Source of the DNA: Microbacterium imperiale
Lineage (GTDB): Bacteria; Actinomycetota; Actinomycetes; Actinomycetales; Microbacteriaceae
DNA length: 64,000 nucleotides
Assembly (NCBI RefSeq): GCF_017876655.1
Contig: NZ_JAGIOK010000001.1
Span: 2,728,001 to 2,792,000 of the forward strand
Direction of reading: 5' to 3'
Made by a program: the position numbers and the translations under genes. Under the pieces are notes generated by a model. It had not been told where the DNA came from and made no database searches. It was given only the letters and a program-made list of their open reading frames with translations. Shown here piece by piece: positions 1 through 64,000 of this stretch. Numbering within the stretch: the first letter of the stretch is position 1; each line of letters begins with the position of its first letter.

Positions 1-384
1 GGTGCGGGGGATCGAGCGCCAGCTCTTGTTCGTGGTCTTGATCTCGGCCAGGACGACGCGGCCGTCGGCATCGAGGCCGACGCCGTCGGGCGTGGCGAGG
101 TGCCGCTTCTCGACGACGGCGTGGAAGAGCGCCGACGAGGGTTGGATGCCGTGCGTCGCGGCGACCCACGCGGCGATCTCGGGCTCGCGGCGCCGGCCGT
201 GGTCGGTGTAGGCGTTGCCCGAGAAGCCCGAGCCCATGAGCTTCGCGTCGGCGGCGCGGGCGATCGCCTTCGGGCTCGTCAGGGCCGCGACGTCCGTCGC
301 TGTGATGCCGCGCGAGCGCGCCCGGATCCACGCGACGCGGTCGCGGGAGTCCGCGACGATGCGAGCAGCGAGTTCGGGATTCAC
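1..384 (-). CDS. YqaJ-type phage-like exonuclease/recombinase, 3' part cut by window edge
   Basis: Only the first 128 codons are present; the C-terminus lies outside the window. The visible part reads as a YqaJ/lambda-exonuclease-type PD-(D/E)XK nuclease. The segment SRGITATDVAAL is followed by a Glu in GRRREPEI (E67), an Asp in ATPDG (D100) and the ExK signature in LAEIKTT (E114, K116). These are the expected metal-binding and catalytic positions of a nuclease that degrades double-stranded DNA ends. The start chosen is GTG at 384 because TAGGGT (392-397) lies 7 nt upstream, the leaderless pattern seen throughout this window. An in-frame GTG at 414 is possible and would overlap the stop of the preceding gene. 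No phage genes lie nearby, so a resident chromosomal copy is likely. Confidence 0.75.
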   Translation of the reverse strand, partial: MNPELAARIVADSRDRVAWIRARSRGITATDVAALTSPKAIARAADAKLMGSGFSGNAYTDHGRRREPEIAAWVAATHGIQPSSALFHAVVEKRHLATPDGVGLDADGRVVLAEIKTTNKSWRSIPRT

Positions 385-410
385 GTCCTCGACCCTAACC
401 CGGGTCGAAG

Positions 411-1061
411 TCACATTCGGCGGAACGCGCCGCGGATGCGTGTCCACAGCGGGTCCGCCTCCGCGGCAGCGTTCACCAATCGCATGACACCGCCCATGAG
501 GCAGACCGCGACAGCCGCGAGGAGGACTCCTGCGACGAGGGATCCGGGAACGAGGTTCGGCGAGCCGGCAGGCGTGGGATACGCGACGACGGACAGGGCG
601 AGAATCGCGGCGAGTCCGGTGAGGGCCGATGCGGCGATGCGGGCGAGGACCGGCGGCTCGAGGTTCACTGTGCGGGCCGTCACCCACCCGCCGGCCGTAG
701 GTCGCGCCGATCCGTTACGGAAGCGCTCTCGAGTCCACCAGCCCAGGGCGCGCAGCAGGCGCCGTCCCGAGACGTGCAGCGCGACGAGGACCCCGAGACC
801 CGAGAGGCCGACCGGAACACCGATCGCCGCGAGGATGACGTCGGACGGCATCAGCCGGGCGCCGCTGGCGGGGATCATGACGGTAGCGAGCACCCCGAAC
901 AGCGCGAGGGCGAGTCCGAGGAGTCCCACGAGCAGCCGGGACCAACGCCGGTAGTCGTCACCCAGGACGCGGACGGGGTTCACCTCCAGCGACGACTCCG
1001 GCCGGTCCGACGGAACGCGCAGCACGGACGCCGAGCTCGACTGGACGAAACCAAAGGTCAT
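411..1061 (-). CDS. Hypothetical four-helix membrane protein
   Basis: The product has 216 residues and belongs to no family I recognise. Four hydrophobic stretches are visible: about residues 42-66 (LVGLLGLALALFG), 76-98, 140-163 and 176-197. The N-terminus is polar, and a basic segment (WWTRERFRNG) links helices 2 and 3. The start at 1061 is preferred because CAGAAT (complement of 1069-1074) lies 7 nt upstream of the ATG, consistent with a leaderless transcript. The open frame extends further upstream, but that would run into the rplJ leader and lacks hydrophobic or conserved character. The stop TGA nearly touches the exonuclease gene downstream, so the two may be co-transcribed. Function unknown. 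Confidence 0.6.
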   Translation of the reverse strand: MTFGFVQSSSASVLRVPSDRPESSLEVNPVRVLGDDYRRWSRLLVGLLGLALALFGVLATVMIPASGARLMPSDVILAAIGVPVGLSGLGVLVALHVSGRRLLRALGWWTRERFRNGSARPTAGGWVTARTVNLEPPVLARIAASALTGLAAILALSVVAYPTPAGSPNLVPGSLVAGVLLAAVAVCLMGGVMRLVNAAAEADPLWTRIRGAFRRM

Positions 1062-1169
1062 GCCGTCGATTCTGAGGGCAGCTCGTCGATCGGCCGAACG
1101 GGTTTCCTCCCGTCGGGCAGGATGCGCGTGGTCGTGAGCGCGAACGCCGTGTGCAGGGCCAGGGCGGAT

Positions 1170-1198
1170 TTGTCGGGTGCTCAGGGGTGGGGTATGGT
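1170..1198 (+). promoter_or_regulatory. Promoter of the rplJ-rplL operon
   Basis: TTGTCG at 1170-1175 and TATGGT at 1193-1198 are separated by exactly 17 nt, a good housekeeping sigma-factor match. Initiation would fall near 1205 and give a leader of about 205 nt before rplJ, as expected for an operon under leader-mediated autoregulation. Confidence 0.7.
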
Positions 1199-1204
1199 GA
1201 GGGG

Positions 1205-1410
1205 TAAGCCAAAGACCGCTGGTCATCGGTGTGCGCGTGAGCGCACTCGTGATCGAAGCTCTGCACTGCAGGGGCCCGCGCAGGTGACACTGAACTTCTC
1301 CTTCGGGAACCGAGCTCCGTGCCTCTGCGCCGGAGCTTTTGTCATGTCTGAGCTGGTCGAGGCCGGCGCTCCGCCACCGCGGCGCGTCAGGCACACATCA
1401 AGGAGTGACC
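1205..1410 (+). promoter_or_regulatory. Ribosomal protein L10 leader (autoregulatory 5' UTR)
   Basis: The roughly 205-nt untranslated stretch before rplJ contains AAAGACCGCTGGTC near 1210-1225, resembling the conserved core of L10 leader RNAs. A strong hairpin follows, with AGCTCCG (1313-1319) pairing with CGGAGCT (1331-1337) and then TTTT. In known systems the L10-(L12)4 complex binds this leader to balance its own synthesis. The hairpin with its T run looks like an intrinsic attenuator. The region is otherwise non-coding; open frames crossing it are shadows. That this is an L10 leader is established family knowledge plus position. The attenuator role is inference. Confidence 0.65.
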
Positions 1411-1899
1411 ATGGTGCAGAAGGACGCATCGGTCGCCGAGCTCACGAAGTCATTCGAGGACTCGACTGCCGTTCTGCTGACCGAGTACCGCGGTCTGACG
1501 GTCGCCCAGCTCAAGCAGCTGCGCAACGACATCCGTCAGGACGCGAACTACGCCGTGGTGAAGAACACGCTGACCAAGATCGCCGCGAACAACGCGGGGA
1601 TCACGTCGCTCGACGAGGACCTCAAGGGCCCCTCGGCTGTGGCGTTCGTGCACGGCGACTTCGTCGCCACCGCCAAGGCTCTGCGTGACTTCGCCAAGGC
1701 CAACCCGCTCCTCGTCATCAAGGGCGGCATCTTCGAGGGCAACGCCCTCACCGCCGACGAGGTCAACAAGTACGCCTCGCTCGAGAGCCGCGAGGTTCTG
1801 CTGGCCAAGGCCGCGGGCATGATGAAGGCGACGATGGGCAAGGCTGCCGCCACCATCGACGCGCTTCGCGAAAAGCTGGAGACCGCCGACGCCGCGTGA
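1411..1899 (+). CDS. rplJ: 50S ribosomal protein L10
   Basis: This 162-residue protein forms the base of the ribosomal stalk: its N-terminal domain binds 23S rRNA and its C-terminal helix carries L7/L12 dimers. The sequence has the L10 hallmark [15 protein letters not shown] near residue 26, followed by [12 protein letters not shown]. The start at 1411 is fixed by an AAGGAG ribosome binding site at 1400-1405 and by the typical [12 protein letters not shown]-terminus; the longer open frame upstream lies in the leader. rplL follows after 48 nt with its own binding site. This is the usual two-gene stalk operon under the leader described above. Confidence 0.97.
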
Positions 1900-1947
1900 G
1901 CGACAGGCGAGCTCTTACACCAACCCCATCTATCTAGGAGATACATC

Positions 1948-2331
1948 ATGGCGAAGCTTTCCACCGAGGAGCTGCTCGAGCAGTTCGCCGGCCTGACCCT
2001 CGTCGAGCTCAGCGACTTCGTGAAGGCGTTCGAGGAGAAGTTCGACGTCACCGCTGCTGCCCCCGTCGCCGTTGCCGGCGCCGCTGGTGGCGCTGGTGCC
2101 GCTGAGGCCGAGGAGGAGAAGGACTCGTTCGACGTCATCCTCGAGGCTGCCGGCGACAAGAAGATCCAGGTCATCAAGACGGTCCGCGAGCTCACCTCGC
2201 TGGGCCTCGGCGAGGCCAAGGCTGTCGTCGACGGCGCTCCCAAGGCCGTCCTCGAGGGCGCGAACAAGGAGACCGCCGAGAAGGCGAAGGCCGCTCTCGA
2301 AGAGGCCGGCGCGACGGTCACCCTCAAGTAA
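1948..2331 (+). CDS. rplL: 50S ribosomal protein L7/L12
   Basis: This 127-residue acidic protein forms the flexible stalk that recruits and activates translational GTPases. The N-terminal dimerisation region ([12 protein letters not shown]), an Ala/Gly-rich hinge ([21 protein letters not shown]) and the globular domain ([13 protein letters not shown], then [10 protein letters not shown]) appear in normal order and length. TAGGAGA before the ATG is the ribosome binding site. It is co-transcribed with rplJ and followed by a strong hairpin. Confidence 0.98.
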
Positions 2332-2357
2332 TTCCCCGCTCTCACTCGAGAGCAGCA

Positions 2358-2390
2358 CGATGGCCCCGGATGCTGCATCCGGGGCCATCG
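2358..2390. terminator. Bidirectional terminator-like hairpin between rplL and the lacI-type gene
   Basis: A perfect 14-bp stem (2358-2371 with 2377-2390) with a GCTGC loop lies between two convergent genes. There is no strong T run, so it may serve both strands or act with other factors. Confidence 0.7.
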
Positions 2391-2406
2391 TCGTATGCGC
2401 GAGGCG

Positions 2407-3456
2407 TCAGTCCCGACGCGACAGCGAAGAGTCGCGGACCGCGACCGAGCTGTGCCCTGTCACGTTCGCCGTCGTCCCGCGCACGACCATCCGCGGTTTG
2501 ACGCGCAGGGTGACCGTCTCGGCCTCAGGGTCGTCGATGTGGCGGAGCAGCAGCTCGACGGCAGCCCGACCCTGCTCGTGCGGAACCTGCCGCAGCGTCG
2601 TGAGCGCGAACATCTCGGCGTTGACGTGGTCGTCGATGCCCACGACGCTGAGCGACGAGGGAACGAGGATGCCGAGGCGCCGAGCCGCGATTATCGCCCC
2701 GATCGCGACTTCGTCGCACGCGGCCACGATGCCGGTCGGGCGAGCGGACGGGTCGCTGAGCAGGTCGACGGCCGCAGCGTATCCCGCGGGCATCGACAGC
2801 TCCGCAGGTGCCCGCGAGATCTCGGCGGCCAGGCCCGCTCGCCGCATCTCGGACTCGTAGCCCGCGTATCGCTCCGACTCCACGTGCGGCCATCGCGTTT
2901 CGTCCGTGCCGCCGAGGAAGGCGATGCGACGATGGCCGAGCTCGACGAGGTGCGCCGTGGCGAGGGCGGTCGCATGCGCGTCGTCGAGGGTGACGACGCT
3001 CGTGGCACCCTCGGCGCCGATCACGCTGACGACGGGCTTGCCGAGGGCGAGCAGCGCGTCGAGCTCGCTCGCGGCGGGTTCGAGTCCGACGGCGATGACG
3101 CCGTCGAAGCGCCGGCGGGCCAGGTAGTCCTCGAAGACGCGGCGGCGAGTGGCCGTGCCCGGGCGCGCGTCGTACAGTGTCAGGTCGAGGCCGTGCTCGA
3201 GCAGCGCGGCCTGGATGCCCTCGAGCACCTCGCCGAAGAACCACCGGCTGACGTGCGGCATGACGACGCCGATGGTCTGCGTCCGCCCCGTGGCCAGGCT
3301 CATCGCCGACGAGTGCGCGACGTACGACAGCTCGCGCGCGGCGGCCGCCACCCGCTCGCGGGTCTCGTCGGAGACGTAACCGCGACCGGTCAGGGCACGA
3401 CTCGCCGTCGCCTTCGACACCCCGGCTCGGGTGGCGACGTCGGCGATGGTGCTCAT
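2407..3456 (-). CDS. LacI-family regulator of the adjacent sugar importer
   Basis: The 349-residue protein has a LacI DNA-binding head at the N-terminus (MSTIADVATRAGVSKATASRALTGRGYVS), the hinge region YVAHSSAMSLATGRTQTIGVV, and a sugar-binding-protein-like sensor domain ending in a typical AVELLLRHIDDP segment. The start at 3456 is chosen because the family begins exactly there and a GAGGAGGT ribosome binding site precedes it; the longer frame adds an unrelated N-terminus. It is transcribed divergently from the ABC importer. Two kinds of palindrome lie in the 267-bp interval, one of them beside its own predicted -10 (TACGCT, complement of 3504-3509). Repression of the importer and autoregulation are inferred from this layout; the inducer is probably an alpha-glucoside. 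Confidence 0.9.
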   Translation of the reverse strand: MSTIADVATRAGVSKATASRALTGRGYVSDETRERVAAAARELSYVAHSSAMSLATGRTQTIGVVMPHVSRWFFGEVLEGIQAALLEHGLDLTLYDARPGTATRRRVFEDYLARRRFDGVIAVGLEPAASELDALLALGKPVVSVIGAEGATSVVTLDDAHATALATAHLVELGHRRIAFLGGTDETRWPHVESERYAGYESEMRRAGLAAEISRAPAELSMPAGYAAAVDLLSDPSARPTGIVAACDEVAIGAIIAARRLGILVPSSLSVVGIDDHVNAEMFALTTLRQVPHEQGRAAVELLLRHIDDPEAETVTLRVKPRMVVRGTTANVTGHSSVAVRDSSLSRRD

Positions 3457-3528
3457 GGGACCTCCTCGTCCTTCGGGGAAGACCTGCCGGGTTCTCCATC
3501 GGAAGCGTAGCGTTTTCACGGCGATCGA

Positions 3529-3540
3529 GGAACCGGTTCC
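3529..3540. promoter_or_regulatory. Candidate LacI operator O1 (GGAACCGGTTCC)
   Basis: A perfect 12-bp palindrome with the central CG typical of LacI-family sites lies just upstream of the regulator's predicted promoter. A one-mismatch copy (GGAATCGGTTCC) sits at 3653-3664, 124 bp away centre to centre. Confidence 0.55.
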
Positions 3541-3546
3541 ACGTCG

Positions 3547-3572
3547 ATTCCGTGTGAGCGCTCCCACGGAAT
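3547..3572. promoter_or_regulatory. 26-bp inverted repeat, second candidate operator
   Basis: Arms ATTCCGTG and CACGGAAT flank a TGAGCGCTCC-like centre, with one mismatched pair over 26 bp. The core TGTGAGCGCTCCCA (3553-3566) matches the common LacI/GalR pattern TGNGAGCGCTCNCA better than the neighbouring 12-mers do. It is probably the main binding site in the divergent region; the 12-mers may serve a different regulator. Confidence 0.6.
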
Positions 3573-3652
3573 CCGAGGGCACGGCGTCGATGGTTGTCAT
3601 TCCGTGATAATCAGGCGGTTGTGCCCGCCTGTTGTGGCCAGTAGGTTGTCCT

Positions 3653-3664
3653 GGAATCGGTTCC
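3653..3664. promoter_or_regulatory. Candidate LacI operator O2 (GGAATCGGTTCC)
   Basis: A near-perfect copy of the palindrome at 3529-3540, located downstream of the likely importer promoter (candidate -10 GATAAT at 3606-3611) and 59 nt before the first gene. A site here could block elongation or form a loop with the upstream copy. Confidence 0.45.
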
Positions 3665-3723
3665 CCAATGGATGCGGACAAGGCTCCTCTGGGTGGACGA
3701 TGATCCCGATAGAGGAGAAGTAC

Positions 3724-5052
3724 ATGGCATTGTCACAGCGATACCGCGTTCTCGCCCCCGTCGCTCTGATGGGCGCGGCAGCACTGGTGCTGGCCGGATG
3801 CGCCGAAGGCGGCGCGGAAGGCGACGGCGGCGGCGACGCGAAGACGACCGTTCGCATCTCGGGCGGCATCACCGGCGGTGAGGCCGACGCGCTGAACGAG
3901 TCGTTCGCTCAGTTCACCGAGGACACCGGCATCAAGGTGGAGTACACCGGCGACAAGGCGTTCGAGGGCAACATCGTCACCAAGGTGACCGGTGGCGACG
4001 CCCCCGACATCGCCATCGTCCCGCAGCCCGGTCTGCTCAAGACGCTCGTCGAGACCGGCAAGGTGCTGCCTGCACCCGAGGCCGTCGAGACCGCCGTCGA
4101 CGAGAACTGGTCCGCCGACTGGAAGCAGTACGGCACGTTCGACGACACCTTCTACGCGGCCCCGATGCTCGCGAACCTGAAGGGCTACGTCTGGTACTCC
4201 CCGAAGCAGTTCGCGGAGTGGGGTGTCGAGGTCCCGAAGACGTGGGACGAGATGATCGCCCTCACCGACAAGATCGTCGAGACCACCGGCGGCCCCGCAT
4301 GGTGCGCCGGCTTCGCATCCGACGCCGCGTCGGGCTGGCCGGGCACCGACTGGGTCGAGGACCTCGTCCTGCGCCAGTCCGGCCCCGAGGTCTACGACCA
4401 GTGGGTCGCGGGCGAAGTGAAGTTCACCGACCCCGAGATCAAGGAGGCGTTCGACGCCGTCGGCTCGATCCTGCTGAACCCGGAGTACGTCAACGCCGGC
4501 TACGGCGACGTCAAGAGCATCAACTCGACGGCGTTCGGCGACGTGGCTGCGGCCGTGGCGAGCGGCGACTGCGCCCTGACCCACCAGGCATCCTTCCTCT
4601 CGGCGAACTTCCTCGACGTGCAGACAGCCGAGGGTGAGACCCCCGAGGTCGCTCCCGACGGCGACGTCTACGCGTTCCTGACCCCCGGCTACACCGAGGG
4701 CGAGCTCCAGGTCGAGGGCGGCGGCGAGTTCGTCGCGGCATTCTCGGACGACGAGTCGACGCAGCAGGTGCTCGAGTTCATGGCCTCGCCCGAGTTCGCC
4801 GACGCTCGCGTCGAGCTGGGCGGCGTCATCTCGGCGAACAAGAACGCCGACCCCTCCCTCGCTTCGAGCGAGTTCCTCCAAGAGGCGATGACGACGCTGC
4901 AGGACGAGACCACGGTCTTCCGCTTCGACGCGTCCGACCTGATGCCCTCCACGGTGGGCTCGGGCTCGTTCTGGAAGGGCATGGTCGACTGGATCGACGG
5001 CAAGGACACCGAGACGGTCCTGTCCGACATCCAGGCCGGTTACGAGAACTGA
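3724..5052 (+). CDS. Sugar ABC importer, substrate-binding lipoprotein (AglE-like)
   Basis: The 442-residue extracytoplasmic binding protein has a lipoprotein signal peptide: a basic start, the hydrophobic stretch APVALMGAAALVLAGC, and a lipobox cysteine near residue 23. An acidic Gly-rich linker follows. The mature part resembles alpha-glucoside-binding AglE proteins, notably the segment SGWPGTDWVEDLVLRQ and a length close to the family norm. The start at 3724 has a GAGGAG site 7 nt upstream. It is the first gene of an importer operon, separated from the two permease genes by a strong hairpin that would let this protein be made in excess. Substrate specificity (trehalose, sucrose, maltose or similar) cannot be fixed from sequence alone. 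Confidence 0.85.
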   Translation: MALSQRYRVLAPVALMGAAALVLAGCAEGGAEGDGGGDAKTTVRISGGITGGEADALNESFAQFTEDTGIKVEYTGDKAFEGNIVTKVTGGDAPDIAIVPQPGLLKTLVETGKVLPAPEAVETAVDENWSADWKQYGTFDDTFYAAPMLANLKGYVWYSPKQFAEWGVEVPKTWDEMIALTDKIVETTGGPAWCAGFASDAASGWPGTDWVEDLVLRQSGPEVYDQWVAGEVKFTDPEIKEAFDAVGSILLNPEYVNAGYGDVKSINSTAFGDVAAAVASGDCALTHQASFLSANFLDVQTAEGETPEVAPDGDVYAFLTPGYTEGELQVEGGGEFVAAFSDDESTQQVLEFMASPEFADARVELGGVISANKNADPSLASSEFLQEAMTTLQDETTVFRFDASDLMPSTVGSGSFWKGMVDWIDGKDTETVLSDIQAGYEN

Positions 5053-5077
5053 TCGTCGCCTGACGATCGGTTGAGCC

Positions 5078-5112
5078 GAGCGGGGCCGGGCTGCACAAGC
5101 CCGGCCCCGCTC
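5078..5112 (+). terminator. Intercistronic hairpin between binding-protein and permease genes
   Basis: A perfect 14-bp GC-rich stem (5078-5091 with 5099-5112) with a 7-nt loop sits in the 110-nt gap after the binding-protein gene. No T run follows. It is likely an RNA-stabilising or partial-termination element that sets a high ratio of binding protein to permease. Confidence 0.65.
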
Positions 5113-5162
5113 CTCCCGTCCGTACTGCTCGGGTACGCCGCTGTACTCAGAAGGGGATCCAC

Positions 5163-6500
5163 ATGTCGCAGACGACCGTCGACAGGCCCGTCGACACCGA
5201 AACTCCCACCACCGTCCATGCCGCCGACCCGAAAGGCCGATCGATCACCCGGATCGTCGTCGCCGCCGGGTTCGCCCTGATCGTCGCCGTCCTGCTGCTG
5301 CTGATCTTCACCGGATCCAGCGAGGAGTCGTCGCGCATCACGATCGGGTTCTCGCTCAACAGCTTCTTCCTGTGGCTGGGCGCGATGAACCCGCTCGTCC
5401 AGATCCCGGTGATCCTCGCCGTGTTCGGCCTCGTCGTCGGCATCATCCTCGTGCTGATCGAGTACGCACCGCGACCGGGCCGGGGGTACTTCATCATGCG
5501 GCTGGTCGCATGCCTCGTGATCCCGGTGCTCGCGTTCCTGCTGCTCCGCCCGTACGCCAACGCGGTCCTCTACGTCGTGGCGATCGCGCTGCTCGTGGGC
5601 GCGCTGCTCTTCTTCGCCGACTTCCGGTCGCGTCAGGGCGCGGGCTACCTGTTCCAGCTGATCCTGTTCATGGCGCCCGCCAGCATCATGCTCGCGCTCG
5701 GGCTGATCTACCCGGCGATCGCCACGATCTTCAAGTCGTTCTACGACAAGACGGGCGACGAGTTCGTCGGGTTGGAGAACTACTTCTGGGTCTTCACCAA
5801 CCCGACCGGCACCGCCTCGGTGGTCAACACGATCCTGTGGGCACTGCTGGCTCCGACCATCTCGGTCGCGATCGGACTGGCGTACGCGGTGTTCATCGAC
5901 CGCGCCCGCGGCGAGAAGGTTCTGAAGGTCCTCGTCTTCATGCCGGTCGCGATCTCGTTCGTCGGCGCCGGCATCATCTGGAAGTTCATGTACGACGCCC
6001 GCCAGGGCGAGCAGGTCGGTCTGCTCAACGCGATCGTCACGGCGTTCGGCGGCGACCCGGTGCAGTGGCTCGCCATCAAGCCCGTCGTCAACACCCTCAT
6101 GCTCCTGGTGGTCTTCATCTGGACGCAGACGGGCTTCGCCATGGTGATCCTCTCGGCGGCGATCAAGGCCGTTCCGACCGAGCAGCTCGAGGCGGCTCAG
6201 CTCGACGGGACGAACGCCTGGCAGCGCTTCCGCAACGTCACCGTTCCCGGCATCCGCTCGTCGCTGATCGTCGTGCTGACGACCATCACGATCGCTTCGC
6301 TGAAGGTGTACGACATCGTCGCCGTCATGACCGGCGGACGCGATGACACGACCGTCCTCGGCTTCGAGATGGTCAACCAGCAGCAGCGGTTTCAGAGCTA
6401 CGGACACTCGTCCGCCCTCGCCGTCGTGCTGTTCCTGTTCGTCCTGCCGCTGATCATCTACAACGCCCGATCGATGGCCAAGCAGAGGGAGATCCGCTGA
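5163..6500 (+). CDS. Sugar ABC importer permease (AglF-like) with extended N-terminus
   Basis: This 445-residue inner-membrane permease carries the EAA loop (EQLEAAQLDGTNAWQRF, near residue 340) that docks the ATPase. Typical MalF/AglF-type permeases have about 300-340 residues. This one has roughly 130 extra N-terminal residues containing additional hydrophobic helices (AAGFALIVAVLLLLIF; LVQIPVILAVFGLVVGIILVLI; LVACLVIPVLAFLLL). The start at 5163 has an AAGGGGA site. Its stop TGA shares one base with the ATG of the next permease, so the two are translationally coupled. No ATPase gene is present in the operon, so a shared MsiK-type ATPase elsewhere is inferred. Confidence 0.87.
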   Translation: MSQTTVDRPVDTETPTTVHAADPKGRSITRIVVAAGFALIVAVLLLLIFTGSSEESSRITIGFSLNSFFLWLGAMNPLVQIPVILAVFGLVVGIILVLIEYAPRPGRGYFIMRLVACLVIPVLAFLLLRPYANAVLYVVAIALLVGALLFFADFRSRQGAGYLFQLILFMAPASIMLALGLIYPAIATIFKSFYDKTGDEFVGLENYFWVFTNPTGTASVVNTILWALLAPTISVAIGLAYAVFIDRARGEKVLKVLVFMPVAISFVGAGIIWKFMYDARQGEQVGLLNAIVTAFGGDPVQWLAIKPVVNTLMLLVVFIWTQTGFAMVILSAAIKAVPTEQLEAAQLDGTNAWQRFRNVTVPGIRSSLIVVLTTITIASLKVYDIVAVMTGGRDDTTVLGFEMVNQQQRFQSYGHSSALAVVLFLFVLPLIIYNARSMAKQREIR

Positions 6501-7471
6501 TGACCGTTGCAGCCCCGGCCGCGCCCGTCGACACCCGCACCAAGCGCCAGGTGGCGCGCGACACCCGCCGCAACGAGGCGATCGCCCACAAGAAGCTGAC
6601 GTCGAAGGGCGCGACCATCGCGGCCGTCATCATCGCCGTCTTCTGGACGATCCCCACGTTCGGTCTGTTCGTGACGTCGTTCCGCCCCGGCGCCGACACG
6701 CAGTCCACGGGATGGTGGACCGTCTTCACCAACCCCGAATTCACCCTCGAGAACTATGCCGAGGCGCTGACCTCGGGCGGCACATCGACGACGCTCGCGT
6801 CGGCCTTCGTGAACTCTCTCGCGATCACCATCCCCGCGACGGTGTTCCCGATCGTGATGGCCGCGCTCGCGGCCTACGCCTTCGCGTGGATCAACTTCAA
6901 GGGCCGCAGCGCGCTGTTCGTCTTCGTCTTCGCGCTGCAGATCGTTCCGCTGCAGATGGCGCTCGTGCCGCTGCTCAGCCTGTTCTCGGAGGGGCTGACG
7001 ATCAACGACGTGCCGATCTTCCCAGGGTTCGGCCTGAACGAGGTGCAGTACAGCTTCGCTCGGGTGTGGATCGCCCACGCGATCTTCGCACTGCCGCTCG
7101 CGACGTTCATGCTGCACAACTTCATCGCCGAGATCCCCGGCGAGATCATCGAGGCGGCGCGTGTGGACGGCGCCGGCCACGGCCAGGTGTTCTTCCGCAT
7201 CATCATCCCGCTGGCCGCACCCGCCATCGCGTCCTTCGCGATCTTCCAGTTCCTCTGGGTTTGGAACGACCTGCTCGTGGCGACGATCTTCGCCTCGCCG
7301 GGAGCGCTGCCGATCACCCAGGCGCTGAACTCGCTGTCGGGAACGTGGGGCAACCGTTGGTTCCTCCAGTCGGCGGGAACCTTCATCTCGATCATCGTGC
7401 CGCTGATCGTGTTCTTCGCGCTGCAGCGCTTCTTCGTCCGCGGCCTGCTGGCGGGAGCGACCAAGGGCTGA
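6500..7471 (+). CDS. Sugar ABC importer permease (AglG-like)
   Basis: The second permease subunit has 323 residues and about six membrane helices. Its EAA loop reads GEIIEAARVDGAGHGQVFFRIIIPLAAP, in the usual place about 100 residues from the C-terminus. It pairs with the preceding permease and is coupled to it by a one-base stop/start overlap. The C-terminal sequence LQRFFVRGLLAGATKG is the standard ending of MalG-type permeases. A terminator hairpin shared with the opposing DUF305 gene follows. Confidence 0.88.
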   Translation: MTVAAPAAPVDTRTKRQVARDTRRNEAIAHKKLTSKGATIAAVIIAVFWTIPTFGLFVTSFRPGADTQSTGWWTVFTNPEFTLENYAEALTSGGTSTTLASAFVNSLAITIPATVFPIVMAALAAYAFAWINFKGRSALFVFVFALQIVPLQMALVPLLSLFSEGLTINDVPIFPGFGLNEVQYSFARVWIAHAIFALPLATFMLHNFIAEIPGEIIEAARVDGAGHGQVFFRIIIPLAAPAIASFAIFQFLWVWNDLLVATIFASPGALPITQALNSLSGTWGNRWFLQSAGTFISIIVPLIVFFALQRFFVRGLLAGATKG

Positions 7472-7489
7472 ATCCGACGAACGGATGCC

Positions 7490-7526
7490 GCTGGGGTGCG
7501 GGGGCTGTCAGCCTCCGCACCCCAGC
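7490..7526. terminator. Bidirectional terminator between importer operon and DUF305 gene
   Basis: GCTGGGGTGCGG (7490-7501) pairs perfectly with CCGCACCCCAGC (7515-7526). The right arm is inside the 3' end of the opposing gene, coding its final LGCGG residues, so the coding sequence doubles as terminator. Confidence 0.65.
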
Positions 7527-8167
7527 CGCGTCTGGATCGAACGCATGAGGTCGATCTCGGCGCTCTGGGTCTGAACGATGCCGCCCGCGACCTGGACGGC
7601 ACGCGGGTCGCTACCGAGGTCGACGAGGGCCTCGGCCATGGGAACGGCGCCCTCGTGGTGGCGGATCATGAGCTCGAGGAAGAGGCAGTCGGCCGCAGTG
7701 CCGGTTGCCTCGTCGAGCTGAGTGAGCTCGGCCGGAGTGGCCATGCCCATCGCGGCGCGCAGTTCGTCATCCGACAGCGGCTCGTCCGCGGTGCCGTGCG
7801 CGTGCTCGGGGGCGCTCTGCATCCACTGCATGAGCGGCGCCGCCGAGCGCTGCGGAAGCCCCCACTGGACGAGCCAGTCGTAGAACTCGCCGCGCTGACC
7901 CGCCTGCGCCGTCGCGATGTCGAACGACAGGGTGCGGATGCCGTCGTCGTCGGTCTTGCGATAGATGGTCATCGCCATCTCGATCGCCTGCGTGTGATGC
8001 ACCTGCATGTCGCGGGCGAAACCCGCCTCGGGGGATGAGTCGCCCGGCACCGGCGCGGACGTGCCGAAGGCCGTGAACCGGCCCACCGCGAACGCCGCGC
8101 CGGCTACGGCCAGCACGATCAGCAGGACGCCCCACCAGCGCAGGCCGGCGGGCGGGCGATCCGTCAC
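7508..8167 (-). CDS. DUF305 family membrane-anchored protein
   Basis: The 219-residue product has one N-terminal membrane anchor (GVLLIVLAVAGAAFAVGRF) and an extracytoplasmic DUF305 domain. The domain carries the two family histidine pairs, MQVHHTQAIEMA and MIRHHEGAVPMAEAL, which suggest a ferritin-like helical fold and possible metal binding. The biochemical role of the family is not established. The GTG start at 8167 overlaps the stop of the upstream DUF3105 gene by 4 nt. The much longer open frame through this start is a shadow running across the DUF3105 gene. The DUF3105-DUF305 pairing recurs in actinobacteria, so the two probably act together at the cell surface. Confidence 0.85.
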   Translation of the reverse strand: MTDRPPAGLRWWGVLLIVLAVAGAAFAVGRFTAFGTSAPVPGDSSPEAGFARDMQVHHTQAIEMAMTIYRKTDDDGIRTLSFDIATAQAGQRGEFYDWLVQWGLPQRSAAPLMQWMQSAPEHAHGTADEPLSDDELRAAMGMATPAELTQLDEATGTAADCLFLELMIRHHEGAVPMAEALVDLGSDPRAVQVAGGIVQTQSAEIDLMRSIQTRLGCGG

Positions 8168-8868
8168 GCCTTGCCGGGCCCGTCGATCGCGCCCGAGCAG
8201 ATGGCGTTGGGCTCGGGAGCGTTCTGGCTGCGCCAGTACTCCGTGAAGAACTCCTCGATGCGCTCGTCGTCTGCCGAGTCGACCTTCAGCTGCGCGTTCC
8301 AGGCGCTGACGGCGATCGGGGTGTCCATGCCGGGGTAGGGCGAGAGCAGCGCGTAGGTGCTGGGCATGTAGCCCTGCAGGGTCTCGACCTCGGCCTCCGA
8401 GACGACCTCGGGGTCGTAGGTGATCCAGATCGCGCCGTGCTCGAGCGAGTGGACGGCGTTCTCGTTCGCCTGCGGCTCGGTGTAGACGCCGCAGTTGAGC
8501 CAGATCGGGTTGTGCTCGCCGCCGGCGGGCGGGGTCTGCTCGTAGGTGACCGCGCCCTCGACGTGGGTCGTGACGTGCTCGAACGTCTCGACGCCCTCGA
8601 TCTCGCGGCCGGTGCTGTTGCCCGCCTGGTAGGTGACCGGTTTCGGAGCGAAGATCACGGATGCCGCGATGAGACCGATGACCGCGATCGCGGCGGTCGA
8701 GCCTACGACCCACCACACGAGCTTGCTGCGACGGCGCTGGGCGAGCTGCTTCTGATACTCGGCCAGCTTCGCCTGCTTCTGCTGCTCGCGCTGCTGCTTG
8801 ACGGTCAGGTTGATCTTGGCCTGGGCGGCGGGATTGCCGCTCGTGCGCTTGTCGGCGGACGGAGTCAT
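8164..8868 (-). CDS. DUF3105 family membrane-anchored protein
   Basis: The 234-residue protein has a charged, Gln-rich cytoplasmic N-terminus (KQQREQQKQAKLAEYQKQ, likely helical), one membrane helix near residues 45-68 (WWVVGSTAAIAVIGLIAASVIF), and a DUF3105 outer domain. Family features visible are the NPIWLNCGVYTEP segment with its conserved Cys and the HSLEHGAIWITYDP motif with two His. The start at 8868 has a GAGGT binding site. It is translationally coupled to the DUF305 gene by a 4-nt overlap. Function is unproven; co-occurrence with DUF305 points to a shared metal-related or redox role. Confidence 0.85.
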   Translation of the reverse strand: MTPSADKRTSGNPAAQAKINLTVKQQREQQKQAKLAEYQKQLAQRRRSKLVWWVVGSTAAIAVIGLIAASVIFAPKPVTYQAGNSTGREIEGVETFEHVTTHVEGAVTYEQTPPAGGEHNPIWLNCGVYTEPQANENAVHSLEHGAIWITYDPEVVSEAEVETLQGYMPSTYALLSPYPGMDTPIAVSAWNAQLKVDSADDERIEEFFTEYWRSQNAPEPNAICSGAIDGPGKA

Positions 8869-9031
8869 GCTGTGACCTCGGTTCGGGGGCAAGGGGGAGC
8901 GCGGGGCAGCGCGTCCTCAGACTATGCACGTGAATGGTGAATCGGCTGAGAAGCGGGTACATCGATGAACCGGCAACGCGTTACGATTGCAGGTCGCTCT
9001 CTCCACGCTATTGCCTCGAAACGAAGAAGAC

Positions 9032-10438
9032 GTGCCCGAAACTCACTCGAATCCTCCCGCTGCGTCCCCGACTCCGACCGGTTCGGTTCCCACCTCGACC
9101 GGTTCCCGCCGCACCTCGACCGGCTCCATCCGCACCTCGACCGGCTCCATCCGCACCTCGACCGGCGCGATCCGCACGCTCGGCTCGAACCCCGCGACGG
9201 CGCCGATCATGCTTCACCCCGGTGATGCCATCCCCACCGCGCGCCGGGTGATCTACATCATCCTGCTGGGCGCCCTCACCGCGCTCGGACCGTTCACGAT
9301 CGACCTCTACCTGCCGGCCTTCCCGGCGCTCGAGGCCGACTTCCAGACGAGCGCCGCCGCGATTCAGCTCACCCTGACGGGCACGATGGTGGGCTTCGCC
9401 CTCGGACAGCTCGTCGTCGGCCCCCTCAGCGACAAGCTCGGCCGCCGTGTCCCGCTGCTGTGCGTCACCGCGCTGCACGTGCTCTCGAGCACCGCCGCCG
9501 CGATCGCCCCGACCCTCGAGCTGCTGAGCGCTGCTCGCGTGTTCATGGGCATCGGTGCCGCGGCCGGTGGCGTCGTCGCGATGGCGATCGTGCGCGACCT
9601 ATTCGGCGGTCGCCGCCTCGTCGTCATGCTGAGCCGCCTCGCGCTGGTCTCGGGCGTCGCCCCCGTCGCCGCGCCGCTGGTCGGCTCGGGGCTGCTCACG
9701 GTCATGCCGTGGCGCGGCATCTTCGTCGTGCTCGCGGCCTACGGCGCCGTCATGCTCATCGCCTCGCTGTTCCTCGTCCCCGAGACGCTCCCCAAGGCCC
9801 GGCGCCGCGACAGCGGGTCGGCCACGGTGTGGCAGCGGTACCGCAGCGTGCTCAGCGACCGCATCTTCATCGGCGTGCTGATCATCGGCGGCATGACCTT
9901 CAGCGGACTCTTCTCGTACCTGTCGTCGTCGTCGTTCCTGTTCCAGCAGACCTACGGCTTCGACCCGCAGCAGTACGGCGTCCTGTTCGCGGTCAACTCG
10001 CTGGGCGTCGTCCTCGGTGTCCAGACCGCGTCCCGCCTGGCGGCGCGGTTCGGCCCGCAGTGGGTCATGGCGATCTCGACGGCCGTCCTCGTCGTCGCCG
10101 GGGCGAGCATCATCGTCACCGACCAGCTCGGCCTCGGGCTGTGGGGCACCGTCGTGCCGCTGTTCTTCTTCATCACCGCCTGCGGGTTCACCTTCCCGTG
10201 CGTGCAGGTGCTCGCCCTCGACCGGCACGGGCGTGCCGCAGGCACGGCGGCATCCCTCATCGGCGCGGTCAACTTCGGTGTCGCCGGATTCATCTCGCCG
10301 CTGGCGGCGTGGATCTCGGGCGACGCGGGCATCACCCCCACGTCGATGGCGTCGGTCATGGCCGCCTGCGCCGTCATCGCGGTGCTGTCGCTGTGGCTGG
10401 TCGTCCGGCCGCGCACGGTGCCGCAGCTCTCTCCCTGA
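9032..10438 (+). CDS. Bcr/CflA-type MFS drug-efflux transporter with repetitive N-terminus
   Basis: This is a 12-helix proton-driven exporter of the Bcr/CflA drug-resistance group. The first helix shows the typical GALTALGPFTIDLYLPAFP and loop 2-3 shows GPLSDKLGRR. The transporter body starts near RVIYIILLGA. Upstream of it an in-frame Ser/Thr-rich stretch is encoded by 21-bp tandem repeats (9068-9172). The GTG at 9032 was chosen because a weak GAAGAAG lies before it and a TACGAT at 8982-8987 could be the -10. An ATG at 9209 would give 409 residues, the family's usual size, but has no binding site. If 9032 is right the protein carries an unusual cytoplasmic tail of about 60 residues. Confidence 0.82.
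   Translation: MPETHSNPPAASPTPTGSVPTSTGSRRTSTGSIRTSTGSIRTSTGAIRTLGSNPATAPIMLHPGDAIPTARRVIYIILLGALTALGPFTIDLYLPAFPALEADFQTSAAAIQLTLTGTMVGFALGQLVVGPLSDKLGRRVPLLCVTALHVLSSTAAAIAPTLELLSAARVFMGIGAAAGGVVAMAIVRDLFGGRRLVVMLSRLALVSGVAPVAAPLVGSGLLTVMPWRGIFVVLAAYGAVMLIASLFLVPETLPKARRRDSGSATVWQRYRSVLSDRIFIGVLIIGGMTFSGLFSYLSSSSFLFQQTYGFDPQQYGVLFAVNSLGVVLGVQTASRLAARFGPQWVMAISTAVLVVAGASIIVTDQLGLGLWGTVVPLFFFITACGFTFPCVQVLALDRHGRAAGTAASLIGAVNFGVAGFISPLAAWISGDAGITPTSMASVMAACAVIAVLSLWLVVRPRTVPQLSP
9068..9172 (+). repeat. Five 21-bp tandem repeats at the 5' end of the MFS gene
   Basis: Units start at 9068, 9089, 9110, 9131 and 9152. The third and fourth are identical; the others differ at a few positions. In the gene's frame each encodes a heptad like TSTGSIR. 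The repeat may be a slippage-prone coding tail or a leader element if translation begins at 9209. Confidence 0.85.
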
Positions 10439-10496
10439 TCGAAGCGCCCCGCGCAAGGGGACACCGGGGATCGGTCGGCGTCGGCACAATGGGTCG

Positions 10497-11168
10497 ATGC
10501 ATGCGCCACCATCGAGCGAATCCGCGACCGATCCCCGCCGACTCTGGCCCCGCCGTGCGATCAGCGGCGGCATCCTGCTGCTGGGCGGCGGACTGCTCGG
10601 CTGGTGGCTCTTCCTGCAGCTGGGTCAGCCGTTCGACGTCGATCGCTGGTGGAACGAGTGGCTGCCGGCCGACCCCGGCCCGGTGGGATTGGTGTTCGGG
10701 CTGGTGATGAACCGCATCGGCGGCACCTGGGTGGGGGTGTTCGCGATCCCCATCGCCACGGCGATCGCGCTCGTTCTGCTGCGCAGGCCCTGGGCCGCGG
10801 GGTACTTCGTCGTGGCATCGGCCCTCAGTGCCCTCGCCGTGCAACTGATCAAGGGCCTCGTCGACCGCTCGCGACCCGAGGACATCCTCGTCACCACCGA
10901 CGCCGGCTCGTACCCCTCCGGTCATACGGCGAACGCCGCGACGATCGCCGTCGTCGCGTTCATCGTGTTCCCGCGGGTGTGGGTGCTGGTCGCGGGCGTC
11001 GTGTGGACGGTGCTGATGGGGCTCAGTCGCACGGTCGTTCATGCCCACTGGGCGTCGGATACGTTCGGCGGCATGCTGATCGGTGCCGGGGTCGCCCTGA
11101 TCGTCGCGGCGATGTTCACCGCGCAGCTCGAGCGGGAACGGACCGCTCTGTTGCAGCGGCGGAGCTAG
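10497..11168 (+). CDS. PAP2-family membrane phosphatase
   Basis: The 223-residue multi-helix membrane protein carries all three phosphatase motifs of the PAP2 superfamily: KGLVDRSRP (K-x6-RP), YPSGHTAN (PSGH), and SRTVVHAHWASD (SR-x5-H-x3-D). Such enzymes dephosphorylate lipid phosphates such as undecaprenyl pyrophosphate or phosphatidic acid on the outer face of the membrane. The ATG at 10497 follows CACAAT (10485-10490) by 6 nt, suggesting a leaderless transcript. An out-of-frame ATG at 10501 is a decoy. The next gene begins 10 nt downstream with its own -10. Confidence 0.88.
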   Translation: MHAPPSSESATDPRRLWPRRAISGGILLLGGGLLGWWLFLQLGQPFDVDRWWNEWLPADPGPVGLVFGLVMNRIGGTWVGVFAIPIATAIALVLLRRPWAAGYFVVASALSALAVQLIKGLVDRSRPEDILVTTDAGSYPSGHTANAATIAVVAFIVFPRVWVLVAGVVWTVLMGLSRTVVHAHWASDTFGGMLIGAGVALIVAAMFTAQLERERTALLQRRS

Positions 11169-11178
11169 GCTCGCCGGC

Positions 11179-13146
11179 ATGAGCGCCTCGCCCGACGATC
11201 CGGCCGTCCCCTCCAACCCCGCGGTGGCGGCCGCCGAGTTGGCGCGGCTGCGCGCCGAAGCGGATGCCGCCGAGGCGGCGCTCGTCGCCGCACGAGCCCG
11301 CGCTGCGCTCGCGGCAGCGGAGGCGGCGGCCGCTCGCGCAGCAGCCGGATCCGCTCCGGCTCCCGCCGCTAAGCCGGCCTCTGGCGCCGAACCCGCGCCG
11401 GCTGCCGAGCCGATCCCTGCCGCGGAGCCGACCCCCGCCGCCGAGTCCGGCCGTGCTGCCGTCGAGCCGTCGACCACGGCCGATCCCGCGGTTCCGGGTC
11501 CGCTCGACGCGGCGCAGATCGACGCGATCCGGCAGGGGTACGCGTTCGCGGGAGCGGCCCTCGAGCTCGGTGCGCTGCTCAACGACGAGCCGCTGCCGGC
11601 GGCGCCGGTGCGGATCCCGCTCGCGATGACCAACCGCCACGGCCTCATCGCGGGGGCCACCGGCACCGGCAAGACGCGCACCCTGCAGGTGCTCGTCGAG
11701 CAGTTCGCCGCGCACGGGGTGCCGGTGTTCGCGGCGGACATCAAGGGTGATCTGTCGGGCCTGGCGACACCGGGGGAGTCCAGCGAGAGGCTCCTCGCCC
11801 GCACGAGCGCGATCGGGCAGGAGTGGGCGCCGCGCTCGTTCGCGACCGAGTTCCTCGCGCTCGGCGGACGGGGAACCGGCACGCCCATCCGAGCGACGGT
11901 GTCGGGCTTCGGCCCGCTGCTGCTCAGCCGCGTCCTCGGGCTCAACGCGACGCAGGAATCGAGTCTGGGCCTCGTCTTCCACTACGCCGACAGCAACGGT
12001 CTGGCTCTCGTCGACCTCTCCGACCTGCGCGCGGTGCTGACCTACCTGACCAGCGACGACGGCAAGGCCGAGCTGGCCGAGCTCGGCGGCCTGTCGAAGG
12101 CGACGGTCGGCGTCATCCTCCGCGAGCTCATCGCCTTCGCCGATGCCGGCGCCGACGTGTTCTTCGGCGAGCCCGAGTTCGACGTCCGCGACCTGATGCG
12201 CACCGCCGCGTCGGGCGAGGGGGTCATCAGCCTGCTCGAGGTGCCCGGCGTCGCCGACCGGCCCGTGCTGTACTCGACCTTCCTCATGTACCTGCTCGCC
12301 GAGCTGTTCGAGCTGCTGCCCGAGGTGGGTGACGTCGACAAGCCCGAACTGGTCTTCTTCTTCGACGAGGCCCATCTGCTCTTCCGTGACGCCTCGAAGG
12401 ACTTCGTCGCCGCCGTCGTGCAGACCGTCCGGCTCATCCGATCGAAGGGAGTCGGCGTCTTCTTCGTGACGCAGACGCCGAAGGATGTGCCGGCCGACAT
12501 CCTCGCCCAGCTCGGCTCACGTGTGCAGCACGCGCTGCGGGCTTTCACCCCCGACGACGCGAGAGCGCTGCGGGCGAGTGTCGGAACCTATCCGCGATCG
12601 GGCTATGACCTCGAGCGCGTGCTCCAGGAGCTCGGCACGGGCGAAGCGATCGTCACCGTCATGAATGAGCGGGGCGCTCCGACCCCGGTCGCGTGGACCC
12701 GTCTGCGGGCACCCCAGGCCTCGATGGCGCCCGCGGCTGCGGCGGATGTCGACGCCCTGGTGTCGGCGTCCCAGCTGCGACCGCGCTACGCCGAGGCGAT
12801 CGACCGCGAGTCCGCGCGCGAGATCCTCACCGCCCGCATGAACGCCGCGCAGGCCGCCCTGGATGCGGCCGAGGCCGAGGCTGCACGCCGGAAGGCGGAA
12901 CAGGACGCCGCCAAGCTGCGGGCGAAGGCCGACGCGGCGTACGCCAAGCAGCTCGCCGCCATCCGCAAGCAGGCGGCCGCCGACGAGGCGAGAGAGCGTC
13001 GCGATCACGAGCGAATGCTGCGCAGTCTGACGACGAACACGCGGTCGCGCCGCCGGACGCCGGCAGAGCAGATCCTCGGCTCGCGCGCCGGCCAGGATCT
13101 GCTCACCGGCGTCATCCGCGGCATCTTCGGCACGGGCCGGCGGTGA
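11179..13146 (+). CDS. HerA-like/DUF853 ATPase
   Basis: The 655-residue protein has an Ala-rich, probably coiled-coil N-terminus (residues 15-60) and a Pro-Ala linker to about residue 105. An HerA/FtsK-type ATPase core follows, with Walker A GATGTGKT at 159-166 and Walker B LVFFFDEAH near 395. The C-terminus is another Ala/Lys/Arg-rich coiled coil ending in a basic RSRRRTP patch. It matches the DUF853 family of putative DNA-translocating ATPases; no nuclease partner (NurA) lies beside it. TAGGCT (11166-11171) sits 7 nt before the ATG, so it likely has its own leaderless promoter inside the end of the PAP2 gene. The cellular role is unknown. Confidence 0.82.
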   Translation: MSASPDDPAVPSNPAVAAAELARLRAEADAAEAALVAARARAALAAAEAAAARAAAGSAPAPAAKPASGAEPAPAAEPIPAAEPTPAAESGRAAVEPSTTADPAVPGPLDAAQIDAIRQGYAFAGAALELGALLNDEPLPAAPVRIPLAMTNRHGLIAGATGTGKTRTLQVLVEQFAAHGVPVFAADIKGDLSGLATPGESSERLLARTSAIGQEWAPRSFATEFLALGGRGTGTPIRATVSGFGPLLLSRVLGLNATQESSLGLVFHYADSNGLALVDLSDLRAVLTYLTSDDGKAELAELGGLSKATVGVILRELIAFADAGADVFFGEPEFDVRDLMRTAASGEGVISLLEVPGVADRPVLYSTFLMYLLAELFELLPEVGDVDKPELVFFFDEAHLLFRDASKDFVAAVVQTVRLIRSKGVGVFFVTQTPKDVPADILAQLGSRVQHALRAFTPDDARALRASVGTYPRSGYDLERVLQELGTGEAIVTVMNERGAPTPVAWTRLRAPQASMAPAAAADVDALVSASQLRPRYAEAIDRESAREILTARMNAAQAALDAAEAEAARRKAEQDAAKLRAKADAAYAKQLAAIRKQAAADEARERRDHERMLRSLTTNTRSRRRTPAEQILGSRAGQDLLTGVIRGIFGTGRR

Positions 13147-13158
13147 GCCGGCGCCCCC

Positions 13159-14634
13159 TCACGGGCGGATGATGTCGAGCGGCATCGTCGAGGTGTCGAT
13201 GCGCGGATCGTCGTCCTGACGCGCGACGATGGCCTCGGCCTCGGCCCGCGATTCCACCGTCGGCATCGAACCGAGCAGAGGGCGCTGTGCGGTCTCGCGC
13301 ATCGAGAAGAGCGCGACGGCCGCGAGCGCCGAGAAGAACATGATGTAGAAGGCCGGCATGTAGGTGTTGCCCGTCCACTCGATCAGCGCCTGGCTGAACA
13401 GGGGCGTGGTGCCGCCGAAGAGCGACACGGCGAGGTTGTAGGCGATCCCCATCGCGCCGAAGCGGGTGGCGGTGGGGAACAGCGCCGGCAGCGCGCTCGC
13501 CGAGATCGCCACGAACAGCGCGACGGGCACGGCGATGATGCCGAGCGCGATGAACACCGCCCACAGCTCGCCGATCTGCATGATGGCGAAGGCGGGAACC
13601 GTCAGCACGAGCGAGGCGACGATCGCGCACGCGTAGACGCGCCGCCGGCCGAAGCGGTCGCTGAGGCGCCCGACGAAGGGCAGGGTGGCCGACATCACCA
13701 CCAGCACGGGTACGGTTGCGACGGCGGCCGACAGGTTCGACAGGCCGACCTCGGTCTCGAGGTAGGTGGGCATGTAGCTCGTCAGCGCGTACCCCGCGGT
13801 GTTGGTGGCCGCGACGATCGCGACGGCGATCAGGATGGTGCGCCAGTGGTGGCGGATGATGCCGCCGATGCCGTGCCGCGCGAACGGATCGTCCGCACCG
13901 TCGAGAGCGGCCGACGAGCTCTCCTGCTCGAAGGCGGGCGTCTCGGGGATGCGCAGGCGGAACCAGATCGCGACGATGCCCAGCGGGATGGCCACGAGGA
14001 ACGGGATGCGCCAGCCGCCGTCGACCATGGCGTCGGGTCCCCACAGGCCCTCGGCGATCACCGTGGTCAGCGCCACGACCGTCGCACCGGCGGCGAAGCC
14101 GACGTACGAGCCGACGTCGAGCCACGATGCCCAGAAGCCGCGCGAGCGGTCGGGGGAGAACTCGGTGACGTAGGTCGAGGCCCCCGCGTACTCCCCGCCG
14201 GTCGAGAAGCCCTGCACCATCTTGAGCAGGTAGAGGGGGACGACGGCCCAGATGCCGATCTGCGCCGAGGTGGGCAGCAGGCCGATGAGCGCCGTCGCGG
14301 TGGCCATCATCGCCATCGTCAGGAACAGCACCCGCTGGCGCCCGATCCGGTCGCCCAGGGGTCCGAGCACGATCCCCCCGAGCGGCCGCACGAGGAACGA
14401 CACGGCGAACCCGAGCAGGGTCACCAGCAGACCCCACGGGTCGGGGATGTCTTCGGCGAAGACGACGGTGAGCGTGACCGCCAGGTAGCCGTAGATGCCG
14501 AAGTCGAACCACTCCATGAAGTTGCCCACGACGGTGCCCGAGATCGCGGTGCGGACCTTCGTGCGCTCGACGACGATGACGTCGTCGACCTCGAGGCGTC
14601 GACGGGCGGGGCGCTTCGTGCGCGTGCGTGACAT
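13159..14634 (-). CDS. MFS transporter, metabolite:H+ symporter (ProP/MHS) family
   Basis: The 491-residue, 12-helix transporter begins with the MHS-type helix 1 motif (GTVVGNFMEWFDFGIYGYLA) and has the loop GPLGDRIGRQRVLF. These transporters take up compatible solutes, dicarboxylates or aromatic acids with protons. The segment LKMVQGFSTGGEYAGASTYVTEF is typical of ProP/ShiA-type members. The substrate is not predictable. The start at 14634 has a GGAGGAGA site. It converges with the DUF853 gene, the two stops being only about 12 nt apart, and I see no hairpin between them. Confidence 0.87.
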   Translation of the reverse strand: MSRTRTKRPARRRLEVDDVIVVERTKVRTAISGTVVGNFMEWFDFGIYGYLAVTLTVVFAEDIPDPWGLLVTLLGFAVSFLVRPLGGIVLGPLGDRIGRQRVLFLTMAMMATATALIGLLPTSAQIGIWAVVPLYLLKMVQGFSTGGEYAGASTYVTEFSPDRSRGFWASWLDVGSYVGFAAGATVVALTTVIAEGLWGPDAMVDGGWRIPFLVAIPLGIVAIWFRLRIPETPAFEQESSSAALDGADDPFARHGIGGIIRHHWRTILIAVAIVAATNTAGYALTSYMPTYLETEVGLSNLSAAVATVPVLVVMSATLPFVGRLSDRFGRRRVYACAIVASLVLTVPAFAIMQIGELWAVFIALGIIAVPVALFVAISASALPALFPTATRFGAMGIAYNLAVSLFGGTTPLFSQALIEWTGNTYMPAFYIMFFSALAAVALFSMRETAQRPLLGSMPTVESRAEAEAIVARQDDDPRIDTSTMPLDIIRP

Positions 14635-14853
14635 GTTCGGTTCTCCTCCGGCAGCGTCGCCGGCTCGGGTCGCCGAACGACTGTCCTTCGCTCACGGGAC
14701 TGTAGTCGGGTCCGCCGCCCTGCGGCCAAGCCGGTTGCGCACGTTGCGATCCCGTGCCGCCGCCGCTATCGCGCGCGTGGGTCGCTGCCGAGGCCCGCGG
14801 GCCGTCGTGTCAAGTCGTGTCGGCGGGGCGATGCCGCGCCGTAGCGTCGGACC

Positions 14854-16467
14854 ATGAGCGAGCTGACCGCACCCACCGGACGCGAACCCGAACTGCAGGC
14901 CCAGCCCCGGGACGACGGTTCGGCGCCGCGGGCCCTCGTCCTCGGTGCGACGGGATACATCGGCGGGCGCCTCGTGCCCCGTCTCGTCGCCGCCGGGTAC
15001 CGTGTGCGCGTCCTCGCGCGGGTACCGGAGCGCGTGGCCAGCTTCCCCTGGGGCGCGGACGTCGAGGTCGTGTCCGGATCGGCGGATGACCCGGATGCCG
15101 TCGCCGCGGCGGTCGACGATGTCGACGTGCTCTACTACCTCATCCACGCGATGGGCGCCGGCGCCGGCTTCGAGGCCGCCGACGAACGGGCCGCTCGAAC
15201 CGTCGCCCGGGCCGCGGCCGCGGCATCCGTCCGTCGCATCGTCTACCTCGGCGGCCTGCACCCCGCCGACGGCGAGCTGTCGCCGCACCTGCGCTCGCGC
15301 GTGCAGGTCGGTGAGATCCTGCTCGCATCCGGCGTGCCGACACTCGTGCTGCAGGCGGGCGTCGTGATCGGCTCGGGGTCGGCGTCGTTCGAGATGGTGC
15401 GCCACCTCACCGACGTGCTGCCCTACATGCCCGCGCCGCGGTGGGTGCGCAACCGCATCCAGCCGATCGCCGTGCGCGACGTGCTGCACTACCTGCTGGG
15501 CGCGGCCCGCGTGGATCCTGAGCTCAACCGCGCCGTCGACATCGGCGGACCCGACGTGCTGCGGTACGGCCAGATGATGAACGGGTACGCGCTCGAGGCG
15601 GGCCTGCGCCAGCGCGCCATCGCCGCGCTGCCGGTGCTCACTCCGGGCCTCGCGTCGCACTGGGTCAACCTCGTCACGCCGGTGCCGCGCTCGATCGCGC
15701 GTCCGCTGATCGCCTCGCTGCAGAACGAGTGCGTCATGGACGACCACGACATCGACGCCATCATCCCGCCCCCCGAGGGCGGACTGACCCCGTACCGCCG
15801 GGCCGTCCAGCTGGCCTTGGGGCGCGTCGACGCCGACGAGGTCGAGACGAGTTGGCAGGACGCCGACGTCCTCGGCGCTCCGAGCGACCCCCTGCCGAGC
15901 GACCCGGAATGGGCGGGCCGGACGGTGTTCACCGACGAGCGCAGTTCCGATACGACCGCCTCGCCGGAACGGCTGTGGGCCGTCATCGCGGGCATCGGCG
16001 GCACGAACGGCTGGTACTCCGCCCGGGCGCTCTGGGAAATCCGCGGCTGGATGGACCGCCTCGTCGGCGGTATCGGGCTCGCGCGCGGCCGCCGCAGCCG
16101 GGGCACGGTGCGCGTCGGCGACGCGATCGACTTCTGGCGCGTCGAGGCGGTCGAGGAAGGCCGGCTGCTGCGGCTGCGCGCCGAGATGCGGGTGCCCGGT
16201 GAAGCGTGGCTCGAGCTGAAGGCGGTGCCGCGTGAGGGCGGAGCGCGCTACGAGCAGCGCGCCGTCTTCTTCCCGCGCGGGCTCGCGGGGCGGCTGTACT
16301 GGCTCGGAGTGCTGCCCTTCCACGGCCTGATTTTCACCGCCATGGCCACCCGCATCACCGAGATGGCCGAGGGTCGCGCGCCGACGGCGACGGCGGATGC
16401 CGAGGGTGCCCGGTCGGCGCGCGATGTGGCCACCGCGGCGGCGCCGGACTCTATGGTGGGCTCATGA
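14854..16467 (+). CDS. NAD(P)-binding SDR protein with C-terminal DUF2867 domain
   Basis: The 537-residue protein joins an extended SDR/NmrA-type Rossmann domain (GATGYIGGRL, residues 31-40, then YYLIHAMGAG) to a C-terminal DUF2867/START-like region from about residue 360 to 510. The architecture is common in actinobacteria and annotated only as oxidoreductase; the reaction is unknown. TAGCGT (14842-14847) lies 6 nt before the ATG, so the mRNA is probably leaderless. Its stop overlaps the ATG of mogA/moaB by 4 nt, which ties it to the molybdenum cofactor operon although no known step needs it. Confidence 0.8.
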   Translation: MSELTAPTGREPELQAQPRDDGSAPRALVLGATGYIGGRLVPRLVAAGYRVRVLARVPERVASFPWGADVEVVSGSADDPDAVAAAVDDVDVLYYLIHAMGAGAGFEAADERAARTVARAAAAASVRRIVYLGGLHPADGELSPHLRSRVQVGEILLASGVPTLVLQAGVVIGSGSASFEMVRHLTDVLPYMPAPRWVRNRIQPIAVRDVLHYLLGAARVDPELNRAVDIGGPDVLRYGQMMNGYALEAGLRQRAIAALPVLTPGLASHWVNLVTPVPRSIARPLIASLQNECVMDDHDIDAIIPPPEGGLTPYRRAVQLALGRVDADEVETSWQDADVLGAPSDPLPSDPEWAGRTVFTDERSSDTTASPERLWAVIAGIGGTNGWYSARALWEIRGWMDRLVGGIGLARGRRSRGTVRVGDAIDFWRVEAVEEGRLLRLRAEMRVPGEAWLELKAVPREGGARYEQRAVFFPRGLAGRLYWLGVLPFHGLIFTAMATRITEMAEGRAPTATADAEGARSARDVATAAAPDSMVGS

Positions 16468-16943
16468 GCCATCGCGCCGTCGTCGTCACCGTCTCGGATC
16501 GTTCCGCGCGAGGTGAGCGCGACGACACGGCCGGCCCGGTCGCCGTCGAGGCGCTGCGGGCGGCGGGCTTCGACTGCGACGACCCCACGATCGTCACCGA
16601 CGGTGCCGCTGTCGTCGCGCGCACGCTGCGCGACGCCATCGACGCGGGCGCGCGCCTGATCGTCACCACCGGAGGCACCGGGGTGTCACCGCGGGACGAG
16701 ACCCCCGAGGGCACCGCGGAGGTCGTCGAGCGCACGCTGCCGGGCATCCCCGAGGAGTTGCGTCGCCGCGGCGTCGCCGAGACGCCGACCGCCGTCCTGT
16801 CCCGCGGCATCGCGGGCGTCGCCGGATCGGCGCTGATCGTCAACCTGCCCGGGTCGCCGCGCGCGGTGGCATCCGGGATCGGGTTGATCGTCGAGGTCGC
16901 CGGCCACGTCATCGCGCAGCTCGAGGGACGAGACCACCGATGA
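16464..16943 (+). CDS. moaB: MogA/MoaB-family molybdopterin adenylyltransferase
   Basis: The 159-residue protein of the MoaB/Mog fold adenylates molybdopterin before molybdate insertion by MoeA. The signature TTGGTGVSPRDETPE is complete (residues 71-85), including the acidic residues that bind Mg-ATP. NLPGSPRAVASGI forms the second substrate loop. Whether it is the active Mog-type or the B-type paralogue cannot be separated by eye. It is translationally coupled to both neighbours (4-nt overlaps with the SDR gene and with moaE). Confidence 0.88.
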   Translation: MSHRAVVVTVSDRSARGERDDTAGPVAVEALRAAGFDCDDPTIVTDGAAVVARTLRDAIDAGARLIVTTGGTGVSPRDETPEGTAEVVERTLPGIPEELRRRGVAETPTAVLSRGIAGVAGSALIVNLPGSPRAVASGIGLIVEVAGHVIAQLEGRDHR

Positions 16944-17368
16944 CCGGGGTGCGCATCGCCCGCATCACCGCGGAGCCGCTCGACGTCGCCGCGCACCTCG
17001 CCGCCGTCGAGTCGCCCGCGATCGGCGCCGTGACCAGCTTCGTCGGAACGGTCCGCGACCACGATCCGGATGCCACGGGCGCCGTCGCCCAGCTCAACTA
17101 CGAAGCCCACCCCGACGCCGAGCCCACCCTGCGACGCATCGCCGAGGCCGTGCTGGGCGACCGCGCCGGCGACGTCGCCGTCAGCCACCGCATCGGCCGA
17201 CTGGACGTGGGTGACGCCGCGGTCGTCATCGCCGTGGGCACAGCGCACCGCGCCGACGCCTTCGACGTGTGCCGCGAGCTCATCGAGGCGATCAAGCGCG
17301 AGCTGCCGATCTGGAAGCAGCAGATCGAGAGCGACGGCACCGCGTCATGGAAGGGCATCGGCGGCTGA
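16940..17368 (+). CDS. moaE: Molybdopterin synthase catalytic subunit
   Basis: The 142-residue large subunit converts cyclic pyranopterin monophosphate to molybdopterin with sulfur delivered by MoaD. Family landmarks are TSFVGTVRDHDP, YEAHPDAEPTLRRI, SHRIGRLDVGDAAV and the C-terminal IKRELPIWKQQ containing the catalytic Lys. It overlaps the previous gene by 4 nt and converges on moaD, which lies on the opposite strand 28 nt away, so the two synthase subunits come from facing operons. Confidence 0.93.
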   Translation: MTGVRIARITAEPLDVAAHLAAVESPAIGAVTSFVGTVRDHDPDATGAVAQLNYEAHPDAEPTLRRIAEAVLGDRAGDVAVSHRIGRLDVGDAAVVIAVGTAHRADAFDVCRELIEAIKRELPIWKQQIESDGTASWKGIGG

Positions 17369-17396
17369 TTCCACCGCGCAGCTCCGACCGCGCGGG

Positions 17397-17630
17397 TCAC
17401 CCGCCCGCGAAGGGCGGCAGCACGTCCACGACGACGTCGGCGCCGAGGGCCGCGTCATCGTCGACCCGCGACCCGTCGACGAGGACGGCGCACCGCGCCA
17501 GGATCGCCCCGAGCGCGGGTCGCTCCTGCACCAGCGCGGCGCGCAGAGCGCCGAGGGTCGGCTCGTCGCGCACCTCGTCGGCGGTGCCCGCGCGCTCGGC
17601 GGCGGCGGCGAAGTAGCGGACGCGCGCCAT
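17397..17630 (-). CDS. moaD: Molybdopterin synthase sulfur-carrier subunit
   Basis: The 77-residue ubiquitin-like protein ends in the required Gly-Gly (LPPFAGG), which MoeB adenylates and which then carries the thiocarboxylate. The start begins MARVRYFAAAAERAG, the family norm. Its ATG shares one base with the moaC stop (TGATG), so it is translationally coupled. It is the last gene of the moeB-moeA-moaC-moaD operon. Confidence 0.92.
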   Translation of the reverse strand: MARVRYFAAAAERAGTADEVRDEPTLGALRAALVQERPALGAILARCAVLVDGSRVDDDAALGADVVVDVLPPFAGG

Positions 17631-18109
17631 CAGCGGTCCTCGCCGGGGCGACGCCAGTCGCCGCTGCGTCCGCCGGACTTCGCGACGATCCGCACCGCGT
17701 CGATGGCCGTCCCCTTGTCGAGGCCCTTCACCATGTCGACCACGGCGAGGCCGGCGACCGACACCGCCGTCAGCGCTTCCATCTCGACACCGGTGCGGTC
17801 GGCGGTGCGCACGGTCGCCTCGATCTCGACACCGGCGTCGGTGATCTCGAGGTCGACGACGACGCCGTGCACGCCGATCACGTGCGCGAGCGGCAGCAGT
17901 TCGGGGGTCCGCTTGGCCGCCTGGATGCCGGCGATGCGGGCGACTGCCAGAACGTCGCCCTTCGGCACGGCGCCGTCGCGCAGCGTCGCGACGACAGCGG
18001 GGCTGCATCGGACGAGGCCGCGGGCGGTCGCGGCGCGCACCGTCGGCTGTTTCGCCGTGACGTCGACCATTCGGGCGTGTCCGGCGTCGTCGAGATGCGT
18101 GAAGGTCAT
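17630..18109 (-). CDS. moaC: Cyclic pyranopterin monophosphate synthase
   Basis: This 159-residue protein completes cyclic pyranopterin synthesis after MoaA. Visible landmarks are MVDVTAKQPTVRAATARG, the active-site-lining KRTPELLPLAHVIGVHG, MEALTAVSVAGLAVVDMVKG and DKGTAIDAVRIVAKSGGRSGDW. Length and order are normal. The start at 18109 lies 4 nt after the moeA stop, and the stop overlaps the moaD start. The substrate producer MoaA is encoded apart, at 30369. Confidence 0.95.
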   Translation of the reverse strand: MTFTHLDDAGHARMVDVTAKQPTVRAATARGLVRCSPAVVATLRDGAVPKGDVLAVARIAGIQAAKRTPELLPLAHVIGVHGVVVDLEITDAGVEIEATVRTADRTGVEMEALTAVSVAGLAVVDMVKGLDKGTAIDAVRIVAKSGGRSGDWRRPGEDR

Positions 18110-18113
18110 GAGG

Positions 18114-19376
18114 TCATCCTCCCAGCAGGAGCACGTCGACGAGGTCGCCCGGTGAGACCTCCGAGACTTCGGCGGGAACGATCGCGTACGCCTCGGCCCG
18201 CGCGAGCCCGCCGGCCAGGTGCGAACCCGAACCGCCGCCGGTGGCAGGCCCGACGGTCCAGCGGGCGGGATCGGTGCGGTCGATCGCCGCGGGCAGGTAC
18301 TGCCGGCGACCCGGTGGCGTGCGCCATGCCGCGCCCGCGGGAAGACGCAGTCCGGGTCGCTGCAGCGCCGTCCGCCCCTGCAGCGCGAGCAGGGCGGGCC
18401 GGACGAACACCTCGAACGACACGGCGGCGCTGACGGGATTGCCCGGCAGCCCGAACACCATCGTTCCCGACGGGAGGACGCCGAACGCCTGCGGCTTGCC
18501 CGGCTGCATCGCCACGCGCGAGAAGCGCAGCGCATCACCCAGCTCGGTCTTCACCACCTCGTAGGCGCCGGCGCTGACACCGCCGGAGGTGATGAGCACG
18601 TCGGCCCGGTCGTCGCCCACGGCGATCCGCTCGAGCACGCGGCGCAGCCCCGGGCCGTCGTCGTCGACGCGCTCGCGCACCACGACCGAGCCGCCCGCTG
18701 CTCGCACCAGTGCCTGGAGCAGCAGCCCGTTCGACTCGGGGATCTGACCGTGCGCTCGCGGCATCCCGGGCTCGACCAGTTCGCTGCCCGTCGACACGAT
18801 CGCCACTCGCGGCCGCTGCGAGACGGTGACGCGGGGGACGTCCGCGGCCGCCGCGGCGGCGAGCTGCAGGGGGCCGAGCAGGACGCCGGGCTCGAGCACG
18901 CGATCACCGGGCCGCAGATCATCGTGGGCGCGGCGGATGAAGACGCCGCGTCGCGCGGGAGCGCGCAGGACGCGGACGACCCGCAGGGAGTCCTCGAGTC
19001 CGCCGGCGGTGTCTTCGAACGGCACGATGGCGTCCGCGTCGGTCGGCACGGGAGCGCCGGTCATGATGCGGGCGGCCTGCCCGCGACCCAGCGGCGGGTC
19101 ATCGGACCCGCCGGCCGGCAGGTCGGCGACGACGGTCAGCTCGATCGGCTGCGCCTCGGATGCGGCGCTCACATCGTCGAAGCGCACCGCGAAGCCGTCC
19201 ATGGCCGAGTTGTCGAACGCGGGGATGCCGCCGTGCGCGCGCACCGGGTCGCGCAGCGTCAGCCCGTCGGCATCAGCCAGATCGACGGTGCGAGTCGGCA
19301 GCGGATGCACGGCCGCGAGGATGTCGGCGAGGTGCTCCTCGACCGAGCGCAGGCCACCGCCGGGCGACACGCTCAT
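18114..19376 (-). CDS. moeA: Molybdopterin molybdenumtransferase
   Basis: The 420-residue enzyme inserts molybdate into adenylylated molybdopterin. Family motifs are PAFDNSAMDGFAV near residue 50, RIMTGAPVPTDADAIVPFED, VSTGSELVEPG and the MogA-like ITSGGVSAGAYE, followed by GLPGNPVSA. The start at 19376 (MSVSPGGGLRSVEEHL) overlaps the moeB stop by 4 nt; the longer open frame upstream is a shadow of moeB. It is co-transcribed with moeB, moaC and moaD. Confidence 0.94.
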   Translation of the reverse strand: MSVSPGGGLRSVEEHLADILAAVHPLPTRTVDLADADGLTLRDPVRAHGGIPAFDNSAMDGFAVRFDDVSAASEAQPIELTVVADLPAGGSDDPPLGRGQAARIMTGAPVPTDADAIVPFEDTAGGLEDSLRVVRVLRAPARRGVFIRRAHDDLRPGDRVLEPGVLLGPLQLAAAAAADVPRVTVSQRPRVAIVSTGSELVEPGMPRAHGQIPESNGLLLQALVRAAGGSVVVRERVDDDGPGLRRVLERIAVGDDRADVLITSGGVSAGAYEVVKTELGDALRFSRVAMQPGKPQAFGVLPSGTMVFGLPGNPVSAAVSFEVFVRPALLALQGRTALQRPGLRLPAGAAWRTPPGRRQYLPAAIDRTDPARWTVGPATGGGSGSHLAGGLARAEAYAIVPAEVSEVSPGDLVDVLLLGG

Positions 19377-20455
19377 CGCGACCACGCTGCCAGACCGCCG
19401 GCGAGCACGACGGCGTCGACGCCGCGCGCCCGCAGCGCGTCGGCGGCCCGGTGCGCCCGCATCCCGCGGGCGCAGACCACGACCGCGCGGTCGCCTCCGA
19501 AGCGTTCGGGGCGCTCGAGCAGGTCGCCGAGCGGGATGAGGACGGCACCGGTGAGCGTGCCCGCGGCCGTCTCGGACGGCTCGCGCACGTCGAGGACGAC
19601 CGCCCCGGCCGCCTGGGCGGCGAGGAGCCCGTCGAGGTCGGTCTCGGGCGCCGGCGCGGCGGCAGGGATCGGCGACGCGTCCGTGGCGCGCGCGGGTCGC
19701 AGCGGCACCTCGCGCTGCGTCGCCCACAGGGCATCGACGAGGACCACCCGTCCGAGCAGGGGAGCTCCGACGCCGGTGATCAGCTTGATCGCCTCGGTCG
19801 CGAGCATGCCGCCGACGGTCAGGCACAGCGATCCCAGCACACCGACCTCGGCGCACGTGGGCGGTTCGCCGGCGCTGCCCGGCGGGTAGAGGTCGGCCAG
19901 GCGCACGGCATCCGTGCCCGCCGGCGGACGCGACCAGAACACCGTGACCTGGGCGTGGAACTCCTGGATCACGCCCCACACCAGCGGCACACCGAGCTCG
20001 TCGCAGGCGGCGGCCACCGCCGTGCGGGTGGCGAACGTGTCGGTGCCGTCGACCACGAGGTCGCATCCGGCCAGCAGGTCGGCCGCGGAGCTCGCGTCCA
20101 GGCGCTCGCGCCGCACGTCCACGCGGATGTCGGGCGAGAGCGCGACGGCCGCTCGCGCCGCGGAGGTCGCCTTGGGCGTACCGACATCCTCGGTGCGGTG
20201 GATCACCTGACGCTGGAGATTCGAGAACTCCACCACGTCGTCGTCGATCACGGTGATGCGGCCGACGCCCGCGGCGGCCAGACCGAGGATGACGGGTGAG
20301 CCCAGTCCGCCCGCGCCGACGACCGCGACGTGCGCGGCGGCGAGCCGGCGCTGCCCCTCGTCGCCGAGCCCGGCGAGGACGCTGTGTCGCGCGGTTCGCT
20401 CGCGCTCGCGCTCCGAGAGCGGGCCGGTGGGGGACACGAGGGGCGGGAGAGCCAT
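19373..20455 (-). CDS. moeB: MoeB/MoeZ adenylyltransferase-rhodanese fusion
   Basis: The 360-residue protein activates MoaD by adenylation and supplies sulfur. The ThiF-type domain has the ATP loop GAGGLGSPV (residues 49-57), the NLQRQV segment and the catalytic Cys in PTCAEVGVLG. The C-terminal rhodanese domain, from about residue 270, has the active-site loop CARGMR. The zinc-binding CxxC pairs of E. coli MoeB are missing, as in mycobacterial MoeZ-type proteins, so this is a lineage trait and not damage. TAGCCT (complement of 20462-20467) lies 6 nt before the ATG, suggesting leaderless transcription of the moeB-moeA-moaC-moaD operon, divergent from the Mop regulator. Confidence 0.92.
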   Translation of the reverse strand: MALPPLVSPTGPLSERERERTARHSVLAGLGDEGQRRLAAAHVAVVGAGGLGSPVILGLAAAGVGRITVIDDDVVEFSNLQRQVIHRTEDVGTPKATSAARAAVALSPDIRVDVRRERLDASSAADLLAGCDLVVDGTDTFATRTAVAAACDELGVPLVWGVIQEFHAQVTVFWSRPPAGTDAVRLADLYPPGSAGEPPTCAEVGVLGSLCLTVGGMLATEAIKLITGVGAPLLGRVVLVDALWATQREVPLRPARATDASPIPAAAPAPETDLDGLLAAQAAGAVVLDVREPSETAAGTLTGAVLIPLGDLLERPERFGGDRAVVVCARGMRAHRAADALRARGVDAVVLAGGLAAWSR

Positions 20456-20574
20456 GGCATCAGGCTAGACGCGGCCGGCGCCGACCGGCTCGGGATCACG
20501 GAATTCCGCGTTGAGTGCCGCGGATGCGGTGATATCGGCCCAGCGGGGACGCAGGTGCGGGTATGTTCAGCTGC

Positions 20575-20967
20575 GTGACGGACTATCGCATCTCCGAGGC
20601 AGCGCGCTTGCTGGGCGTCAGCGACGACACCGTGCGCCGCTGGACCGAGAACGGGACGCTGCCGAGCACGGACGAGAGCCCTCGGCGCATCCCGGGCGAT
20701 GCGCTCGCCGCTCACGCGGTCGCCCTGGCCGACGCGGCATCCGATCCGCTCGACCAGCTCTCGAGCGCGCGGAACCGGTTCGTCGGGCTGGTCACCCGCG
20801 TGCAGATCGACGGGCTCATGGCGCAGGTCGACGTGCAGTCGGGGCCCCACCGGGTCGTGTCGCTCATGACGGCGGAGGCCGCCCGCGAGCTCGCTCTCGA
20901 ACCGGGCTCGCTCGCCGTGGCCGTGGTCAAAGCGACGACGGTCGTCATCGAGACGCCGAAGGGATGA
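20575..20967 (+). CDS. Molybdate-responsive regulator: HTH plus Mop (TOBE) domain
   Basis: The protein has about 130 residues. The N-terminus (YRISEAARLLGVSDDTVRRWTENG) is a MerR/excisionase-type DNA-binding helix-turn-helix. The C-terminal half (SARNRFVGLVTRVQIDGLMAQVDVQSGPHRVVSLMT) is a single Mop domain that binds molybdate or tungstate. The GTG at 20575 is preferred over ATG at 20563 because TATGTT (20562-20567) is 7 nt upstream and would be destroyed as -10 if translation began there. Its stop overlaps the modA start. It probably controls modABC and perhaps the divergent moeB operon in response to molybdate. Confidence 0.82.
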   Translation: MTDYRISEAARLLGVSDDTVRRWTENGTLPSTDESPRRIPGDALAAHAVALADAASDPLDQLSSARNRFVGLVTRVQIDGLMAQVDVQSGPHRVVSLMTAEAARELALEPGSLAVAVVKATTVVIETPKG

Positions 20968-21764
20968 GGGCGACGATGCGTCGACGCGTCCGGATCGTCG
21001 CGGGACTGACCGGGCTCGCGCTGGCTCTCGCCGGCTGCGGTATCTCGAGCGGCGACGACGGTGCCGTCGTACCCGGGGAAAGCGCGGACGCCGTCGCCGG
21101 CCAGGTCACGGTGTTCGCCGCGGCGTCGCTGAGCGCCGCGTTCGACGAGATCGCCGCGGATGTGGAGGCGGCGTACCCGGGCGTCGAGGTCGAGCCCATC
21201 CGCTATGACGGGTCGTCGACGCTCGCGACGCAACTCGTCGAGGGCGCGCGCGCCGATGTCTTCGCGTCGGCGGACGAGGCGAACATGCAGAGAGTCATCG
21301 ACGCGGGCCTCGCCGCTTCGCCGCGCGTATTCGCGACGAACCGCCTCACGCTCGTCGTGCCCGTCGGCAACCCGGGTGATGTGACGGGCCTGGCCGACCT
21401 CGCCGACCCCGACCTCGCCGTGGTGCTGTGCGCCGCCGAGGTTCCGTGCGGAGCGGCATCCGGGCAGCTGACGCAGGCCGCCGGCGTGACGCCGCGCGTC
21501 GACAGCTACGAGCAGAACGTCACGGCGGTGCTGACGAAGATCGCCACCGGCGAGGCCGACGCGGGTCTGGTGTACGTGACGGATGCCGCCGCCTCGGACG
21601 ACGTCGAGACGGTGCCGACCGCCGGTGCCGACGGCGTCGTCAACCGGTACCCCATCGTGGCGCTGGACGACGCGCGATCGCCGGCGGCCGCCGCCTTCGT
21701 CGGCCATGTCCTCTCGCCCGCCGGCCGCGCGGTGCTCGAGCGGTGGGGATTCGGCGCCCCGTGA
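20964..21764 (+). CDS. modA: Molybdate ABC importer, binding lipoprotein
   Basis: The 266-residue binding protein has a lipoprotein signal (VAGLTGLALALAGC, lipobox Cys near residue 25), so it is membrane-tethered as in other Gram-positives. The ModA family signature FAAASLSAAFDEIAADVEAAYPGVE starts near residue 50, and ARADVFASADEANM and AGLVYVTDAAA contribute to anion binding. It overlaps the regulator stop and the modB start by 4 nt each, giving a tightly coupled operon. Confidence 0.93.
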   Translation: MRATMRRRVRIVAGLTGLALALAGCGISSGDDGAVVPGESADAVAGQVTVFAAASLSAAFDEIAADVEAAYPGVEVEPIRYDGSSTLATQLVEGARADVFASADEANMQRVIDAGLAASPRVFATNRLTLVVPVGNPGDVTGLADLADPDLAVVLCAAEVPCGAASGQLTQAAGVTPRVDSYEQNVTAVLTKIATGEADAGLVYVTDAAASDDVETVPTAGADGVVNRYPIVALDDARSPAAAAFVGHVLSPAGRAVLERWGFGAP

Positions 21765-22585
21765 GCACCGGGGGCAACGTGAGTACGGCGAGCGGCTCGG
21801 CGTTCGTGCCGCGCATCCTGCTCCTGCCGGCGGTGCTCGCCGTGGCGCTGCTCGTCGTGCCGCTTATCGCGCTCGTCGGCCGGCTCGACCCGGCGACGCT
21901 GTGGGCCGACGTCACCTCGCCCGCGGCGATGTCTGCGCTCGCGCTCTCGCTGCAGACTGCGACGGTCGCGACCGTGGCGTGCGCCGTGCTCGGGATTCCG
22001 CTCGCGCTGGTCATCGCCCGAGCGGGAGCGCGGACGGCCGCGGTGCTGCGCGCCGTGGTGACGGTTCCCCTCGTGCTGCCTCCGATGGTCGGTGGCGTCG
22101 CGCTGCTGTTCCTCTTCGGCCGCAACGGGTGGCTCGGGGTCGCGCTCGAGACGGTCGGCATCCGCATCCCGTTCACGACCGCCGCGGTGATCCTCGCCCA
22201 GACGTTCGTCGCCCTGCCCTTCCTCGTGCTCGCGCTCGAGGGGGCGCTGCGCGCCACGGGGGTGCGGTACGAGCAGGCGGCCGCGGCGCTCGGCGCGGGT
22301 CGCTGGCGCATCCTGTGGCGCATCACGCTGCCGCTGGCCACGCCGGGACTCGTCGCCGGCGTCGTGCTGTGCTTCGCGCGGGCGCTCGGCGAGTTCGGCG
22401 CGACCGCGCTGTTCGCGGGCAACGCGCCGGGGGTCACGCAGACCATGCCCCTCGCGATCTACACGGCGTTCAACGGCGCCGGCGTGTCGCAGGGAACCGC
22501 CGTCGCGCTCTCGATGCTGCTGCTCGTGACCGCGGTCGCGGTGCTGCTGCTCGTCCGCGGCTGGCGTCCCGGGAGCACCCGGTGA
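21761..22585 (+). CDS. modB: Molybdate ABC importer, permease
   Basis: The 274-residue, roughly six-helix permease carries an EAA-type loop (YEQAAAALGAGRWRILWRITLPLATPG) and the ModB/CysT motif RALGEFGATALFAGN. VPLVLPPMVGGVALL is the conserved gate region. The GTG start at 21761 overlaps the modA stop by 4 nt; the modC GTG overlaps its own stop in the same way. Confidence 0.93.
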   Translation: MSTGGNVSTASGSAFVPRILLLPAVLAVALLVVPLIALVGRLDPATLWADVTSPAAMSALALSLQTATVATVACAVLGIPLALVIARAGARTAAVLRAVVTVPLVLPPMVGGVALLFLFGRNGWLGVALETVGIRIPFTTAAVILAQTFVALPFLVLALEGALRATGVRYEQAAAALGAGRWRILWRITLPLATPGLVAGVVLCFARALGEFGATALFAGNAPGVTQTMPLAIYTAFNGAGVSQGTAVALSMLLLVTAVAVLLLVRGWRPGSTR

Positions 22586-23622
22586 CGGCGGCGCTCACTG
22601 CCGACATCGGCGTGCGACGCCGCGGCCTGACGGTGTCGGCGGCCCTCACCGCGGCACCCGGCGAGATCGTGGCCGTGATGGGACCGAGCGGCGCGGGCAA
22701 GACGACCATCCTCGAGGCGATCGCGGGGCTGACCCCCCTCGACGCCGGCTCGGTGCGCATCGGCGACGAGGTGGTCTCCGCCCCCGGCCACCAGGTCGCA
22801 CCCCGACGACGCGGCACCGTGCTGCTGCGCCAGGACCCGTGCCTGTTCCCCCACCTCAGCGCGCGCGACAACGTCGCGTTCGGCCTGCGCTCACGCGGAG
22901 AGTCGGCACGGCGGGCGCGCACTGCGGCCGAGGACTGGCTCGCGCGCGTCGGGCTCGCCGGTGCCGGCGACCGGGCCCCGCGGGAGCTGTCGGGCGGGCA
23001 GCAGCAGCGCGTCGCCCTCGCGCGAGCCCTCGCGGCGGAGCCTCGCGTCGTGCTGCTCGACGAACCCCTCACGGCCCTCGACCCCGCGACCGCCGCGACG
23101 CTGCGGACGGTGCTGGCGGATCAGCTGCGGGCGGCCGGGACGACGACGGTGCTCGTCACCCACGATGCGCTCGATGCCGCCGCGGCGGCCGATCGTCTCG
23201 TGCTGCTGGAGAACGGGGAAGTGTCGCAGCGCGGCGATGTGCGCGCGGTGCTGCGGGCGCCCGCCACGGCGTTCGGCGCGGCCATCGCGGGGCTCAATCG
23301 TGTCGTGGGGCGCGTCGAGGGAGGCGTCTGGCGGTCGGGTGCCCTGCGCATCGCCCAACGAGCGGACGCCGGCGGCGCCTCTATCGCGCTGTTCCGCCCG
23401 AGCGCCGTCGCCGTCGCACCCGGGGAGGGTGGGATCGGCCTCGCCGACGCGATCACCTGGGAGGCGACGGTCCAGCGACTCGAGCCCACGGTCGGCGGTA
23501 TGCGGGTGTTCGTCGCCGACCCGGCGCTCGCCGTCGACGTCGGAGTGGAGCACGCGGCGGAGCTGCGGTCCGGCAGCCGCGTCGTGCTCAGCCTCGCGGC
23601 ATCCGCCATCGCGTGGGCCTGA
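22582..23622 (+). CDS. modC: Molybdate ABC importer, ATPase
   Basis: The 346-residue ATPase shows Walker A GPSGAGKT (residues 34-41), the Q-loop in VLLRQDPCLFPH, signature LSGGQQQR, Walker B VVLLDEPL and the H-loop VTHD. A C-terminal TOBE-like region (residues 260-346, with RPSAVAVAP and RLEPTVGGMRVFV) may allow regulation by molybdate, though it is divergent. It is the last gene of the mod operon; a GNAT gene with its own promoter follows after 42 nt. Confidence 0.92.
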   Translation: MTAALTADIGVRRRGLTVSAALTAAPGEIVAVMGPSGAGKTTILEAIAGLTPLDAGSVRIGDEVVSAPGHQVAPRRRGTVLLRQDPCLFPHLSARDNVAFGLRSRGESARRARTAAEDWLARVGLAGAGDRAPRELSGGQQQRVALARALAAEPRVVLLDEPLTALDPATAATLRTVLADQLRAAGTTTVLVTHDALDAAAAADRLVLLENGEVSQRGDVRAVLRAPATAFGAAIAGLNRVVGRVEGGVWRSGALRIAQRADAGGASIALFRPSAVAVAPGEGGIGLADAITWEATVQRLEPTVGGMRVFVADPALAVDVGVEHAAELRSGSRVVLSLAASAIAWA

Positions 23623-23664
23623 TTCGTCTCACGCAGCGGTGCGCTGCGGTGGCACGATGAGGGG

Positions 23665-24273
23665 ATGCTCCATCTCCGCCGCGTGCGGCCCGGCGACGTC
23701 GCCGCGCTCGCCGACATCTGCCTGCGCACCGCCGACCACGGCGCCGATGCGACGGGACTGCTCGACGACGACGAGATCTGGGGCGCGGTGTTCGCCGTGC
23801 CGTACGCGCAGCGGCATCCCGAGTTCGCGTTCGTCGTCGCGGACGACGACGAGCAGCCGCACGGGTACGTCGTCGCGGCCCCGGACACCGACGATTTCGA
23901 AGCGTGGTTCCGGGATGCCTGGTGGCCGCGATTCGCCGATCGGTGGCCGCAGCCGGCGGCCGACGACACCTCGCGTCAGGCGGGGATCCTCCGGTACGCC
24001 TACGCTCGGCGCCCCGGCGCCGCGCCGCACGCCGCCCGCTACCCGGCTCACCTGCACATCGACCTGCTGCCGTCGGCGCAGGGGCACGGCTGGGGAAGGC
24101 GCCTGATGCAGCGTGTGTTCGACGAACTGCGGGCCGCGGGGGTCCCCGGGCTGCACTTGGGCGCCTCGGCCCGGAACACCGGCGCGCTCGCCTTCTACGA
24201 CCGCCTCGGGCTGGAGCGCCTGCCCTCGGGACCGGGCGGCCAGGACTTCGGGATCGACCTCACCGTCCGCTGA
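23665..24273 (+). CDS. GNAT-family N-acetyltransferase
   Basis: The 202-residue acetyltransferase has the acetyl-CoA loop LPSAQGHGWGRRLMQRVF (motif A, Q-x-x-G-x-G/R) near residue 135 and the C-terminal SARNTGALAFYDRLGLERL. The PAHLHIDLLP segment is typical of a subgroup related to eukaryotic OGA-like acetyltransferases. The substrate is unknown. CACGAT (23653-23658) lies 6 nt before the ATG, consistent with a leaderless transcript independent of modABC. It converges with cydC. Confidence 0.82.
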   Translation: MLHLRRVRPGDVAALADICLRTADHGADATGLLDDDEIWGAVFAVPYAQRHPEFAFVVADDDEQPHGYVVAAPDTDDFEAWFRDAWWPRFADRWPQPAADDTSRQAGILRYAYARRPGAAPHAARYPAHLHIDLLPSAQGHGWGRRLMQRVFDELRAAGVPGLHLGASARNTGALAFYDRLGLERLPSGPGGQDFGIDLTVR

Positions 24274-24285
24274 GGCGCGACCGGC

Positions 24286-25947
24286 TCAGCCCGTGACGAT
24301 CCGGCCGTCGACGATCCGCACCGTACGGTCGACGAGCTCGGCGGGCACTCGCACGTGCGAGATCAGCACCACCGCCCGTTCGTCGTCGACCGCAGCGAGC
24401 ATGTCGCGCAGGAGCGCATCGGATGCCGCGGGGTCGACCCCCGCCGTCGGCTCGTCGAGCACGAGCACGGGGAAGCCGTGCAGCAGAGCCCGCGCCAGCG
24501 CGATGCGCTGAGCCTGACCGCCCGAGACGAGCGAGCCCTGTTCGCCCACGCGCGCGTCGAGCCCGCCCCGCTCGCGCAGCCACGGGCCCAGGCCGACGCG
24601 GTCGAGCACGGCCTCGAGCTCGGCGTCGCTGGCGGTGTCGCGCGCGAAGAGCAGGTTCTGACGGATGTCTTCGTCGAACAGCATCGGCTGCTGCTCGCAC
24701 AGGCCGACGGTGAGGCGGACGTCGTCGGGGGCGAGGTCGCGGACGTCGGTGCGGCCGATGCGGTAGCTGCCGTCGACATCGAGGAACCGCACGAGCGCGT
24801 GAGCGAGCGTCGACTTGCCGGCACCGCTCGACCCGACCACGAGCACCCGTTCGCCGGGGCGCACGTCGAAATCGAGGTCCGAGAGCGCCGGACTCGCCGC
24901 GCCGGGCCACGACACCGAGACCCCGCGCAGGTGCAGACCGTCGCCCAGCGCCGGAGCGGTGCCGGTCGGTACGACGGCGCTCGACACGAGTCCGGCAGGG
25001 ATGTCGCTGGGCACGGTATCGGCGATGCGTTCGGCGGACGCGCGCACCTGGCGCCATGACGCCGCCGCGAGCGGCACCGTCGTGAACACCTCGAACACCG
25101 CCATCGGAACCAGGACCGCGACCGCGAGCCAGGGTCCGCCGAGGGTGGCGACATCGGGCGCGGTCACTGCGACGGCGAGGATCGAGGCGGCTCCCGCGGC
25201 CAGCGACACGATCGCCGTGCTGCCGGCCTGGGCGCCGGCGCGGCGGACGACGGCGCGTCGCAGATCGCGGTCGGCAGCCTCGATCCGCTCACGGCTGGTC
25301 GCCTCGGCGCCGAAGGCGAGCAGCACGTCGAGGCTGCCCAGGTGGTCGGCGACGGCATCGGCCAGCCGCGCCCGCAACGGCGCGATGGTGCGCTCGGCGC
25401 GTGCTCCGGCGAGCCAGCCCCACCCGGTGGCCGCGGCAGCGGCGACGGCGAGGCAGCCGAGCAGCGTCAGCGCCGCCGGCCACGACACCGTCGCGACGAA
25501 CACCACCGAGGCCAGTGCGACGGTCGCCGAGGCCACGAGCGGCTCGACGACGCGCAGCGGGAGGTTCTGCAGGTCGTCGACGTCGTCGACGAGCGCCGAC
25601 AGCGCCGAGCCGCGTCGCACGCGCCCCAGGCCGTCGGGGGCGAGCGGGATCAGGCGGCGCACGAGGTCGGTGCGGGTCGTCGCGAGCTGTCGCAGCGCCG
25701 CATCGTGGGACGTCAGGCGCTCGAGGTAGCGGAACACGGCGCGCGCGATCGCGAAGGCGCGTACCCCGACGACGGCGGCCATGACGTACATGACGGCCGG
25801 CTGCTCGCTCGCGCGGACGATGAGCCAGGCGCTGCAGGCGAGCAGAGCCACCGCGGCGGCTTCGGTCGCGAAACCGGTCGCCAGCGCGGGCCAGAACCTC
25901 CGGGCCGGGGGCAGGGCGCCGCGCAGCACTTCACGCGTGGTCGTCAC
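24286..25947 (-). CDS. cydC: Cytochrome bd biogenesis ABC exporter, CydC half
   Basis: The 553-residue half-transporter has six N-terminal helices and a C-terminal ATPase domain with Walker A GSSGAGKS, signature LVSGGQAQRIALARAL and Walker B VLVLDEPTAGVDP. CydDC exports glutathione or cysteine-type thiols (or transports heme, as debated) and is needed to assemble cytochrome bd. The GTG at 25947 (VTTTREVLRG) overlaps the cydD stop by 4 nt. A 1072-codon open frame covers this gene and part of the next, but its upstream portion is a shadow of cydD. It is the last gene of cydABDC. Confidence 0.93.
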   Translation of the reverse strand: MTTTREVLRGALPPARRFWPALATGFATEAAAVALLACSAWLIVRASEQPAVMYVMAAVVGVRAFAIARAVFRYLERLTSHDAALRQLATTRTDLVRRLIPLAPDGLGRVRRGSALSALVDDVDDLQNLPLRVVEPLVASATVALASVVFVATVSWPAALTLLGCLAVAAAAATGWGWLAGARAERTIAPLRARLADAVADHLGSLDVLLAFGAEATSRERIEAADRDLRRAVVRRAGAQAGSTAIVSLAAGAASILAVAVTAPDVATLGGPWLAVAVLVPMAVFEVFTTVPLAAASWRQVRASAERIADTVPSDIPAGLVSSAVVPTGTAPALGDGLHLRGVSVSWPGAASPALSDLDFDVRPGERVLVVGSSGAGKSTLAHALVRFLDVDGSYRIGRTDVRDLAPDDVRLTVGLCEQQPMLFDEDIRQNLLFARDTASDAELEAVLDRVGLGPWLRERGGLDARVGEQGSLVSGGQAQRIALARALLHGFPVLVLDEPTAGVDPAASDALLRDMLAAVDDERAVVLISHVRVPAELVDRTVRIVDGRIVTG

Positions 25948-27647
25948 GCCGCCACCTCCTGCGCCGCGCGGACGGTCACCATCGTGTCGGCGATCACGCG
26001 CGCCGACGCGCGGTGCGAGATGAGCAGCACCGTCGCGCCGTCGTCGGCCAACCGGCGCAGGCTCTGCCAGAGCGCGGCCTCGGTCTCGGCGTCGAGCGCG
26101 GCGCTGGGTTCGTCGAGGGCGATGACGGATGCGGCGCCGGTGAGGTGCCGGTAGAGGGCGCGCGCGACGGCGATGCGCTGAGCCTGCCCGCCCGACAGGC
26201 CGGAGCCCCGGACGCCGAGTTCCCGGCCGGGGTCGATGTCGCCGGCGCCCGCGAGCTCCTGCGCCCGGCGGAGCAGGCGGCGCCCGCGTTCGGACGCGAC
26301 CGCGTCGGCGGGTGAGCCGAGTGCGACGTTCTCGGCGACGGTGCCGGCGATGAGCCCCGGCTCCTGACCGGCCCACGCCAGCCACGTCGCGGCCGGGCGC
26401 GGGGCGGCGCCGTCGACCGAGAGCTCGCCCTCGAAGTCCGCGACGCCGCGCAGGGCGGCGAAGACGCTCGACTTGCCGGCGCCGCTCGGGCCGGCCAGCA
26501 GTGTGACGGTGCCCGGCACCGCGGTGAACGTCACAGGCTCCAGCAGCAGATCGCCGCGCCGCACCCGCAGGTCGGTCGCGCGGACGATGCCACCACCCGC
26601 GCTGCCGGCAGCGGGGGAAGGTCCGGCTGCGGCGGCGCCCGGCGCGTCCGCGGGCAGAGCGCGGGCGGCATCCAGGACGTCGAAGACGTCGTCGGTCGCG
26701 GCGACGCCCTCGGCGGCGGCGTGGAACTGCACGCCGACCTGACGCAGCGGCAGATAGGCCTCGGGTGCGAGGAGCAGGACGAACAGGCCGACGGCCAGGG
26801 CGAGCGAGCCGTCGATGAGGCGGAAGCCGATCGAGACGGCCACGATGGCGACGGAGATCGAGGCGAGGAACTCCAGCGCGAACCCCGACAGGAACGACAC
26901 CCGCAGCACCCGCATCGTCTCGACCCGGTAGGTCTCGGTGACGCGCTCGATCGAGGTCGCGGCGCGGTGCTGCCGGCCGAAGACGGTCAGCGTCGACAGG
27001 CCGCGGACGGTGTCGGCGAAGCGCGCCGCGAGCTGGCGCAGCGTTCGCCACTGCGCGCGCTGGACCGCTCGGGTGGCCAGCCCGATGAGCACCATGAACA
27101 GCGGGATGAGCGGCATCGTCAGCAGCACGGTGAGACCCGAGATCCAGTCGCTCCACCAGATGACGGCGATGAGCACCGGAGTGGCGATCGCGGTAAGGAC
27201 GAGCTGCGGCAGGTACCGGCCGAAGTAGGCGTCGAGCGCGTCGAGGCCGCGCCCGGCGGTCACCGCCAACTGCGCGGAGTTGCGGGACGCGAGCCACCCG
27301 GGACCCAGCCGCCCCACGGCGGCGGTCAGCGCCGCGCGCAGCTCGCTTCGCACCCGCGCGGCCGCCCGCGCCGACAGCGCCTCGCGCAGCCACAGCAGTC
27401 CGGCCCGCGCGGCCACGACCCCGCCGAGGGCGGCGAGCACGCCGGCCAGCTCGGCCGCCGGCATCCCGCCGACGGCGCCCACGATCGCGCGGGTGAGCAG
27501 CCACGCGAACGCGACCACGACGACCGTTTGCCCCAGCCCGATCACGCCGATCACGACGAAGAACGCGCGCGAGGTCCGCGCGTACCGCAGCAGGCGCGGA
27601 TCGACGGGCCGGCCGCTCGCGCGCGCGGGTTCGTCGCGCTGGTCCAT
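25944..27647 (-). CDS. cydD: Cytochrome bd biogenesis ABC exporter, CydD half
   Basis: The 567-residue partner half-transporter shows six helices, Walker A GPSGAGKS, the signature LSGGQAQRIAVARAL and Walker B VIALDEPSAALD. The helix segment AELAGVLAALGGVVAARAGLLWLRE and LDAYFGRYLPQLVLTAIATP are typical of CydD. The ATG at 27647 is preferred; an in-frame GTG two codons upstream (27653) is the alternative and AAGG lies before both. It follows cydB after 55 nt and is coupled to cydC. Confidence 0.93.
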   Translation of the reverse strand: MDQRDEPARASGRPVDPRLLRYARTSRAFFVVIGVIGLGQTVVVVAFAWLLTRAIVGAVGGMPAAELAGVLAALGGVVAARAGLLWLREALSARAAARVRSELRAALTAAVGRLGPGWLASRNSAQLAVTAGRGLDALDAYFGRYLPQLVLTAIATPVLIAVIWWSDWISGLTVLLTMPLIPLFMVLIGLATRAVQRAQWRTLRQLAARFADTVRGLSTLTVFGRQHRAATSIERVTETYRVETMRVLRVSFLSGFALEFLASISVAIVAVSIGFRLIDGSLALAVGLFVLLLAPEAYLPLRQVGVQFHAAAEGVAATDDVFDVLDAARALPADAPGAAAAGPSPAAGSAGGGIVRATDLRVRRGDLLLEPVTFTAVPGTVTLLAGPSGAGKSSVFAALRGVADFEGELSVDGAAPRPAATWLAWAGQEPGLIAGTVAENVALGSPADAVASERGRRLLRRAQELAGAGDIDPGRELGVRGSGLSGGQAQRIAVARALYRHLTGAASVIALDEPSAALDAETEAALWQSLRRLADDGATVLLISHRASARVIADTMVTVRAAQEVAA

Positions 27648-27702
27648 GCTCACCCTTCGATCCTGCCTTACCCCGATGACCGGACGCCCCGGCCCCGCGG
27701 CG

Positions 27703-28734
27703 TCAGTGGGCGACGAGTTCGGCCTCTTCGATGCGCGCCCGCGTGACGCGCTTGCGGAACACCCAGTACGTCCAGCCCTGGTAGAGCAGGACGAGGGGCA
27801 GGAAGATGACCGCCGCCCAGGTCATAATCGTGAGCGTGTAGTCGGTCGACGACGCGTTCTCGATCGTGAGGTTCCAGGCGGGGTCGGTCGAGGACGGCAT
27901 GACGTTGGGGAACAGCGAGAACCACAGGGTGAGCACCGCGAACATCACGGTGCCGGCGCCGGCGGTGAAGGCCCAGCCCTCGCGGCCGCTGACGTTCGCC
28001 GCGATCGCGGCGATGAGCATGAGGGCCGCCACCACGGCGGCGACCACGACCAGGGGAAGCAGGGGAGCCTCGGCGCCCATCGCCGAGACGACCGTCCAGG
28101 CGAGGAAGAACGCGGCGGCGACGAGCGTCATCAGTCCCGACTTCGTGGCCAGTCGGCGGGCCTGCTCGCGCACATCGCCGTCGGTCTTGAGGGCGACGAA
28201 GTACACGCCGTGGGTGAAGAAGAGCAGCAGCGTGACGACGCCGCCGAGTAGGCCATAGGGGTTCAGCAGCGTCAGCAGGGTGCCGGTGAACTCCTTGTCG
28301 GCGTCGATCGGCACGCCCTGCACGATGTTCGCGACCGCGACGCCCCACAGGAACGCCGGCAGCGCCGAGCCCCACACGATCATCAGGTCGAACCGCTTGC
28401 GCCACGTGGGATCGTCGCGCTGGTGGCGGTACTCGAACGACACCCCGCGCAGGATGAGCGCGATCAGGATCAGCAGCAGCGGCAGGTAGAAGCCGCTGAA
28501 GAGCGTGGCGTACCACTCCGGGAAGGCGGCGAAGAGGCACGCGCCGGCGACGATGACCCAGGTCTCGTTGAGGTCCCAGACGGGGCCGATCGTGTTGATG
28601 ATCTGCCGGCGCGAGACGTTGTCCTTGCCGAGGAAGGGCAAGGACATGCCGACGCCGAAGTCGAAGCCGTCGAGGACGAAGTAGCCCACGAAGAGGACGC
28701 CGACGATGAAGAACCAGACGTATGCGAGATCCAT
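27703..28734 (-). CDS. cydB: Cytochrome bd ubiquinol oxidase subunit II
   Basis: The 343-residue membrane subunit has about eight helices and pairs with CydA. Its N-terminus (YVWFFIVGVLFVGYFVLDGFDFGVGM) and GPVWDLNETWVIVAGACLFAAFPEWYATLFSG match the family closely. It starts 10 nt after the cydA stop, forming the classic cydAB unit, with cydDC following in the same operon. Confidence 0.97.
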   Translation of the reverse strand: MDLAYVWFFIVGVLFVGYFVLDGFDFGVGMSLPFLGKDNVSRRQIINTIGPVWDLNETWVIVAGACLFAAFPEWYATLFSGFYLPLLLILIALILRGVSFEYRHQRDDPTWRKRFDLMIVWGSALPAFLWGVAVANIVQGVPIDADKEFTGTLLTLLNPYGLLGGVVTLLLFFTHGVYFVALKTDGDVREQARRLATKSGLMTLVAAAFFLAWTVVSAMGAEAPLLPLVVVAAVVAALMLIAAIAANVSGREGWAFTAGAGTVMFAVLTLWFSLFPNVMPSSTDPAWNLTIENASSTDYTLTIMTWAAVIFLPLVLLYQGWTYWVFRKRVTRARIEEAELVAH

Positions 28735-28744
28735 GGCGTGCTCC

Positions 28745-30172
28745 TCAGTAGACGGTGGTCTGGGTGTGCGAGGTCGAGACCGCCTCGGCCTCGGGGGAGC
28801 CCGGCTCGGGCAGCGGGTCGGGACCCTTCTGCGCGGCCTTGCGGATCAGGCCGAACTCCACCACCGCGAGGGCGGCGTAGATCAGCGTGAACGCGATGAG
28901 CGAGATCAGCACCGTCCACCCGGGGACGTTGGGCGAGACGCCGTCCTCGGTGAGCATGAGGCTGAAGACGATCCAGGGCTGGCGGCCCATCTCGGTGAAG
29001 ACCCAGCCGACGAGGCTGCCCAGCAGGGGCAGGGGAGCCGACCAGATGGCGACCTTCCACATCCACGGCGCGACGGGGCGCGTCGCCTTCTTGCGGGTGA
29101 CCCAGAGACCGGCCACCGAGATGAGCGTCGCGATGCCGCCCAGGCCGATCATCCAGCGGAACGACCAGTAGGTGACCCAGACGATGGGGCGGTAGTCCAC
29201 GCCCGCGCCGAAGGTCTCGGTGTACTGGGCCTGCAGGTCGTTCAGGCCCTCGACGCAGCCGTCGAAGCTGTGGGTCGACAGGAACGACAGCAGATAGGGC
29301 ACGCGCAGTGACCAGATCTCTTCCGTGCCGTCGGGGGTTCCGATGGAGAAGATCGAGAACGACGCGTCGGCGCCGCACGCGGTGTTGAACATCGCCTCGG
29401 CCGCCGCCATCTTCATGGGCTGCGTCGCGACCATGACGAGGCTCAGCTGGTCGCCCGAGATCGCGACGCCGATGAACGAGACGATCATGCCCCACATGCC
29501 GAACCGCAGGGCCGGGCGCATCGTCTCGAGGTGCTGGGCCCGCGAGATGTGCCACGCGGCCACGGCGATCACGACGGCAGCGGCGAACATCCATGCCGCG
29601 AAGATGGTGTGGGGGAAGGCGGCGAGCACGATCGGATTCGTCAGGACCGCACCGAAGTCGATCAGCTCGGCCCGTCCGCCGTCGGCGGCGATCTGGTAGC
29701 CGACGGGATTCTGCATGAAGGCGTTCGCCGCGAGGATGAAGTACGCCGACAGGGTGGACCCGAGCACCACCATCCAGATCGAGAACAGATGCAGCGCCTT
29801 GGGCAGCTTGTCCCAGCCGAAGATCCACAGGCCGATGAAGGTGGCCTCGAAGAAGAAGGCGAGCAGGCCCTCGAAGGCGAGCGGTGCTCCGAAGACGTCA
29901 CCGACGAAGCGCGAGTACGCCGACCAGTTCATCCCGAACTGGAACTCCTGCACGATGCCGGTGACCACGCCCATCGCGAAGTTGATGAGGAAGATCTTGC
30001 CGAACAGGCGGGTCAGGTGCAGCCACTTCACGTTGCCGGTGCGGTGCCACACGGTCTGGAAGATCGCGACGACGAGCGCCATGCCGAGCGTCAGCGGAAC
30101 GAACAGGTAGTGGTACAGCGTCGTGAGTCCGAACTGCCAGCGGGCCAGCAGGAGCGGATCGAGGAAGTCCAT
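28745..30172 (-). CDS. cydA: Cytochrome bd ubiquinol oxidase subunit I
   Basis: The 475-residue catalytic subunit binds hemes b558, b595 and d and oxidises menaquinol while reducing O2. Ligand regions are visible: LYHYLFVPL (His21), the conserved GWDKLPKALHLF, FPHTIFAAWM (His near 187) and GRQPWIV in the quinol-binding Q-loop region. The length indicates the short Q-loop class usual in Gram-positives. It heads cydABDC. Its predicted promoter (30260-30288) contains a 13-bp palindrome that recurs before the four-cysteine regulator at 33162-33788, so oxygen- or NO-responsive repression is inferred. Confidence 0.97.
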   Translation of the reverse strand: MDFLDPLLLARWQFGLTTLYHYLFVPLTLGMALVVAIFQTVWHRTGNVKWLHLTRLFGKIFLINFAMGVVTGIVQEFQFGMNWSAYSRFVGDVFGAPLAFEGLLAFFFEATFIGLWIFGWDKLPKALHLFSIWMVVLGSTLSAYFILAANAFMQNPVGYQIAADGGRAELIDFGAVLTNPIVLAAFPHTIFAAWMFAAAVVIAVAAWHISRAQHLETMRPALRFGMWGMIVSFIGVAISGDQLSLVMVATQPMKMAAAEAMFNTACGADASFSIFSIGTPDGTEEIWSLRVPYLLSFLSTHSFDGCVEGLNDLQAQYTETFGAGVDYRPIVWVTYWSFRWMIGLGGIATLISVAGLWVTRKKATRPVAPWMWKVAIWSAPLPLLGSLVGWVFTEMGRQPWIVFSLMLTEDGVSPNVPGWTVLISLIAFTLIYAALAVVEFGLIRKAAQKGPDPLPEPGSPEAEAVSTSHTQTTVY

Positions 30173-30259
30173 CGGGCGGTGCCTTTCGGGAGGCGAGGGT
30201 TTCGACAGGCTGAAGGTATCGAGCGGGTTTTCTCCCGGTGAAGGGGACCGCCGGGAATA

Positions 30260-30288
30260 ATGCTAAGCGTGGTCAGACCACAATGCAA
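30260..30288 (-). promoter_or_regulatory. Predicted cydA promoter
   Basis: Reading leftward, TTGCAT (complement of 30283-30288) and TAGCAT (complement of 30260-30265) are exactly 17 nt apart. The spacer contains the palindrome GTGGTCAGACCAC. Transcription would start near 30253, leaving a leader of about 80 nt before cydA. Confidence 0.65.
30269..30281. promoter_or_regulatory. Palindromic operator in the cydA promoter spacer
   Basis: GTGGTCAGACCAC is a perfect odd-length palindrome placed between the -35 and -10 of cydA, a position where binding blocks RNA polymerase. The same core with one base changed (GTGGTCATACCAC) lies at 33817-33829 upstream of the four-cysteine regulator. Confidence 0.65.
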
Positions 30289-30291
30289 GAA

Positions 30292-30304
30292 GTTGTCAGA
30301 CCAC
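30292..30304. promoter_or_regulatory. Second, degenerate copy of the cydA operator
   Basis: GTTGTCAGACCAC differs from the neighbouring palindrome at one position and starts 23 nt from it, about two helical turns, so two dimers could bind on the same face of the DNA just upstream of the cydA -35. Confidence 0.55.
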
Positions 30305-30368
30305 GCCCGCGCGGTCGGGTCGCGCCCAAGCGGCCCTCGGGGTGTCGCCCGACGTCTACGCTCGGACC

Positions 30369-31379
30369 ATGCCGGAGCCGCTCGTCGACCGATTCGCCCG
30401 GGTCCATCGCGACCTGCGGGTCTCGCTGACCGATCGCTGCTCGCTGCGCTGCACGTACTGCATGCCCGAGCAGGGGAACGAGTGGCTCGCCCGGCAGAGC
30501 ATCCTCACGGTCGACGAGATCGTCGAGGTGGCGACCGTCGCCGCGGCCGCCGGCGTCACGACCTTCCGTCTCACCGGCGGTGAGCCCCTCCTGCGCACCG
30601 ACATCGTCGACATCGTCCGCCGCCTGTCGGCGCTGCGCGCCCCCTCGGGGCCCGCGCAGATCGCGATGACGACCAACGGCATCCGGCTGCCCGACGTGCT
30701 GCCCGACCTCGTCGCCGCGGGCCTGAAGCGGCTGAACATCTCGCTCGACACGATCGACCGCGACCGCTTCGCCCGCCTCACCCGACGCGACCGGCTGAGC
30801 GATGTGCTCGACGGGGTTCGAGCCGCTCGCGACTCCGGCCTGCGCCCGCTGAAGATCAATGCGGTCGCGATGCGGGGGGTCAACGACGACGAGCTCGCCG
30901 ACCTGGTGGCGTTCGCCGTCGCGAACGACGCCGAGATGCGCTTCATCGAGCAGATGCCGTTGGATGCCGGGCACACGTGGGACCGGTCGACGATGGTCAC
31001 GCGCGAGGAGATCCTCGAGGCGCTGTCGCAGCGGTGGGAGCTCGCGCCGGTGCCGGGTCGCGGCGGCGCGCCCGCCGAGCAGTGGCGACTCGACGGCGGC
31101 CCCCACGTCGTGGGCGTCATCGCGTCGGTGACGGCGCCGTTCTGCGGCGCCTGCGACCGGATGCGGCTGACCGCCGACGGTCAGCTGCGCAACTGCCTCT
31201 TCTCGAACGACGAGTACGACCTGCTGCCGGTGCTGCGCTCGGGCGAGCCGGGGCCGGACCGGAGCGACGAGATCGACCGCGTGCTGCGCAACTGCGTCGC
31301 CGGTAAGCGGGCCGGCCACGCCATCGACGACCCGGGTTTCCTCCAGCCCGCTCGCGGCATGAACGCGATCGGCGGCTGA
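30369..31379 (+). CDS. moaA: GTP 3',8-cyclase (radical SAM)
   Basis: The 336-residue enzyme carries out the first step of molybdenum cofactor synthesis. The radical-SAM cluster motif is C24-x3-C28-x2-C31 (CSLRCTYC), followed by FRLTGGEPLLR. The second cluster motif is near the C-terminus (FCGACDRMRLTADGQLRNCLFS), and the chain ends in the functional Gly-Gly. The start at 30369 is supported by TACGCT (30357-30362) 6 nt upstream, a leaderless arrangement; the longer frame is rejected. It stands apart from the other moa genes and next to the cyd operators, so it might share oxygen-linked regulation, though its own -10 is about 55 nt from those sites. Confidence 0.96.
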   Translation: MPEPLVDRFARVHRDLRVSLTDRCSLRCTYCMPEQGNEWLARQSILTVDEIVEVATVAAAAGVTTFRLTGGEPLLRTDIVDIVRRLSALRAPSGPAQIAMTTNGIRLPDVLPDLVAAGLKRLNISLDTIDRDRFARLTRRDRLSDVLDGVRAARDSGLRPLKINAVAMRGVNDDELADLVAFAVANDAEMRFIEQMPLDAGHTWDRSTMVTREEILEALSQRWELAPVPGRGGAPAEQWRLDGGPHVVGVIASVTAPFCGACDRMRLTADGQLRNCLFSNDEYDLLPVLRSGEPGPDRSDEIDRVLRNCVAGKRAGHAIDDPGFLQPARGMNAIGG

Positions 31380-31380
31380 C

Positions 31381-32541
31381 TCACGGGACGGAGCGGGCTG
31401 GTGCGCGGTGCGCTCGCGGAGCGAGGAGGCCTGCGAGCACGCCGAGCGCTCCGGCGGCGACGAAGGTGGTCAGGGGACCGACGACCGGTAGCGTCGCCCC
31501 GACGGCCGTCGCCCCGACGGCCTGCCCGATCATGAAGACGACGAACAGGGCGGCCGTCCCGGCGGCGGCGCGATCGGCGTCGATTCGGGTCGTCCATCCG
31601 ATGAGCGCTCCGGATGCCGCGATGTAGCCCCAGCCGAACAGTGCGCATGCGGCGGCGGCGGCGACGGGCTCGCCGGGGAAGGCACCCAGCGCGGCCGTTC
31701 CTCCCGCCGCGATCGCGGTCGAGATCAGCCACATCCGGCCCGGCGGGGTTCGTCTCGTGAGCGGGGCAGTCGCGATGACTGCGGCACCGCCGCATCCCAC
31801 CCAGACCCAGGCGAGCACCGAGGCGGAGGGTGAGGCGCCGGCATCCACCATGACCACGCGCCCGTAGTTCCACACCGCCGCCGCGCCGATCCCGAACAGC
31901 GCGGCGGCCGCGACGGGCCGGCGATGCCCTCGCCACCACGGCATCGGCGGCAGCCGGCGGGCGGGGGTGGTCGAGGCGTCGGCAGGGCGGGCGAGGGCGA
32001 GGACCGCGAGCCCGGCACCGAGGGTCGCGACCGCCGCGATCAGCCAAGCCACGCGCCAGTCGGGCGTCAGGGCGAGGGCGATGAGGCCCGCTGCGACGAG
32101 TCCCGGTCCGGTTCCCGCGTTGACTATCGCCTGCGCGGAGTCGGAGTCATGGCCGTTGAAGGCGGCGTGCACGATGCGCACCATCGCCGGCGAGGCCAGG
32201 CCGGCACCGGCCGAGCTCACCGTCGCCGACGCGGCGAGGACGACGACGTCGGGGGCCAGCGCGATGCCGACGGCGCCCCCGCCCGCTGTGAGGAGCGCGA
32301 GGACGACGAGCAGCCGCGGCCGGGTGGCGCCGAGGGCGAAACCCAGCAGAGCCGCGCCGCCGTAGACGAGCGATGCCGCCGCCGAGATCATGCCCGCCGT
32401 CGCGGTGTCGAAATCGACGTCCGCGCTCATGTCGGGCAGGTGCAGCCCGAACGCCAGGCGCACGAGGCCGTACGTCGCGGCGATGAGGGCGGTTCCGGCC
32501 GCCACGAGAGCGAGGCGACGAAACAAAAACGATCGTTTCAC
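31381..32541 (-). CDS. MFS transporter paired with a TetR repressor
   Basis: The 386-residue transporter has about 12 helices with weak family signatures (SLVYGGAALLGFALGATRPR, GIALAPDVVVLAASATVSSAGAGLASPAMVR). It resembles YbfB/CynX-like MFS proteins; the substrate is unknown. I place the start at GTG 32541 because TATGCT (complement of 32549-32554) is exactly 7 nt upstream, the leaderless pattern; an ATG at 32553 would lie inside that -10. Divergent from the TetR gene, with a palindrome AAACGATCGTTT immediately inside. Export of the TetR ligand is the usual logic, inferred here. Confidence 0.8.
   Translation of the reverse strand: MKRSFLFRRLALVAAGTALIAATYGLVRLAFGLHLPDMSADVDFDTATAGMISAAASLVYGGAALLGFALGATRPRLLVVLALLTAGGGAVGIALAPDVVVLAASATVSSAGAGLASPAMVRIVHAAFNGHDSDSAQAIVNAGTGPGLVAAGLIALALTPDWRVAWLIAAVATLGAGLAVLALARPADASTTPARRLPPMPWWRGHRRPVAAAALFGIGAAAVWNYGRVVMVDAGASPSASVLAWVWVGCGGAAVIATAPLTRRTPPGRMWLISTAIAAGGTAALGAFPGEPVAAAAACALFGWGYIAASGALIGWTTRIDADRAAAGTAALFVVFMIGQAVGATAVGATLPVVGPLTTFVAAGALGVLAGLLAPRAHRAPARSVP
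32527..32538. promoter_or_regulatory. Candidate TetR operator AAACGATCGTTT
   Basis: A perfect 12-bp palindrome overlaps the position expected for the tetR -35 (32530-32535) and the first codons of the leaderless MFS transcript. Binding here would block both divergent promoters. Confidence 0.5.
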
Positions 32542-32548
32542 TTTACCG

Positions 32549-32558
32549 AGCATAGAGT
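32549..32558. promoter_or_regulatory. Overlapping divergent -10 elements of the MFS and tetR genes
   Basis: The decamer AGCATAGAGT contains TAGAGT (32553-32558, rightward, 6 nt before the tetR ATG) and, on the other strand, TATGCT (32549-32554, 7 nt before the MFS GTG). The two promoters share two base pairs of their -10 boxes and must compete for polymerase. Confidence 0.55.
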
Positions 32559-32564
32559 GCTGGC

Positions 32565-33155
32565 ATGGGATTGCGGCCGACGACCGAGGTGCGCATCCTC
32601 GACGCGGCCGAAGATCTGTTCTTCACCCGGGGGATCGCGGCCACCCCGATCGACGTCGTCACCGCGCGCGCCGGGGTGTCCGCGGCCACGCTGTATCGCG
32701 GCTATCCGAGCAAAGAGGCGCTGCTGGCCGCCGCGTTGGAGCGTCGGCAACGCTCGTGGCGACGGGCCTGGGATGCCGCCGTCGACCGCCACAGCGACGC
32801 GGAGGGGCGCCTGCTGGCGATCTTCGACGCGCTCGAGGTGTTCCGCGATCAACCACGCGGCTCGCGCTGGTGCGCCTTCCTCGGAGCGGCGGCGGAATAC
32901 CCCGACGCGCCGCCCGAGATCGCGTCGGCCGTGCGCGATGACACCGAGGGGATGCGCGCGCGCCTGACCGAGCTGGCCGTTCCGCTCGTGGGCGATGCCG
33001 CGGCCGAGCTGGCCGAGCGACTGCTCATCGTCGTCAGCGGCGACCTCGCGATGCGCTTGCGCGAGCCGGGCTATGGCTCAGCCCGCGCCCGCGCCACGGC
33101 CGCCGCCCTTGTGAGCGCCATGCGATCCGATCAGGACGCCGGCCGCGACCGGTGA
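32565..33155 (+). CDS. TetR-family transcriptional regulator
   Basis: The 196-residue repressor has the TetR helix-turn-helix (RILDAAEDLFFTRGIAATPIDVVTARAGVSAATLYRGYPSKEALLAAAL, residues 10-57) and an all-helical ligand domain (DALEVFRDQPRGSRWCAFLGAAAEYP). The leaderless ATG at 32565 follows TAGAGT by 6 nt. It most likely represses itself and the divergent MFS gene through the shared 12-bp palindrome. The ligand is unknown. Confidence 0.87.
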   Translation: MGLRPTTEVRILDAAEDLFFTRGIAATPIDVVTARAGVSAATLYRGYPSKEALLAAALERRQRSWRRAWDAAVDRHSDAEGRLLAIFDALEVFRDQPRGSRWCAFLGAAAEYPDAPPEIASAVRDDTEGMRARLTELAVPLVGDAAAELAERLLIVVSGDLAMRLREPGYGSARARATAAALVSAMRSDQDAGRDR

Positions 33156-33161
33156 CGCGGC

Positions 33162-33788
33162 TCAGTCGTGCGTGGTCGCGGCGTGCAGCAGCTGGATGAT
33201 GCACACCGACGGGTCGCACGACGAGCGCATGCCGTCGACGGCGAGCGGGCCACCGGCCTCGGTGAGCACGCCCTGCAGCAGGCTCAAGTGCACGCTGCAC
33301 AGCACTTCGCGGTGCGACGCCTGCGCCTCGGCGTGTGCGCACGGGGTGAGGTCGACGGTGAGGGCGCTCTCGTCGATGATCGGGTCGAACCCCTCGTCCT
33401 CGAGCTCCTCGACGAGGGCGTCGATCTGGTGCAGCGCCTCGGTCTCGAGCGCGTCCGGGACGTCGATGGTGAGCACGCGGCGCATCAGGTCGCCACGCTG
33501 GGCGGCGTCGCGGACCTTGCGCCGCTGGATCGCGCTGCGGGTCGCGTCGCCGTCCGCGGCACTGTAGAGCACCCGCGGACGTCCGCGGGTCGTCCGGTGC
33601 TCCTTCTCGGCGACGATGAAGCCGTCGGAGATGAGCCGGGCGAGGTGCTCGCGGATGGTGTTGGGGTGCAGTCCCGTCGCCTCCTGCAGTTCGAGGATCG
33701 TCCGGCGCGGCTGCTCCTGGATCAGGTGCAGGATCTCCACGCGGGAGTAGCTCGAGATGGCGCTGTATCCGACCGTCGCGGTGCTCAT
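33162..33788 (-). CDS. Winged-helix regulator with four conserved-looking cysteines (SufR-like)
   Basis: The 208-residue protein has an N-terminal winged helix (VEILHLIQEQPRRTILELQEATGLHPNTIREHLARLISDGFIV, then a basic wing RTTRGRPRVLY at 66-75). Its C-terminal domain carries Cys150, Cys164, Cys191 and Cys196 (spacing C-x13-C-x26-C-x4-C) in TPCAHAEAQASHREVLCSVHLSLLQGVL and SSCDPSVC. This resembles SufR-type regulators that bind an Fe-S cluster and sense oxidants, NO or iron status, though the spacing differs. TTTAAT (complement of 33796-33801) is 7 nt before the ATG, a leaderless start; ATG at 33797 is less likely. The palindrome over its -35 matches those at cydA, so autoregulation plus cydABDC control is inferred. 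Confidence 0.75.
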   Translation of the reverse strand: MSTATVGYSAISSYSRVEILHLIQEQPRRTILELQEATGLHPNTIREHLARLISDGFIVAEKEHRTTRGRPRVLYSAADGDATRSAIQRRKVRDAAQRGDLMRRVLTIDVPDALETEALHQIDALVEELEDEGFDPIIDESALTVDLTPCAHAEAQASHREVLCSVHLSLLQGVLTEAGGPLAVDGMRSSCDPSVCIIQLLHAATTHD

Positions 33789-33795
33789 GAGACCC

Positions 33796-33831
33796 ATTAA
33801 ACACGGAAAACCCCCTGTGGTCATACCACAG
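33796..33831 (-). promoter_or_regulatory. Promoter and operator of the four-cysteine regulator
   Basis: Reading leftward, TTTAAT (complement of 33796-33801) is the -10, and the -35 position falls at 33819-33824. That hexamer lies in the middle of the 17-bp palindrome CTGTGGTCATACCACAG (33815-33831). The core GTGGTCATACCAC differs from the cydA operator by one base. Confidence 0.6.
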
Positions 33832-33949
33832 CGGTACTTTTGTGGGATGTTGCCGGTAACGGACGCCGGCAGCGGCACGACGTTCGCAGAAACCGACGAA
33901 CCTCGGACGCCCGCGACAGCAGGCATCCGAGGCGCGCGGGTTCTCGCCG

Positions 33950-36900
33950 CTACCGCACCGTCACCGTGATCGGGGCGCTGGTCGTCACCCCTGCCGCATT
34001 GCGGAACTCGACGACATAGCGGTAGGTGCCGGGTGCTCTGCCCGACACCGGCAGGGTGGCCGACTGGGCAGCGGGGCTCGCGGCGGCCAGCTCTCCCGCG
34101 GCGACCTCGACGTCGTTCTCGAGGAATCGGTAGGACGTCGCGTTCGTGCCCCACCACAGGTCGGCGCGCACCGTGTACGACCCGCTGCCCTTCCGGTTGT
34201 CGTGCGAGAGCACGGGTCGTGCGGGTGCCGCATCGGTCACCGTCACGGTGAGCGGCTTCGTCGCTGTGGTGCCGCGCGAGTTCACGAGCTCTCCGGTGAA
34301 GCGGTAGGTGCCGTTGGGAAGCCCCGCGATGTCGACGACCGCCTGCTGGGCGCTCGGCCCGCTCGTCATCGTCAGCGGCACCGACCCCACGAGCTCGCCG
34401 TCGCGGAACAGCTTGAACAGCGAGCCGTTCTGGCCCCACCAGAGGTTCATCGTGACGCGGAAGGTGCCGTCCTTCAGCCCGGTGTCCCAGCCCTCGTCCG
34501 AGCTGAGCACCGCCACGCCCGGCGCCGTGCGGGCGTCGTCGGCGGGGACCTCGGGCAGCCGCAGCGCGGCGCCGGCACGTTCGCCCTCGCGGCCGAAACC
34601 GACCGCCTGCACCGAGACGTCGTATTCGGCGCCGGCCGTGAGACCGGTCAGCTCGCACGAGGTCACGTCCGCCGCTACCTCGCACGCCGGCTCGGCTGCG
34701 TCGCCGACGAAGACCCGGAACGCGTCGTAGCGCGTGCCCGCGCCGGCCGGAGCCTGCCACGAGACCGTCGCGGTCGTCGTCGAGGTGGCTTCAGCGGTCA
34801 CCTCGCCCGGCGCGGCCGGCGCGGAGGCATCGGCCACCGCGATCCAGCTGAGGACCGGATCGGCCGTTCCGGAACCGCGGGCGGCGCGGAACTCGATCAC
34901 CGTCTCGTCCGCCAGCGAGAACGCGATCGTCGAGGTGCCCTGCGGCGACGCGCTCGACAGGTTCACGGGATCTCCGGCGATGCGCTCGCCGTCGATCTCG
35001 ACGGTCGGCGCGACCTGGCGCGTGACGCCCCACCATTCCTGGTAGCCGCTCGTGAGCTCGTAGTCGCCGGCGGGCAGGGTGAAGGCGTAGTCGACCGAGC
35101 CGCCCGCGCTCGCCCACCAGCCGGTGGTGCGGGTCTTGTCGTACGACCCCGCCCCGCGCGCCTTCAGCCCGACGTGACCGTCGCCCGATCCGATCGGGTT
35201 GCGCAGTCCCCAGCCGGTGTCGTCCGAGAAGACGCCGTCGGGGATGTCGTTGCGCACGAGGTCGCCGCGCACCGCTTCCACCGCGTCGAACGCGGGCGAG
35301 AGCCCCGGCTTCTCGGCGTCCTCGGCGCCCTGCGTCGCGGCCGCATCGACGAAGTAGACGACTCCGCTCGGCACGACCTCGAGCTGCAGCGTCACCGGCG
35401 TCTGGCCGGCGCGTCCGCTCACGGGAACCGTCGCGTAGGCCTGATCCGTCGCGGGGGCATCGTCCTGCCACTGCACTGCGACGTCCTGCGTCGCTCCGCT
35501 GCGCGTCGCGAGCTTCACCGTCTCAGGCAGGTCGGCCTCCTCGCCGGCGAGGACCGCCACGCGGTAGTCGGGCAGCGCGAGGTAGGCCACCTCGACGAGG
35601 GCATCGAGCGCCGAGCGCAGCGCTGCCGCAGCGGCATCCACCTGCTCCTGCGACGCCGTCGGGTCGTCGTGCACGGCCTTCGCCGCGACGCCCTGATCGC
35701 GCAGCGCCTGCCACGTCTCGGGGGTGTAGGCCTGACGCGGGGCGGTGGTCGCCTCGGCCAGCAGAGCGGCGAGCGCCGTCCGGTCGGCCGTCTCGGCGTG
35801 GTCGGCGATGCCGATCCAGCTCAGCGCCGGTGCCTCGGTGCCGCCGGCGCCCGAGATGCGGACGGTGACCTCGGTGGCGGCGTCGAGCGCGAACCCGCCG
35901 CGCAGCACCGTCGACGTGCCGATGCTGCCGTTGGCGAACGTGTGCGTGCCGATCGCGACGCTCTTCTGCTCGCCGCCCGCGGTGAACTCCACCGTGCCGG
36001 TGACGACGCGGCTGCGGCCGGTACCCGGGTTCCACCACTCGGTGTGGCCTGTCGCGATGTCGTACTCTCCCGCGTCCAGCGTGAAGCGGTAGACGAGGGG
36101 GGTCGCGGCGCCCGAGCTGTACCACCCGGTCTCGCGCGTCTTGTCGTAGGGCTGCAGGCCCAGCCGGCCCTTGGCGCTGGCCGAGCCGACGCGGCCCCAG
36201 CCCGCTGCCGCGGAGTATGCGGCGTCGGGGCTGGCGTTGCGGAGCGTGTCACCGGCGGCCGCCGCGATGGCCGGGTGCACGGGCGCGTCGGCGGGTGCGT
36301 TGGCATCGACGAAGTACCGGATGCCGCTCGGCACGACCTCGACGTAGGTGCTGACCGGCAGCGAGGGGTTGTCGCGGAAGACTCCGTCGACCTTGACCAT
36401 GGCGTACGGCGTCGCGAACTGGGCCGGGGTCGTGGCCCAGGTGACCGGAGCGTCGATCTCGCCGCCCGCCTCGCTGCGCGCGCGCAGGGTCTCGGGCAGT
36501 GCGGGAACCGTGGCGGGAGCCGCCGTCAGGCGCGGCAGGGCATCGAGCACCGCGACGGGACGCAGCTCGGGGTCGGTCGTGCCGCCGGTCGAGCCGCCGA
36601 CGAGCAGGTCGACGCTGTCGAGGCTGAACGTCCCCGACACCACCTGCACGCGGACCGTGTGCGGTCCGTCCTCGAGCCCGCGGAACCAGGCCGAGGTCTG
36701 GCGGTTGCCGACTGCCGCGACGTTGACGGTGCGCGCCGGCTGGTCGTCGATCGTGATCGAGAGCACCGACGTGCCCGTCGCGCCGTTGAGGTTGAACCCG
36801 GTGCCGTTCAGATCGAACCCGAACGAGCGCCCGGCCGCGATGACGTGCTGCGTGCGGTTGAAGTGCGCGTAGCCGGCCTGCGTGAACGAGAAGCCCTGCG

Positions 36901-39352
36901 GGTACGAGATGCGTGCGTCGGCGTCGTCGACCTTCACGGCGTGCCACGACAGTCCGTCGAGGGGAGTCACGGCCAGGTCGTCGAACTGCGTGTTGTAGTA
37001 GCCGCTGACGAGCGAGATCCGGCCGGCCATCGTCGGGTTCGTCGTCGTGTCGGCGTACACTCCGAGCTGCTCGCCGTCGAGGCGGACCGAGATGACGTTC
37101 TCGCGCGCCTCGACCTCGAGGGTGTGCCACGCGTCGGCGTCGAACATGAAGACCGTGCCCGAGGCGACGTTCTGGCCGAGCTTGCGCAGCTCCCAGGTGC
37201 CGTCGGCGTGAACGCGAGCGGTGTAGGTCGCGAGATCGGCGCCGGTGCCCTCCGTGGTCGTCTGCCGGACGCCGAGCCCGGCGAAGTTGTCGAGCGCGGC
37301 ATCGCGCACGACGCCGTCGAGACGGAAGTCGATCTTCGCGGTGTAGTTCGTCCAGCTGTGGTCGCCTAGGACCGTGGACGGGGTCGTCGTCGACGGGTTC
37401 CGCTGCGAACCGTCGCCCCACACGTTCCAGGTGTAGCCGCGGTTGTCGGCATGGATCGCCTGATGCATGACGTTGCCGTCGTCGGTTCCGATCACCTCGA
37501 ATGCGCCGTTCTGGTCGGCGGTGTAGCGGGGTGAGCCGCCGCGTCGCGTGACGTAGTCCATGGGCACGCCGTTGACGTCCTGGATCTCGTACCCCGCGTA
37601 CTCGAAGTCGTCGGTGTAGGGGAGGGGCAGGACGTCGTCGGTCGCCGTGGCGGCGTACTGGCCGCTTTCGTAGTCGGCGGCGGAGTCATGGATGCCGCGC
37701 TGCTGGGTCGACAGCGTCAGGATCGAGTACGGCTGCACCTGGGCGCGGTAGACGTCGTACTCGACGCCGTCCTTCGTCTCGGTGCGGACGGGCACGACCT
37801 TGCCGGTGTTCTGGAACCAGTCCGCGTCGACCGCGTCACCGGCATCCGGGCCCGTCGTCTCCCACACGTAGAGCGGGGTGTCGGCGTCGGTGTCGAGGTT
37901 CGCGACCTTCACCTCGAAGTTGCGCACCGTGCGTGTGTTGTTCGCGTGCACCTGGCTGAACTCCAGCGCATCGCCGGCGGCTACGTCGGCCGCCGGGGTG
38001 CGCAGCGTCAGGGCCGTGCGCGTGGAGGTGTCGACGACGGTGCCGCCGTCGCCCTTCTGGCCGTCGCCGCCCGAGGCGCCCTCGATGTACTCCCACCCTT
38101 CGCCGATGAACTGCGTGAAGTGGCGCACCAGCGTGATGCCGACGCCGCCCTCGTAATAGCCCGACCAGGGGTCGGACGCGCGGATGAGGTGCTTCGGCGA
38201 GTACTGCGAGCCCTCGTACAGAGCGCTCACGGCCGGCTGGAAGAGGAAGGTGGTCATGTGGCCCGGGTCGGCGCCGGAGCCGCTCCAACGGTAGGCGTTG
38301 ATGAACCGGTCGGCGATGTCGACGGCACCGACCGTGCCGCCGATACCGCCGCGGGCGGGGTCGGCCTGCGCGCGGTACTCGGGGTCGATCATCGGGGCGA
38401 CGCCCTCGGAGTACAGCACCTCCATGCCGAACTCCTTGTTCAGGCGGGTCAGTGCCGGGTCGCCGGCGATGTCGTAGTGGTAGCCGATCGCGTCGACCTG
38501 CTCGAGCGCCTCGGGGCTCGCGAGCACCGCGCGTGAGACCTGGCCGACGTTCCGGTACGAGTCGAGCGCGACGATCTTGATCTTCGAGTAGTCGTAGCGG
38601 GCGCCCTCGGCCGCGGCATCCGCCTCCAGCCGCTTCGCGAAGTCGACCGTCCAGGCGAGCTCCGCGTTGATGTAGTTCGCGTGCACCTCGTTCTGCGACG
38701 GGCTGAGGTAGTCGAACTCGACGCCGTAGGTGTCGTAGGCGGCGTCGATCGTCTCCTTGTACCACTGGTAGCGCAGGTCGGGCTGAGCCTTCGTCCACGA
38801 GGGCTCACCCCAGCGCAGCGCTTCGACCTCGATGTCCGGGTTGATCGTCTTCGCGTCAGCGATGAAGTGGAACCCGGCGCCGCGCAGCACGTTGGCCGGT
38901 TCGTCGGCCGAGCGCTTGGTCGCCGGCTCGGTGCCCGACGAGGTGTTGTTGTCGGCACCGAGCTCGACCTTGATGTGCTTCAGTCCGGCGCCTTCCACCG
39001 GGTCGAACAGCATCCGCAGGATGCGCCAGTAGACGTCGGGATGCTCCTCCTTGTAGTCCAGCAGCAGGTTCGAGGTGTTGTTGCACGACACCGAGCCGAA
39101 GCCGCCGAACGTGTTGAAGGGCGCGCCGTCGGCGGCGCGCTCGACGTCCTCGCCGTCGACGAGCATCTCGGCCCACTCGGCCACGTCGTCGTACGTGAGG
39201 GTGGGAAGCTCGTCGGCCGTGGCCGCGGTGCGCGCGGACGTGGCGGCGGGGGATGCGGCGCTCGCCGCGGTTGCCGGGACGACCAGGCCGGTCGTCGCGA
39301 TGAGGGCGACGGCGACGGGCGCGAACGCCCGAGCCCATGACATCTTTGCCAT
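33950..39352 (-). CDS. Giant secreted GH59-like (galactocerebrosidase-type) glycosidase with multiple accessory domains
   Basis: The 1800-residue protein has a Sec signal (FAPVAVALIATTGLVVPATAASA). Residues 75-425 resemble GH59 beta-galactosylceramidases: FGGFGSVSCNNTSNLLLDY, IKVELGADNNTSSGTEP, acid/base Glu222 in SQNEVHAN, nucleophile Glu316 in LYSEGV and SDPWSGYY. A beta-sandwich and LamG-like part follow (residues 570-800), as in GALC. Then come a CBM-like segment (800-920), two copies of a carbohydrate-binding-like unit (1008-1190 and 1326-1510, each with YDKTR-T-GW), a FIVAR-like helical module between them (1187-1255), an FN3 domain (1510-1600), and two C-terminal repeats with a LWWG motif (1613-1706, 1712-1800). 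There is no sortase signal. Start at 39352, GAGGAA upstream. The substrate may be a beta-galactoside glycan or glycolipid. Confidence 0.8.
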   Translation of the reverse strand: MAKMSWARAFAPVAVALIATTGLVVPATAASAASPAATSARTAATADELPTLTYDDVAEWAEMLVDGEDVERAADGAPFNTFGGFGSVSCNNTSNLLLDYKEEHPDVYWRILRMLFDPVEGAGLKHIKVELGADNNTSSGTEPATKRSADEPANVLRGAGFHFIADAKTINPDIEVEALRWGEPSWTKAQPDLRYQWYKETIDAAYDTYGVEFDYLSPSQNEVHANYINAELAWTVDFAKRLEADAAAEGARYDYSKIKIVALDSYRNVGQVSRAVLASPEALEQVDAIGYHYDIAGDPALTRLNKEFGMEVLYSEGVAPMIDPEYRAQADPARGGIGGTVGAVDIADRFINAYRWSGSGADPGHMTTFLFQPAVSALYEGSQYSPKHLIRASDPWSGYYEGGVGITLVRHFTQFIGEGWEYIEGASGGDGQKGDGGTVVDTSTRTALTLRTPAADVAAGDALEFSQVHANNTRTVRNFEVKVANLDTDADTPLYVWETTGPDAGDAVDADWFQNTGKVVPVRTETKDGVEYDVYRAQVQPYSILTLSTQQRGIHDSAADYESGQYAATATDDVLPLPYTDDFEYAGYEIQDVNGVPMDYVTRRGGSPRYTADQNGAFEVIGTDDGNVMHQAIHADNRGYTWNVWGDGSQRNPSTTTPSTVLGDHSWTNYTAKIDFRLDGVVRDAALDNFAGLGVRQTTTEGTGADLATYTARVHADGTWELRKLGQNVASGTVFMFDADAWHTLEVEARENVISVRLDGEQLGVYADTTTNPTMAGRISLVSGYYNTQFDDLAVTPLDGLSWHAVKVDDADARISYPQGFSFTQAGYAHFNRTQHVIAAGRSFGFDLNGTGFNLNGATGTSVLSITIDDQPARTVNVAAVGNRQTSAWFRGLEDGPHTVRVQVVSGTFSLDSVDLLVGGSTGGTTDPELRPVAVLDALPRLTAAPATVPALPETLRARSEAGGEIDAPVTWATTPAQFATPYAMVKVDGVFRDNPSLPVSTYVEVVPSGIRYFVDANAPADAPVHPAIAAAAGDTLRNASPDAAYSAAAGWGRVGSASAKGRLGLQPYDKTRETGWYSSGAATPLVYRFTLDAGEYDIATGHTEWWNPGTGRSRVVTGTVEFTAGGEQKSVAIGTHTFANGSIGTSTVLRGGFALDAATEVTVRISGAGGTEAPALSWIGIADHAETADRTALAALLAEATTAPRQAYTPETWQALRDQGVAAKAVHDDPTASQEQVDAAAAALRSALDALVEVAYLALPDYRVAVLAGEEADLPETVKLATRSGATQDVAVQWQDDAPATDQAYATVPVSGRAGQTPVTLQLEVVPSGVVYFVDAAATQGAEDAEKPGLSPAFDAVEAVRGDLVRNDIPDGVFSDDTGWGLRNPIGSGDGHVGLKARGAGSYDKTRTTGWWASAGGSVDYAFTLPAGDYELTSGYQEWWGVTRQVAPTVEIDGERIAGDPVNLSSASPQGTSTIAFSLADETVIEFRAARGSGTADPVLSWIAVADASAPAAPGEVTAEATSTTTATVSWQAPAGAGTRYDAFRVFVGDAAEPACEVAADVTSCELTGLTAGAEYDVSVQAVGFGREGERAGAALRLPEVPADDARTAPGVAVLSSDEGWDTGLKDGTFRVTMNLWWGQNGSLFKLFRDGELVGSVPLTMTSGPSAQQAVVDIAGLPNGTYRFTGELVNSRGTTATKPLTVTVTDAAPARPVLSHDNRKGSGSYTVRADLWWGTNATSYRFLENDVEVAAGELAAASPAAQSATLPVSGRAPGTYRYVVEFRNAAGVTTSAPITVTVR

Positions 39353-39458
39353 TCGGTGGATTCCTCGTCGGTGAAGGTCCAGTGGGGGTGCTCCGAGGGA
39401 ATCACCGCGGCTCGCGCGGAGCGAGTGATCCGATCCGAAACGAACACACTCGAACGCC

Positions 39459-39473
39459 AACGATCGTTAGGGT
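39459..39473. promoter_or_regulatory. Operator and -10 of the DeoR-PBP hybrid regulator gene
   Basis: The palindrome AACGATCGTT (39459-39468) abuts TAGGGT (39468-39473), the predicted -10 located 6 nt before the GTG start. It sits between the divergent regulator and glycosidase genes, so the regulator probably represses itself here. A site for the glycosidase promoter was not resolved. Confidence 0.45.
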
Positions 39474-39479
39474 GGGGCT

Positions 39480-40589
39480 GTGGATCAGCCAGCGTCGGCC
39501 GGGTTCGCGGTGTCGCGCCGCGAGCGGATCCTCGATGAGCTTCGCCACGCGGGATCCGTCCGCGTCGCCGACCTCGCGCGACGGTTCGGGGTCGCCGAGC
39601 TCACCATCCGCCGCGACATCGGCTACCTCGCCGACCGCGGCCTGCTCACGCGCGTCCACGGCGGCGCCACGCTGCGCAGCCGGCTCGACACCACGGTGCC
39701 GCGCGTCGCCGGCGGCATCCGTCCGCCGCTGTTCCGCGTGGGGATGGTCGTTCCGTCGCTGACGTACTACTGGCCGCAGATCGTCATCGGCGCGCGTGCA
39801 GCGGCGACCGACGGCGGGGTGCAGCTCGTCCTGCGTGGCGCCAGTTACTCCGTGGACGACCAGCGCCGGCAGATCTCCTCACTGCTCGACTCGGGCAACC
39901 TGCACGGACTCATCGTCGCGCCCGAGACGGTCGGGGCCGACGGCTCCGCGCTGCTGCATTGGCTCGACGCCCTGCCGCTGCCGGTGGTGCTCTGCGAGCG
40001 CAGCGTGCCCTCGCACCTCGCGCTCACCCGGCTCGAGTGGGTCACGACCGACCACGTCTTCGGTGGCTCCCTCGCCGCGGCGCACCTCTCCGCGCGGGGG
40101 CATGTGCGCGTCGGCTTCGTGACGTCGGCGGGCTCGCCCACCTCGCCGCGACTGCGTCAGGGGTGGCGGCGAGCCGTCGAGAACGACGGACTCGTCTCGA
40201 CGATCGACCGCGACATCTCCCTCGACGAGCTCGACGCGCCCGCGCGGGAGCGAGCAGTCGCTGACCTGCTCGCCGAGTGCCGCGGAACCGGCACGACGGC
40301 GCTGCTCGTGCACTCCGACCCGCAAGCCGTGCTCGTCCAGCAGCAGGCGCGCGACCTCGGTTGGTCGATGCCCGACGACCTCGCGATCATCGCCTACGAC
40401 GACGAGGTGGCCGCGAGCGCGGAGCCGGCCATCACGGCCCTGCGCCCGGCGAAGCAGCACATCGGTCGGCTCGCCGTCGAAGCCCTCACCGCGCGCCTCA
40501 TCGACGGCGCCAAGCGGCCCGTGCAGCGCACGCACGTACTGCCCTCGCTGCACGCCCGCGAGTCCACAGCCGTCGACCGCCGCCGGTGA
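39480..40589 (+). CDS. Hybrid regulator: DeoR-type HTH fused to LacI-type sugar-binding domain
   Basis: The 369-residue protein begins with a DeoR winged helix (SRRERILDELRHAGSVRVADLARRFGVAELTIRRDIGYLADRGLLTRVHGGA, residues 12-63). It continues with a periplasmic-binding-protein-like sensor as found in LacI/GalR proteins (FRVGMVVPSLTYYWPQIVIGA; RGASYSVDDQRRQISSLLDSGNLHGLIVAP; DLAIIAYDDEVAASAEPAITALRP). The fusion swaps the usual LacI head for a DeoR head. GTG at 39480 follows TAGGGT by 6 nt (leaderless). It is divergent from the GH59-like gene, so control of that enzyme by a released sugar is inferred. Confidence 0.85.
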   Translation: MDQPASAGFAVSRRERILDELRHAGSVRVADLARRFGVAELTIRRDIGYLADRGLLTRVHGGATLRSRLDTTVPRVAGGIRPPLFRVGMVVPSLTYYWPQIVIGARAAATDGGVQLVLRGASYSVDDQRRQISSLLDSGNLHGLIVAPETVGADGSALLHWLDALPLPVVLCERSVPSHLALTRLEWVTTDHVFGGSLAAAHLSARGHVRVGFVTSAGSPTSPRLRQGWRRAVENDGLVSTIDRDISLDELDAPARERAVADLLAECRGTGTTALLVHSDPQAVLVQQQARDLGWSMPDDLAIIAYDDEVAASAEPAITALRPAKQHIGRLAVEALTARLIDGAKRPVQRTHVLPSLHARESTAVDRRR

Positions 40590-40610
40590 GAGTAGCGCCG
40601 GCGGCGGTCG
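40574..40610. terminator. Terminator hairpin at the end of the hybrid regulator gene
   Basis: A perfect 13-bp stem (40574-40586 with 40598-40610) begins inside the last codons of the regulator and lies between it and the convergent aldo/keto reductase gene. GC-rich, without a T run. Confidence 0.6.
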
Positions 40611-40637
40611 AAGATGCGGATCTCGGATGCAGGCGGC

Positions 40638-41588
40638 TCAGGCCTCCGGCGTCCAGGTCGACACGCGGGTGAGCTCGGCGACCTCGTCGGCCGTGAGCTC
40701 GAGGCGTCCGCCCTCGAGCAGCGCGGGAACCTGCTCGAGCCGCGACGCGCTCGCGATCGGCGCGACGACGGTCGGCTGGGCGCGCAGCCATGCGAGAGCG
40801 GTGGCGGCGATCGACGCACCGTGGGCGTCACCGATGCGCTCGAGCGTGTCGATGATCTGCAGGCCCTGCGGCGTCGCGTACACGGCGGCACCCTCGGCGC
40901 GCGGGGAGTCGTGCCCTGCGGCATCCGTCGACCGGTACTTGCCGGTCAGGAAGCCCTTCGCCAGCGCGAAGTACGGCACGAGGCCGAGGTTCTCGCGCTG
41001 CGCGAGCGGAGCGATCGACTCCTCGACGTCGTTGCGGTGCACGAGGTTGTAGTGCGGCTGGATCGCGACGGGGCGGGCGACTCCGGTCTCGTCGGCGATG
41101 CGCAGCCACTCCTGGATGCGTTCGGCGCTGTAGTTCGACACCGCGACGTGGCGCACGAGACCGTCCGAGACCAGCTGGCCGAATGCGCCCACGGTCTCGT
41201 CGAGCGGCGTCTCCTCGTCGTCGAAGTGCGCGTAGTACAGGTCGATCGCGTCGACGCCGAGACGCTTGAGCGACGCCTCCGCCGCGGCGCGGACGTTCGC
41301 GGCGGAGAGGCCACGGAAGTCGGGGTGCTGGCTCACCTTCGTGGCCACAACGACCTCCGGGCGGCTGCGAGCCGCTAGCCACTCGCCGATGATCGTCTCG
41401 CTCTCGCCGCCGCTGTGGCCCGGCGCCCACGCGCTGTACGAGTCTGCGGTGTCGACGAAGTTGCCACCGCCCTCGACGAACGCGTCGAGGATCGCGAACG
41501 AGGCGTCGCGGTCGGCCGTCCAGCCGAAGACATTGCCGCCCAGTGCGAGGGGGAAGACGGAGAGGTCGCTGTTTCCGATCGTGGTCAT
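40638..41588 (-). CDS. Aldo/keto reductase (YajO/AKR11-like)
   Basis: The 316-residue NADPH-dependent oxidoreductase has a TIM barrel with the catalytic tetrad visible: Asp and Tyr in DTADSYSAW, Lys in VVATKVS, and His in YYAHFDDEETPLDE. The motif LKRLGVDAIDLYYAH is typical of the AKR11/potassium-channel-beta-like group. Substrate unknown. No clear binding site or leaderless -10 precedes the ATG. The gene converges with the hybrid regulator, and the first TIR element lies just upstream of its start. Confidence 0.87.
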   Translation of the reverse strand: MTTIGNSDLSVFPLALGGNVFGWTADRDASFAILDAFVEGGGNFVDTADSYSAWAPGHSGGESETIIGEWLAARSRPEVVVATKVSQHPDFRGLSAANVRAAAEASLKRLGVDAIDLYYAHFDDEETPLDETVGAFGQLVSDGLVRHVAVSNYSAERIQEWLRIADETGVARPVAIQPHYNLVHRNDVEESIAPLAQRENLGLVPYFALAKGFLTGKYRSTDAAGHDSPRAEGAAVYATPQGLQIIDTLERIGDAHGASIAATALAWLRAQPTVVAPIASASRLEQVPALLEGGRLELTADEVAELTRVSTWTPEA

Positions 41589-41636
41589 GCGGGGTGCAAG
41601 CGCGCTGGCGGCCCGAGTATTCCGCGCCGGTGCGCG

Positions 41637-41714
41637 GTAACTCCTCAGAACCGGGCTGATCCGGAGCCGAATCAGCCTGCGGTGGCCGGAGGAGGGGCAG
41701 ATCTGAGGAGTTAC
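41637..41714. repeat. TIR element copy 1 (GTAACTCCTCA repeats)
   Basis: The 78-bp palindromic element has terminal inverted repeats GTAACTCCTCAGA (41637-41649) and TCTGAGGAGTTAC (41702-41714). Inside, GGCTGAT and ATCAGCC form a second hairpin. It shares the outer 11 bp and an interior containing CCGGGCTGATC and CAGCCTGCGGTGGCCGGA with copy 2. Confidence 0.85.
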
Positions 41715-41766
41715 GGCGACGGAAGCAATCCGTCGGGGCGCAGACCGCTCGGCGCTAGGGTGACCG

Positions 41767-42237
41767 GTGATGGAGCGAGGGACTGAGATCGAGGAGTTCT
41801 GGCAGGAATGCCGGAGGTCGGTCGCGGGACTGCCAGAATCGGCGCCGCCCGCGTGGAGCTTCGGTCGTCACCCCGCTGAGGCGGAAGCCCTGCTGGCGCT
41901 CGTGCTCGCGGGCGTGAAGACGGCGACCTCTTCCGCCCTCGTCGAGTACGAGCGGGAGCGAGAGCCGATCCCGCGGGCCGGCGATCTGGGGATCGTGCTC
42001 GATGGTTCTGGGCATCCTTCCGTCCTGTTGCGAACCACCGCCGTCGCCATCGTGCCGTTCGCTCAGGTGCCGGCGAGCCACGCGTTCGATGAGGGCGAGG
42101 GCGATCGTTCGCTCGCGTCATGGCGCGAGATCCACCGCGACTTCTGGGGAGGCTACCTGCGCAACGGCGGGCGCTTCGACGACGGCATGCTCGTCGTGTG
42201 CGAGCGCTTCGAGGTGCTCCATCGCCGCTCGAGCTGA
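41767..42237 (+). CDS. ASCH-domain protein
   Basis: The product has about 156 residues. The ASCH fold is recognised from WSFGRHPAEAEALLALVLAGVKTATSSAL with the family Gly-x-K-x-x-T pattern (GVKTAT), then GDLGIVLDGSGHPSVLLRTT and a C-terminal FWGGYLRNGGRFDDGMLVVCERFEVLH. ASCH proteins bind RNA or act on N4-acetylcytidine, but the role of this one is unknown. TAGGGT (41756-41761) lies 5 nt before GTG 41767 and 8 nt before ATG 41770, so a near-leaderless start is likely at one of the two. The gene is flanked on both sides by copies of the TIR element. Confidence 0.8.
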   Translation: MMERGTEIEEFWQECRRSVAGLPESAPPAWSFGRHPAEAEALLALVLAGVKTATSSALVEYEREREPIPRAGDLGIVLDGSGHPSVLLRTTAVAIVPFAQVPASHAFDEGEGDRSLASWREIHRDFWGGYLRNGGRFDDGMLVVCERFEVLHRRSS

Positions 42238-42251
42238 TCGCGCACGGCGCC

Positions 42252-42329
42252 GTAACTCCTCAGAACCGGGCTGATCGGGAGCTGTACCAGCCTGCGGTGG
42301 CCGGACGACGCGCGAGTTTGAGGAGTTAC
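42252..42329. repeat. TIR element copy 2 (GTAACTCCTCA repeats)
   Basis: Again exactly 78 bp, with GTAACTCCTCA at 42252-42262 and TGAGGAGTTAC at 42319-42329. The interior is related to copy 1 (CGGGCTGATC, CAGCCTGCGGTGGCCGGA) but has diverged in the centre and right side. Confidence 0.85.
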
Positions 42330-42372
42330 GGCGACGAGGCGCGACGCCCGCGCCGCGGCACGGCCGGAACGC

Positions 42373-42407
42373 CGAAGGCGGGGCCGGCATTGCCGACCCC
42401 GCCTTCG
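42373..42407. terminator. Terminator hairpin before the GlsB-like gene end
   Basis: CGAAGGCGGGG (42373-42383) pairs with CCCCGCCTTCG (42397-42407). It lies 18 bp beyond the stop of the leftward GlsB-like gene and probably terminates it. Confidence 0.6.
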
Positions 42408-42425
42408 CGGTGGATGAGCGGTGGC

Positions 42426-42707
42426 TCAGCGCTTGCGCGCGGACCCGCGGCGCGTGACGGCGACGTAGATGCCGAGCACGATGATGGCGCCGATGATCGA
42501 ACCGATGATGCCGGAGGGCTGCAGGAAGCCGCCTTCCGGGCTGTGGTTGAAGATCAGGAACCCGAGGAAGCCGCCGACGAACGAGCCGACGATGCCGAGC
42601 ACGATGGTCATCAGGATGCCGATGTTCTGCTTGCCGGGGATGACGGCGCGAGCGATGAAGCCGGCGATCAGTCCGACGAGGATGAGGCCGAGGATCGTCC
42701 AGAGCAT
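42426..42707 (-). CDS. GlsB/YeaQ/YmgE family small membrane protein
   Basis: The 93-residue protein is almost entirely made of three Gly-rich helices (LWTILGLILVGLIAGFIARAVIPG; GILMTIVLGIVGSFVGGFLGFLIF; IIGSIIGAIIVLGIYVAV) and ends in a basic tail. It matches the transglycosylase-associated (YmgE/GlsB) stress family, whose molecular role is not established. The start at 42707 (MLWTILG) has AGAGAAG upstream; the longer frame is rejected. Confidence 0.88.
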   Translation of the reverse strand: MLWTILGLILVGLIAGFIARAVIPGKQNIGILMTIVLGIVGSFVGGFLGFLIFNHSPEGGFLQPSGIIGSIIGAIIVLGIYVAVTRRGSARKR

Positions 42708-42833
42708 GGTGCTTCTCTTTCTTCCGTGGAGCACGTGAGGTGCCGGCACCCGTTCGGGCGCCGAGGAGAGACACTAGCCAGCCTGAAACTCGACCCCGCA
42801 CGCTCTTGAGCTCACGGCGCCGGGCCGCTACCC

Positions 42834-43871
42834 TCAGCGGGCCGTCGCGGTCTGAGGCTGCCAGCCCAGCGCCGGGGCGACGTACTTCGCGAACGACTCG
42901 ACGATCCGGAGGTTGAACTCGACGCCCAGCTGCGACGGGATCGTCAGCATCAGGGTGTCGGCGCTCTGCACGGCGGCATCCTGCAGGAGCTGCTCGACGA
43001 GCACGTCGGGCGCCGCGGCGTAGGTCTTGCCGAAGGTCGAGCGCATGCCGTCGATGTAGCCGATGCCGTCCTGCTCGTTGCTGCCGCCGAAGTACAGCTC
43101 GTCTTCCGCTGTCGTGATCGGGAAGATGCTGCGGCTGACCGACGTGCGGGGCTCACCGGGATGCCCGGCCTCGCGCCACGCGGCGCGGAACGCGTCGAGC
43201 TGCTGCCCCTGCAGGATGTCGAACGGGGTGCCGTCGGCCTGGGTGAGCAGGGTCGACGACATGAGGTTGACGCCCATGCGCCCCGCCCACTCGGCGGAGT
43301 CGGTGTTGCCGGCGCCCCACCAGATGCGCGAGCGCAAGCCGGGGGAGTGAGGCTCGATCCGCTGCATCCCGCTGCCGCCGCCGAAGGGGCTGTTCGGGTC
43401 GCGCTCGGCGAGGCCCTCGCCCTCGATGGCGCGGAGGAACGTGTCGAAATGCTGGCGGGCGATGTCGGCGCCGCGCGGGTCCTGCGACCCGGTGTAGCCG
43501 AACGCCTCGTAGCCGCGCACCACGGTCTCGGGTGACCCGCGGCTCACGCCGAGTGCCAGTCGGCCGTCGGAGATCAGGTCGACGGCGGCCGCTTCTTCGG
43601 CGAGGTAGAGCGGGTTCTCGTAACGCATGTCGATGACGCCGGTGCCGATCTCGACGTTCTTCGTCGTGGCGGCGATGGCGGCCAGAAGCGGCATGGGCGA
43701 CGCCTGCTGTCGCGCGAAGTGGTGCACGCGGAAGTACACGCCGACGGCTCCGAGGTCATCCATGCCCTGCGCCAGGTCGATCGCCTGCCGCATCGAATCG
43801 CCCGCCGTGAGCTCGCGCCCGCCGCCGAGAGGACCGTAGTGACCGAACGAGAGAGTGCCGAAACGCTGCAT
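42834..43871 (-). CDS. LLM-class flavin-dependent oxidoreductase
   Basis: The 345-residue bacterial luciferase-like monooxygenase has the family opening MQRFGTLSFGHY, then NVEIGTGVIDMRYENPLYLAEEAAAVDLISDGRLALGVSRGSPE, the conserved loop that shapes the FMN/F420 site. It may use reduced FMN or F420; the substrate is unknown. Start at 43871 matches family length; an ATG 11 codons upstream (43904) is possible. Divergent from the DUF151 gene with a 76-bp interval. Confidence 0.85.
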   Translation of the reverse strand: MQRFGTLSFGHYGPLGGGRELTAGDSMRQAIDLAQGMDDLGAVGVYFRVHHFARQQASPMPLLAAIAATTKNVEIGTGVIDMRYENPLYLAEEAAAVDLISDGRLALGVSRGSPETVVRGYEAFGYTGSQDPRGADIARQHFDTFLRAIEGEGLAERDPNSPFGGGSGMQRIEPHSPGLRSRIWWGAGNTDSAEWAGRMGVNLMSSTLLTQADGTPFDILQGQQLDAFRAAWREAGHPGEPRTSVSRSIFPITTAEDELYFGGSNEQDGIGYIDGMRSTFGKTYAAAPDVLVEQLLQDAAVQSADTLMLTIPSQLGVEFNLRIVESFAKYVAPALGWQPQTATAR

Positions 43872-43947
43872 GTCAAGCCGCAACGACGAGACCCCCGCGC
43901 TCATTCCCGCGTGCGTAGGCTGGGCGAAACCGACCCCGGGAGGTGTC

Positions 43948-44457
43948 ATGGTCCAGGTCCGCGTCCTGGGGGTCGCTCTCGATCCCGCCCAGCAGCACGT
44001 GATCCTTCTCAAGCCCGTCGATGACCTCTCGGACCGTGTGCTCCCGGTGTGGATCGGGTCGCAGGAGGCGACATCCATCCTCGTGGCCGTCGAGGGCGTC
44101 GCTCCACCGCGTCCGCTCGCGCACGACCTGATGGTGCGCCTGCTGGATGCCACCGACGCCACTGTCGACCGGGTCGAGGTCACCCGCATCGACGACGGCA
44201 CCTTCTACGCCGAGATCACCGTGACCGCGCTGACGGGCTCACGGGTCATCGACGCGCGTCCCTCCGACGCGATCGCCCTCGCCTCGCGCGCCGGCGCCCC
44301 GATCTTCGTCGCCGACGACGTGCTCGCCGAAGCCGGCATCCCCGACACGGTCAGTGAAGCGCCCGAGGGTGCCGAGACACCCGAGGCCGCCGAGCAGCGG
44401 GTCGCCGAGTTCCGCGAATTCCTCGACGACATCGACCCCGACGACTTCCGCGGCTGA
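43948..44457 (+). CDS. Bifunctional nuclease family protein (DUF151)
   Basis: The 169-residue protein has the BFN/DUF151 core: VILLKPVDDLSDRVLPVWIGSQEATSI, PRPLAHDLMVRLLDATDA and VIDARPSDAIALASRAGAPIFVADDVLAEAGI. Members have been described as DNase/RNase in plants; bacterial roles are unclear. GGGAGGT lies before the ATG at 43948, and TAGGCT at 43915-43920 is a candidate -10, so unlike many neighbours this gene has a leader. A UVR-like acidic C-terminus (EFREFLDDIDPDDF) is typical. Confidence 0.87.
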   Translation: MVQVRVLGVALDPAQQHVILLKPVDDLSDRVLPVWIGSQEATSILVAVEGVAPPRPLAHDLMVRLLDATDATVDRVEVTRIDDGTFYAEITVTALTGSRVIDARPSDAIALASRAGAPIFVADDVLAEAGIPDTVSEAPEGAETPEAAEQRVAEFREFLDDIDPDDFRG

Positions 44458-44498
44458 GTCCGCCCTCCGAACCCCATCCCCCGACGAAAGGAATACCC

Positions 44499-45146
44499 AT
44501 GCCCCGCATCCTGATCATCGGCGGCCACGGCAAGGTCGCGCAGCGCCTCGAGCCGATCCTCGCCGAGCGCGGTGACACGGTGACCGCGGTCATCCGCAAT
44601 CGCGACCACGAGGCGGATGTCGCCGCGACCGGCGCAACGCCCCTCGTCGCCGACATCGAGTCGTTCGACACCGAGCAGCTGACCAATCTCGTCAGCGGAA
44701 ATGACGTCGTGGTCTGGTCGGCCGGCGCCGGCGGGGGAGACGCCGCCCGCACGTGGACTGTCGACCGCGACGCCGCGATCCGCTCCATCGACGCGGCGGT
44801 CGCCGCCGGTGTGAAGCGCTACGTCATGGTGTCGTACTTCGGTGCTGGCCCCGATCACGGCGTGCCCGAGGACGATTCCTTCTACGCTTACGCCGAGGCG
44901 AAGGCCGAAGCCGACGCCCACCTGCGCGAGAGCGGTCTGGACTGGACGATCGTCGCGCCGAGCGCCCTCACGCTCGACGAGCCCACCGGGAAGATCACGG
45001 TGGGCGGCTCGGGCGAGGAGTCGGTTCCCCGGGGCGACGTCGCGTCGGTCATCGCGGCGGTGCTCACCGAGCCGGCCACGGTCGGCCGCATGATCGAGTT
45101 CACGGGCGGCGACACCCCCATCGCCGACGCCATCGCAGCCGGCTGA
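44499..45146 (+). CDS. NAD(P)H-binding SDR-like protein (YwnB/NmrA-type)
   Basis: The 215-residue atypical short-chain dehydrogenase starts with the Rossmann loop ILIIGGHGKVAQRLEPILAERG. It continues with DVVVWSAGAGGGD and ends with GKITVGGSGEESVPRGDVASVIAAVL. The catalytic Tyr-x-x-x-Lys is represented by YAYAEAKAEAD. It is probably a flavin/NAD(P)H-type reductase or a redox-state sensor; the substrate is unknown. AAAGGAA precedes the ATG. The transcript likely ends in the hairpin inside TIR element 3. Confidence 0.82.
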   Translation: MPRILIIGGHGKVAQRLEPILAERGDTVTAVIRNRDHEADVAATGATPLVADIESFDTEQLTNLVSGNDVVVWSAGAGGGDAARTWTVDRDAAIRSIDAAVAAGVKRYVMVSYFGAGPDHGVPEDDSFYAYAEAKAEADAHLRESGLDWTIVAPSALTLDEPTGKITVGGSGEESVPRGDVASVIAAVLTEPATVGRMIEFTGGDTPIADAIAAG

Positions 45147-45184
45147 GGTCCGTCGCGGCAGGAGGTCTCCCGCCCGGCGCGGGC

Positions 45185-45273
45185 GTAACTCCTCAGATTC
45201 CCGCATCCGCCCCGCCGTCCGCCCCGGTTTGCCGGGGTCGGTCGGCGGGGCGGATGCGTTTTTGAGGAGTTAC
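45185..45273. repeat. TIR element copy 3 with unrelated interior
   Basis: The terminal repeats GTAACTCCTCA (45185-45195) and TGAGGAGTTAC (45263-45273) are identical to copies 1 and 2, but the length is 89 bp and the interior is a different, nearly perfect hairpin. Same ends with a different core suggests a recognised terminal repeat instead of simple duplication. Confidence 0.85.
45202..45263 (+). terminator. Intrinsic terminator carried inside TIR element 3
   Basis: CGCATCCGCCCCGCC (45202-45216) pairs perfectly with its complement at 45244-45258, with an inner stem CCCCGG/CCGGGG. It is followed at once by TTTTT (45259-45263). This is the clearest Rho-independent terminator in the window and would end the SDR transcript. 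Confidence 0.75.
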
Positions 45274-45293
45274 GCCGCCGCTACGCTGAGGCG

Positions 45294-45791
45294 ATGACCC
45301 CGCGTGAACTGTCCGGCGGCGCCGTGCTGCGCGCCGTGCGCCCCGGAGACGAGGACGGCGTCCTCGACTGCATCCGTGCGCTGGCCCTGTACGAGCGCGA
45401 GCCCGACGCGGTCGAGAACACCGCCGATGCGCTGCGGCAGACCCTCTTCGGCGACGAGCCCCGCGCGTTCTGCCACGTCGTGGAGCGCGAGGGCCGGATC
45501 GTCGGCATCGCGATCTGGTTCCTCACCTACTCGACCTGGACCGGGCGCCACGGCATCTGGCTCGAAGACCTGTACGTCGACGAGGCCGAGCGCGGCCGCG
45601 GCTACGGCAAGCAGCTCATCGCCTCGCTCGCGGCGGTGTGCGTCGAGCGCGGCTATTCGCGGCTCGAGTGGACGGTGCTGGACTGGAACGCTCCCTCGAT
45701 CGCCTTCTACCGCTCGATCGGTGCCCAGCCGATGGACGAGTGGACGACCCAGCGCCTGACCGGAGAGGCCCTCGAGGCGCTTGCGGGCTGA
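45294..45791 (+). CDS. GNAT-family N-acetyltransferase (spermidine-acetyltransferase-like)
   Basis: The 165-residue protein has the sequence LRAVRPGDEDGVLDCIRALALYERE, then FLTYSTWTGRHGIWLEDLYVDEAERGRGYGKQLIASLA, where RGRGYG is the acetyl-CoA loop. The terminal DWNAPSIAFYRSIGAQPMDEW matches the diamine/spermidine acetyltransferase-like subgroup. TACGCT (45282-45287) is 6 nt before the ATG, so it is likely leaderless, and it starts only 21 bp beyond TIR element 3. Confidence 0.86.
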   Translation: MTPRELSGGAVLRAVRPGDEDGVLDCIRALALYEREPDAVENTADALRQTLFGDEPRAFCHVVEREGRIVGIAIWFLTYSTWTGRHGIWLEDLYVDEAERGRGYGKQLIASLAAVCVERGYSRLEWTVLDWNAPSIAFYRSIGAQPMDEWTTQRLTGEALEALAG

Positions 45792-45852
45792 TCGCCTGAC
45801 GCGCGCTGCCGGCGACGTCAAGCCCGGCGCCGCGGGTCTTCCGCGCTTCTAG

Positions 45853-46710
<858 letters not shown>

Positions 46711-46723
46711 ACGCAACGCGGTT

Positions 46724-46787
46724 TCGGGCGCGGTTCTCGGCGTCGCGCGCAGGTGATTCTGCGCCGGATGCCGGGAACCGCGCCCGA
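46724..46787 (+). terminator. Large inverted repeat after the aldo/keto reductase gene
   Basis: Arms at 46724-46741 and 46770-46787 (TCGGGCGCGGTTC and its complement) match at 17 of 18 positions around a 28-nt loop. Position 14 bp after the stop suggests transcription termination; the next promoter (TAGGCT, 46811-46816) lies just beyond. Confidence 0.55.
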
Positions 46788-46822
46788 CGCGCGTCCGGTG
46801 CGGTGTTTCGTAGGCTGGGGCA

Positions 46823-47554
46823 GTGGCATCCGTCCTGAACGTCTCCGCCTACCTGTTCACGCACATCGCCGATCCGGCCGAGCTGCGTGTCGTACTGCGC
46901 GATCGTGCGGAGGCGGCGGCGCTGCGCGGGACCATCCTGCTGGCGGAGGAGGGCATCAACCTCTTCCTCGCGGGCGCCGCCGACGCGGTGCGCGGGTTCG
47001 TCGATGAACTGCGCGCCGATGAGCGCTTCGCCGCGCTGACGACGAAGGAGAGCTGGTCGGACGATCAGCCCTTCGGCCGGATGCTCGTCAAGGTCAAGCG
47101 CGAGATCATCCGGATGGATCGACCGGCGATCCGCCCCGAGGCCGGCCGCGCCCCCGCCGTCGCCCCGGCGCAGCTGCGCCGCTGGCTCGATCAGGGGCAC
47201 GACGACACGGGCCGCGAGGTGGTGCTGCTCGACACGCGCAACGCGTTCGAGGTCGACTACGGCACGTTCGACGGCGCCGTCGACTGGCGGATCGAGCGAT
47301 TCACGCAGTTCCCCGGCGCGGCCGCCGCGCATCGCGACGAGTTCGCGGGCAAGACCGTCGTCAGCTTCTGCACGGGCGGCATCCGCTGCGAGAAGGCCGC
47401 GATCGTGCTGCGCGAAGAAGGGGTCGAGGCGTACCAGCTCGAGGGCGGCATCCTGGGGTACTTCGAGCACGAGGGCGGCGCGCACTGGAACGGCGAGTGC
47501 TTCGTCTTCGACGAGCGCGAGGCGCTGACCCCCGACCTCACGGCTCGGGGCTGA
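46823..47554 (+). CDS. trhO: tRNA uridine-34 hydroxylase (TrhO/YceA family)
   Basis: The 243-residue protein joins an N-terminal acylphosphatase-like domain ([17 protein letters not shown]) to a rhodanese domain. The active-site loop [10 protein letters not shown] near residue 191 is the TrhO signature, and [20 protein letters not shown] is the characteristic linker. TrhO hydroxylates U34 of certain tRNAs as a first step to 5-methoxyuridine, using O2. GTG at 46823 follows TAGGCT by 6 nt (leaderless). The sirtuin gene starts 1 nt after its stop, so the two are co-transcribed. Confidence 0.9.
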
Positions 47555-47555
47555 C

Positions 47556-48239
47556 ATGGCCCGGATCGTGGTGCTGACGGGAGCGGGCATCTCGGCCGAG
47601 TCGGGCATCCGCACGTTCCGCGCGGTCGACGGGCTGTGGGAGGACCACCGGATCGAGGATGTCGCGACGCCCGAAGGGTTCGCAGCGAACCGAGCGCTCG
47701 TGCAGACCTTCTACGACGAGCGCAGGCGCATCGCGCGCGCCGCCCAGCCGAACGCCGCGCACCGCGCCCTCGCGGAACTCGAGGCGCGGCATCCCGGTGA
47801 GGTCGCGGTCGTGACGCAGAACATCGACGACCTGCACGAGCGCGCGGGGTCCCGCCGGGTGCTGCACATCCACGGACGCCTCGACCGGGCGCGGTGCGAG
47901 CGCTGCGGGACGCGGATGCCGGTGACGGGCGACCTGTCGGATGAGCCGCCATGCCCCGCGTGCGGTCGGCGATCGCTGCGCCCCGACGTGGTGTGGTTCG
48001 GTGAGGCGGTCCACGGTCTCGACGAGATCTTCGACGCGGTGTCGCTCTGCGAGGAGTTCTGGGTCATCGGCACCTCGGGCGCGGTCACGCCCGCGGCATC
48101 GCTCGTCGCCGTCGCGGCCGAGGCCGGAGCCCGCACGGCCCTGCTCAACCTCGAAGCGCACGAGGACACGCGCCTGTTCGACGAGGTGCTGCTCGGTCCC
48201 GCGACCGAGACCGTCCCCGCGTGGACTGCGCGGTTCTGA
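47556..48239 (+). CDS. cobB: NAD-dependent protein deacylase (sirtuin, CobB type)
   Basis: The 227-residue sirtuin shows the NAD loop TGAGISAESGIRTFR, the catalytic TQNIDDLHERAG and HIHG, and a zinc site C-x2-C/C-x2-C in CERCGTRM and CPACG. PDVVWFGEAVH and IGTSGAVTPAA follow as usual. It removes acetyl or succinyl groups from lysines. It directly follows trhO with only 1 nt between, an unexplained pairing of tRNA modification and deacylation. It converges with map. Confidence 0.9.
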   Translation: MARIVVLTGAGISAESGIRTFRAVDGLWEDHRIEDVATPEGFAANRALVQTFYDERRRIARAAQPNAAHRALAELEARHPGEVAVVTQNIDDLHERAGSRRVLHIHGRLDRARCERCGTRMPVTGDLSDEPPCPACGRRSLRPDVVWFGEAVHGLDEIFDAVSLCEEFWVIGTSGAVTPAASLVAVAAEAGARTALLNLEAHEDTRLFDEVLLGPATETVPAWTARF

Positions 48240-48242
48240 CGG

Positions 48243-49013
48243 TCAGCGGGGGAGGGTGAGGATCTCGGCGGCACCGTCGGTGATGGCGACGGTGTGCTCG
48301 GTGTGCGCGGTGCGGCATCCGGTGGAGCTGCGCAGCGTCCAGCCGTCGGGGTCGGTCACGAGGATGTCGGTGTCGTCCATCACCCACGGCTCGAGGGCGA
48401 GCAGGAGCCCGGGGCGCAGGCGGTAGCCGCGTCCGGGTCGGCCGATGTTGGGTACGTGCGGGTCGCCGTGCATGACGCTGCCGATGCCGTGGCCGCCGAA
48501 CTCGGTGTTGACGGCGTACCCCGCCCCGGTGAGGACGGCGCCGATCGCGGACGAGATGTCGCCGATGCGATTGCCCGGGCGGGCAGCCTCGATCCCCGCC
48601 GCGAGGGCTCGCTCGGTGGCATCGATCAGGGCGGCGTCGCGCGGCGGCTGCGACGGGCCGACGGTGAAGCTGATCGCGGCGTCGGCGGCGACCCCGTTCT
48701 TCGTGATCGCGAGGTCGAGCGTGAGCAGATCTCCGGAACGCAGGGCGTAGTCGTGCGGCATCCCGTGCAGGACGGCGTCGTTGACGGCCGTGCAGATGTA
48801 GTGACCGAACGGGCCGTCGCCGAACGAGGGCGCGTAGTCGACGTAGCAGGATGTCGCCCCGGCTCGCACGATCAGCTCGCGAGCCCACGCGTCGATGTCG
48901 AGCAGGTTCACGCCGACGGTCGAGCGTTCGCGCAGCTCGCGGAGGATGTCGCCGACCAGCGCGCCGGTGGTGCGGGCGTAGCCGAGCTGCGTCTCGTTCA
49001 GGATCTCGATCAT
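48243..49013 (-). CDS. map: Type I methionine aminopeptidase
   Basis: The 256-residue metallopeptidase removes N-terminal Met from nascent proteins. Metal ligands are present in order: LTLDLAITKNGVAADAAISF (two Asp), GGHGIGSVMHGDPHVPN (His), LALEPWV (Glu), and HTEHTVAIT (Glu). The start at 49013 (MIEILNETQLGYAR) has GGAGAG upstream. Divergent from a small XRE regulator across 60 bp containing repeated AATACCG motifs. Variation from the usual HYTGHGIG loop suggests a secondary Map paralogue; the housekeeping gene is usually next to adk. Confidence 0.88.
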   Translation of the reverse strand: MIEILNETQLGYARTTGALVGDILRELRERSTVGVNLLDIDAWARELIVRAGATSCYVDYAPSFGDGPFGHYICTAVNDAVLHGMPHDYALRSGDLLTLDLAITKNGVAADAAISFTVGPSQPPRDAALIDATERALAAGIEAARPGNRIGDISSAIGAVLTGAGYAVNTEFGGHGIGSVMHGDPHVPNIGRPGRGYRLRPGLLLALEPWVMDDTDILVTDPDGWTLRSSTGCRTAHTEHTVAITDGAAEILTLPR

Positions 49014-49039
49014 GGGCTGCTCTCCATCGGCGTGATTAA

Positions 49040-49067
49040 AATACCGGTCTGATAATACCGATATGCT
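49040..49067. promoter_or_regulatory. AATACCG direct repeats and -10 of the XRE gene
   Basis: AATACCG occurs at 49040-49046 and 49054-49060, 14 bp apart, in the AT-rich interval between map and the XRE gene. TATGCT (49062-49067) lies 6 nt before the XRE ATG. The repeats are candidate operators for the XRE protein acting on both genes. Confidence 0.45.
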
Positions 49068-49073
49068 CGCCGC

Positions 49074-49340
49074 ATGATGGTTCGCCCGGCGCACACGCCC
49101 GAGACGATCGCGCGAGGCCGGCGTCTGGGCGCCTTCCTGCGCCAGGCGCGCGGCGACCGCTCGATCGCCGAGGTCGCCGCGGCCGCGCAGATCTCGGCCG
49201 AGACGCTGCGAAAGATCGAGACGGGCCGGCTGGCGACGCCGTCGTTCACGACGGTCGCCGCGGTCGCGAACGCTCTGGACCTCTCGCTCGACGAGATCGC
49301 CGCGCAGGCGCGGGGAACGGATGCCGCGCTGCCGGCGTGA
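49074..49340 (+). CDS. Small XRE-family regulator
   Basis: The 88-residue protein is essentially one Cro/C1-type helix-turn-helix: RLGAFLRQARGDRSIAEVAAAAQISAETLRKIETGRLATPSFTTVAAVANALDLSLDEI. The ATG at 49074 follows TATGCT by 6 nt (leaderless). It lacks a sensor domain. It is divergent from map, a pairing found in other Microbacteriaceae, so it may set map expression; the signal is unknown. Confidence 0.85.
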   Translation: MMVRPAHTPETIARGRRLGAFLRQARGDRSIAEVAAAAQISAETLRKIETGRLATPSFTTVAAVANALDLSLDEIAAQARGTDAALPA

Positions 49341-49375
49341 GCGCGGATGTCGGCGGGCGCCGGTAGCGTCGGGGC

Positions 49376-50461
49376 ATGGAACCGCACCGGCTCACCCGCG
49401 AGCAGGCACGTCGCATCATCGTGCGGGCGCAGCTGCTCGAAGCGGACCGCCCGGGTGACGTCGTCGAGGTCGCCGAGCAGCTCGGTGCGATCAAGATCGA
49501 TCCGACGGCGGTCCTCGCTCCGAGCGAGCAGACCATCCCGTGGACGCGCATCGGCTGGGGGTACGAGCCCGGGCAGCTGACGAAGGCCGTCGAAGACGAC
49601 CGTCAGCTGTTCGAGTACGCAGGGTCGTTCTATCCGGCGAGCGTCCTGCCGCTGATGCGCGTACGGATGCGCAGCCGGCCGCTGCGCGAGAGCGCCGCAG
49701 CGTGGCTCGAAGCCAACGCGGCGTTCCGCGCTGACGTGATCGCCCGTCTGCACCGGGACGGGCCGCTGCTGGCCGCCGACATCCCCGACACCGCCGCGGT
49801 GCCGGCGGGCAACGAGAGCGGCTGGTACAGCGACAACCAGGTGCCGCGCATGCTCGATCTGCTCGAGCGGCTCGGCGAGGTCGCGGTCGTCGGGCGGGTG
49901 GGACGACTGCGCCGATGGGATGTCGCCGAGCGCGCCCGCGGCCCCGAGCCCGACGGCCCCGACGCCGACGAGGCGGGCGCGCTGCTCGACGAGCGCCGCC
50001 TGCAGGGCGCCGGCCTGGCCCGCCAGCGATCGTCGTGGTCGGGAGTCGGCATGGCCGGCGAACCGGCGCTGGTCGACGGCAGCTCCTGGAAGTGGCGCGT
50101 CGACCCGCGGGCTCTCGCGGGGATCGACGACGACCCCGGTGGCCGGGTCGCGATCCTCAGTCCCTACGACGGCATGCTCTTCGACCGGCCGCGCCTCATC
50201 GAGGCGTTCGACTTCACCTACAAGCTCGAGCAGTTCGTGCCGAAGGCCCAGCGCGTCTACGGCTACTTCGCCCACCCGATCCTGTGCGGCGACCGGTTCA
50301 TCGGTCTGCTCGACGCCGCGCTCGACAAGGCGAAGGAGAACCTCGTGGTCTCGGCGGTGCACGAGCTGGTGCCGTGGGAGAGCGAGGAGCGCGATGCGGT
50401 GGACGCCGAGATCCACGACCTCGCCGGCTGGCTCGGGGTGCCGGTGCGCGGGCTCGACTGA
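49376..50461 (+). CDS. YcaQ/AlkZ-like winged-helix protein (HTH_42 family)
   Basis: The 361-residue protein matches the AlkZ/YcaQ family of winged-helix DNA glycosylases that act on alkylated bases and crosslinks: LTREQARRIIVRAQLL, LGAIKIDPTAVLAPSEQTIPWTRIG, SVLPLMRVRMRS, and the C-terminal ILSPYDGMLFDRPRLIEAFDFTYKLEQFVPKAQRVYGYFAHPIL. The Q-x-D/Q catalytic position reads K-I-D here, so it may be a divergent AlkZ-like subgroup without the classic activity. TAGCGT (49364-49369) lies 6 nt before the ATG (leaderless). Role inferred to be DNA repair or natural-product tolerance. Confidence 0.8.
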   Translation: MEPHRLTREQARRIIVRAQLLEADRPGDVVEVAEQLGAIKIDPTAVLAPSEQTIPWTRIGWGYEPGQLTKAVEDDRQLFEYAGSFYPASVLPLMRVRMRSRPLRESAAAWLEANAAFRADVIARLHRDGPLLAADIPDTAAVPAGNESGWYSDNQVPRMLDLLERLGEVAVVGRVGRLRRWDVAERARGPEPDGPDADEAGALLDERRLQGAGLARQRSSWSGVGMAGEPALVDGSSWKWRVDPRALAGIDDDPGGRVAILSPYDGMLFDRPRLIEAFDFTYKLEQFVPKAQRVYGYFAHPILCGDRFIGLLDAALDKAKENLVVSAVHELVPWESEERDAVDAEIHDLAGWLGVPVRGLD

Positions 50462-50562
50462 CGCCTACCAGCCGACCGCCGAGGTCGCAACCAGGTCGCC
50501 GTGCCGACTGCGAGGGCGAAGCATGGGAGCAGCCCCGAAATCGAAACCGAAAGGAGCCGCCC

Positions 50563-51018
50563 ATGGCCCGCATCATCGAGACCATCGACGTCGACGTGCC
50601 CGTGTCGGTCGCGTACAACCAGTGGACGCAGTTCGAATCGTTCCCGCACTTCCTGAGCTTCGTCGAGTCGGTCACCCAGCTCGACGACGGCACCACGCAC
50701 TGGAAGGTGAAGATCGGCGGGGCTGAGCGCGAGTTCACTGCGAAGATCACCGAGCAGCACCCCGACGAGCGCGTCGCCTGGAACAGCGTCCAGGGCAAGG
50801 ACGAGCACGCCGGCGTCGTCACGTTCCACAAGCTGAGCGAGAACGAGACGCGCGTCACCGTGCAGCTCGACTGGAAGCCCGAGGGCTTCGTCGAGTCGGT
50901 CGGCGCCGCCGTCGGCATCGACGACCACGCCGTGAAGAAGGACCTCACGCGCTTCAAGGAGTTCATCGAGTCGCGCGGCACCGAGACCGGCGCCTGGCGC
51001 GGCGACATCGAGAACTGA
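50563..51018 (+). CDS. SRPBCC family protein (cyclase/dehydrase-like)
   Basis: The 151-residue START/Bet v1-like protein shows the family start IIETIDVDVPVSVAYNQWTQFESFPHFLSFVESVTQLDD and ITEQHPDERVAWNSVQGKDEHAGVVTFHKL. Small hydrophobic ligands or stress roles are typical; the ligand is unknown. AAAGGAG lies before the ATG at 50563. A near-perfect terminator hairpin, shared with the opposing DUF2945 gene, follows. Confidence 0.87.
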   Translation: MARIIETIDVDVPVSVAYNQWTQFESFPHFLSFVESVTQLDDGTTHWKVKIGGAEREFTAKITEQHPDERVAWNSVQGKDEHAGVVTFHKLSENETRVTVQLDWKPEGFVESVGAAVGIDDHAVKKDLTRFKEFIESRGTETGAWRGDIEN

Positions 51019-51036
51019 CCTCGATCCGCGAAGAAC

Positions 51037-51069
51037 ACGAGGCCCCTCCGCTGAGCGGAGGGGCCTCGT
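51037..51069. terminator. Bidirectional terminator between SRPBCC and DUF2945 genes
   Basis: A perfect 15-bp stem (51037-51051 with 51055-51069, ACGAGGCCCCTCCGC and its complement) with a 3-nt TGA loop separates two convergent genes. Confidence 0.75.
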
Positions 51070-51084
51070 CGGTGTCGCCGAGGT

Positions 51085-51300
51085 TCAGCTGCTGAGCTTG
51101 CGCAGCGCGGACCGCTTGTGCGCGGCCTGGTTGCCGCTCTTCTCCGACTCCACGATGAAGGCGGGCTCGTCCGCGGATGCCGTGAACTTCTGGCCCGCGA
51201 ACTGGAAGTCCTTCTCCTTCTTCTCGACGATGGTGCCCTGCGTGCGCCCCTGAGAGGTGTCCCAGCTGACGCGGTCGCCCTTCGACAGTTCCTGAGCCAT
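51085..51300 (-). CDS. DUF2945 (TUDOR-like hypervirulence-associated) small protein
   Basis: The 71-residue basic protein with sequence LSKGDRVSWDTSQGRTQGTIVEKKEKDFQFAGQKF and FIVESEKSGNQAAHKRSALRKL is a clear DUF2945 member, a small beta-barrel resembling Tudor/SH3 folds. Function unknown. The start at 51300 has GAAGGGG upstream, and only this part of a longer frame is coding. Confidence 0.86.
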   Translation of the reverse strand: MAQELSKGDRVSWDTSQGRTQGTIVEKKEKDFQFAGQKFTASADEPAFIVESEKSGNQAAHKRSALRKLSS

Positions 51301-51432
51301 GCCGGCCCCTTCCGTTGTGCGTTCGTTGCGGCGATCCTGCCGCGCCGCACGGACGCCGAGGTAGTCGTTGACACAGTCCGCCGCGATACGCCAGCGCTCG
51401 CCCGGTCGCCTGCGTCCTGCGAGACTGCCGCC

Positions 51433-52257
51433 ATGCGCACCATCGTGATCACGGGAGCCAGCGACGGAATCGGAGCCGCGGCCGCGCGGCGCCTCACCCG
51501 CGAGGGGCATCGCGTCGTACTCGTGGGGCGGTCGCCCGAGAAGACCCGCGCGCTCGCCGCCGAGTTGGGGGCCCCGTTCCACCTCGCGGACTACGCCGAG
51601 CTCGCCCAGGTGCGCCGGCTGGCGGGGGAGCTGCGCGACGCCTATCCGCGCATCGACGTGCTCGCCAACAACGCCGGCGGGATCTTCGGTCCGCGCCACC
51701 TCACGGTGGACGGCTTCGAGCAGACGTTCCAGGTCAATCATCTCGCCGGCTTCCTGCTGACGAACCTGCTGCTGGACCGGCTGGTCGAGAGCCGGGCATC
51801 GGTCATCCAGACGGCCAGCGTCGCCGCACGGGTGTTCTCACGCTTCGACGTCACCGATCTCAACGCCGCGGGGCGCTACTCGGGCCGCGTCGCGTACGGC
51901 AACGCGAAGCTCGCGAACATCCTCTTCACTCGCGAGCTGCAGCACCGTGCCGGTGGCCGAGGCGTCTCAGCCGCGGCCTTCCACCCGGGCGTCGTCGCGA
52001 CGCAGTTCGCCGCTAACGTGCCCGGACCCTTCCGCTGGATGTACCACAACCCCCTCGCCCGTCGGGTGATGACCACGACCGACGAGGGCGGCGCGCGGAT
52101 GGTGTTCCTGGCGAACGGCGAGCCGGGACGGGAATGGGTCCCCGGCGGTTACTACGAGAACGACCGCCTCACGCGGTCGCACCGCGACGCGACCGACGCC
52201 GTCCTCGCCCGGGAGCTGTGGGACCGCAGCGCCGAGATGGTCGCTCTGGCGCGCTGA
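51433..52257 (+). CDS. Short-chain dehydrogenase/reductase
   Basis: The 274-residue classical SDR has cofactor loop TGASDGIGAAAA (residues 7-18), NNAGG, catalytic Ser in IQTASVAA and Tyr-x-x-x-Lys in YGNAKLANILF. It resembles retinol-dehydrogenase/WWOX-like SDRs with NADP preference. Substrate unknown. The ATG at 51433 is the family start; the longer upstream frame is an antisense shadow of the DUF2945 gene. Confidence 0.87.
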   Translation: MRTIVITGASDGIGAAAARRLTREGHRVVLVGRSPEKTRALAAELGAPFHLADYAELAQVRRLAGELRDAYPRIDVLANNAGGIFGPRHLTVDGFEQTFQVNHLAGFLLTNLLLDRLVESRASVIQTASVAARVFSRFDVTDLNAAGRYSGRVAYGNAKLANILFTRELQHRAGGRGVSAAAFHPGVVATQFAANVPGPFRWMYHNPLARRVMTTTDEGGARMVFLANGEPGREWVPGGYYENDRLTRSHRDATDAVLARELWDRSAEMVALAR

Positions 52258-52365
52258 GGACGCGCCGCGGATGCCGCACGGTGAGGCATCCGGGCCGGAA
52301 GCGCAAGGGGCTCCGGTCCGACGGGGTGACGGCATACGGTGGGGATCCCACGAACGGAGGACCCG

Positions 52366-52746
52366 ATGGTCGACAAGCGCACCGAGGCTCACGGACCCGG
52401 GCAGCTGCCGGATCGGCAGCCGCGCCCCGACCCCACCGACCTGACGAACCAGGAGAGCTTCCGCCAGGGCTCATCGTCGCGTTGGCTCGTGCCCGCGGGG
52501 GTGCTGGCCGCCGTCGCGATCGTGCTGTACGCCCTCGCGTTCCAGCTGCAGGTCGTGCTGCCGGCGATCGGCATCGTCTTCACGGTGGTCGCGTGGGCGA
52601 TGATGCTGGTCGCCTCGCGCTCGTCGGGGGACGCGCCGGTACGCAACCGGCGACTGGCCGTCGCGATGGGGATCCTGGCGGTGGGGGCGCTCGCCATCTT
52701 CATCGGGATCTACCTGGTCGAGACGCTCGGTGCGCCCGGCCGATGA
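52366..52746 (+). CDS. Small hypothetical membrane protein upstream of the SQR-like gene
   Basis: The 126-residue protein has a hydrophilic, Pro/Asp/Gln-rich N-terminus of about 40 residues and three hydrophobic helices (WLVPAGVLAAVAIVLYALAF; VVLPAIGIVFTVVAWAMMLV; LAVAMGILAVGALAIFIGIYLV). I do not recognise a family. ACGGAGG precedes the ATG at 52366. Its stop overlaps the next start (ATGA), so it is translated with the sulfide:quinone reductase-like enzyme and may anchor or assist it. Confidence 0.75.
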   Translation: MVDKRTEAHGPGQLPDRQPRPDPTDLTNQESFRQGSSSRWLVPAGVLAAVAIVLYALAFQLQVVLPAIGIVFTVVAWAMMLVASRSSGDAPVRNRRLAVAMGILAVGALAIFIGIYLVETLGAPGR

Positions 52747-53984
52747 CCGCGGCGAACACGGGCGCCGGTCCGACCGGCGCGGGCGCGCAGCCGGCTGCTC
52801 ATCACCGCGTCATCGTGGTGGGCGGCGGCAACGGGGGCGTCTCGGCCGCCGCGCGACTGCTGCGCCGGGGTGTGACGGATGTCGCGCTCATCGAGCCCCG
52901 CGACGTGCACGAGTACAAGCCGCTCTTCTCCCACGTCGCCGGCGGTACGGCGCGCATCAGCGAGACGATGCGCCCGCAGCGATCCGTCATGCCCCGTGAT
53001 GTGACGTGGATCCGAGATGCCGTCGTGCAGGTCGACCCCGCGCGTTCGGTCGTTCAGCTGGCCGGGGGCGGCGAGGTCGGGTACGACCAGCTCGTGCTGT
53101 CACCGGGCATGCAGAAGGACTGGGCGAGCGTTCCCGGCCTGGCGGAGTCGATCGGCACCGGCGACGTCACGACGCACTACGAGGGCGATCTCGCCGCCCG
53201 GACCTCCTTGCGGCTGCGCGATCTGCGGCGCGGGACGGTCGTCTTCACGCAGCCCGCCGGCCCGGCCTCCTGCGCGGGAGCGGCGCAGAAACCCCTGTAC
53301 CAGGCCTGTGACTACTGGCAGCGCACGGGCGTGCTCGGCGACATCCGCGCCGTGCTCGTCGTGCCCGACAAGACGGTGTTCGGCATCGAGGCGTTCGACC
53401 GCGAGATCCAGCGCGCCGTCGACCGCTACGGCATCGAGCTGCACACCGACAGTGCCCTCATCGAGGTGGATGCGGACCGCACCGAGGCCGTCATCGCCTC
53501 GCCGACGGGCATCGAGCGGATCCGGTACGACCTGCTCAGCGTCACGCCGCCGCAGTCGGCCCCGGAATGGATCCGCGCGTCGGGACTGGCCGCCGACGAC
53601 GACCCCGACGGGTTCGTCGAGGTCGACCCCGAGACGCTGCGGCATCCCCGCTTCGTGAACGTCTGGGGGCTGGGGGATGCCGCAGCCACGACGAATTCGA
53701 AGAGCGGCGGCGCCCTGCGAAAGCAGACGATGGTGCTCGCGAAGAACCTCGCCGCGGTGCTGGCCGGAAAGGAGCCGACGGCGCGCTACGACGGCTACGG
53801 CGTCTGTCCGATGACGGTGTCGCGTGCGAGCGTCGTGTGGGCGGAGTTCGGGCCGTCGGGCGAGCTGATGCCGACGATTCCGTTCCTGCGCCGGATGTAC
53901 CGCGAGAGCCGGCTGTCGTGGTTCTTCGACCGCCGCGTGCTGCCCTGGGTCTACTGGAACCTCATCCTCACCGGGCGCGTCTGA
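52743..53984 (+). CDS. Sulfide:quinone oxidoreductase-like flavoprotein
   Basis: The 413-residue FAD-dependent enzyme has the N-terminal dinucleotide loop VIVVGGGNGGVSAAARLL (residues 23-40). It resembles type II sulfide:quinone reductases and eukaryotic SQOR: QPAGPASCAGAAQKPLYQACDYW contains the expected redox Cys and GVCPMTVSRASVVWAEF the second. The C-terminal WFFDRRVLPWVYWNLILTG is the amphipathic membrane-docking segment of SQOR. It would pass electrons from sulfide to menaquinone. Translationally coupled to the small membrane protein before it; overlaps the opposing gene by 17 bp at its end. Confidence 0.85.
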   Translation: MTAANTGAGPTGAGAQPAAHHRVIVVGGGNGGVSAAARLLRRGVTDVALIEPRDVHEYKPLFSHVAGGTARISETMRPQRSVMPRDVTWIRDAVVQVDPARSVVQLAGGGEVGYDQLVLSPGMQKDWASVPGLAESIGTGDVTTHYEGDLAARTSLRLRDLRRGTVVFTQPAGPASCAGAAQKPLYQACDYWQRTGVLGDIRAVLVVPDKTVFGIEAFDREIQRAVDRYGIELHTDSALIEVDADRTEAVIASPTGIERIRYDLLSVTPPQSAPEWIRASGLAADDDPDGFVEVDPETLRHPRFVNVWGLGDAAATTNSKSGGALRKQTMVLAKNLAAVLAGKEPTARYDGYGVCPMTVSRASVVWAEFGPSGELMPTIPFLRRMYRESRLSWFFDRRVLPWVYWNLILTGRV

Positions 53985-54594
53985 CCGCGGCGTCGTCCCG
54001 GCTGTCGCCGGTCTCGGCCGTCAGCCGCACCCGCGCGACGAGGATGCCGGCGAGGATCGAACCGGCGCCCCCTACGGCCATGTCGCCGATGGTGTCGTCG
54101 TAGTTGACGAAGATCGTGGTGACGAAGACGGCGCCGAGCCACTCGATCATCTCCCACACGGCGCTCAGAGCGAGCCCGAACGCCGTCGTCACGACGACGC
54201 CGGTACGCCGGCGGAAGTGCGCCGCCCCGGGCAGCGGCACGACGTGCAGCCGGGCGGCGGCGAGATAGCCGACCGCCGCGAGCACGCCGGTGCACAGGAA
54301 GTGCATCGGGATGTCCCACGCGGGGTACGTGCGGTACAGGTCGGCGATGTTGCTCCAGGCCGCCACGAGCACGGTGACGCCGCACACGATGTCGAAGGCC
54401 GGTCGCGCCCCCAGGAAGCGCGGGATGACGAGTGCCGGAAGGGTGAGGGCGAGGACGCCGGCGTCGGTGGCCTCGAACCAGATCGCCGCGATCGCGACGC
54501 TGATCAGTCCGGCGAAGCGCACGGCGTCGGCCGCGACGGCGCTCGCCGAGCGCGGCGGGCGCAGGAAGTTCTCCACCATGACGGGGCGGCTCAC
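53968..54594 (-). CDS. YjdF/DUF2238-like integral membrane protein
   Basis: The 208-residue protein has about five hydrophobic helices. The motif WDIPMHFLCTGVLAAVGYL and the ending SAVWEMIEWLGAVFVTTIFVNYDDTIGDMAVGGAGSILAG contain the His and WE-x-x-E / D-x-x-x-D residues typical of the YjdF (DUF2238) group. Function unknown. The GTG start at 54594 overlaps the stop of the phosphatase-like gene upstream by 4 nt. Its last 17 bp overlap the end of the opposing flavoprotein gene. Confidence 0.75.
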   Translation of the reverse strand: MSRPVMVENFLRPPRSASAVAADAVRFAGLISVAIAAIWFEATDAGVLALTLPALVIPRFLGARPAFDIVCGVTVLVAAWSNIADLYRTYPAWDIPMHFLCTGVLAAVGYLAAARLHVVPLPGAAHFRRRTGVVVTTAFGLALSAVWEMIEWLGAVFVTTIFVNYDDTIGDMAVGGAGSILAGILVARVRLTAETGDSRDDAAVRRAR

Positions 54595-55451
54595 GACGTC
54601 ACCTCGTCGAGTCCGAGCACGACGTGCACGCCGAGGTGGTCGGAGGGCGCCGCGCCGTCGACCGTTCGCGTGTCGATCGCCGCGCGCCGCACGGTCGCGC
54701 CCCGGTCGACGGCGATCCAATCGATCGGGCCCCGCCGCACGCGCGGCTCGTGGTAGCCGCCGTAGGTGTCCCACAGCGGGGTCGTCCGCTCCGACGCGAC
54801 CTCCCACGCATCGACGAGGTTGCCGCTGAGCAGTGCCGCGAGCGGGGCCGAACCGGGACCTGCGTTCATGTCGCCCATGACGACGACCCTGCCGGAAGCC
54901 TCTTCCGCGAGGTCGTGGAGCATCCACGCCGCGCGCAGCCGCGACCGGGCGGAGAAGACGTCGAGATGGGTGTTGAGCACCGTCAGTGACGTGCCCGTGG
55001 CACGGTCGCGGAAGCTCGCGCGGACGACGACGCGGGGCACCGGATTGCCCCACGAGAGCGACCCGGCGACGCCGGGCGTCTCGGACAGCGCCCGCTGGGC
55101 ATGACCGGTCAGCTCGAGGCGCTCGGCGTCGAAGAAGATCGGGCATCCCTCGCCCCGCCCGTCGGCGTTGCGACCGTGACCGACGAAGCGGTAGCCCGGG
55201 CCCAGCGACGCGCGCACGAGGTCGGCCTGATCGGGCATCGCCTCCTGCGTGCCGAGGATCGCCGGCGGGTCGGCCCGCAGCACGGCGGCCAACCGGGGCG
55301 CCCGCACTCTCCACCGGTCGTTCGGCGGCCACGTCGGACCGTCGATGCGGCGCCGGATGTTCCAGCTCGCGATGCGCAGGTCACCGACGGCCGGCTCGGG
55401 CGGCGGGAAGAGCCGCCGGACGGCGACTTCGGCACCGACGGGAGTGGTCAT
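54591..55451 (-). CDS. Endonuclease/exonuclease/phosphatase (EEP) family hydrolase
   Basis: The 286-residue EEP-fold enzyme has its metal-binding and catalytic motifs in order: RIASWNIRRR (Asn), GTQEAMPDQ (Glu), LNTHLDVFSARSRLRA, VVMGDMNAGPGS (Asp/Asn), RRGPIDWIAV and APSDHLGVHVVL (Asp-His). This group hydrolyses nucleic acids or phospholipid/inositol phosphates; the particular substrate is unknown. Middle gene of a three-gene operon (glycosyltransferase, EEP, YjdF-like) joined by 4-nt overlaps. Confidence 0.86.
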   Translation of the reverse strand: MTTPVGAEVAVRRLFPPPEPAVGDLRIASWNIRRRIDGPTWPPNDRWRVRAPRLAAVLRADPPAILGTQEAMPDQADLVRASLGPGYRFVGHGRNADGRGEGCPIFFDAERLELTGHAQRALSETPGVAGSLSWGNPVPRVVVRASFRDRATGTSLTVLNTHLDVFSARSRLRAAWMLHDLAEEASGRVVVMGDMNAGPGSAPLAALLSGNLVDAWEVASERTTPLWDTYGGYHEPRVRRGPIDWIAVDRGATVRRAAIDTRTVDGAAPSDHLGVHVVLGLDEVTS

Positions 55452-56245
55452 GCGTCCCCTCTCGTTCCGAACGGGCCACGACGGGATGCCGCGACGCGCA
55501 GCCATCGTCGCACGATGCGGATCGGCGGCAGGTCGACGGGCCAGTGCGTCACGACGGATCGGAAGCCGCGCGCGATGCGCTGTCCGAACGCGCGACGGTC
55601 GAAGAACGGACGCATCGACATGCCCATCGCCGCGCGCCGGGCGTAGCGGATCGGGTAGTACTCGCCGAGGTGGAAGGCCAGGTCGAAGTCGTCGTGCAGA
55701 CCGGGGTCGCGGTGCACGCGTGCGCTGACGCGGCGCCACGCCGATCGTCGGAACGCGAGGTTCGAGCCGAAGAGCGGGAGGTGCCCGAGAGCGGTGAACC
55801 CGACCACGGCGTACAGCCCGAGGTACGCGGCCGCGAGCGCCGTGCGCAGGAGCCGGGGGCCGTCGGTGAAACGGGCGCCGCCGGTGAGGACGGCGGTGCC
55901 GGGGCGGGTCTCGAACTGGTGGCGAAGCCGCTGCACCCATGACGCCGCGGGCACGCAGTCGGCGTCGAGACGGAGGATCACGTCGCACGTCGCGCGGTCG
56001 TAGCCGGTCGCCGCGGCGGCCGGGATGCCCGGGTCGGCGCACGGCACGACGCGGGCGCCGCCGGCTCGCGCGACCTCCGCCGAGTCATCGCGCGAGCCGT
56101 TGTCGACGACGACGACCTCGTCGGGCGGATCGGTCTGCAGCGCGAGGGCCCGCAGGCACCGCCGGAGGGCGGGGGCGTCGTCCTTGACCGGGATGACCAC
56201 CGACACCGTCGGTCGCTCGGATCGCGGGGCATCGTGGTACGGCAT
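55448..56245 (-). CDS. Family 2 glycosyltransferase
   Basis: The 265-residue GT-A-fold glycosyltransferase has the opening VSVVIPVKDDAPALRRCLRALALQTDPPDEVVVVDNGSRDDS, the DxD-type motif RLDADC and the acceptor-region loop DPGLHDDFDLAFHLG. One hydrophobic patch (YLGLYAVVGFTALG) may associate with the membrane. First gene of the GT-EEP-YjdF operon. TAACGT-like sequence lies about 8 nt before the ATG, so the promoter appears very close. The sugar and acceptor are unknown; a lipid or wall glycan is likely. Confidence 0.87.
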   Translation of the reverse strand: MPYHDAPRSERPTVSVVIPVKDDAPALRRCLRALALQTDPPDEVVVVDNGSRDDSAEVARAGGARVVPCADPGIPAAAATGYDRATCDVILRLDADCVPAASWVQRLRHQFETRPGTAVLTGGARFTDGPRLLRTALAAAYLGLYAVVGFTALGHLPLFGSNLAFRRSAWRRVSARVHRDPGLHDDFDLAFHLGEYYPIRYARRAAMGMSMRPFFDRRAFGQRIARGFRSVVTHWPVDLPPIRIVRRWLRVAASRRGPFGTRGDA

Positions 56246-56328
56246 CGCCCCCTACGTTAGGCGGCCGGTCGGGGAGGGCCGATCGGGTTGACAGCGCGGC
56301 ATCCGGTCAGCAGTGACATGCTGGGGGT

Positions 56329-58083
56329 ATGCCTCAGCAGAGCGATCTCCTCGCCGTCCTCGTCGATGCCGACAACGTCTCGCCATCGCGGATCGGCGGC
56401 GTCCTCGCCGAGATCGCCACCTACGGGACCGCGTCGGTCAAACGCGTCTACGGCGACTGGACCAAGACCCAGCTGCGCGGGTGGAAGGACGCCGCGAGCG
56501 AGCACGTCATCCAGCCGATGCAGCAGTTCGACAACACGACCGGTAAGAACGCCACCGACAGCGCGCTCATCATCGACGCGATGGACCTGCTCTACACGCG
56601 TCGTTTCCAGGGGTTCTGCATCGTCTCGAGCGACAGCGACTTCACCCGTCTCGCCTCGCGGATCCGCGAAGAGGGAGTGACGGTCTACGGATTCGGAGAG
56701 CGCAAGACGCCCGAGGCGTTCCGCAACGCGTGCGACCAGTTCACCTACCTCGAGGTGCTGGGCGCGGCGAACGAGCCGGACGCCGCGCGCTCGACGACGC
56801 CCGCACGCTGGTCCTCCGCCGCCCTGCGCGGGGACGCGCGGCTGGTCTCGCTGCTGCGCAGCAGCATCGACACGGCCTCGGCCGACGACGGCTGGGCCGA
56901 CCTCGGCACCGTCGGCCAGCTCATGCGCAAGCAGCAGCCCGACTTCGACCCCCGCAACTGGGGCTACGCCAAGCTCTCCGACCTGCTGAAGGCGGTCGAC
57001 CTGTTCACCATCGAGTCGAAGCCCGGGGGGATGTCGCTGCGTCCCAAGACCGGCAAGGGGACGAAGGCGTCTGAGGCGCCGACGCCGACCGGGGCGGGCG
57101 ATGCCGAGACCGAGACCGATGCGGCATCGGCGCCCGGACGGACGAAGCGCACCCCTCGCAAGCGGGGATCGGCGCGGGGCACGGCCGCTGCCGACACCCC
57201 GGACGCGTCGCCGACGGCCGCCTCGGGAGAGGCCGCAGACGCACCCGCGCCGACCGGCGGTGCTGATCCCGCGACGGACGTCCCCCCGTCGGATGCCGCC
57301 CCGGCGGACGCGTCGGATGCCGCCGCGGCGGATGTTGCCGCGACGGATGCGCCCGCGACCGACGCCGCCTCGACGGACTCCCCGGCGACGGATGACGCCG
57401 ACGCCGCCGCCCCGGCAGCCGCGCAGCGCCCGCGGAAGAAGAGCACCCGCAGCCGCGCGGCGGCGTCCGAGCCGCAGCAGGAATCGCCCGAGCCCGACGC
57501 CGCATCGGCCGTGTCGAGCAACGCGGCCGCTGGCGCGCCGGGTGACGAGTCCGCCGCCCCGAGTGAGACCGCAGCGTCGGCCCCGTCGTCCGAGCGCGCC
57601 ACCGCACCCAGTCGCGCCCGCCGAACGCGCCGCCCCATCGAAGAGCTCACGCTCGATCAGGCCCTCGACGCCGCCCTCGACGCCGTGTCCGACGCTGCGC
57701 GTCGAGCCGAGGCCACGACGGTCGCCGACACGGCGGGCCCGGCGTCCGACGACGTCGCGACGCTCACGACGGAGGACGCGCCGCAGCCGGTCGCGGACCC
57801 GACGCCGGAGGAGGCGGAGCCCGCTCGTCCGAAGCGAGCTCCGCGGAAGCGGACCCCGAAAGCAGCACCGTCCGAGCCCGTCGCACCGGAAGCCACCGGA
57901 GCGACCGAGGCGACCGGAGCGGCCGAGGCGAACGGCGTCACCGACGCTGCCGTTGCCGGCGCGCAGCCCGAGCCCGCGTCATCCGATCCCGCGGCGGCTG
58001 ACGCCGCTGACACCGACGCCCCGGCGCCCGCACGCAAGCGCGCCCCGCGCCGCGCGTCGCGACCGGGCTCGGCGGCCGGCTGA
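56329..58083 (+). CDS. NYN-LOTUS protein with long Ala-rich repetitive tail
   Basis: Residues 1-150 form a NYN (PIN-like) nuclease domain: LLAVLVDADNVSPSRIGGVLAEIATYG, NATDSALIIDAMDLLY and FCIVSSDSDFTRLASRIREEG contain the acidic catalytic residues. Residues about 160-235 are an OST-HTH/LOTUS domain (DARLVSLLRSSIDTAS..GWADLGTVGQLMRKQQPDFDPRNWGYAKLSDLLKAVDLFTIE), which binds RNA. The remaining 340 residues are Ala/Asp/Pro/Thr-rich and interrupted by basic patches (RTKRTPRKRG, RPRKKSTRSR, RPKRAPRKRTPK, ARKRAPRRASR). CATGCT (56317-56322) lies 6 nt before the ATG. Probably a degradosome-type RNA-processing enzyme; the tail may bind nucleic acid or scaffold. Confidence 0.85.
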   Translation: MPQQSDLLAVLVDADNVSPSRIGGVLAEIATYGTASVKRVYGDWTKTQLRGWKDAASEHVIQPMQQFDNTTGKNATDSALIIDAMDLLYTRRFQGFCIVSSDSDFTRLASRIREEGVTVYGFGERKTPEAFRNACDQFTYLEVLGAANEPDAARSTTPARWSSAALRGDARLVSLLRSSIDTASADDGWADLGTVGQLMRKQQPDFDPRNWGYAKLSDLLKAVDLFTIESKPGGMSLRPKTGKGTKASEAPTPTGAGDAETETDAASAPGRTKRTPRKRGSARGTAAADTPDASPTAASGEAADAPAPTGGADPATDVPPSDAAPADASDAAAADVAATDAPATDAASTDSPATDDADAAAPAAAQRPRKKSTRSRAAASEPQQESPEPDAASAVSSNAAAGAPGDESAAPSETAASAPSSERATAPSRARRTRRPIEELTLDQALDAALDAVSDAARRAEATTVADTAGPASDDVATLTTEDAPQPVADPTPEEAEPARPKRAPRKRTPKAAPSEPVAPEATGATEATGAAEANGVTDAAVAGAQPEPASSDPAAADAADTDAPAPARKRAPRRASRPGSAAG

Positions 58084-58096
58084 TCCGCGGCGCGCG

Positions 58097-59611
58097 TCAG
58101 CGGCGGGCGTCGGCCCGTCGGCGACGCAGCGCTGCCACGAGCCCGCGGCGACCACGCGAGCCCGCGGGGACGACCGGAACGGGCTGGGTCACCACCGCGT
58201 CGACCACCATCGATCCGTTCTTGGGGCCTACCACGGGCACCGGCGTGGTCGCTGCGGAGATGTGGTCGGCCGAGGCGACGGGCATCGATGCCAGCTCGCG
58301 CCGCGCGCGCAGGTAGGCCGGGATGAGGATGACGGTCGCACCGAGCCACGCGAGCGGATTGCTCCACGCGACGCCCGCGAACCCGATGAGCGCACCGAGC
58401 ACCACTGCCGCGCCGGCGCGCATGAACAGCTCGACGATGCCCGTGATCGTCGGCACGAGCGTGTGGCCGAGTCCCTGCAGCGCGCCGCGCAGGACGAAGA
58501 GCACGCCGAGCGCGGTGTAGGTCGCGCCGTTGATGACGAGCATGAGAGCGGCGAGGGCTACGACCTCGTCCGCTCCGTCTCCGACGAACAGGCGCACGAG
58601 CGGCGCTCCGAGAGTCACGAGCACGACCCCCAGCAGCACCGACCCGATCACGGCCATCCAGGTCGCCTGAGCGACGCCCTGACGGATGCGGTCGGGGCGT
58701 CCGCCGCCGTAGTTCTGCGCGACGAACATCGACACGGCGAGCCCGAGCGACTGCAGCAGGGCGATCGCCAGGCCGTCCACGCGCGAGGCCGTTGTGTAGG
58801 CCGCGATCGCCTCGGCCCCGAGCTCGTTGAGGCGTACCTGCACGGCGAGTGTGCCGATGGCGATGATCGACGCCTGGAACCCCATGGGCAGGCCCAGGCG
58901 CAAGTGCACGGCGAGGTCGCTCCGCGTGACCCGCCAGTCGGAGCGGGCCATGCGCAGCACCGGGATGCGCCGACGGATGTATTCGAGGCACAGGAGCACC
59001 GAGAGGGCCTGCGAGACCACCGTCGCGAGGGCGGCGCCGCCGACGCCCCAGCCGAGCGGGCCCACCATGAGCACGACGAGCGCGATGTTGAACAGGCACG
59101 CGACCGTGAGGAAGATCAGCGGCGTGCGGGAGTCTCCGATGGCACGGATGATCGCGGCGAGGTAGTTGAAGAACATCGTCGCGCCCGCACCGAGGAAGCT
59201 CACCACCGCGAACGTCGTCGCGCCGTCCAGCAGCTGCGAGGGAGTCTGCAGCAGTTCGAGCAGGGGCCGCGAGAGGAACGGGGCGACAACGGTCAGCACC
59301 ACGCTCGTGATGGCTGTCAGCGCCGTGCCCGCGGCCACGGACCGCCGCACGGCGGCGTGGTCGCCGGCGCCGAACGCCTGCGCCGTCGGGATGGCGAAGC
59401 CGGAGGTGAGCCCCCACGCGAAGCCGATGAGGAGGAAGAGCATCGATCCCGTCGCGCCGACGGCCGCGAGCGCATCGACCCCGAGCCAGCGGCCCACGAC
59501 GATGGCGTCGACGACGTGGTACATCTGCTGCACCACATTGCCGATCAGCAGCGGCACCGAGAACGCGAGGATGACCCGCCACGGGCTGCCGGTGGTGAGG
59601 GTGCGGGACAT
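58097..59611 (-). CDS. MATE-family efflux transporter
   Basis: The 504-residue, 12-helix exporter has the typical MATE opening PWRVILAFSVPLLIGNVVQQMYHVVDAIVVGRWLG and the second-half equivalent GLPMGFQASIIAIGTLAVQVRLNELGAEAIAAYTTASRVDGLA. QNYGGGRPDRIRQGV is the conserved loop. It uses Na+ or H+ to export cationic compounds. The C-terminus extends about 60 residues beyond the last helix, ending in a basic tail. A 14-bp palindrome lies 67 bp upstream of the start. Confidence 0.9.
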   Translation of the reverse strand: MSRTLTTGSPWRVILAFSVPLLIGNVVQQMYHVVDAIVVGRWLGVDALAAVGATGSMLFLLIGFAWGLTSGFAIPTAQAFGAGDHAAVRRSVAAGTALTAITSVVLTVVAPFLSRPLLELLQTPSQLLDGATTFAVVSFLGAGATMFFNYLAAIIRAIGDSRTPLIFLTVACLFNIALVVLMVGPLGWGVGGAALATVVSQALSVLLCLEYIRRRIPVLRMARSDWRVTRSDLAVHLRLGLPMGFQASIIAIGTLAVQVRLNELGAEAIAAYTTASRVDGLAIALLQSLGLAVSMFVAQNYGGGRPDRIRQGVAQATWMAVIGSVLLGVVLVTLGAPLVRLFVGDGADEVVALAALMLVINGATYTALGVLFVLRGALQGLGHTLVPTITGIVELFMRAGAAVVLGALIGFAGVAWSNPLAWLGATVILIPAYLRARRELASMPVASADHISAATTPVPVVGPKNGSMVVDAVVTQPVPVVPAGSRGRRGLVAALRRRRADARR

Positions 59612-59677
59612 CAGCTGACCTTCCCAGATCGAGCGGGCACGACAACGGCGGTGCCGGGCACCGCCGGCACGAGTCTA

Positions 59678-59691
59678 TCGAATCGATTCGA
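59678..59691. promoter_or_regulatory. Palindrome TCGAATCGATTCGA upstream of the MATE gene
   Basis: A perfect 14-bp palindrome in an otherwise GC-rich intergenic stretch between the MATE and sensor-kinase genes, AT-richer than its surroundings. It probably marks the operator of an unlinked regulator of the MATE gene. Confidence 0.45.
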
Positions 59692-59719
59692 AATTGTCGT
59701 GGGCGCGGTCCGGATTGCG

Positions 59720-60826
59720 TCACCCCGCCGGCAGCACGACCCGGACGTCGAGACCGCCGGCCGGGCGTGCGGTGATGTTCAGCTCACCGCGATGGCTGCG
59801 GACGATCGCGGCGACGATCGTCAGGCCGAGCCCGACGCCCTGATCCGCCGCGCGCGCACGACCGCTGCCGCGGACGAACGGCTCGGTGAGGGTCGCGGCG
59901 AGGTCGGGGGCGACTACCGGACCGGTGTTGACCACCTGCAGCGTCGCGGCGCCGCCGGGCATGGTCCCCGTGCGCACCACGACGTCGCCGTCCTGCGGGA
60001 GGTTGTAGGCGAGGGCGTTGGCGACGAGGTTCGCCACGAGCTGCCGCGCCAACGGCTGATTCGCGTGCACGACCGCAGCGTCGCCCTCGAGACGGACCGG
60101 TGGCGGAGAGCCCTCGGCGGGGCCACCGCGCGCCGCCGCGGCCCGCGCTTCCGCCACGACCTCGGCCGCGAGCGGCCGCAGATCCACCGGCTCGAAGCGC
60201 AACCCTGCGCGACCGGCCCGCGCCAGCGCGAGCAGCGCCTCGGTCGTGGCGATGGCGCGCTCGTTCGTCGCGGCGACGCGTTCGAGCACCCGGTCGACGT
60301 CGCGCCCCGCGGGATCGGCGCGCGCCACCTCGACGATCGTCCGGATCACCGCGTGCGGGGTGCGCAGTTCGTGCGACGCGTTGGCGGCGAAGCGACCCTC
60401 CTCGTCGACGGCTCGCTCGATGCGATCGAGCATGCCGTCGAAGGCATCCGCCAACTCGGTCAGCTCGTTGCGCCTGCCGCGCAGCGCGATCCGCCGCTGC
60501 AGTGTCCCGGCGTCGACGCCGCGGACCACGTCGGCGATGCGCCCGACGGGCGCGAGCATCCATCCCGCCAGCAGCCACCCGCCGCCCAGGCCCACCACCG
60601 CGAACGCGGCGAAGGCCCAGCCCGCGTACTTCACGAACACCTCGGCGAGGTCGGCGCGGCCGGGGGCCCACATGCCGGTCGAACCGGTGAAGAGGTCGCC
60701 GTCGGGCACGAAGCGCAGCATCAGCAGCCCCGCGGCGAAGAGGACGACGCCCGCGAGCATGAGGAAGCCGGCGTAGCTGAGCGTGAGCGTCGCCCGCAGC
60801 GACAGCCCCCGGCGGCGCGCCGTCAC
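59720..60826 (-). CDS. Sensor histidine kinase of a two-component system
   Basis: The 368-residue membrane kinase has two N-terminal helices (LSYAGFLMLAGVVLFAAGLLML and YAGWAFAAFAVVGLGGGWLLAG) with a short outer loop. A HAMP linker (RIADVVRGVDAGTLQRRIALRG) follows, then HisKA with the phosphoacceptor His152 in ASHELRTPHAV, N-box VANLVANALAYNLP and G2-box GVGLGLTIV. The GTG start at 60826 overlaps the regulator's stop by 4 nt. With its partner and the divergent VanY-like carboxypeptidase it forms a wall-stress-type unit (inferred). Confidence 0.92.
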   Translation of the reverse strand: MTARRRGLSLRATLTLSYAGFLMLAGVVLFAAGLLMLRFVPDGDLFTGSTGMWAPGRADLAEVFVKYAGWAFAAFAVVGLGGGWLLAGWMLAPVGRIADVVRGVDAGTLQRRIALRGRRNELTELADAFDGMLDRIERAVDEEGRFAANASHELRTPHAVIRTIVEVARADPAGRDVDRVLERVAATNERAIATTEALLALARAGRAGLRFEPVDLRPLAAEVVAEARAAAARGGPAEGSPPPVRLEGDAAVVHANQPLARQLVANLVANALAYNLPQDGDVVVRTGTMPGGAATLQVVNTGPVVAPDLAATLTEPFVRGSGRARAADQGVGLGLTIVAAIVRSHRGELNITARPAGGLDVRVVLPAG

Positions 60827-61488
60827 GCCGGGTCCGTCATCCGGTAGCCCACGCCGGGGACCGTCTCGATGACCCCCGGCTCGCCCAGACGCTTGCGCAG
60901 GGTCGAGATGGTGATGCGCACGGCATTGGTGAAGGGATCGGCGTTCTCGTCCCAGGCTCGCTCGAGCAGATCCTCGGCGCTGATCACGCCGCCCTCGGCG
61001 GCGACCAGCACCTCGAGGACGGCGAACTGCTTGCGCGTGAGCGCGACATAGCGCCCGCCGCGATAGACCTCGCGGCGGAACGGATCCACCCGCACGCCGC
61101 CGAACTCTCGCACCGGCGGCGCGGCCGCGGGGGAGCGGCGGGCCAGGGCGCGCAGTCGCAGCACGAGCTCGCGCATCGCAAACGGCTTGGTCAGGTAGTC
61201 GTCGGCGCCGGACTCGAAGCCGCTCGCCTTGTCGTCGAGCCGGTCGGCGGCGGTGAGCATGAGGATGCGAGGACTCTCGGGATGCGCCGAGAGGTGACGG
61301 GCGATCTCGTCGCCATCGGGACCGGGGATGTCGCGGTCGAGCACGACGACGTCATAAGCGGTGAGTGCGAGCTGCTCGAGCGCCGTGTCGCCGTCGCCGG
61401 CCAGATCGGCCGAGATCGCCTCGAGTCGGAGGCCGTCGCGGATCGCCTCGGCGAGGAACAGCTCGTCCTCGACGATCAGCACACGCAT
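60823..61488 (-). CDS. OmpR/VanR-family response regulator
   Basis: The 221-residue regulator has a receiver domain with MRVLIVEDE, phospho-acceptor Asp51 (VVVLDRD), Lys101 (LTKPF) and a C-terminal winged helix (VALTRKQFAVLEVLVAAEGGVISAEDLLERAW..ADPFTNAVRITISTLRKRLG). TATCCT (complement of 61496-61501) is 7 nt before the ATG, so the operon is likely leaderless. The longer frame upstream is antisense to the carboxypeptidase gene. It is coupled to its kinase by a 4-nt overlap. Confidence 0.94.
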   Translation of the reverse strand: MRVLIVEDELFLAEAIRDGLRLEAISADLAGDGDTALEQLALTAYDVVVLDRDIPGPDGDEIARHLSAHPESPRILMLTAADRLDDKASGFESGADDYLTKPFAMRELVLRLRALARRSPAAAPPVREFGGVRVDPFRREVYRGGRYVALTRKQFAVLEVLVAAEGGVISAEDLLERAWDENADPFTNAVRITISTLRKRLGEPGVIETVPGVGYRMTDPA

Positions 61489-61575
61489 GCCAGCCAGGAT
61501 AGGCCGGGCGGCATATCGCCAGCGTATGCGGAATCGACGACGCCGCGGCAACATGCCGCCGGGTCGACTGGGACC

Positions 61576-62274
61576 ATGACCGCTCCCTCCGCCCCGAGCC
61601 CGCATCGTCCGGCCCCGCCCGCCGCGTTCGAGTCCGCGCGACGCGCGACCTTCGTCGCGCCGCGGACGCGCCGCGCCCGACCCTCGCGGCGCGTCCGCAG
61701 GCGCCGCCTCGCGGTGGCCGCCCTCGCAGCGACGGGAGCCGTCGCGGTCGCCGCCGGGATCCTGGGCGTCCTCGCACCGGTCACCGGGTCGTCCCTGCCA
61801 TCGCTGCCGTCCGTCCTCCTCGGCGCGGCGTTCTCGCCGTCTGCCGAGGACGGCTTCATCCCCGACGGCAGCCGAGTCGACCTCGCCGACGAGCAGCTGC
61901 CCGCCATCTCGCGCCTCGATCCGCAGCTTCTGGCCGCGATGCGCGCTGCCGAGGCGGATGCCGCCGGCGACGGCATCCGATTCGAGGTGACGGGAGGATG
62001 GCGCAGCCCCGAGTACCAGCAGTGGCTGCTCGACACCCGTATCGCGGAGGTCGGCGAAGAGACGGCTCGCGCGTACGTCGCGACCCCCGAGCAGTCGCGG
62101 CACGTCGACGGCGACGCCGTCGACATCGGTCCGGTCGACGCGCAGTACTGGCTGATCTCCTACGGCTCGGCCTACGGCATCTGCCAGACCTACGCCAACG
62201 AGCCGTGGCACTTCGAGCTCGCGACCGAGCCCGGTCAGGACTGCCCCGACATGCGCACCGATGCCACCGGCTGA
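61576..62274 (+). CDS. Membrane-anchored D,D-carboxypeptidase (M15B, VanY-like)
   Basis: The 232-residue protein has a Pro/Arg-rich cytoplasmic start, one membrane helix (LAVAALAATGAVAVAAGILGVL) and an extracellular M15 peptidase domain. The zinc and catalytic residues are in GGWRSPEYQQWLL, SRHVDGDAVDIG (His and Asp ligands) and EPWHFEL (catalytic Glu not far from His). It would trim D-Ala from peptidoglycan stems. Two cysteines (YGICQTY and DCPDM) may form a disulfide. Divergent from the two-component genes across 87 bp, so likely under their control. Confidence 0.88.
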   Translation: MTAPSAPSPHRPAPPAAFESARRATFVAPRTRRARPSRRVRRRRLAVAALAATGAVAVAAGILGVLAPVTGSSLPSLPSVLLGAAFSPSAEDGFIPDGSRVDLADEQLPAISRLDPQLLAAMRAAEADAAGDGIRFEVTGGWRSPEYQQWLLDTRIAEVGEETARAYVATPEQSRHVDGDAVDIGPVDAQYWLISYGSAYGICQTYANEPWHFELATEPGQDCPDMRTDATG

Positions 62275-62332
62275 GTCCGTCCGTCGCGTGCGCCTACGAT
62301 CGAGGAACGCCCGTCCCGTCCGAGGAGTGCCC

Positions 62333-63622
62333 GTGTCGACCGTCACCGCCGCCGCCCGTGCCCACGCCGACGACCTCGCCGCGTTCGTCGCGGCGTCGCC
62401 GTCGAGCTTCCACGCCGCCCAGGAGGTGGCCCGGCGGCTCACCGACGCCGGCTTCACCGCGCTCGACGAGCAGGAGGGCTGGCCGGCGCAGCCCGGCGGG
62501 CGCTACCTCGTCGTCCGCGACGGTGCGGTGCTGGCGTGGGTCGTCCCGGCCTCGGCGACCCCGACGACCCCTGTGCGCGTCTTCGGCGCGCACAGCGACT
62601 CGCCCGCGTTCAAGCTGAAGCCGCGTCCGACCACCGGGCGCCTGGGGTGGCTGCAGGCCGGTGTCGAGATCTACGGCGGCCCGCTGCTGAACTCGTGGCT
62701 CGACCGCGAGCTGCGCCTCGCCGGACGCCTCGTGCTCGACGACGGCACCACGGTCCTCGCGGCGACGGGGTCGCTGCTGCGGCTTCCGCAGCTGGCGATC
62801 CACCTCGATCGCGAGGCGAACGACCACCTCGCGCTCGACAAGCAGACGCAGACCCAGCCGGTCTGGGGACTGGGCTCGGCCGACTCCGCCGACCTGATGG
62901 GCGAGCTCGCCGACGCCGCGGGAGTGGATGCCGCCCGCATCCGCGGCTACGACGTCGTGACGGCCGACGCCGCCCGCGGAGCCGTGTTCGGCTCGGGCGA
63001 CGTGTTCTTCGCATCGGGGCGGCTCGACGACCTCGCCTCGGTGCACGCGGGGGTCGTGGCGCTGGAGCGCGCCGCGGACGGATTCGACGCCGACCACATC
63101 GCGATGCTCGCCGTCTTCGACCACGAGGAGGTCGGCTCGGCGACTCGCTCGGGTGCGGCCGGTCCGTTCCTGGCCGAGGTGATCGAACGCGTCCAGCTCG
63201 CTCTGGGCGCCGACCGCTCCGAGCAGCTGCGGGGCCTCGCGGCATCCTGGTGCGTCTCGAGCGACGTCGGTCACTCGGTGCACCCGAACTACGCGCACAA
63301 GCACGACCCGGTCGTCCAGCCGGTGCTCGGCTCGGGGCCGATCCTGAAGATCAACGCGAACCAGCGCTACGCGACGGATGCCGTCGGCGCGGCGGCCTGG
63401 AACGGGTGGTGCGAGGCGGCCGGGGTACGCAGCCAGGAGTTCGTCTCGCACAATGGCGTCCCGTGCGGTTCGACGATCGGGCCGATCACCGCGACCCGCC
63501 TCGGCATCCGCACCGTCGACGTCGGCATCCCGATCCTCTCGATGCACTCGGCGCGCGAGCTCGCCGGGGTGAGCGACCTGCACGACCTCGCGCTCGTGGC
63601 CGAGGAACTGTTCCGCCGGTAG
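62333..63622 (+). CDS. M18 family aminopeptidase (aspartyl-aminopeptidase type)
   Basis: The 429-residue di-zinc aminopeptidase has its metal motifs in order: GAHSDSPAFKLKP (His, Asp), FDHEEVGSATRSGA (Glu-Glu), SSDVGHSVHPNYAHKHDP (Asp, His) and the C-terminal ILSMHSARELAG (His). Such enzymes remove N-terminal Asp/Glu or other residues from peptides in the cytosol. GTG at 62333 has CGAGGAG upstream and matches the family start VSTVTAAARAHADDLAAFVAASPSSFHAAQE. Confidence 0.93.
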   Translation: MSTVTAAARAHADDLAAFVAASPSSFHAAQEVARRLTDAGFTALDEQEGWPAQPGGRYLVVRDGAVLAWVVPASATPTTPVRVFGAHSDSPAFKLKPRPTTGRLGWLQAGVEIYGGPLLNSWLDRELRLAGRLVLDDGTTVLAATGSLLRLPQLAIHLDREANDHLALDKQTQTQPVWGLGSADSADLMGELADAAGVDAARIRGYDVVTADAARGAVFGSGDVFFASGRLDDLASVHAGVVALERAADGFDADHIAMLAVFDHEEVGSATRSGAAGPFLAEVIERVQLALGADRSEQLRGLAASWCVSSDVGHSVHPNYAHKHDPVVQPVLGSGPILKINANQRYATDAVGAAAWNGWCEAAGVRSQEFVSHNGVPCGSTIGPITATRLGIRTVDVGIPILSMHSARELAGVSDLHDLALVAEELFRR

Positions 63623-63722
63623 AATGGCACGGTCCGCGGCACCGGCCCGGGCCAAGCGATGCAACTACCTGCTGATGGAGCAAGGCGGCACGTGATCACG
63701 AGCTGACCTCCCGGAGGCGCGC

Positions 63723-64000
63723 ATGACGACGAACGATCGTTCCCTCATCCACCACACCGGCTGGGGATTCTTCCCCATCGCCTTCGTCGCCCGCCTGCCC
63801 TTCGCCATGATGGTCGTCGGCGTGCTCACCCTCGTCGTCTCGGCGACCGGCTCGGTGGGTCTCGGCGGGCTCACCTCGGCCGCCGTCGGCATCGGCGTCG
63901 TGATCGCGGGCCCGGTCATCGGCGACGCCGTCGACCGCTTCGGCCAGCGCCGCGTGCTCGTGCCGCTGGGAATCGCCAACGGCATCCTGTTGGGGCTGTT
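63723..64000 (+). CDS. MFS transporter, N-terminal part (cut by window edge)
   Basis: Only the first 92 codons are visible. They encode hydrophobic helices FFPIAFVARLPFAMMVVGVLTLVVSATGSVGLGG and SAAVGIGVVIAGPVIGDAVDRFGQRRVLVPLG. The GDAVDRFGQRRVL segment is the MFS loop 2-3 motif. CCGGAGG precedes the ATG at 63723. The 100-bp gap before it starts with TAGAAT (63620-63625), a reasonable -10 overlapping the aminopeptidase stop, with only a weak -35 (TGGCCG). Substrate unknown. Confidence 0.8.
   Translation, partial: MTTNDRSLIHHTGWGFFPIAFVARLPFAMMVVGVLTLVVSATGSVGLGGLTSAAVGIGVVIAGPVIGDAVDRFGQRRVLVPLGIANGILLGL

Follow-up and report, generated by a model that had tools for sequence, protein, structure and literature searches.

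In streptomycetes, cyd is controlled by Rex. In Corynebacterium glutamicum, also an actinobacterium, the passages of PMC7337898 concerned place cydABDC under OxyR, HrrA and SigC, whose protein families differ from those treated below. The closest described systems for the present locus are ArnR and LldR. ArnR, a [4Fe-4S] protein that senses NO, represses nar and hmp in Corynebacterium (PMC12343034). It is listed among Fe-S genes in PMC11995493, where cydABCD is up in a strain believed to form or repair Fe-S clusters less; the passages concerned draw no link between arnR and cydABCD. LldR of C. glutamicum, the protein of PDB entry 2di3, belongs to the FadR subfamily of GntR regulators, whose sites are built of TKGT/ACMA boxes 3 nt apart (PMC4494728). 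Control of cyd by an ArnR-type regulator or by LldR was not found among the open-licence PMC papers listed, and no open-licence PMC paper combined 'LldR' with 'cydABDC'.

We analysed a 64-kb window (the whole stretch of 64,000 nucleotides) that contains cydABDC and, upstream on the same strand, the regulator gene P0001 (Table 1). Judged from sequence comparison, the cydABDC promoter is quite probably under two repressors acting via two sites: an LldR-type GntR and P0001, an ArnR-like regulator dedicated to cyd. From the sites, their co-occurrence with both regulators, gene linkage and conserved residues, all of which are observed, we infer binding, the direction of control, a cluster and the signals of both repressors.

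Table 1. Features of the cydABDC-P0001 region (positions in the window).
Feature	Position	Strand	Remarks
cydC	24286..25947	-	gene call; named from position and sequence
cydD	25944..27653	-	TIGR02857 above cut-off
cydB	27703..28734	-	PF02322; TIGR00203 above cut-off
cydA	28745..30172	-	PF01654, E 1.8e-159
Motif 2, TTATTCCCGGC	30250..30260	-	one mismatch to TTATTCACGGC; at inferred cydA -10/+1; probable P0001 operator, from co-occurrence
Inferred cydA -10, TAGCAT	30260..30265	-	read off the sequence
Motif 1, first copy, GTGGTCAGACCAC	30269..30281	.	inferred cydA spacer; probable LldR operator, from co-occurrence with GntR
Inferred cydA -35, TTGCAT	30283-30288	-	pairs with TAGCAT; 17-nt spacer
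Motif 1, second copy, GTTGTCAGACCAC	30292..30304	.	23 nt from the first, centre to centre
P0001	33162..33788	-	ArnR-like winged-helix regulator, 208 aa; invariant Cys150, Cys164, Cys196, His167
Motif 2, degenerate, CCGTGTTTAAT	33796..33806	-	P0001 promoter; three mismatches; weak here, exact or near-exact in other clades
Motif 1 before P0001, GTGGTCATACCAC (GTGGTATGACCAC on the minus strand)	33817..33829	.	perhaps an LldR site

The motif 1 palindromes are genuine and occur much more often than chance would give. In the window, GTGGTCAKACCAC with at most two mismatches matches seven times on the two strands; shuffled sequence gives 2.32 on average, and 7 is reached in 2 of 100 shuffles. The whole 3.17-Mb genome holds seven exact copies against ~0.14 expected from base composition; with at most one mismatch, both strands give 20 matches and a reversed-pattern control gives 2. 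All seven exact copies fall outside the genes predicted by a simple gene caller. The genes that follow them (cydA, adhE, ldh, pflBA, a PTS gene, P0001 and the gene of a secreted-looking protein) form a fermentation and low-oxygen set. An earlier note on this DNA had reported two palindromes 23 nt apart at cydA and one over the inferred -35 of the regulator gene, and all three copies were located. The first lies, where the note had put it, inside the 17-nt spacer of the predicted cydA promoter; the hexamers that bound this spacer are putative, and a sigma-70 scan of 30173-30368 gave no promoter hexamers at the scan threshold. Motif 1 was also followed in five further genomes (33 sites, of which 15 loci were read and their genes named by eye).

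GTGGTCWGACCAC probably belongs to an LldR-type GntR and not to P0001, since its presence follows GntR whether or not P0001 is there. Among 149 genomes of the genus (taken as Microbacterium from named loci), it was found in 126/127 with GntR and in 3/22 without (G044, G076 and G079; Fisher 6e-20), whereas P0001 made no such difference (84/99 with P0001, 45/50 without, p 0.45). Two of the 22 GntR-negative genomes (G132 and G136) were scored from their absence among the GntR matches listed, and G105 was scored positive on a match of 43% identity. The genomes counted are related, and with tree control p is only 0.06 for motif 1 with GntR and 0.03 for motif 2 with P0001. When 70 genomes are placed on a cydA tree, GntR and motif 1 anywhere in the genome agree in 5.0 of seven independent pairs and disagree in 0.0 (p 0.0625); for motif 1 at cydA itself the figures are 2.4 of seven and 0.0 (median p 0.5).

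The GntR gene (G000:C1:2918674-2919390) lies ~157 kb from the cyd region. Its product carries GntR and FCD domains (PF00392 and PF07729, both above cut-off), and its best solved relative is 2di3 (E 1.3e-47), followed by NanR (4.5e-14). The NCBIfam LldR model PRK10421 gave 90.6 bits against a cut-off of 311, and the NanR model scored higher (106.4, cut-off 260). The adjoining gene matches FMN_dh (420.9 bits), with the NCBIfam LldD models below cut-off. As in C. glutamicum (PMC7999487, PMC4494728), a FadR-subfamily GntR adjoins the gene of an FMN-dependent dehydrogenase, ldh is among the predicted targets, and motif 1 fits the TKGT-N3-ACMA layout. With at most one mismatch in its 10 arm positions, motif 1 stands at the lldR promoter in 29/30 loci, and as a pair, the arrangement seen at cydA, in 25/30. 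GTGGTCWGACCAC would thus be the operator of this LldR-type, FadR-subfamily protein, encoded with an lldD-like gene. Unlike C. glutamicum LldR, it would have a regulon that adds cydABDC, pflBA, adhE, the PTS permease and perhaps another redox regulator.

The key step of the earlier note, that the shared palindrome is the regulator's site, so that P0001 binds it at cydA and at its own promoter, is very unlikely. The palindrome does stand before both genes here and in near relatives (L015-L021), most genomes of a second clade have it overlapping the start codon of P0001, and two genomes without GntR, G054 and G079, retain GAGGTATGACCAC or GTGGTATGACCAC at the P0001 start; G054 also has a 9-of-10 copy at cydA. 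Yet motif 1 is gone in 14/16 genomes with P0001 and no GntR, present in 44/44 with GntR and no P0001, and of a FadR-subfamily consensus. At cydA, it occurs in 26/35 tree genomes without P0001 against 15/35 with it, and it is missing there in 11/26 genomes of the 70 that have both regulators. As P0001's operator at cydA the palindrome was rejected on presence and absence across genomes. The copy at P0001's own promoter is perhaps an LldR site; this attribution is less secure, as the centre reads ATG/CAT where every one of the 54 sites seen at lldR has C-N-G.

In 86/99 genomes that have P0001 (best E 1e-55 or better; the weaker G004, G032 and G103 were scored negative), its gene precedes cydA on the same strand within 8 kb, and the tie to cydABDC drawn in the earlier note holds. 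The N-terminal part is a winged helix (PF13412, 38.2 bits, above cut-off) that gives ArsR/MarR-type matches in a structure model of pLDDT 88.9. PDB relatives by sequence were absent at E 0.01, and the best 60 profile matches listed comprise HTH-type proteins and also ribosomal-protein noise. Cys150, Cys164, Cys196 and His167 occur in 60/60 orthologues fetched (of the 99) and in 20/20 relatives. The four-cysteine set of the earlier note, Cys150/164/191/196, is complete in this protein; conservation reduces it to three cysteines plus His167, and a four-cysteine cluster was rejected on Cys191, which is found in 48/60 orthologues and 1/20 relatives. The three conserved cysteines agree with an ArnR-type Fe-S repressor, in keeping with the Fe-S regulator that the note had suggested.

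P0001 resembles ArnR of C. glutamicum in published features (PMC12343034, in the passages concerned). Both have a winged helix and three conserved cysteines in the C-terminal domain, at 179/193/223 in ArnR and 150/164/196 in P0001 (distances 14 and 30 against 14 and 32). ArnR has a conserved histidine near the cluster and P0001 the invariant His167, a likeness that does not imply equivalent positions. The C-terminal domain of ArnR is likened to TRAPPC3, and that of P0001 may be similar, 7YH3 being listed for both proteins; at E 0.001 Foldseek matched neither the whole P0001 model nor its C-terminal domain to any structure. Relatives of P0001 adjoin, as ArnR does, nar and hmp-type genes, here narG and flavohaemoglobin-type genes (neighbours named by eye and checked in part by HMM; the narG matches come from genes truncated at locus ends and score 581-638 bits, below the cut-off of 1084 set for the whole protein). 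We class P0001 as ArnR-like and not as ArnR because it is linked to cydA and not to narKGHJI/hmp, which ArnR both adjoins and represses; its putative site, TTATTCACGGC, was likewise derived in this analysis. SufR, too, is a [4Fe-4S] regulator with an ArsR/MarR-type winged helix (cited in PMC12343034). Membership of that family was rejected (TIGR02702, 27.4 bits in the HTH only, cut-off 178.8), and no suf gene was recognised among the genes called around P0001.

Rex itself has next to no chance of being the cyd regulator here, its case being the earlier note's mention of streptomycetes. Its DNA-binding domain, PF06971, was above cut-off in 0/59 genomes of the genus, with three weak matches below it and none in the genome studied; among 14 named control genomes it was above cut-off in six. 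Rex was rejected on this result for the 59 genomes.

The putative site of P0001 is likely to be TTATTCACGGC, not the palindrome. This motif 2, found by inspection, occurs in 78/99 genomes with P0001 and 2/50 without (p 6e-20; 149 genomes) and is indifferent to GntR (69/127 with, 11/22 without, p 0.82). On the cydA tree it stands at cydA in 30/35 genomes with P0001 and 0/35 without, one mismatch or TTTTGCACGGC being accepted; TTTTGCACGGC accounts for four genomes, and 26/35 remain without it. Seven independent pairs gave a mean of 5.6 agreeing and 0.0 disagreeing (median p 0.031). Four of the five P0001-positive genomes lacking motif 2 at cydA carry it at P0001, and the fifth, G013, has only two-mismatch forms. 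Of 38 P0001-positive genomes left out of motif discovery, 33 carry motif 2 in exact form no more than 250 nt before P0001 or cydA, and 37 of the 52 exact copies in these 38 genomes lie there. In the genome studied the motif is imperfect at both promoters, with one mismatch at cydA and three at P0001.

Motif 2 is asymmetric, which is unusual for a dimeric regulator and lends something to a different explanation: that it is a promoter or DnaA-like element whose link to P0001 comes from shared ancestry around the operon. Reversed, as GTGAATAAT, it resembles an extended -10, and TTATTCACGG resembles a DnaA box. Against this, its orientation varies at positions from -18 to -163 from the start, it is absent at cydA from 35/35 genomes without P0001 (a cyd promoter and DnaA being needed in these too), and the presence of P0001 changes 15 times on the tree, with no opposing pair in the pair test. 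We regard such an element as unlikely.

Under control by two repressors, the LldR-type protein would, until L-lactate builds up, repress cydABDC, adhE, ldh, pflBA, the PTS permease and its own gene, lldR, and perhaps P0001 as well. P0001, an ArnR-like regulator recruited to cytochrome bd, would bind TTATTCACGGC at the cydA and P0001 promoters. It probably holds a [4Fe-4S] cluster on Cys150/164/196 and a non-Cys fourth ligand, for which His167 is a candidate; the holo form would block the cyd promoter, and NO or cluster loss would release it. By analogy with ArnR, NO is the more likely signal, rather than O2 directly. The repressor envisaged in the earlier note keeps its link to cyd and its Fe-S-type cysteines and loses the palindrome at cydA and the four-cysteine set. 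There is about an even chance that, in this genus, where the genomes sampled showed no Rex, bd responds to oxygen lack indirectly, through two stand-in signals. One would be NO, read by an ArnR-like [4Fe-4S] repressor that is dedicated to cyd and has an asymmetric operator of its own, 11 bp long. The other would be lactate from fermentation, acting through an LldR that has extended its regulon to bd oxidase, mixed-acid fermentation and the ArnR-like regulator.

For the control of cytochrome bd in this genus, in which a search of 59 genomes did not find Rex, the analysis offers a pair of DNA sites that can be tested and identifies two regulators. If true, the ArnR type would reach beyond nitrate respiration into oxygen respiration, and LldR beyond lactate use into a low-oxygen regulon. 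A palindrome common to two genes may indicate the wrong protein if patterns of presence and absence are not taken into account.

Motif 2 sites elsewhere (20 loci and L056) revealed no broad regulon. At 13 of the 20 loci there is a protein of 257-261 aa with no known Pfam family. Others comprise a membrane protein downstream of trpD (2/20 and the genome studied), a VKOR gene, pflB in one genome, and further genes.

The three palindromes described in the earlier note are present in the sequence, two in the cydA promoter (30269-30281 and 30292-30304) and one (33817-33829) in the promoter of P0001, the predicted winged-helix regulator (33162-33788, minus strand, 208 aa) upstream of cydABDC. The exact palindrome (motif 1), GTGGTCAKACCAC, occurs seven times genome-wide against ~0.14 copies expected from base composition, and all seven copies are intergenic with respect to genes called by script. 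These copies outline a regulon with cydA and P0001 among its sites; the genes behind motif 1 in this genome are largely a fermentation and low-oxygen set. Two degenerate copies lie upstream of a GntR-FCD regulator gene ~157 kb away (the GntR; locus L058) that adjoins an FMN-dependent dehydrogenase gene. A 941-aa, secreted-looking paralogue of the 940-aa protein in the table has a one-mismatch copy, also 86 nt before its predicted start (L057, site 4544).

Motif copies in the M. imperiale genome (window coordinates, or distance to the gene)
Feature	Position or distance	Remarks
Motif 2 at cydA, TTATTCCCGGC	30250-30260 (-)	Touches inferred -10, spans start region
Motif 1 before adhE	90 nt	Exact; also 85 nt before divergent nrdI-like gene
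Motif 1 before L-lactate dehydrogenase gene	16 nt	Exact
Motif 1 before pflB-pflA	162 nt	Exact
Motif 1 before PTS IIABC gene	89 nt	Exact
Motif 1 before gene for 940-aa secreted-looking protein, no Pfam match	86 nt	Exact; L049, site 5388

Across the genus, 149 genomes were screened for P0001 (best E 1e-55 or better), motif 1 (GTGGTCWGACCAC), the GntR and cydA. P0001 had been put forward as the reader of the palindrome; the presence of motif 1 follows the GntR (126/127 genomes with the GntR vs 3/22 without; Fisher 6e-20), not P0001 (84/99 with P0001 vs 45/50 without; p = 0.45). Of 30 GntR loci, 29 have motif 1 before the gene, 25 of them in two copies, and its centre there is C-N-G in 54/54 sites. 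Among solved structures, 2di3 is closest to the GntR (E 1.3e-47); PMC4494728 identifies it as Corynebacterium glutamicum LldR, and motif 1 fits the TKGT/ACMA boxes, 3 nt apart, reported there for the subfamily; the GntR falls below the NCBIfam LldR model cut-off. Genes read by eye behind the sites in five further genomes (15 loci of 33 sites) were pflB in four, adhE in two, cydA in one and lldR in one, plus others. The co-occurrence, the sites before the GntR gene, the 2di3 kinship, the box fit and these genes make motif 1 most likely an LldR-type operator. The C. glutamicum LldR is a repressor of ldhA whose binding is inhibited by L-lactate (PMC7999487).

This attribution is uncertain for the palindrome at the P0001 promoter, because its centre differs from every lldR site and two genomes without the GntR (G054 and G079) keep a palindrome of this kind at P0001. 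In a second clade (most of L022-L040), GTGGTATGACCAC or a near copy encloses the regulator start codon, right after a GTGAATAAT box; transcription there is possibly leaderless, with a putative operator on the start codon. L022, on a contig labelled Stenotrophomonas maltophilia, encodes a Microbacterium-like P0001 (74% identity) and probably reflects contamination of that assembly.

Apart from the palindrome, P0001 is itself tied to cyd. Of 99 P0001-containing genomes, 86 encode it upstream of cydA, in the same orientation and at most 8 kb away, and in 49 the distance is at most 300 nt; the intervening genes in the window are moaA, an MFS gene and a TetR gene. Inspection of promoters in 60 of these genomes revealed a second motif, TTATTCACGGC (motif 2), before both P0001 and cydA and in both orientations, with sharp boundaries and an asymmetric sequence (66 instances, at most one mismatch). 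Across the 149 genomes, motif 2 is present in 78/99 with P0001 vs 2/50 without (p = 6e-20), with no dependence on the GntR (p = 0.82). Among 70 genomes examined at cydA, it occurs there in 30/35 with P0001, accepting TTTTGCACGGC (26/35 without that variant), vs 0/35 lacking P0001. Outside the discovery set, 33/38 P0001-containing genomes have an exact copy no more than 250 nt ahead of P0001 or cydA; the copy at P0001 in the window is poor (three mismatches). In tree-controlled tests on the cydA tree, each small (7 independent pairs) and with no opposing pair, 5.6 pairs agreed for P0001 and motif 2 at cydA (median p = 0.031), 5.0 for the GntR and motif 1 at any genomic position (p = 0.0625), and 2.4 for the GntR and motif 1 at cydA itself (median p = 0.5).

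Nine genomes with P0001 (G033, G034, G036, G042, G069, G071, G076, G107 and G129) have only a diverged cydA, located elsewhere, with 57-59% identity across the first 214 residues and an open frame 330-649 codons long; all except G033 keep exact motif 2 just before P0001. In a sample of 59 genomes, no Rex match passed the cut-off. OxyR, HrrA and SigC are described as acting on cyd in C. glutamicum (PMC7337898).

Cys150, Cys164, Cys196 and His167 are present in 60/60 P0001 orthologues fetched and 20/20 relatives. Three of the four cysteines highlighted previously are thus invariant; the fourth, Cys191, occurs in 48/60 orthologues and 1/20 relatives. PMC12343034 describes ArnR of C. glutamicum with three conserved cysteines at near-identical spacing and a conserved histidine, likens its C-terminal domain to TRAPPC3, and reports that O2 degrades its [4Fe-4S] cluster only slowly, while nitrosylation ends DNA binding. 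Relatives of P0001 outside the genus (19 genomes from a family search of 299; 32-42% identity; ~3.6 kb read around each) adjoin narG by HMM in seven cases and globin/flavohaemoglobin-type genes in one. Two relatives found at class level likewise adjoin narG, and globin/flavohaemoglobin-type genes also lie beside one class-level relative and a paralogue in G076. cydA stood beside 0/20 relatives in these neighbourhoods. For the low-confidence P0001 C-terminal model (pLDDT 69.4), TRAPP proteins make up 14 of the 50 structural neighbours listed, and one of them is 7yh3, also named in the ArnR paper; the best Z of 8.2 is close to the tool's typical value for models without a clear match. On the basis of the conserved cysteines and histidine and the narG and flavohaemoglobin-type neighbours of relatives, we call P0001 an ArnR-like regulator, with cyd as a predicted new target. 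We propose that it would respond to NO or to the loss of a cluster and not to O2 directly.

Motif 2 also occurs elsewhere. An exact copy lies ~85-97 nt upstream of a gene for a 257-261-aa protein in 13/20 loci (L188-L207; e.g. L188:622-1395) and in L265 and L266. This protein has no Pfam match (two scanned), it is encoded divergently to a GmrSD-like gene (one scanned), and by eye a homologue adjoins P0001 in two genomes (G034 and G076). The protein is a possible further target of P0001. Exact motif 2 also lies between trpD and a gene for a 153-164-aa membrane-type protein, which has no Pfam match, in this genome (L056:4417) and two relatives (L195:1448 and L204:1446). By eye, aa3 oxidase/bc1-type genes adjoin this locus in M. 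imperiale.
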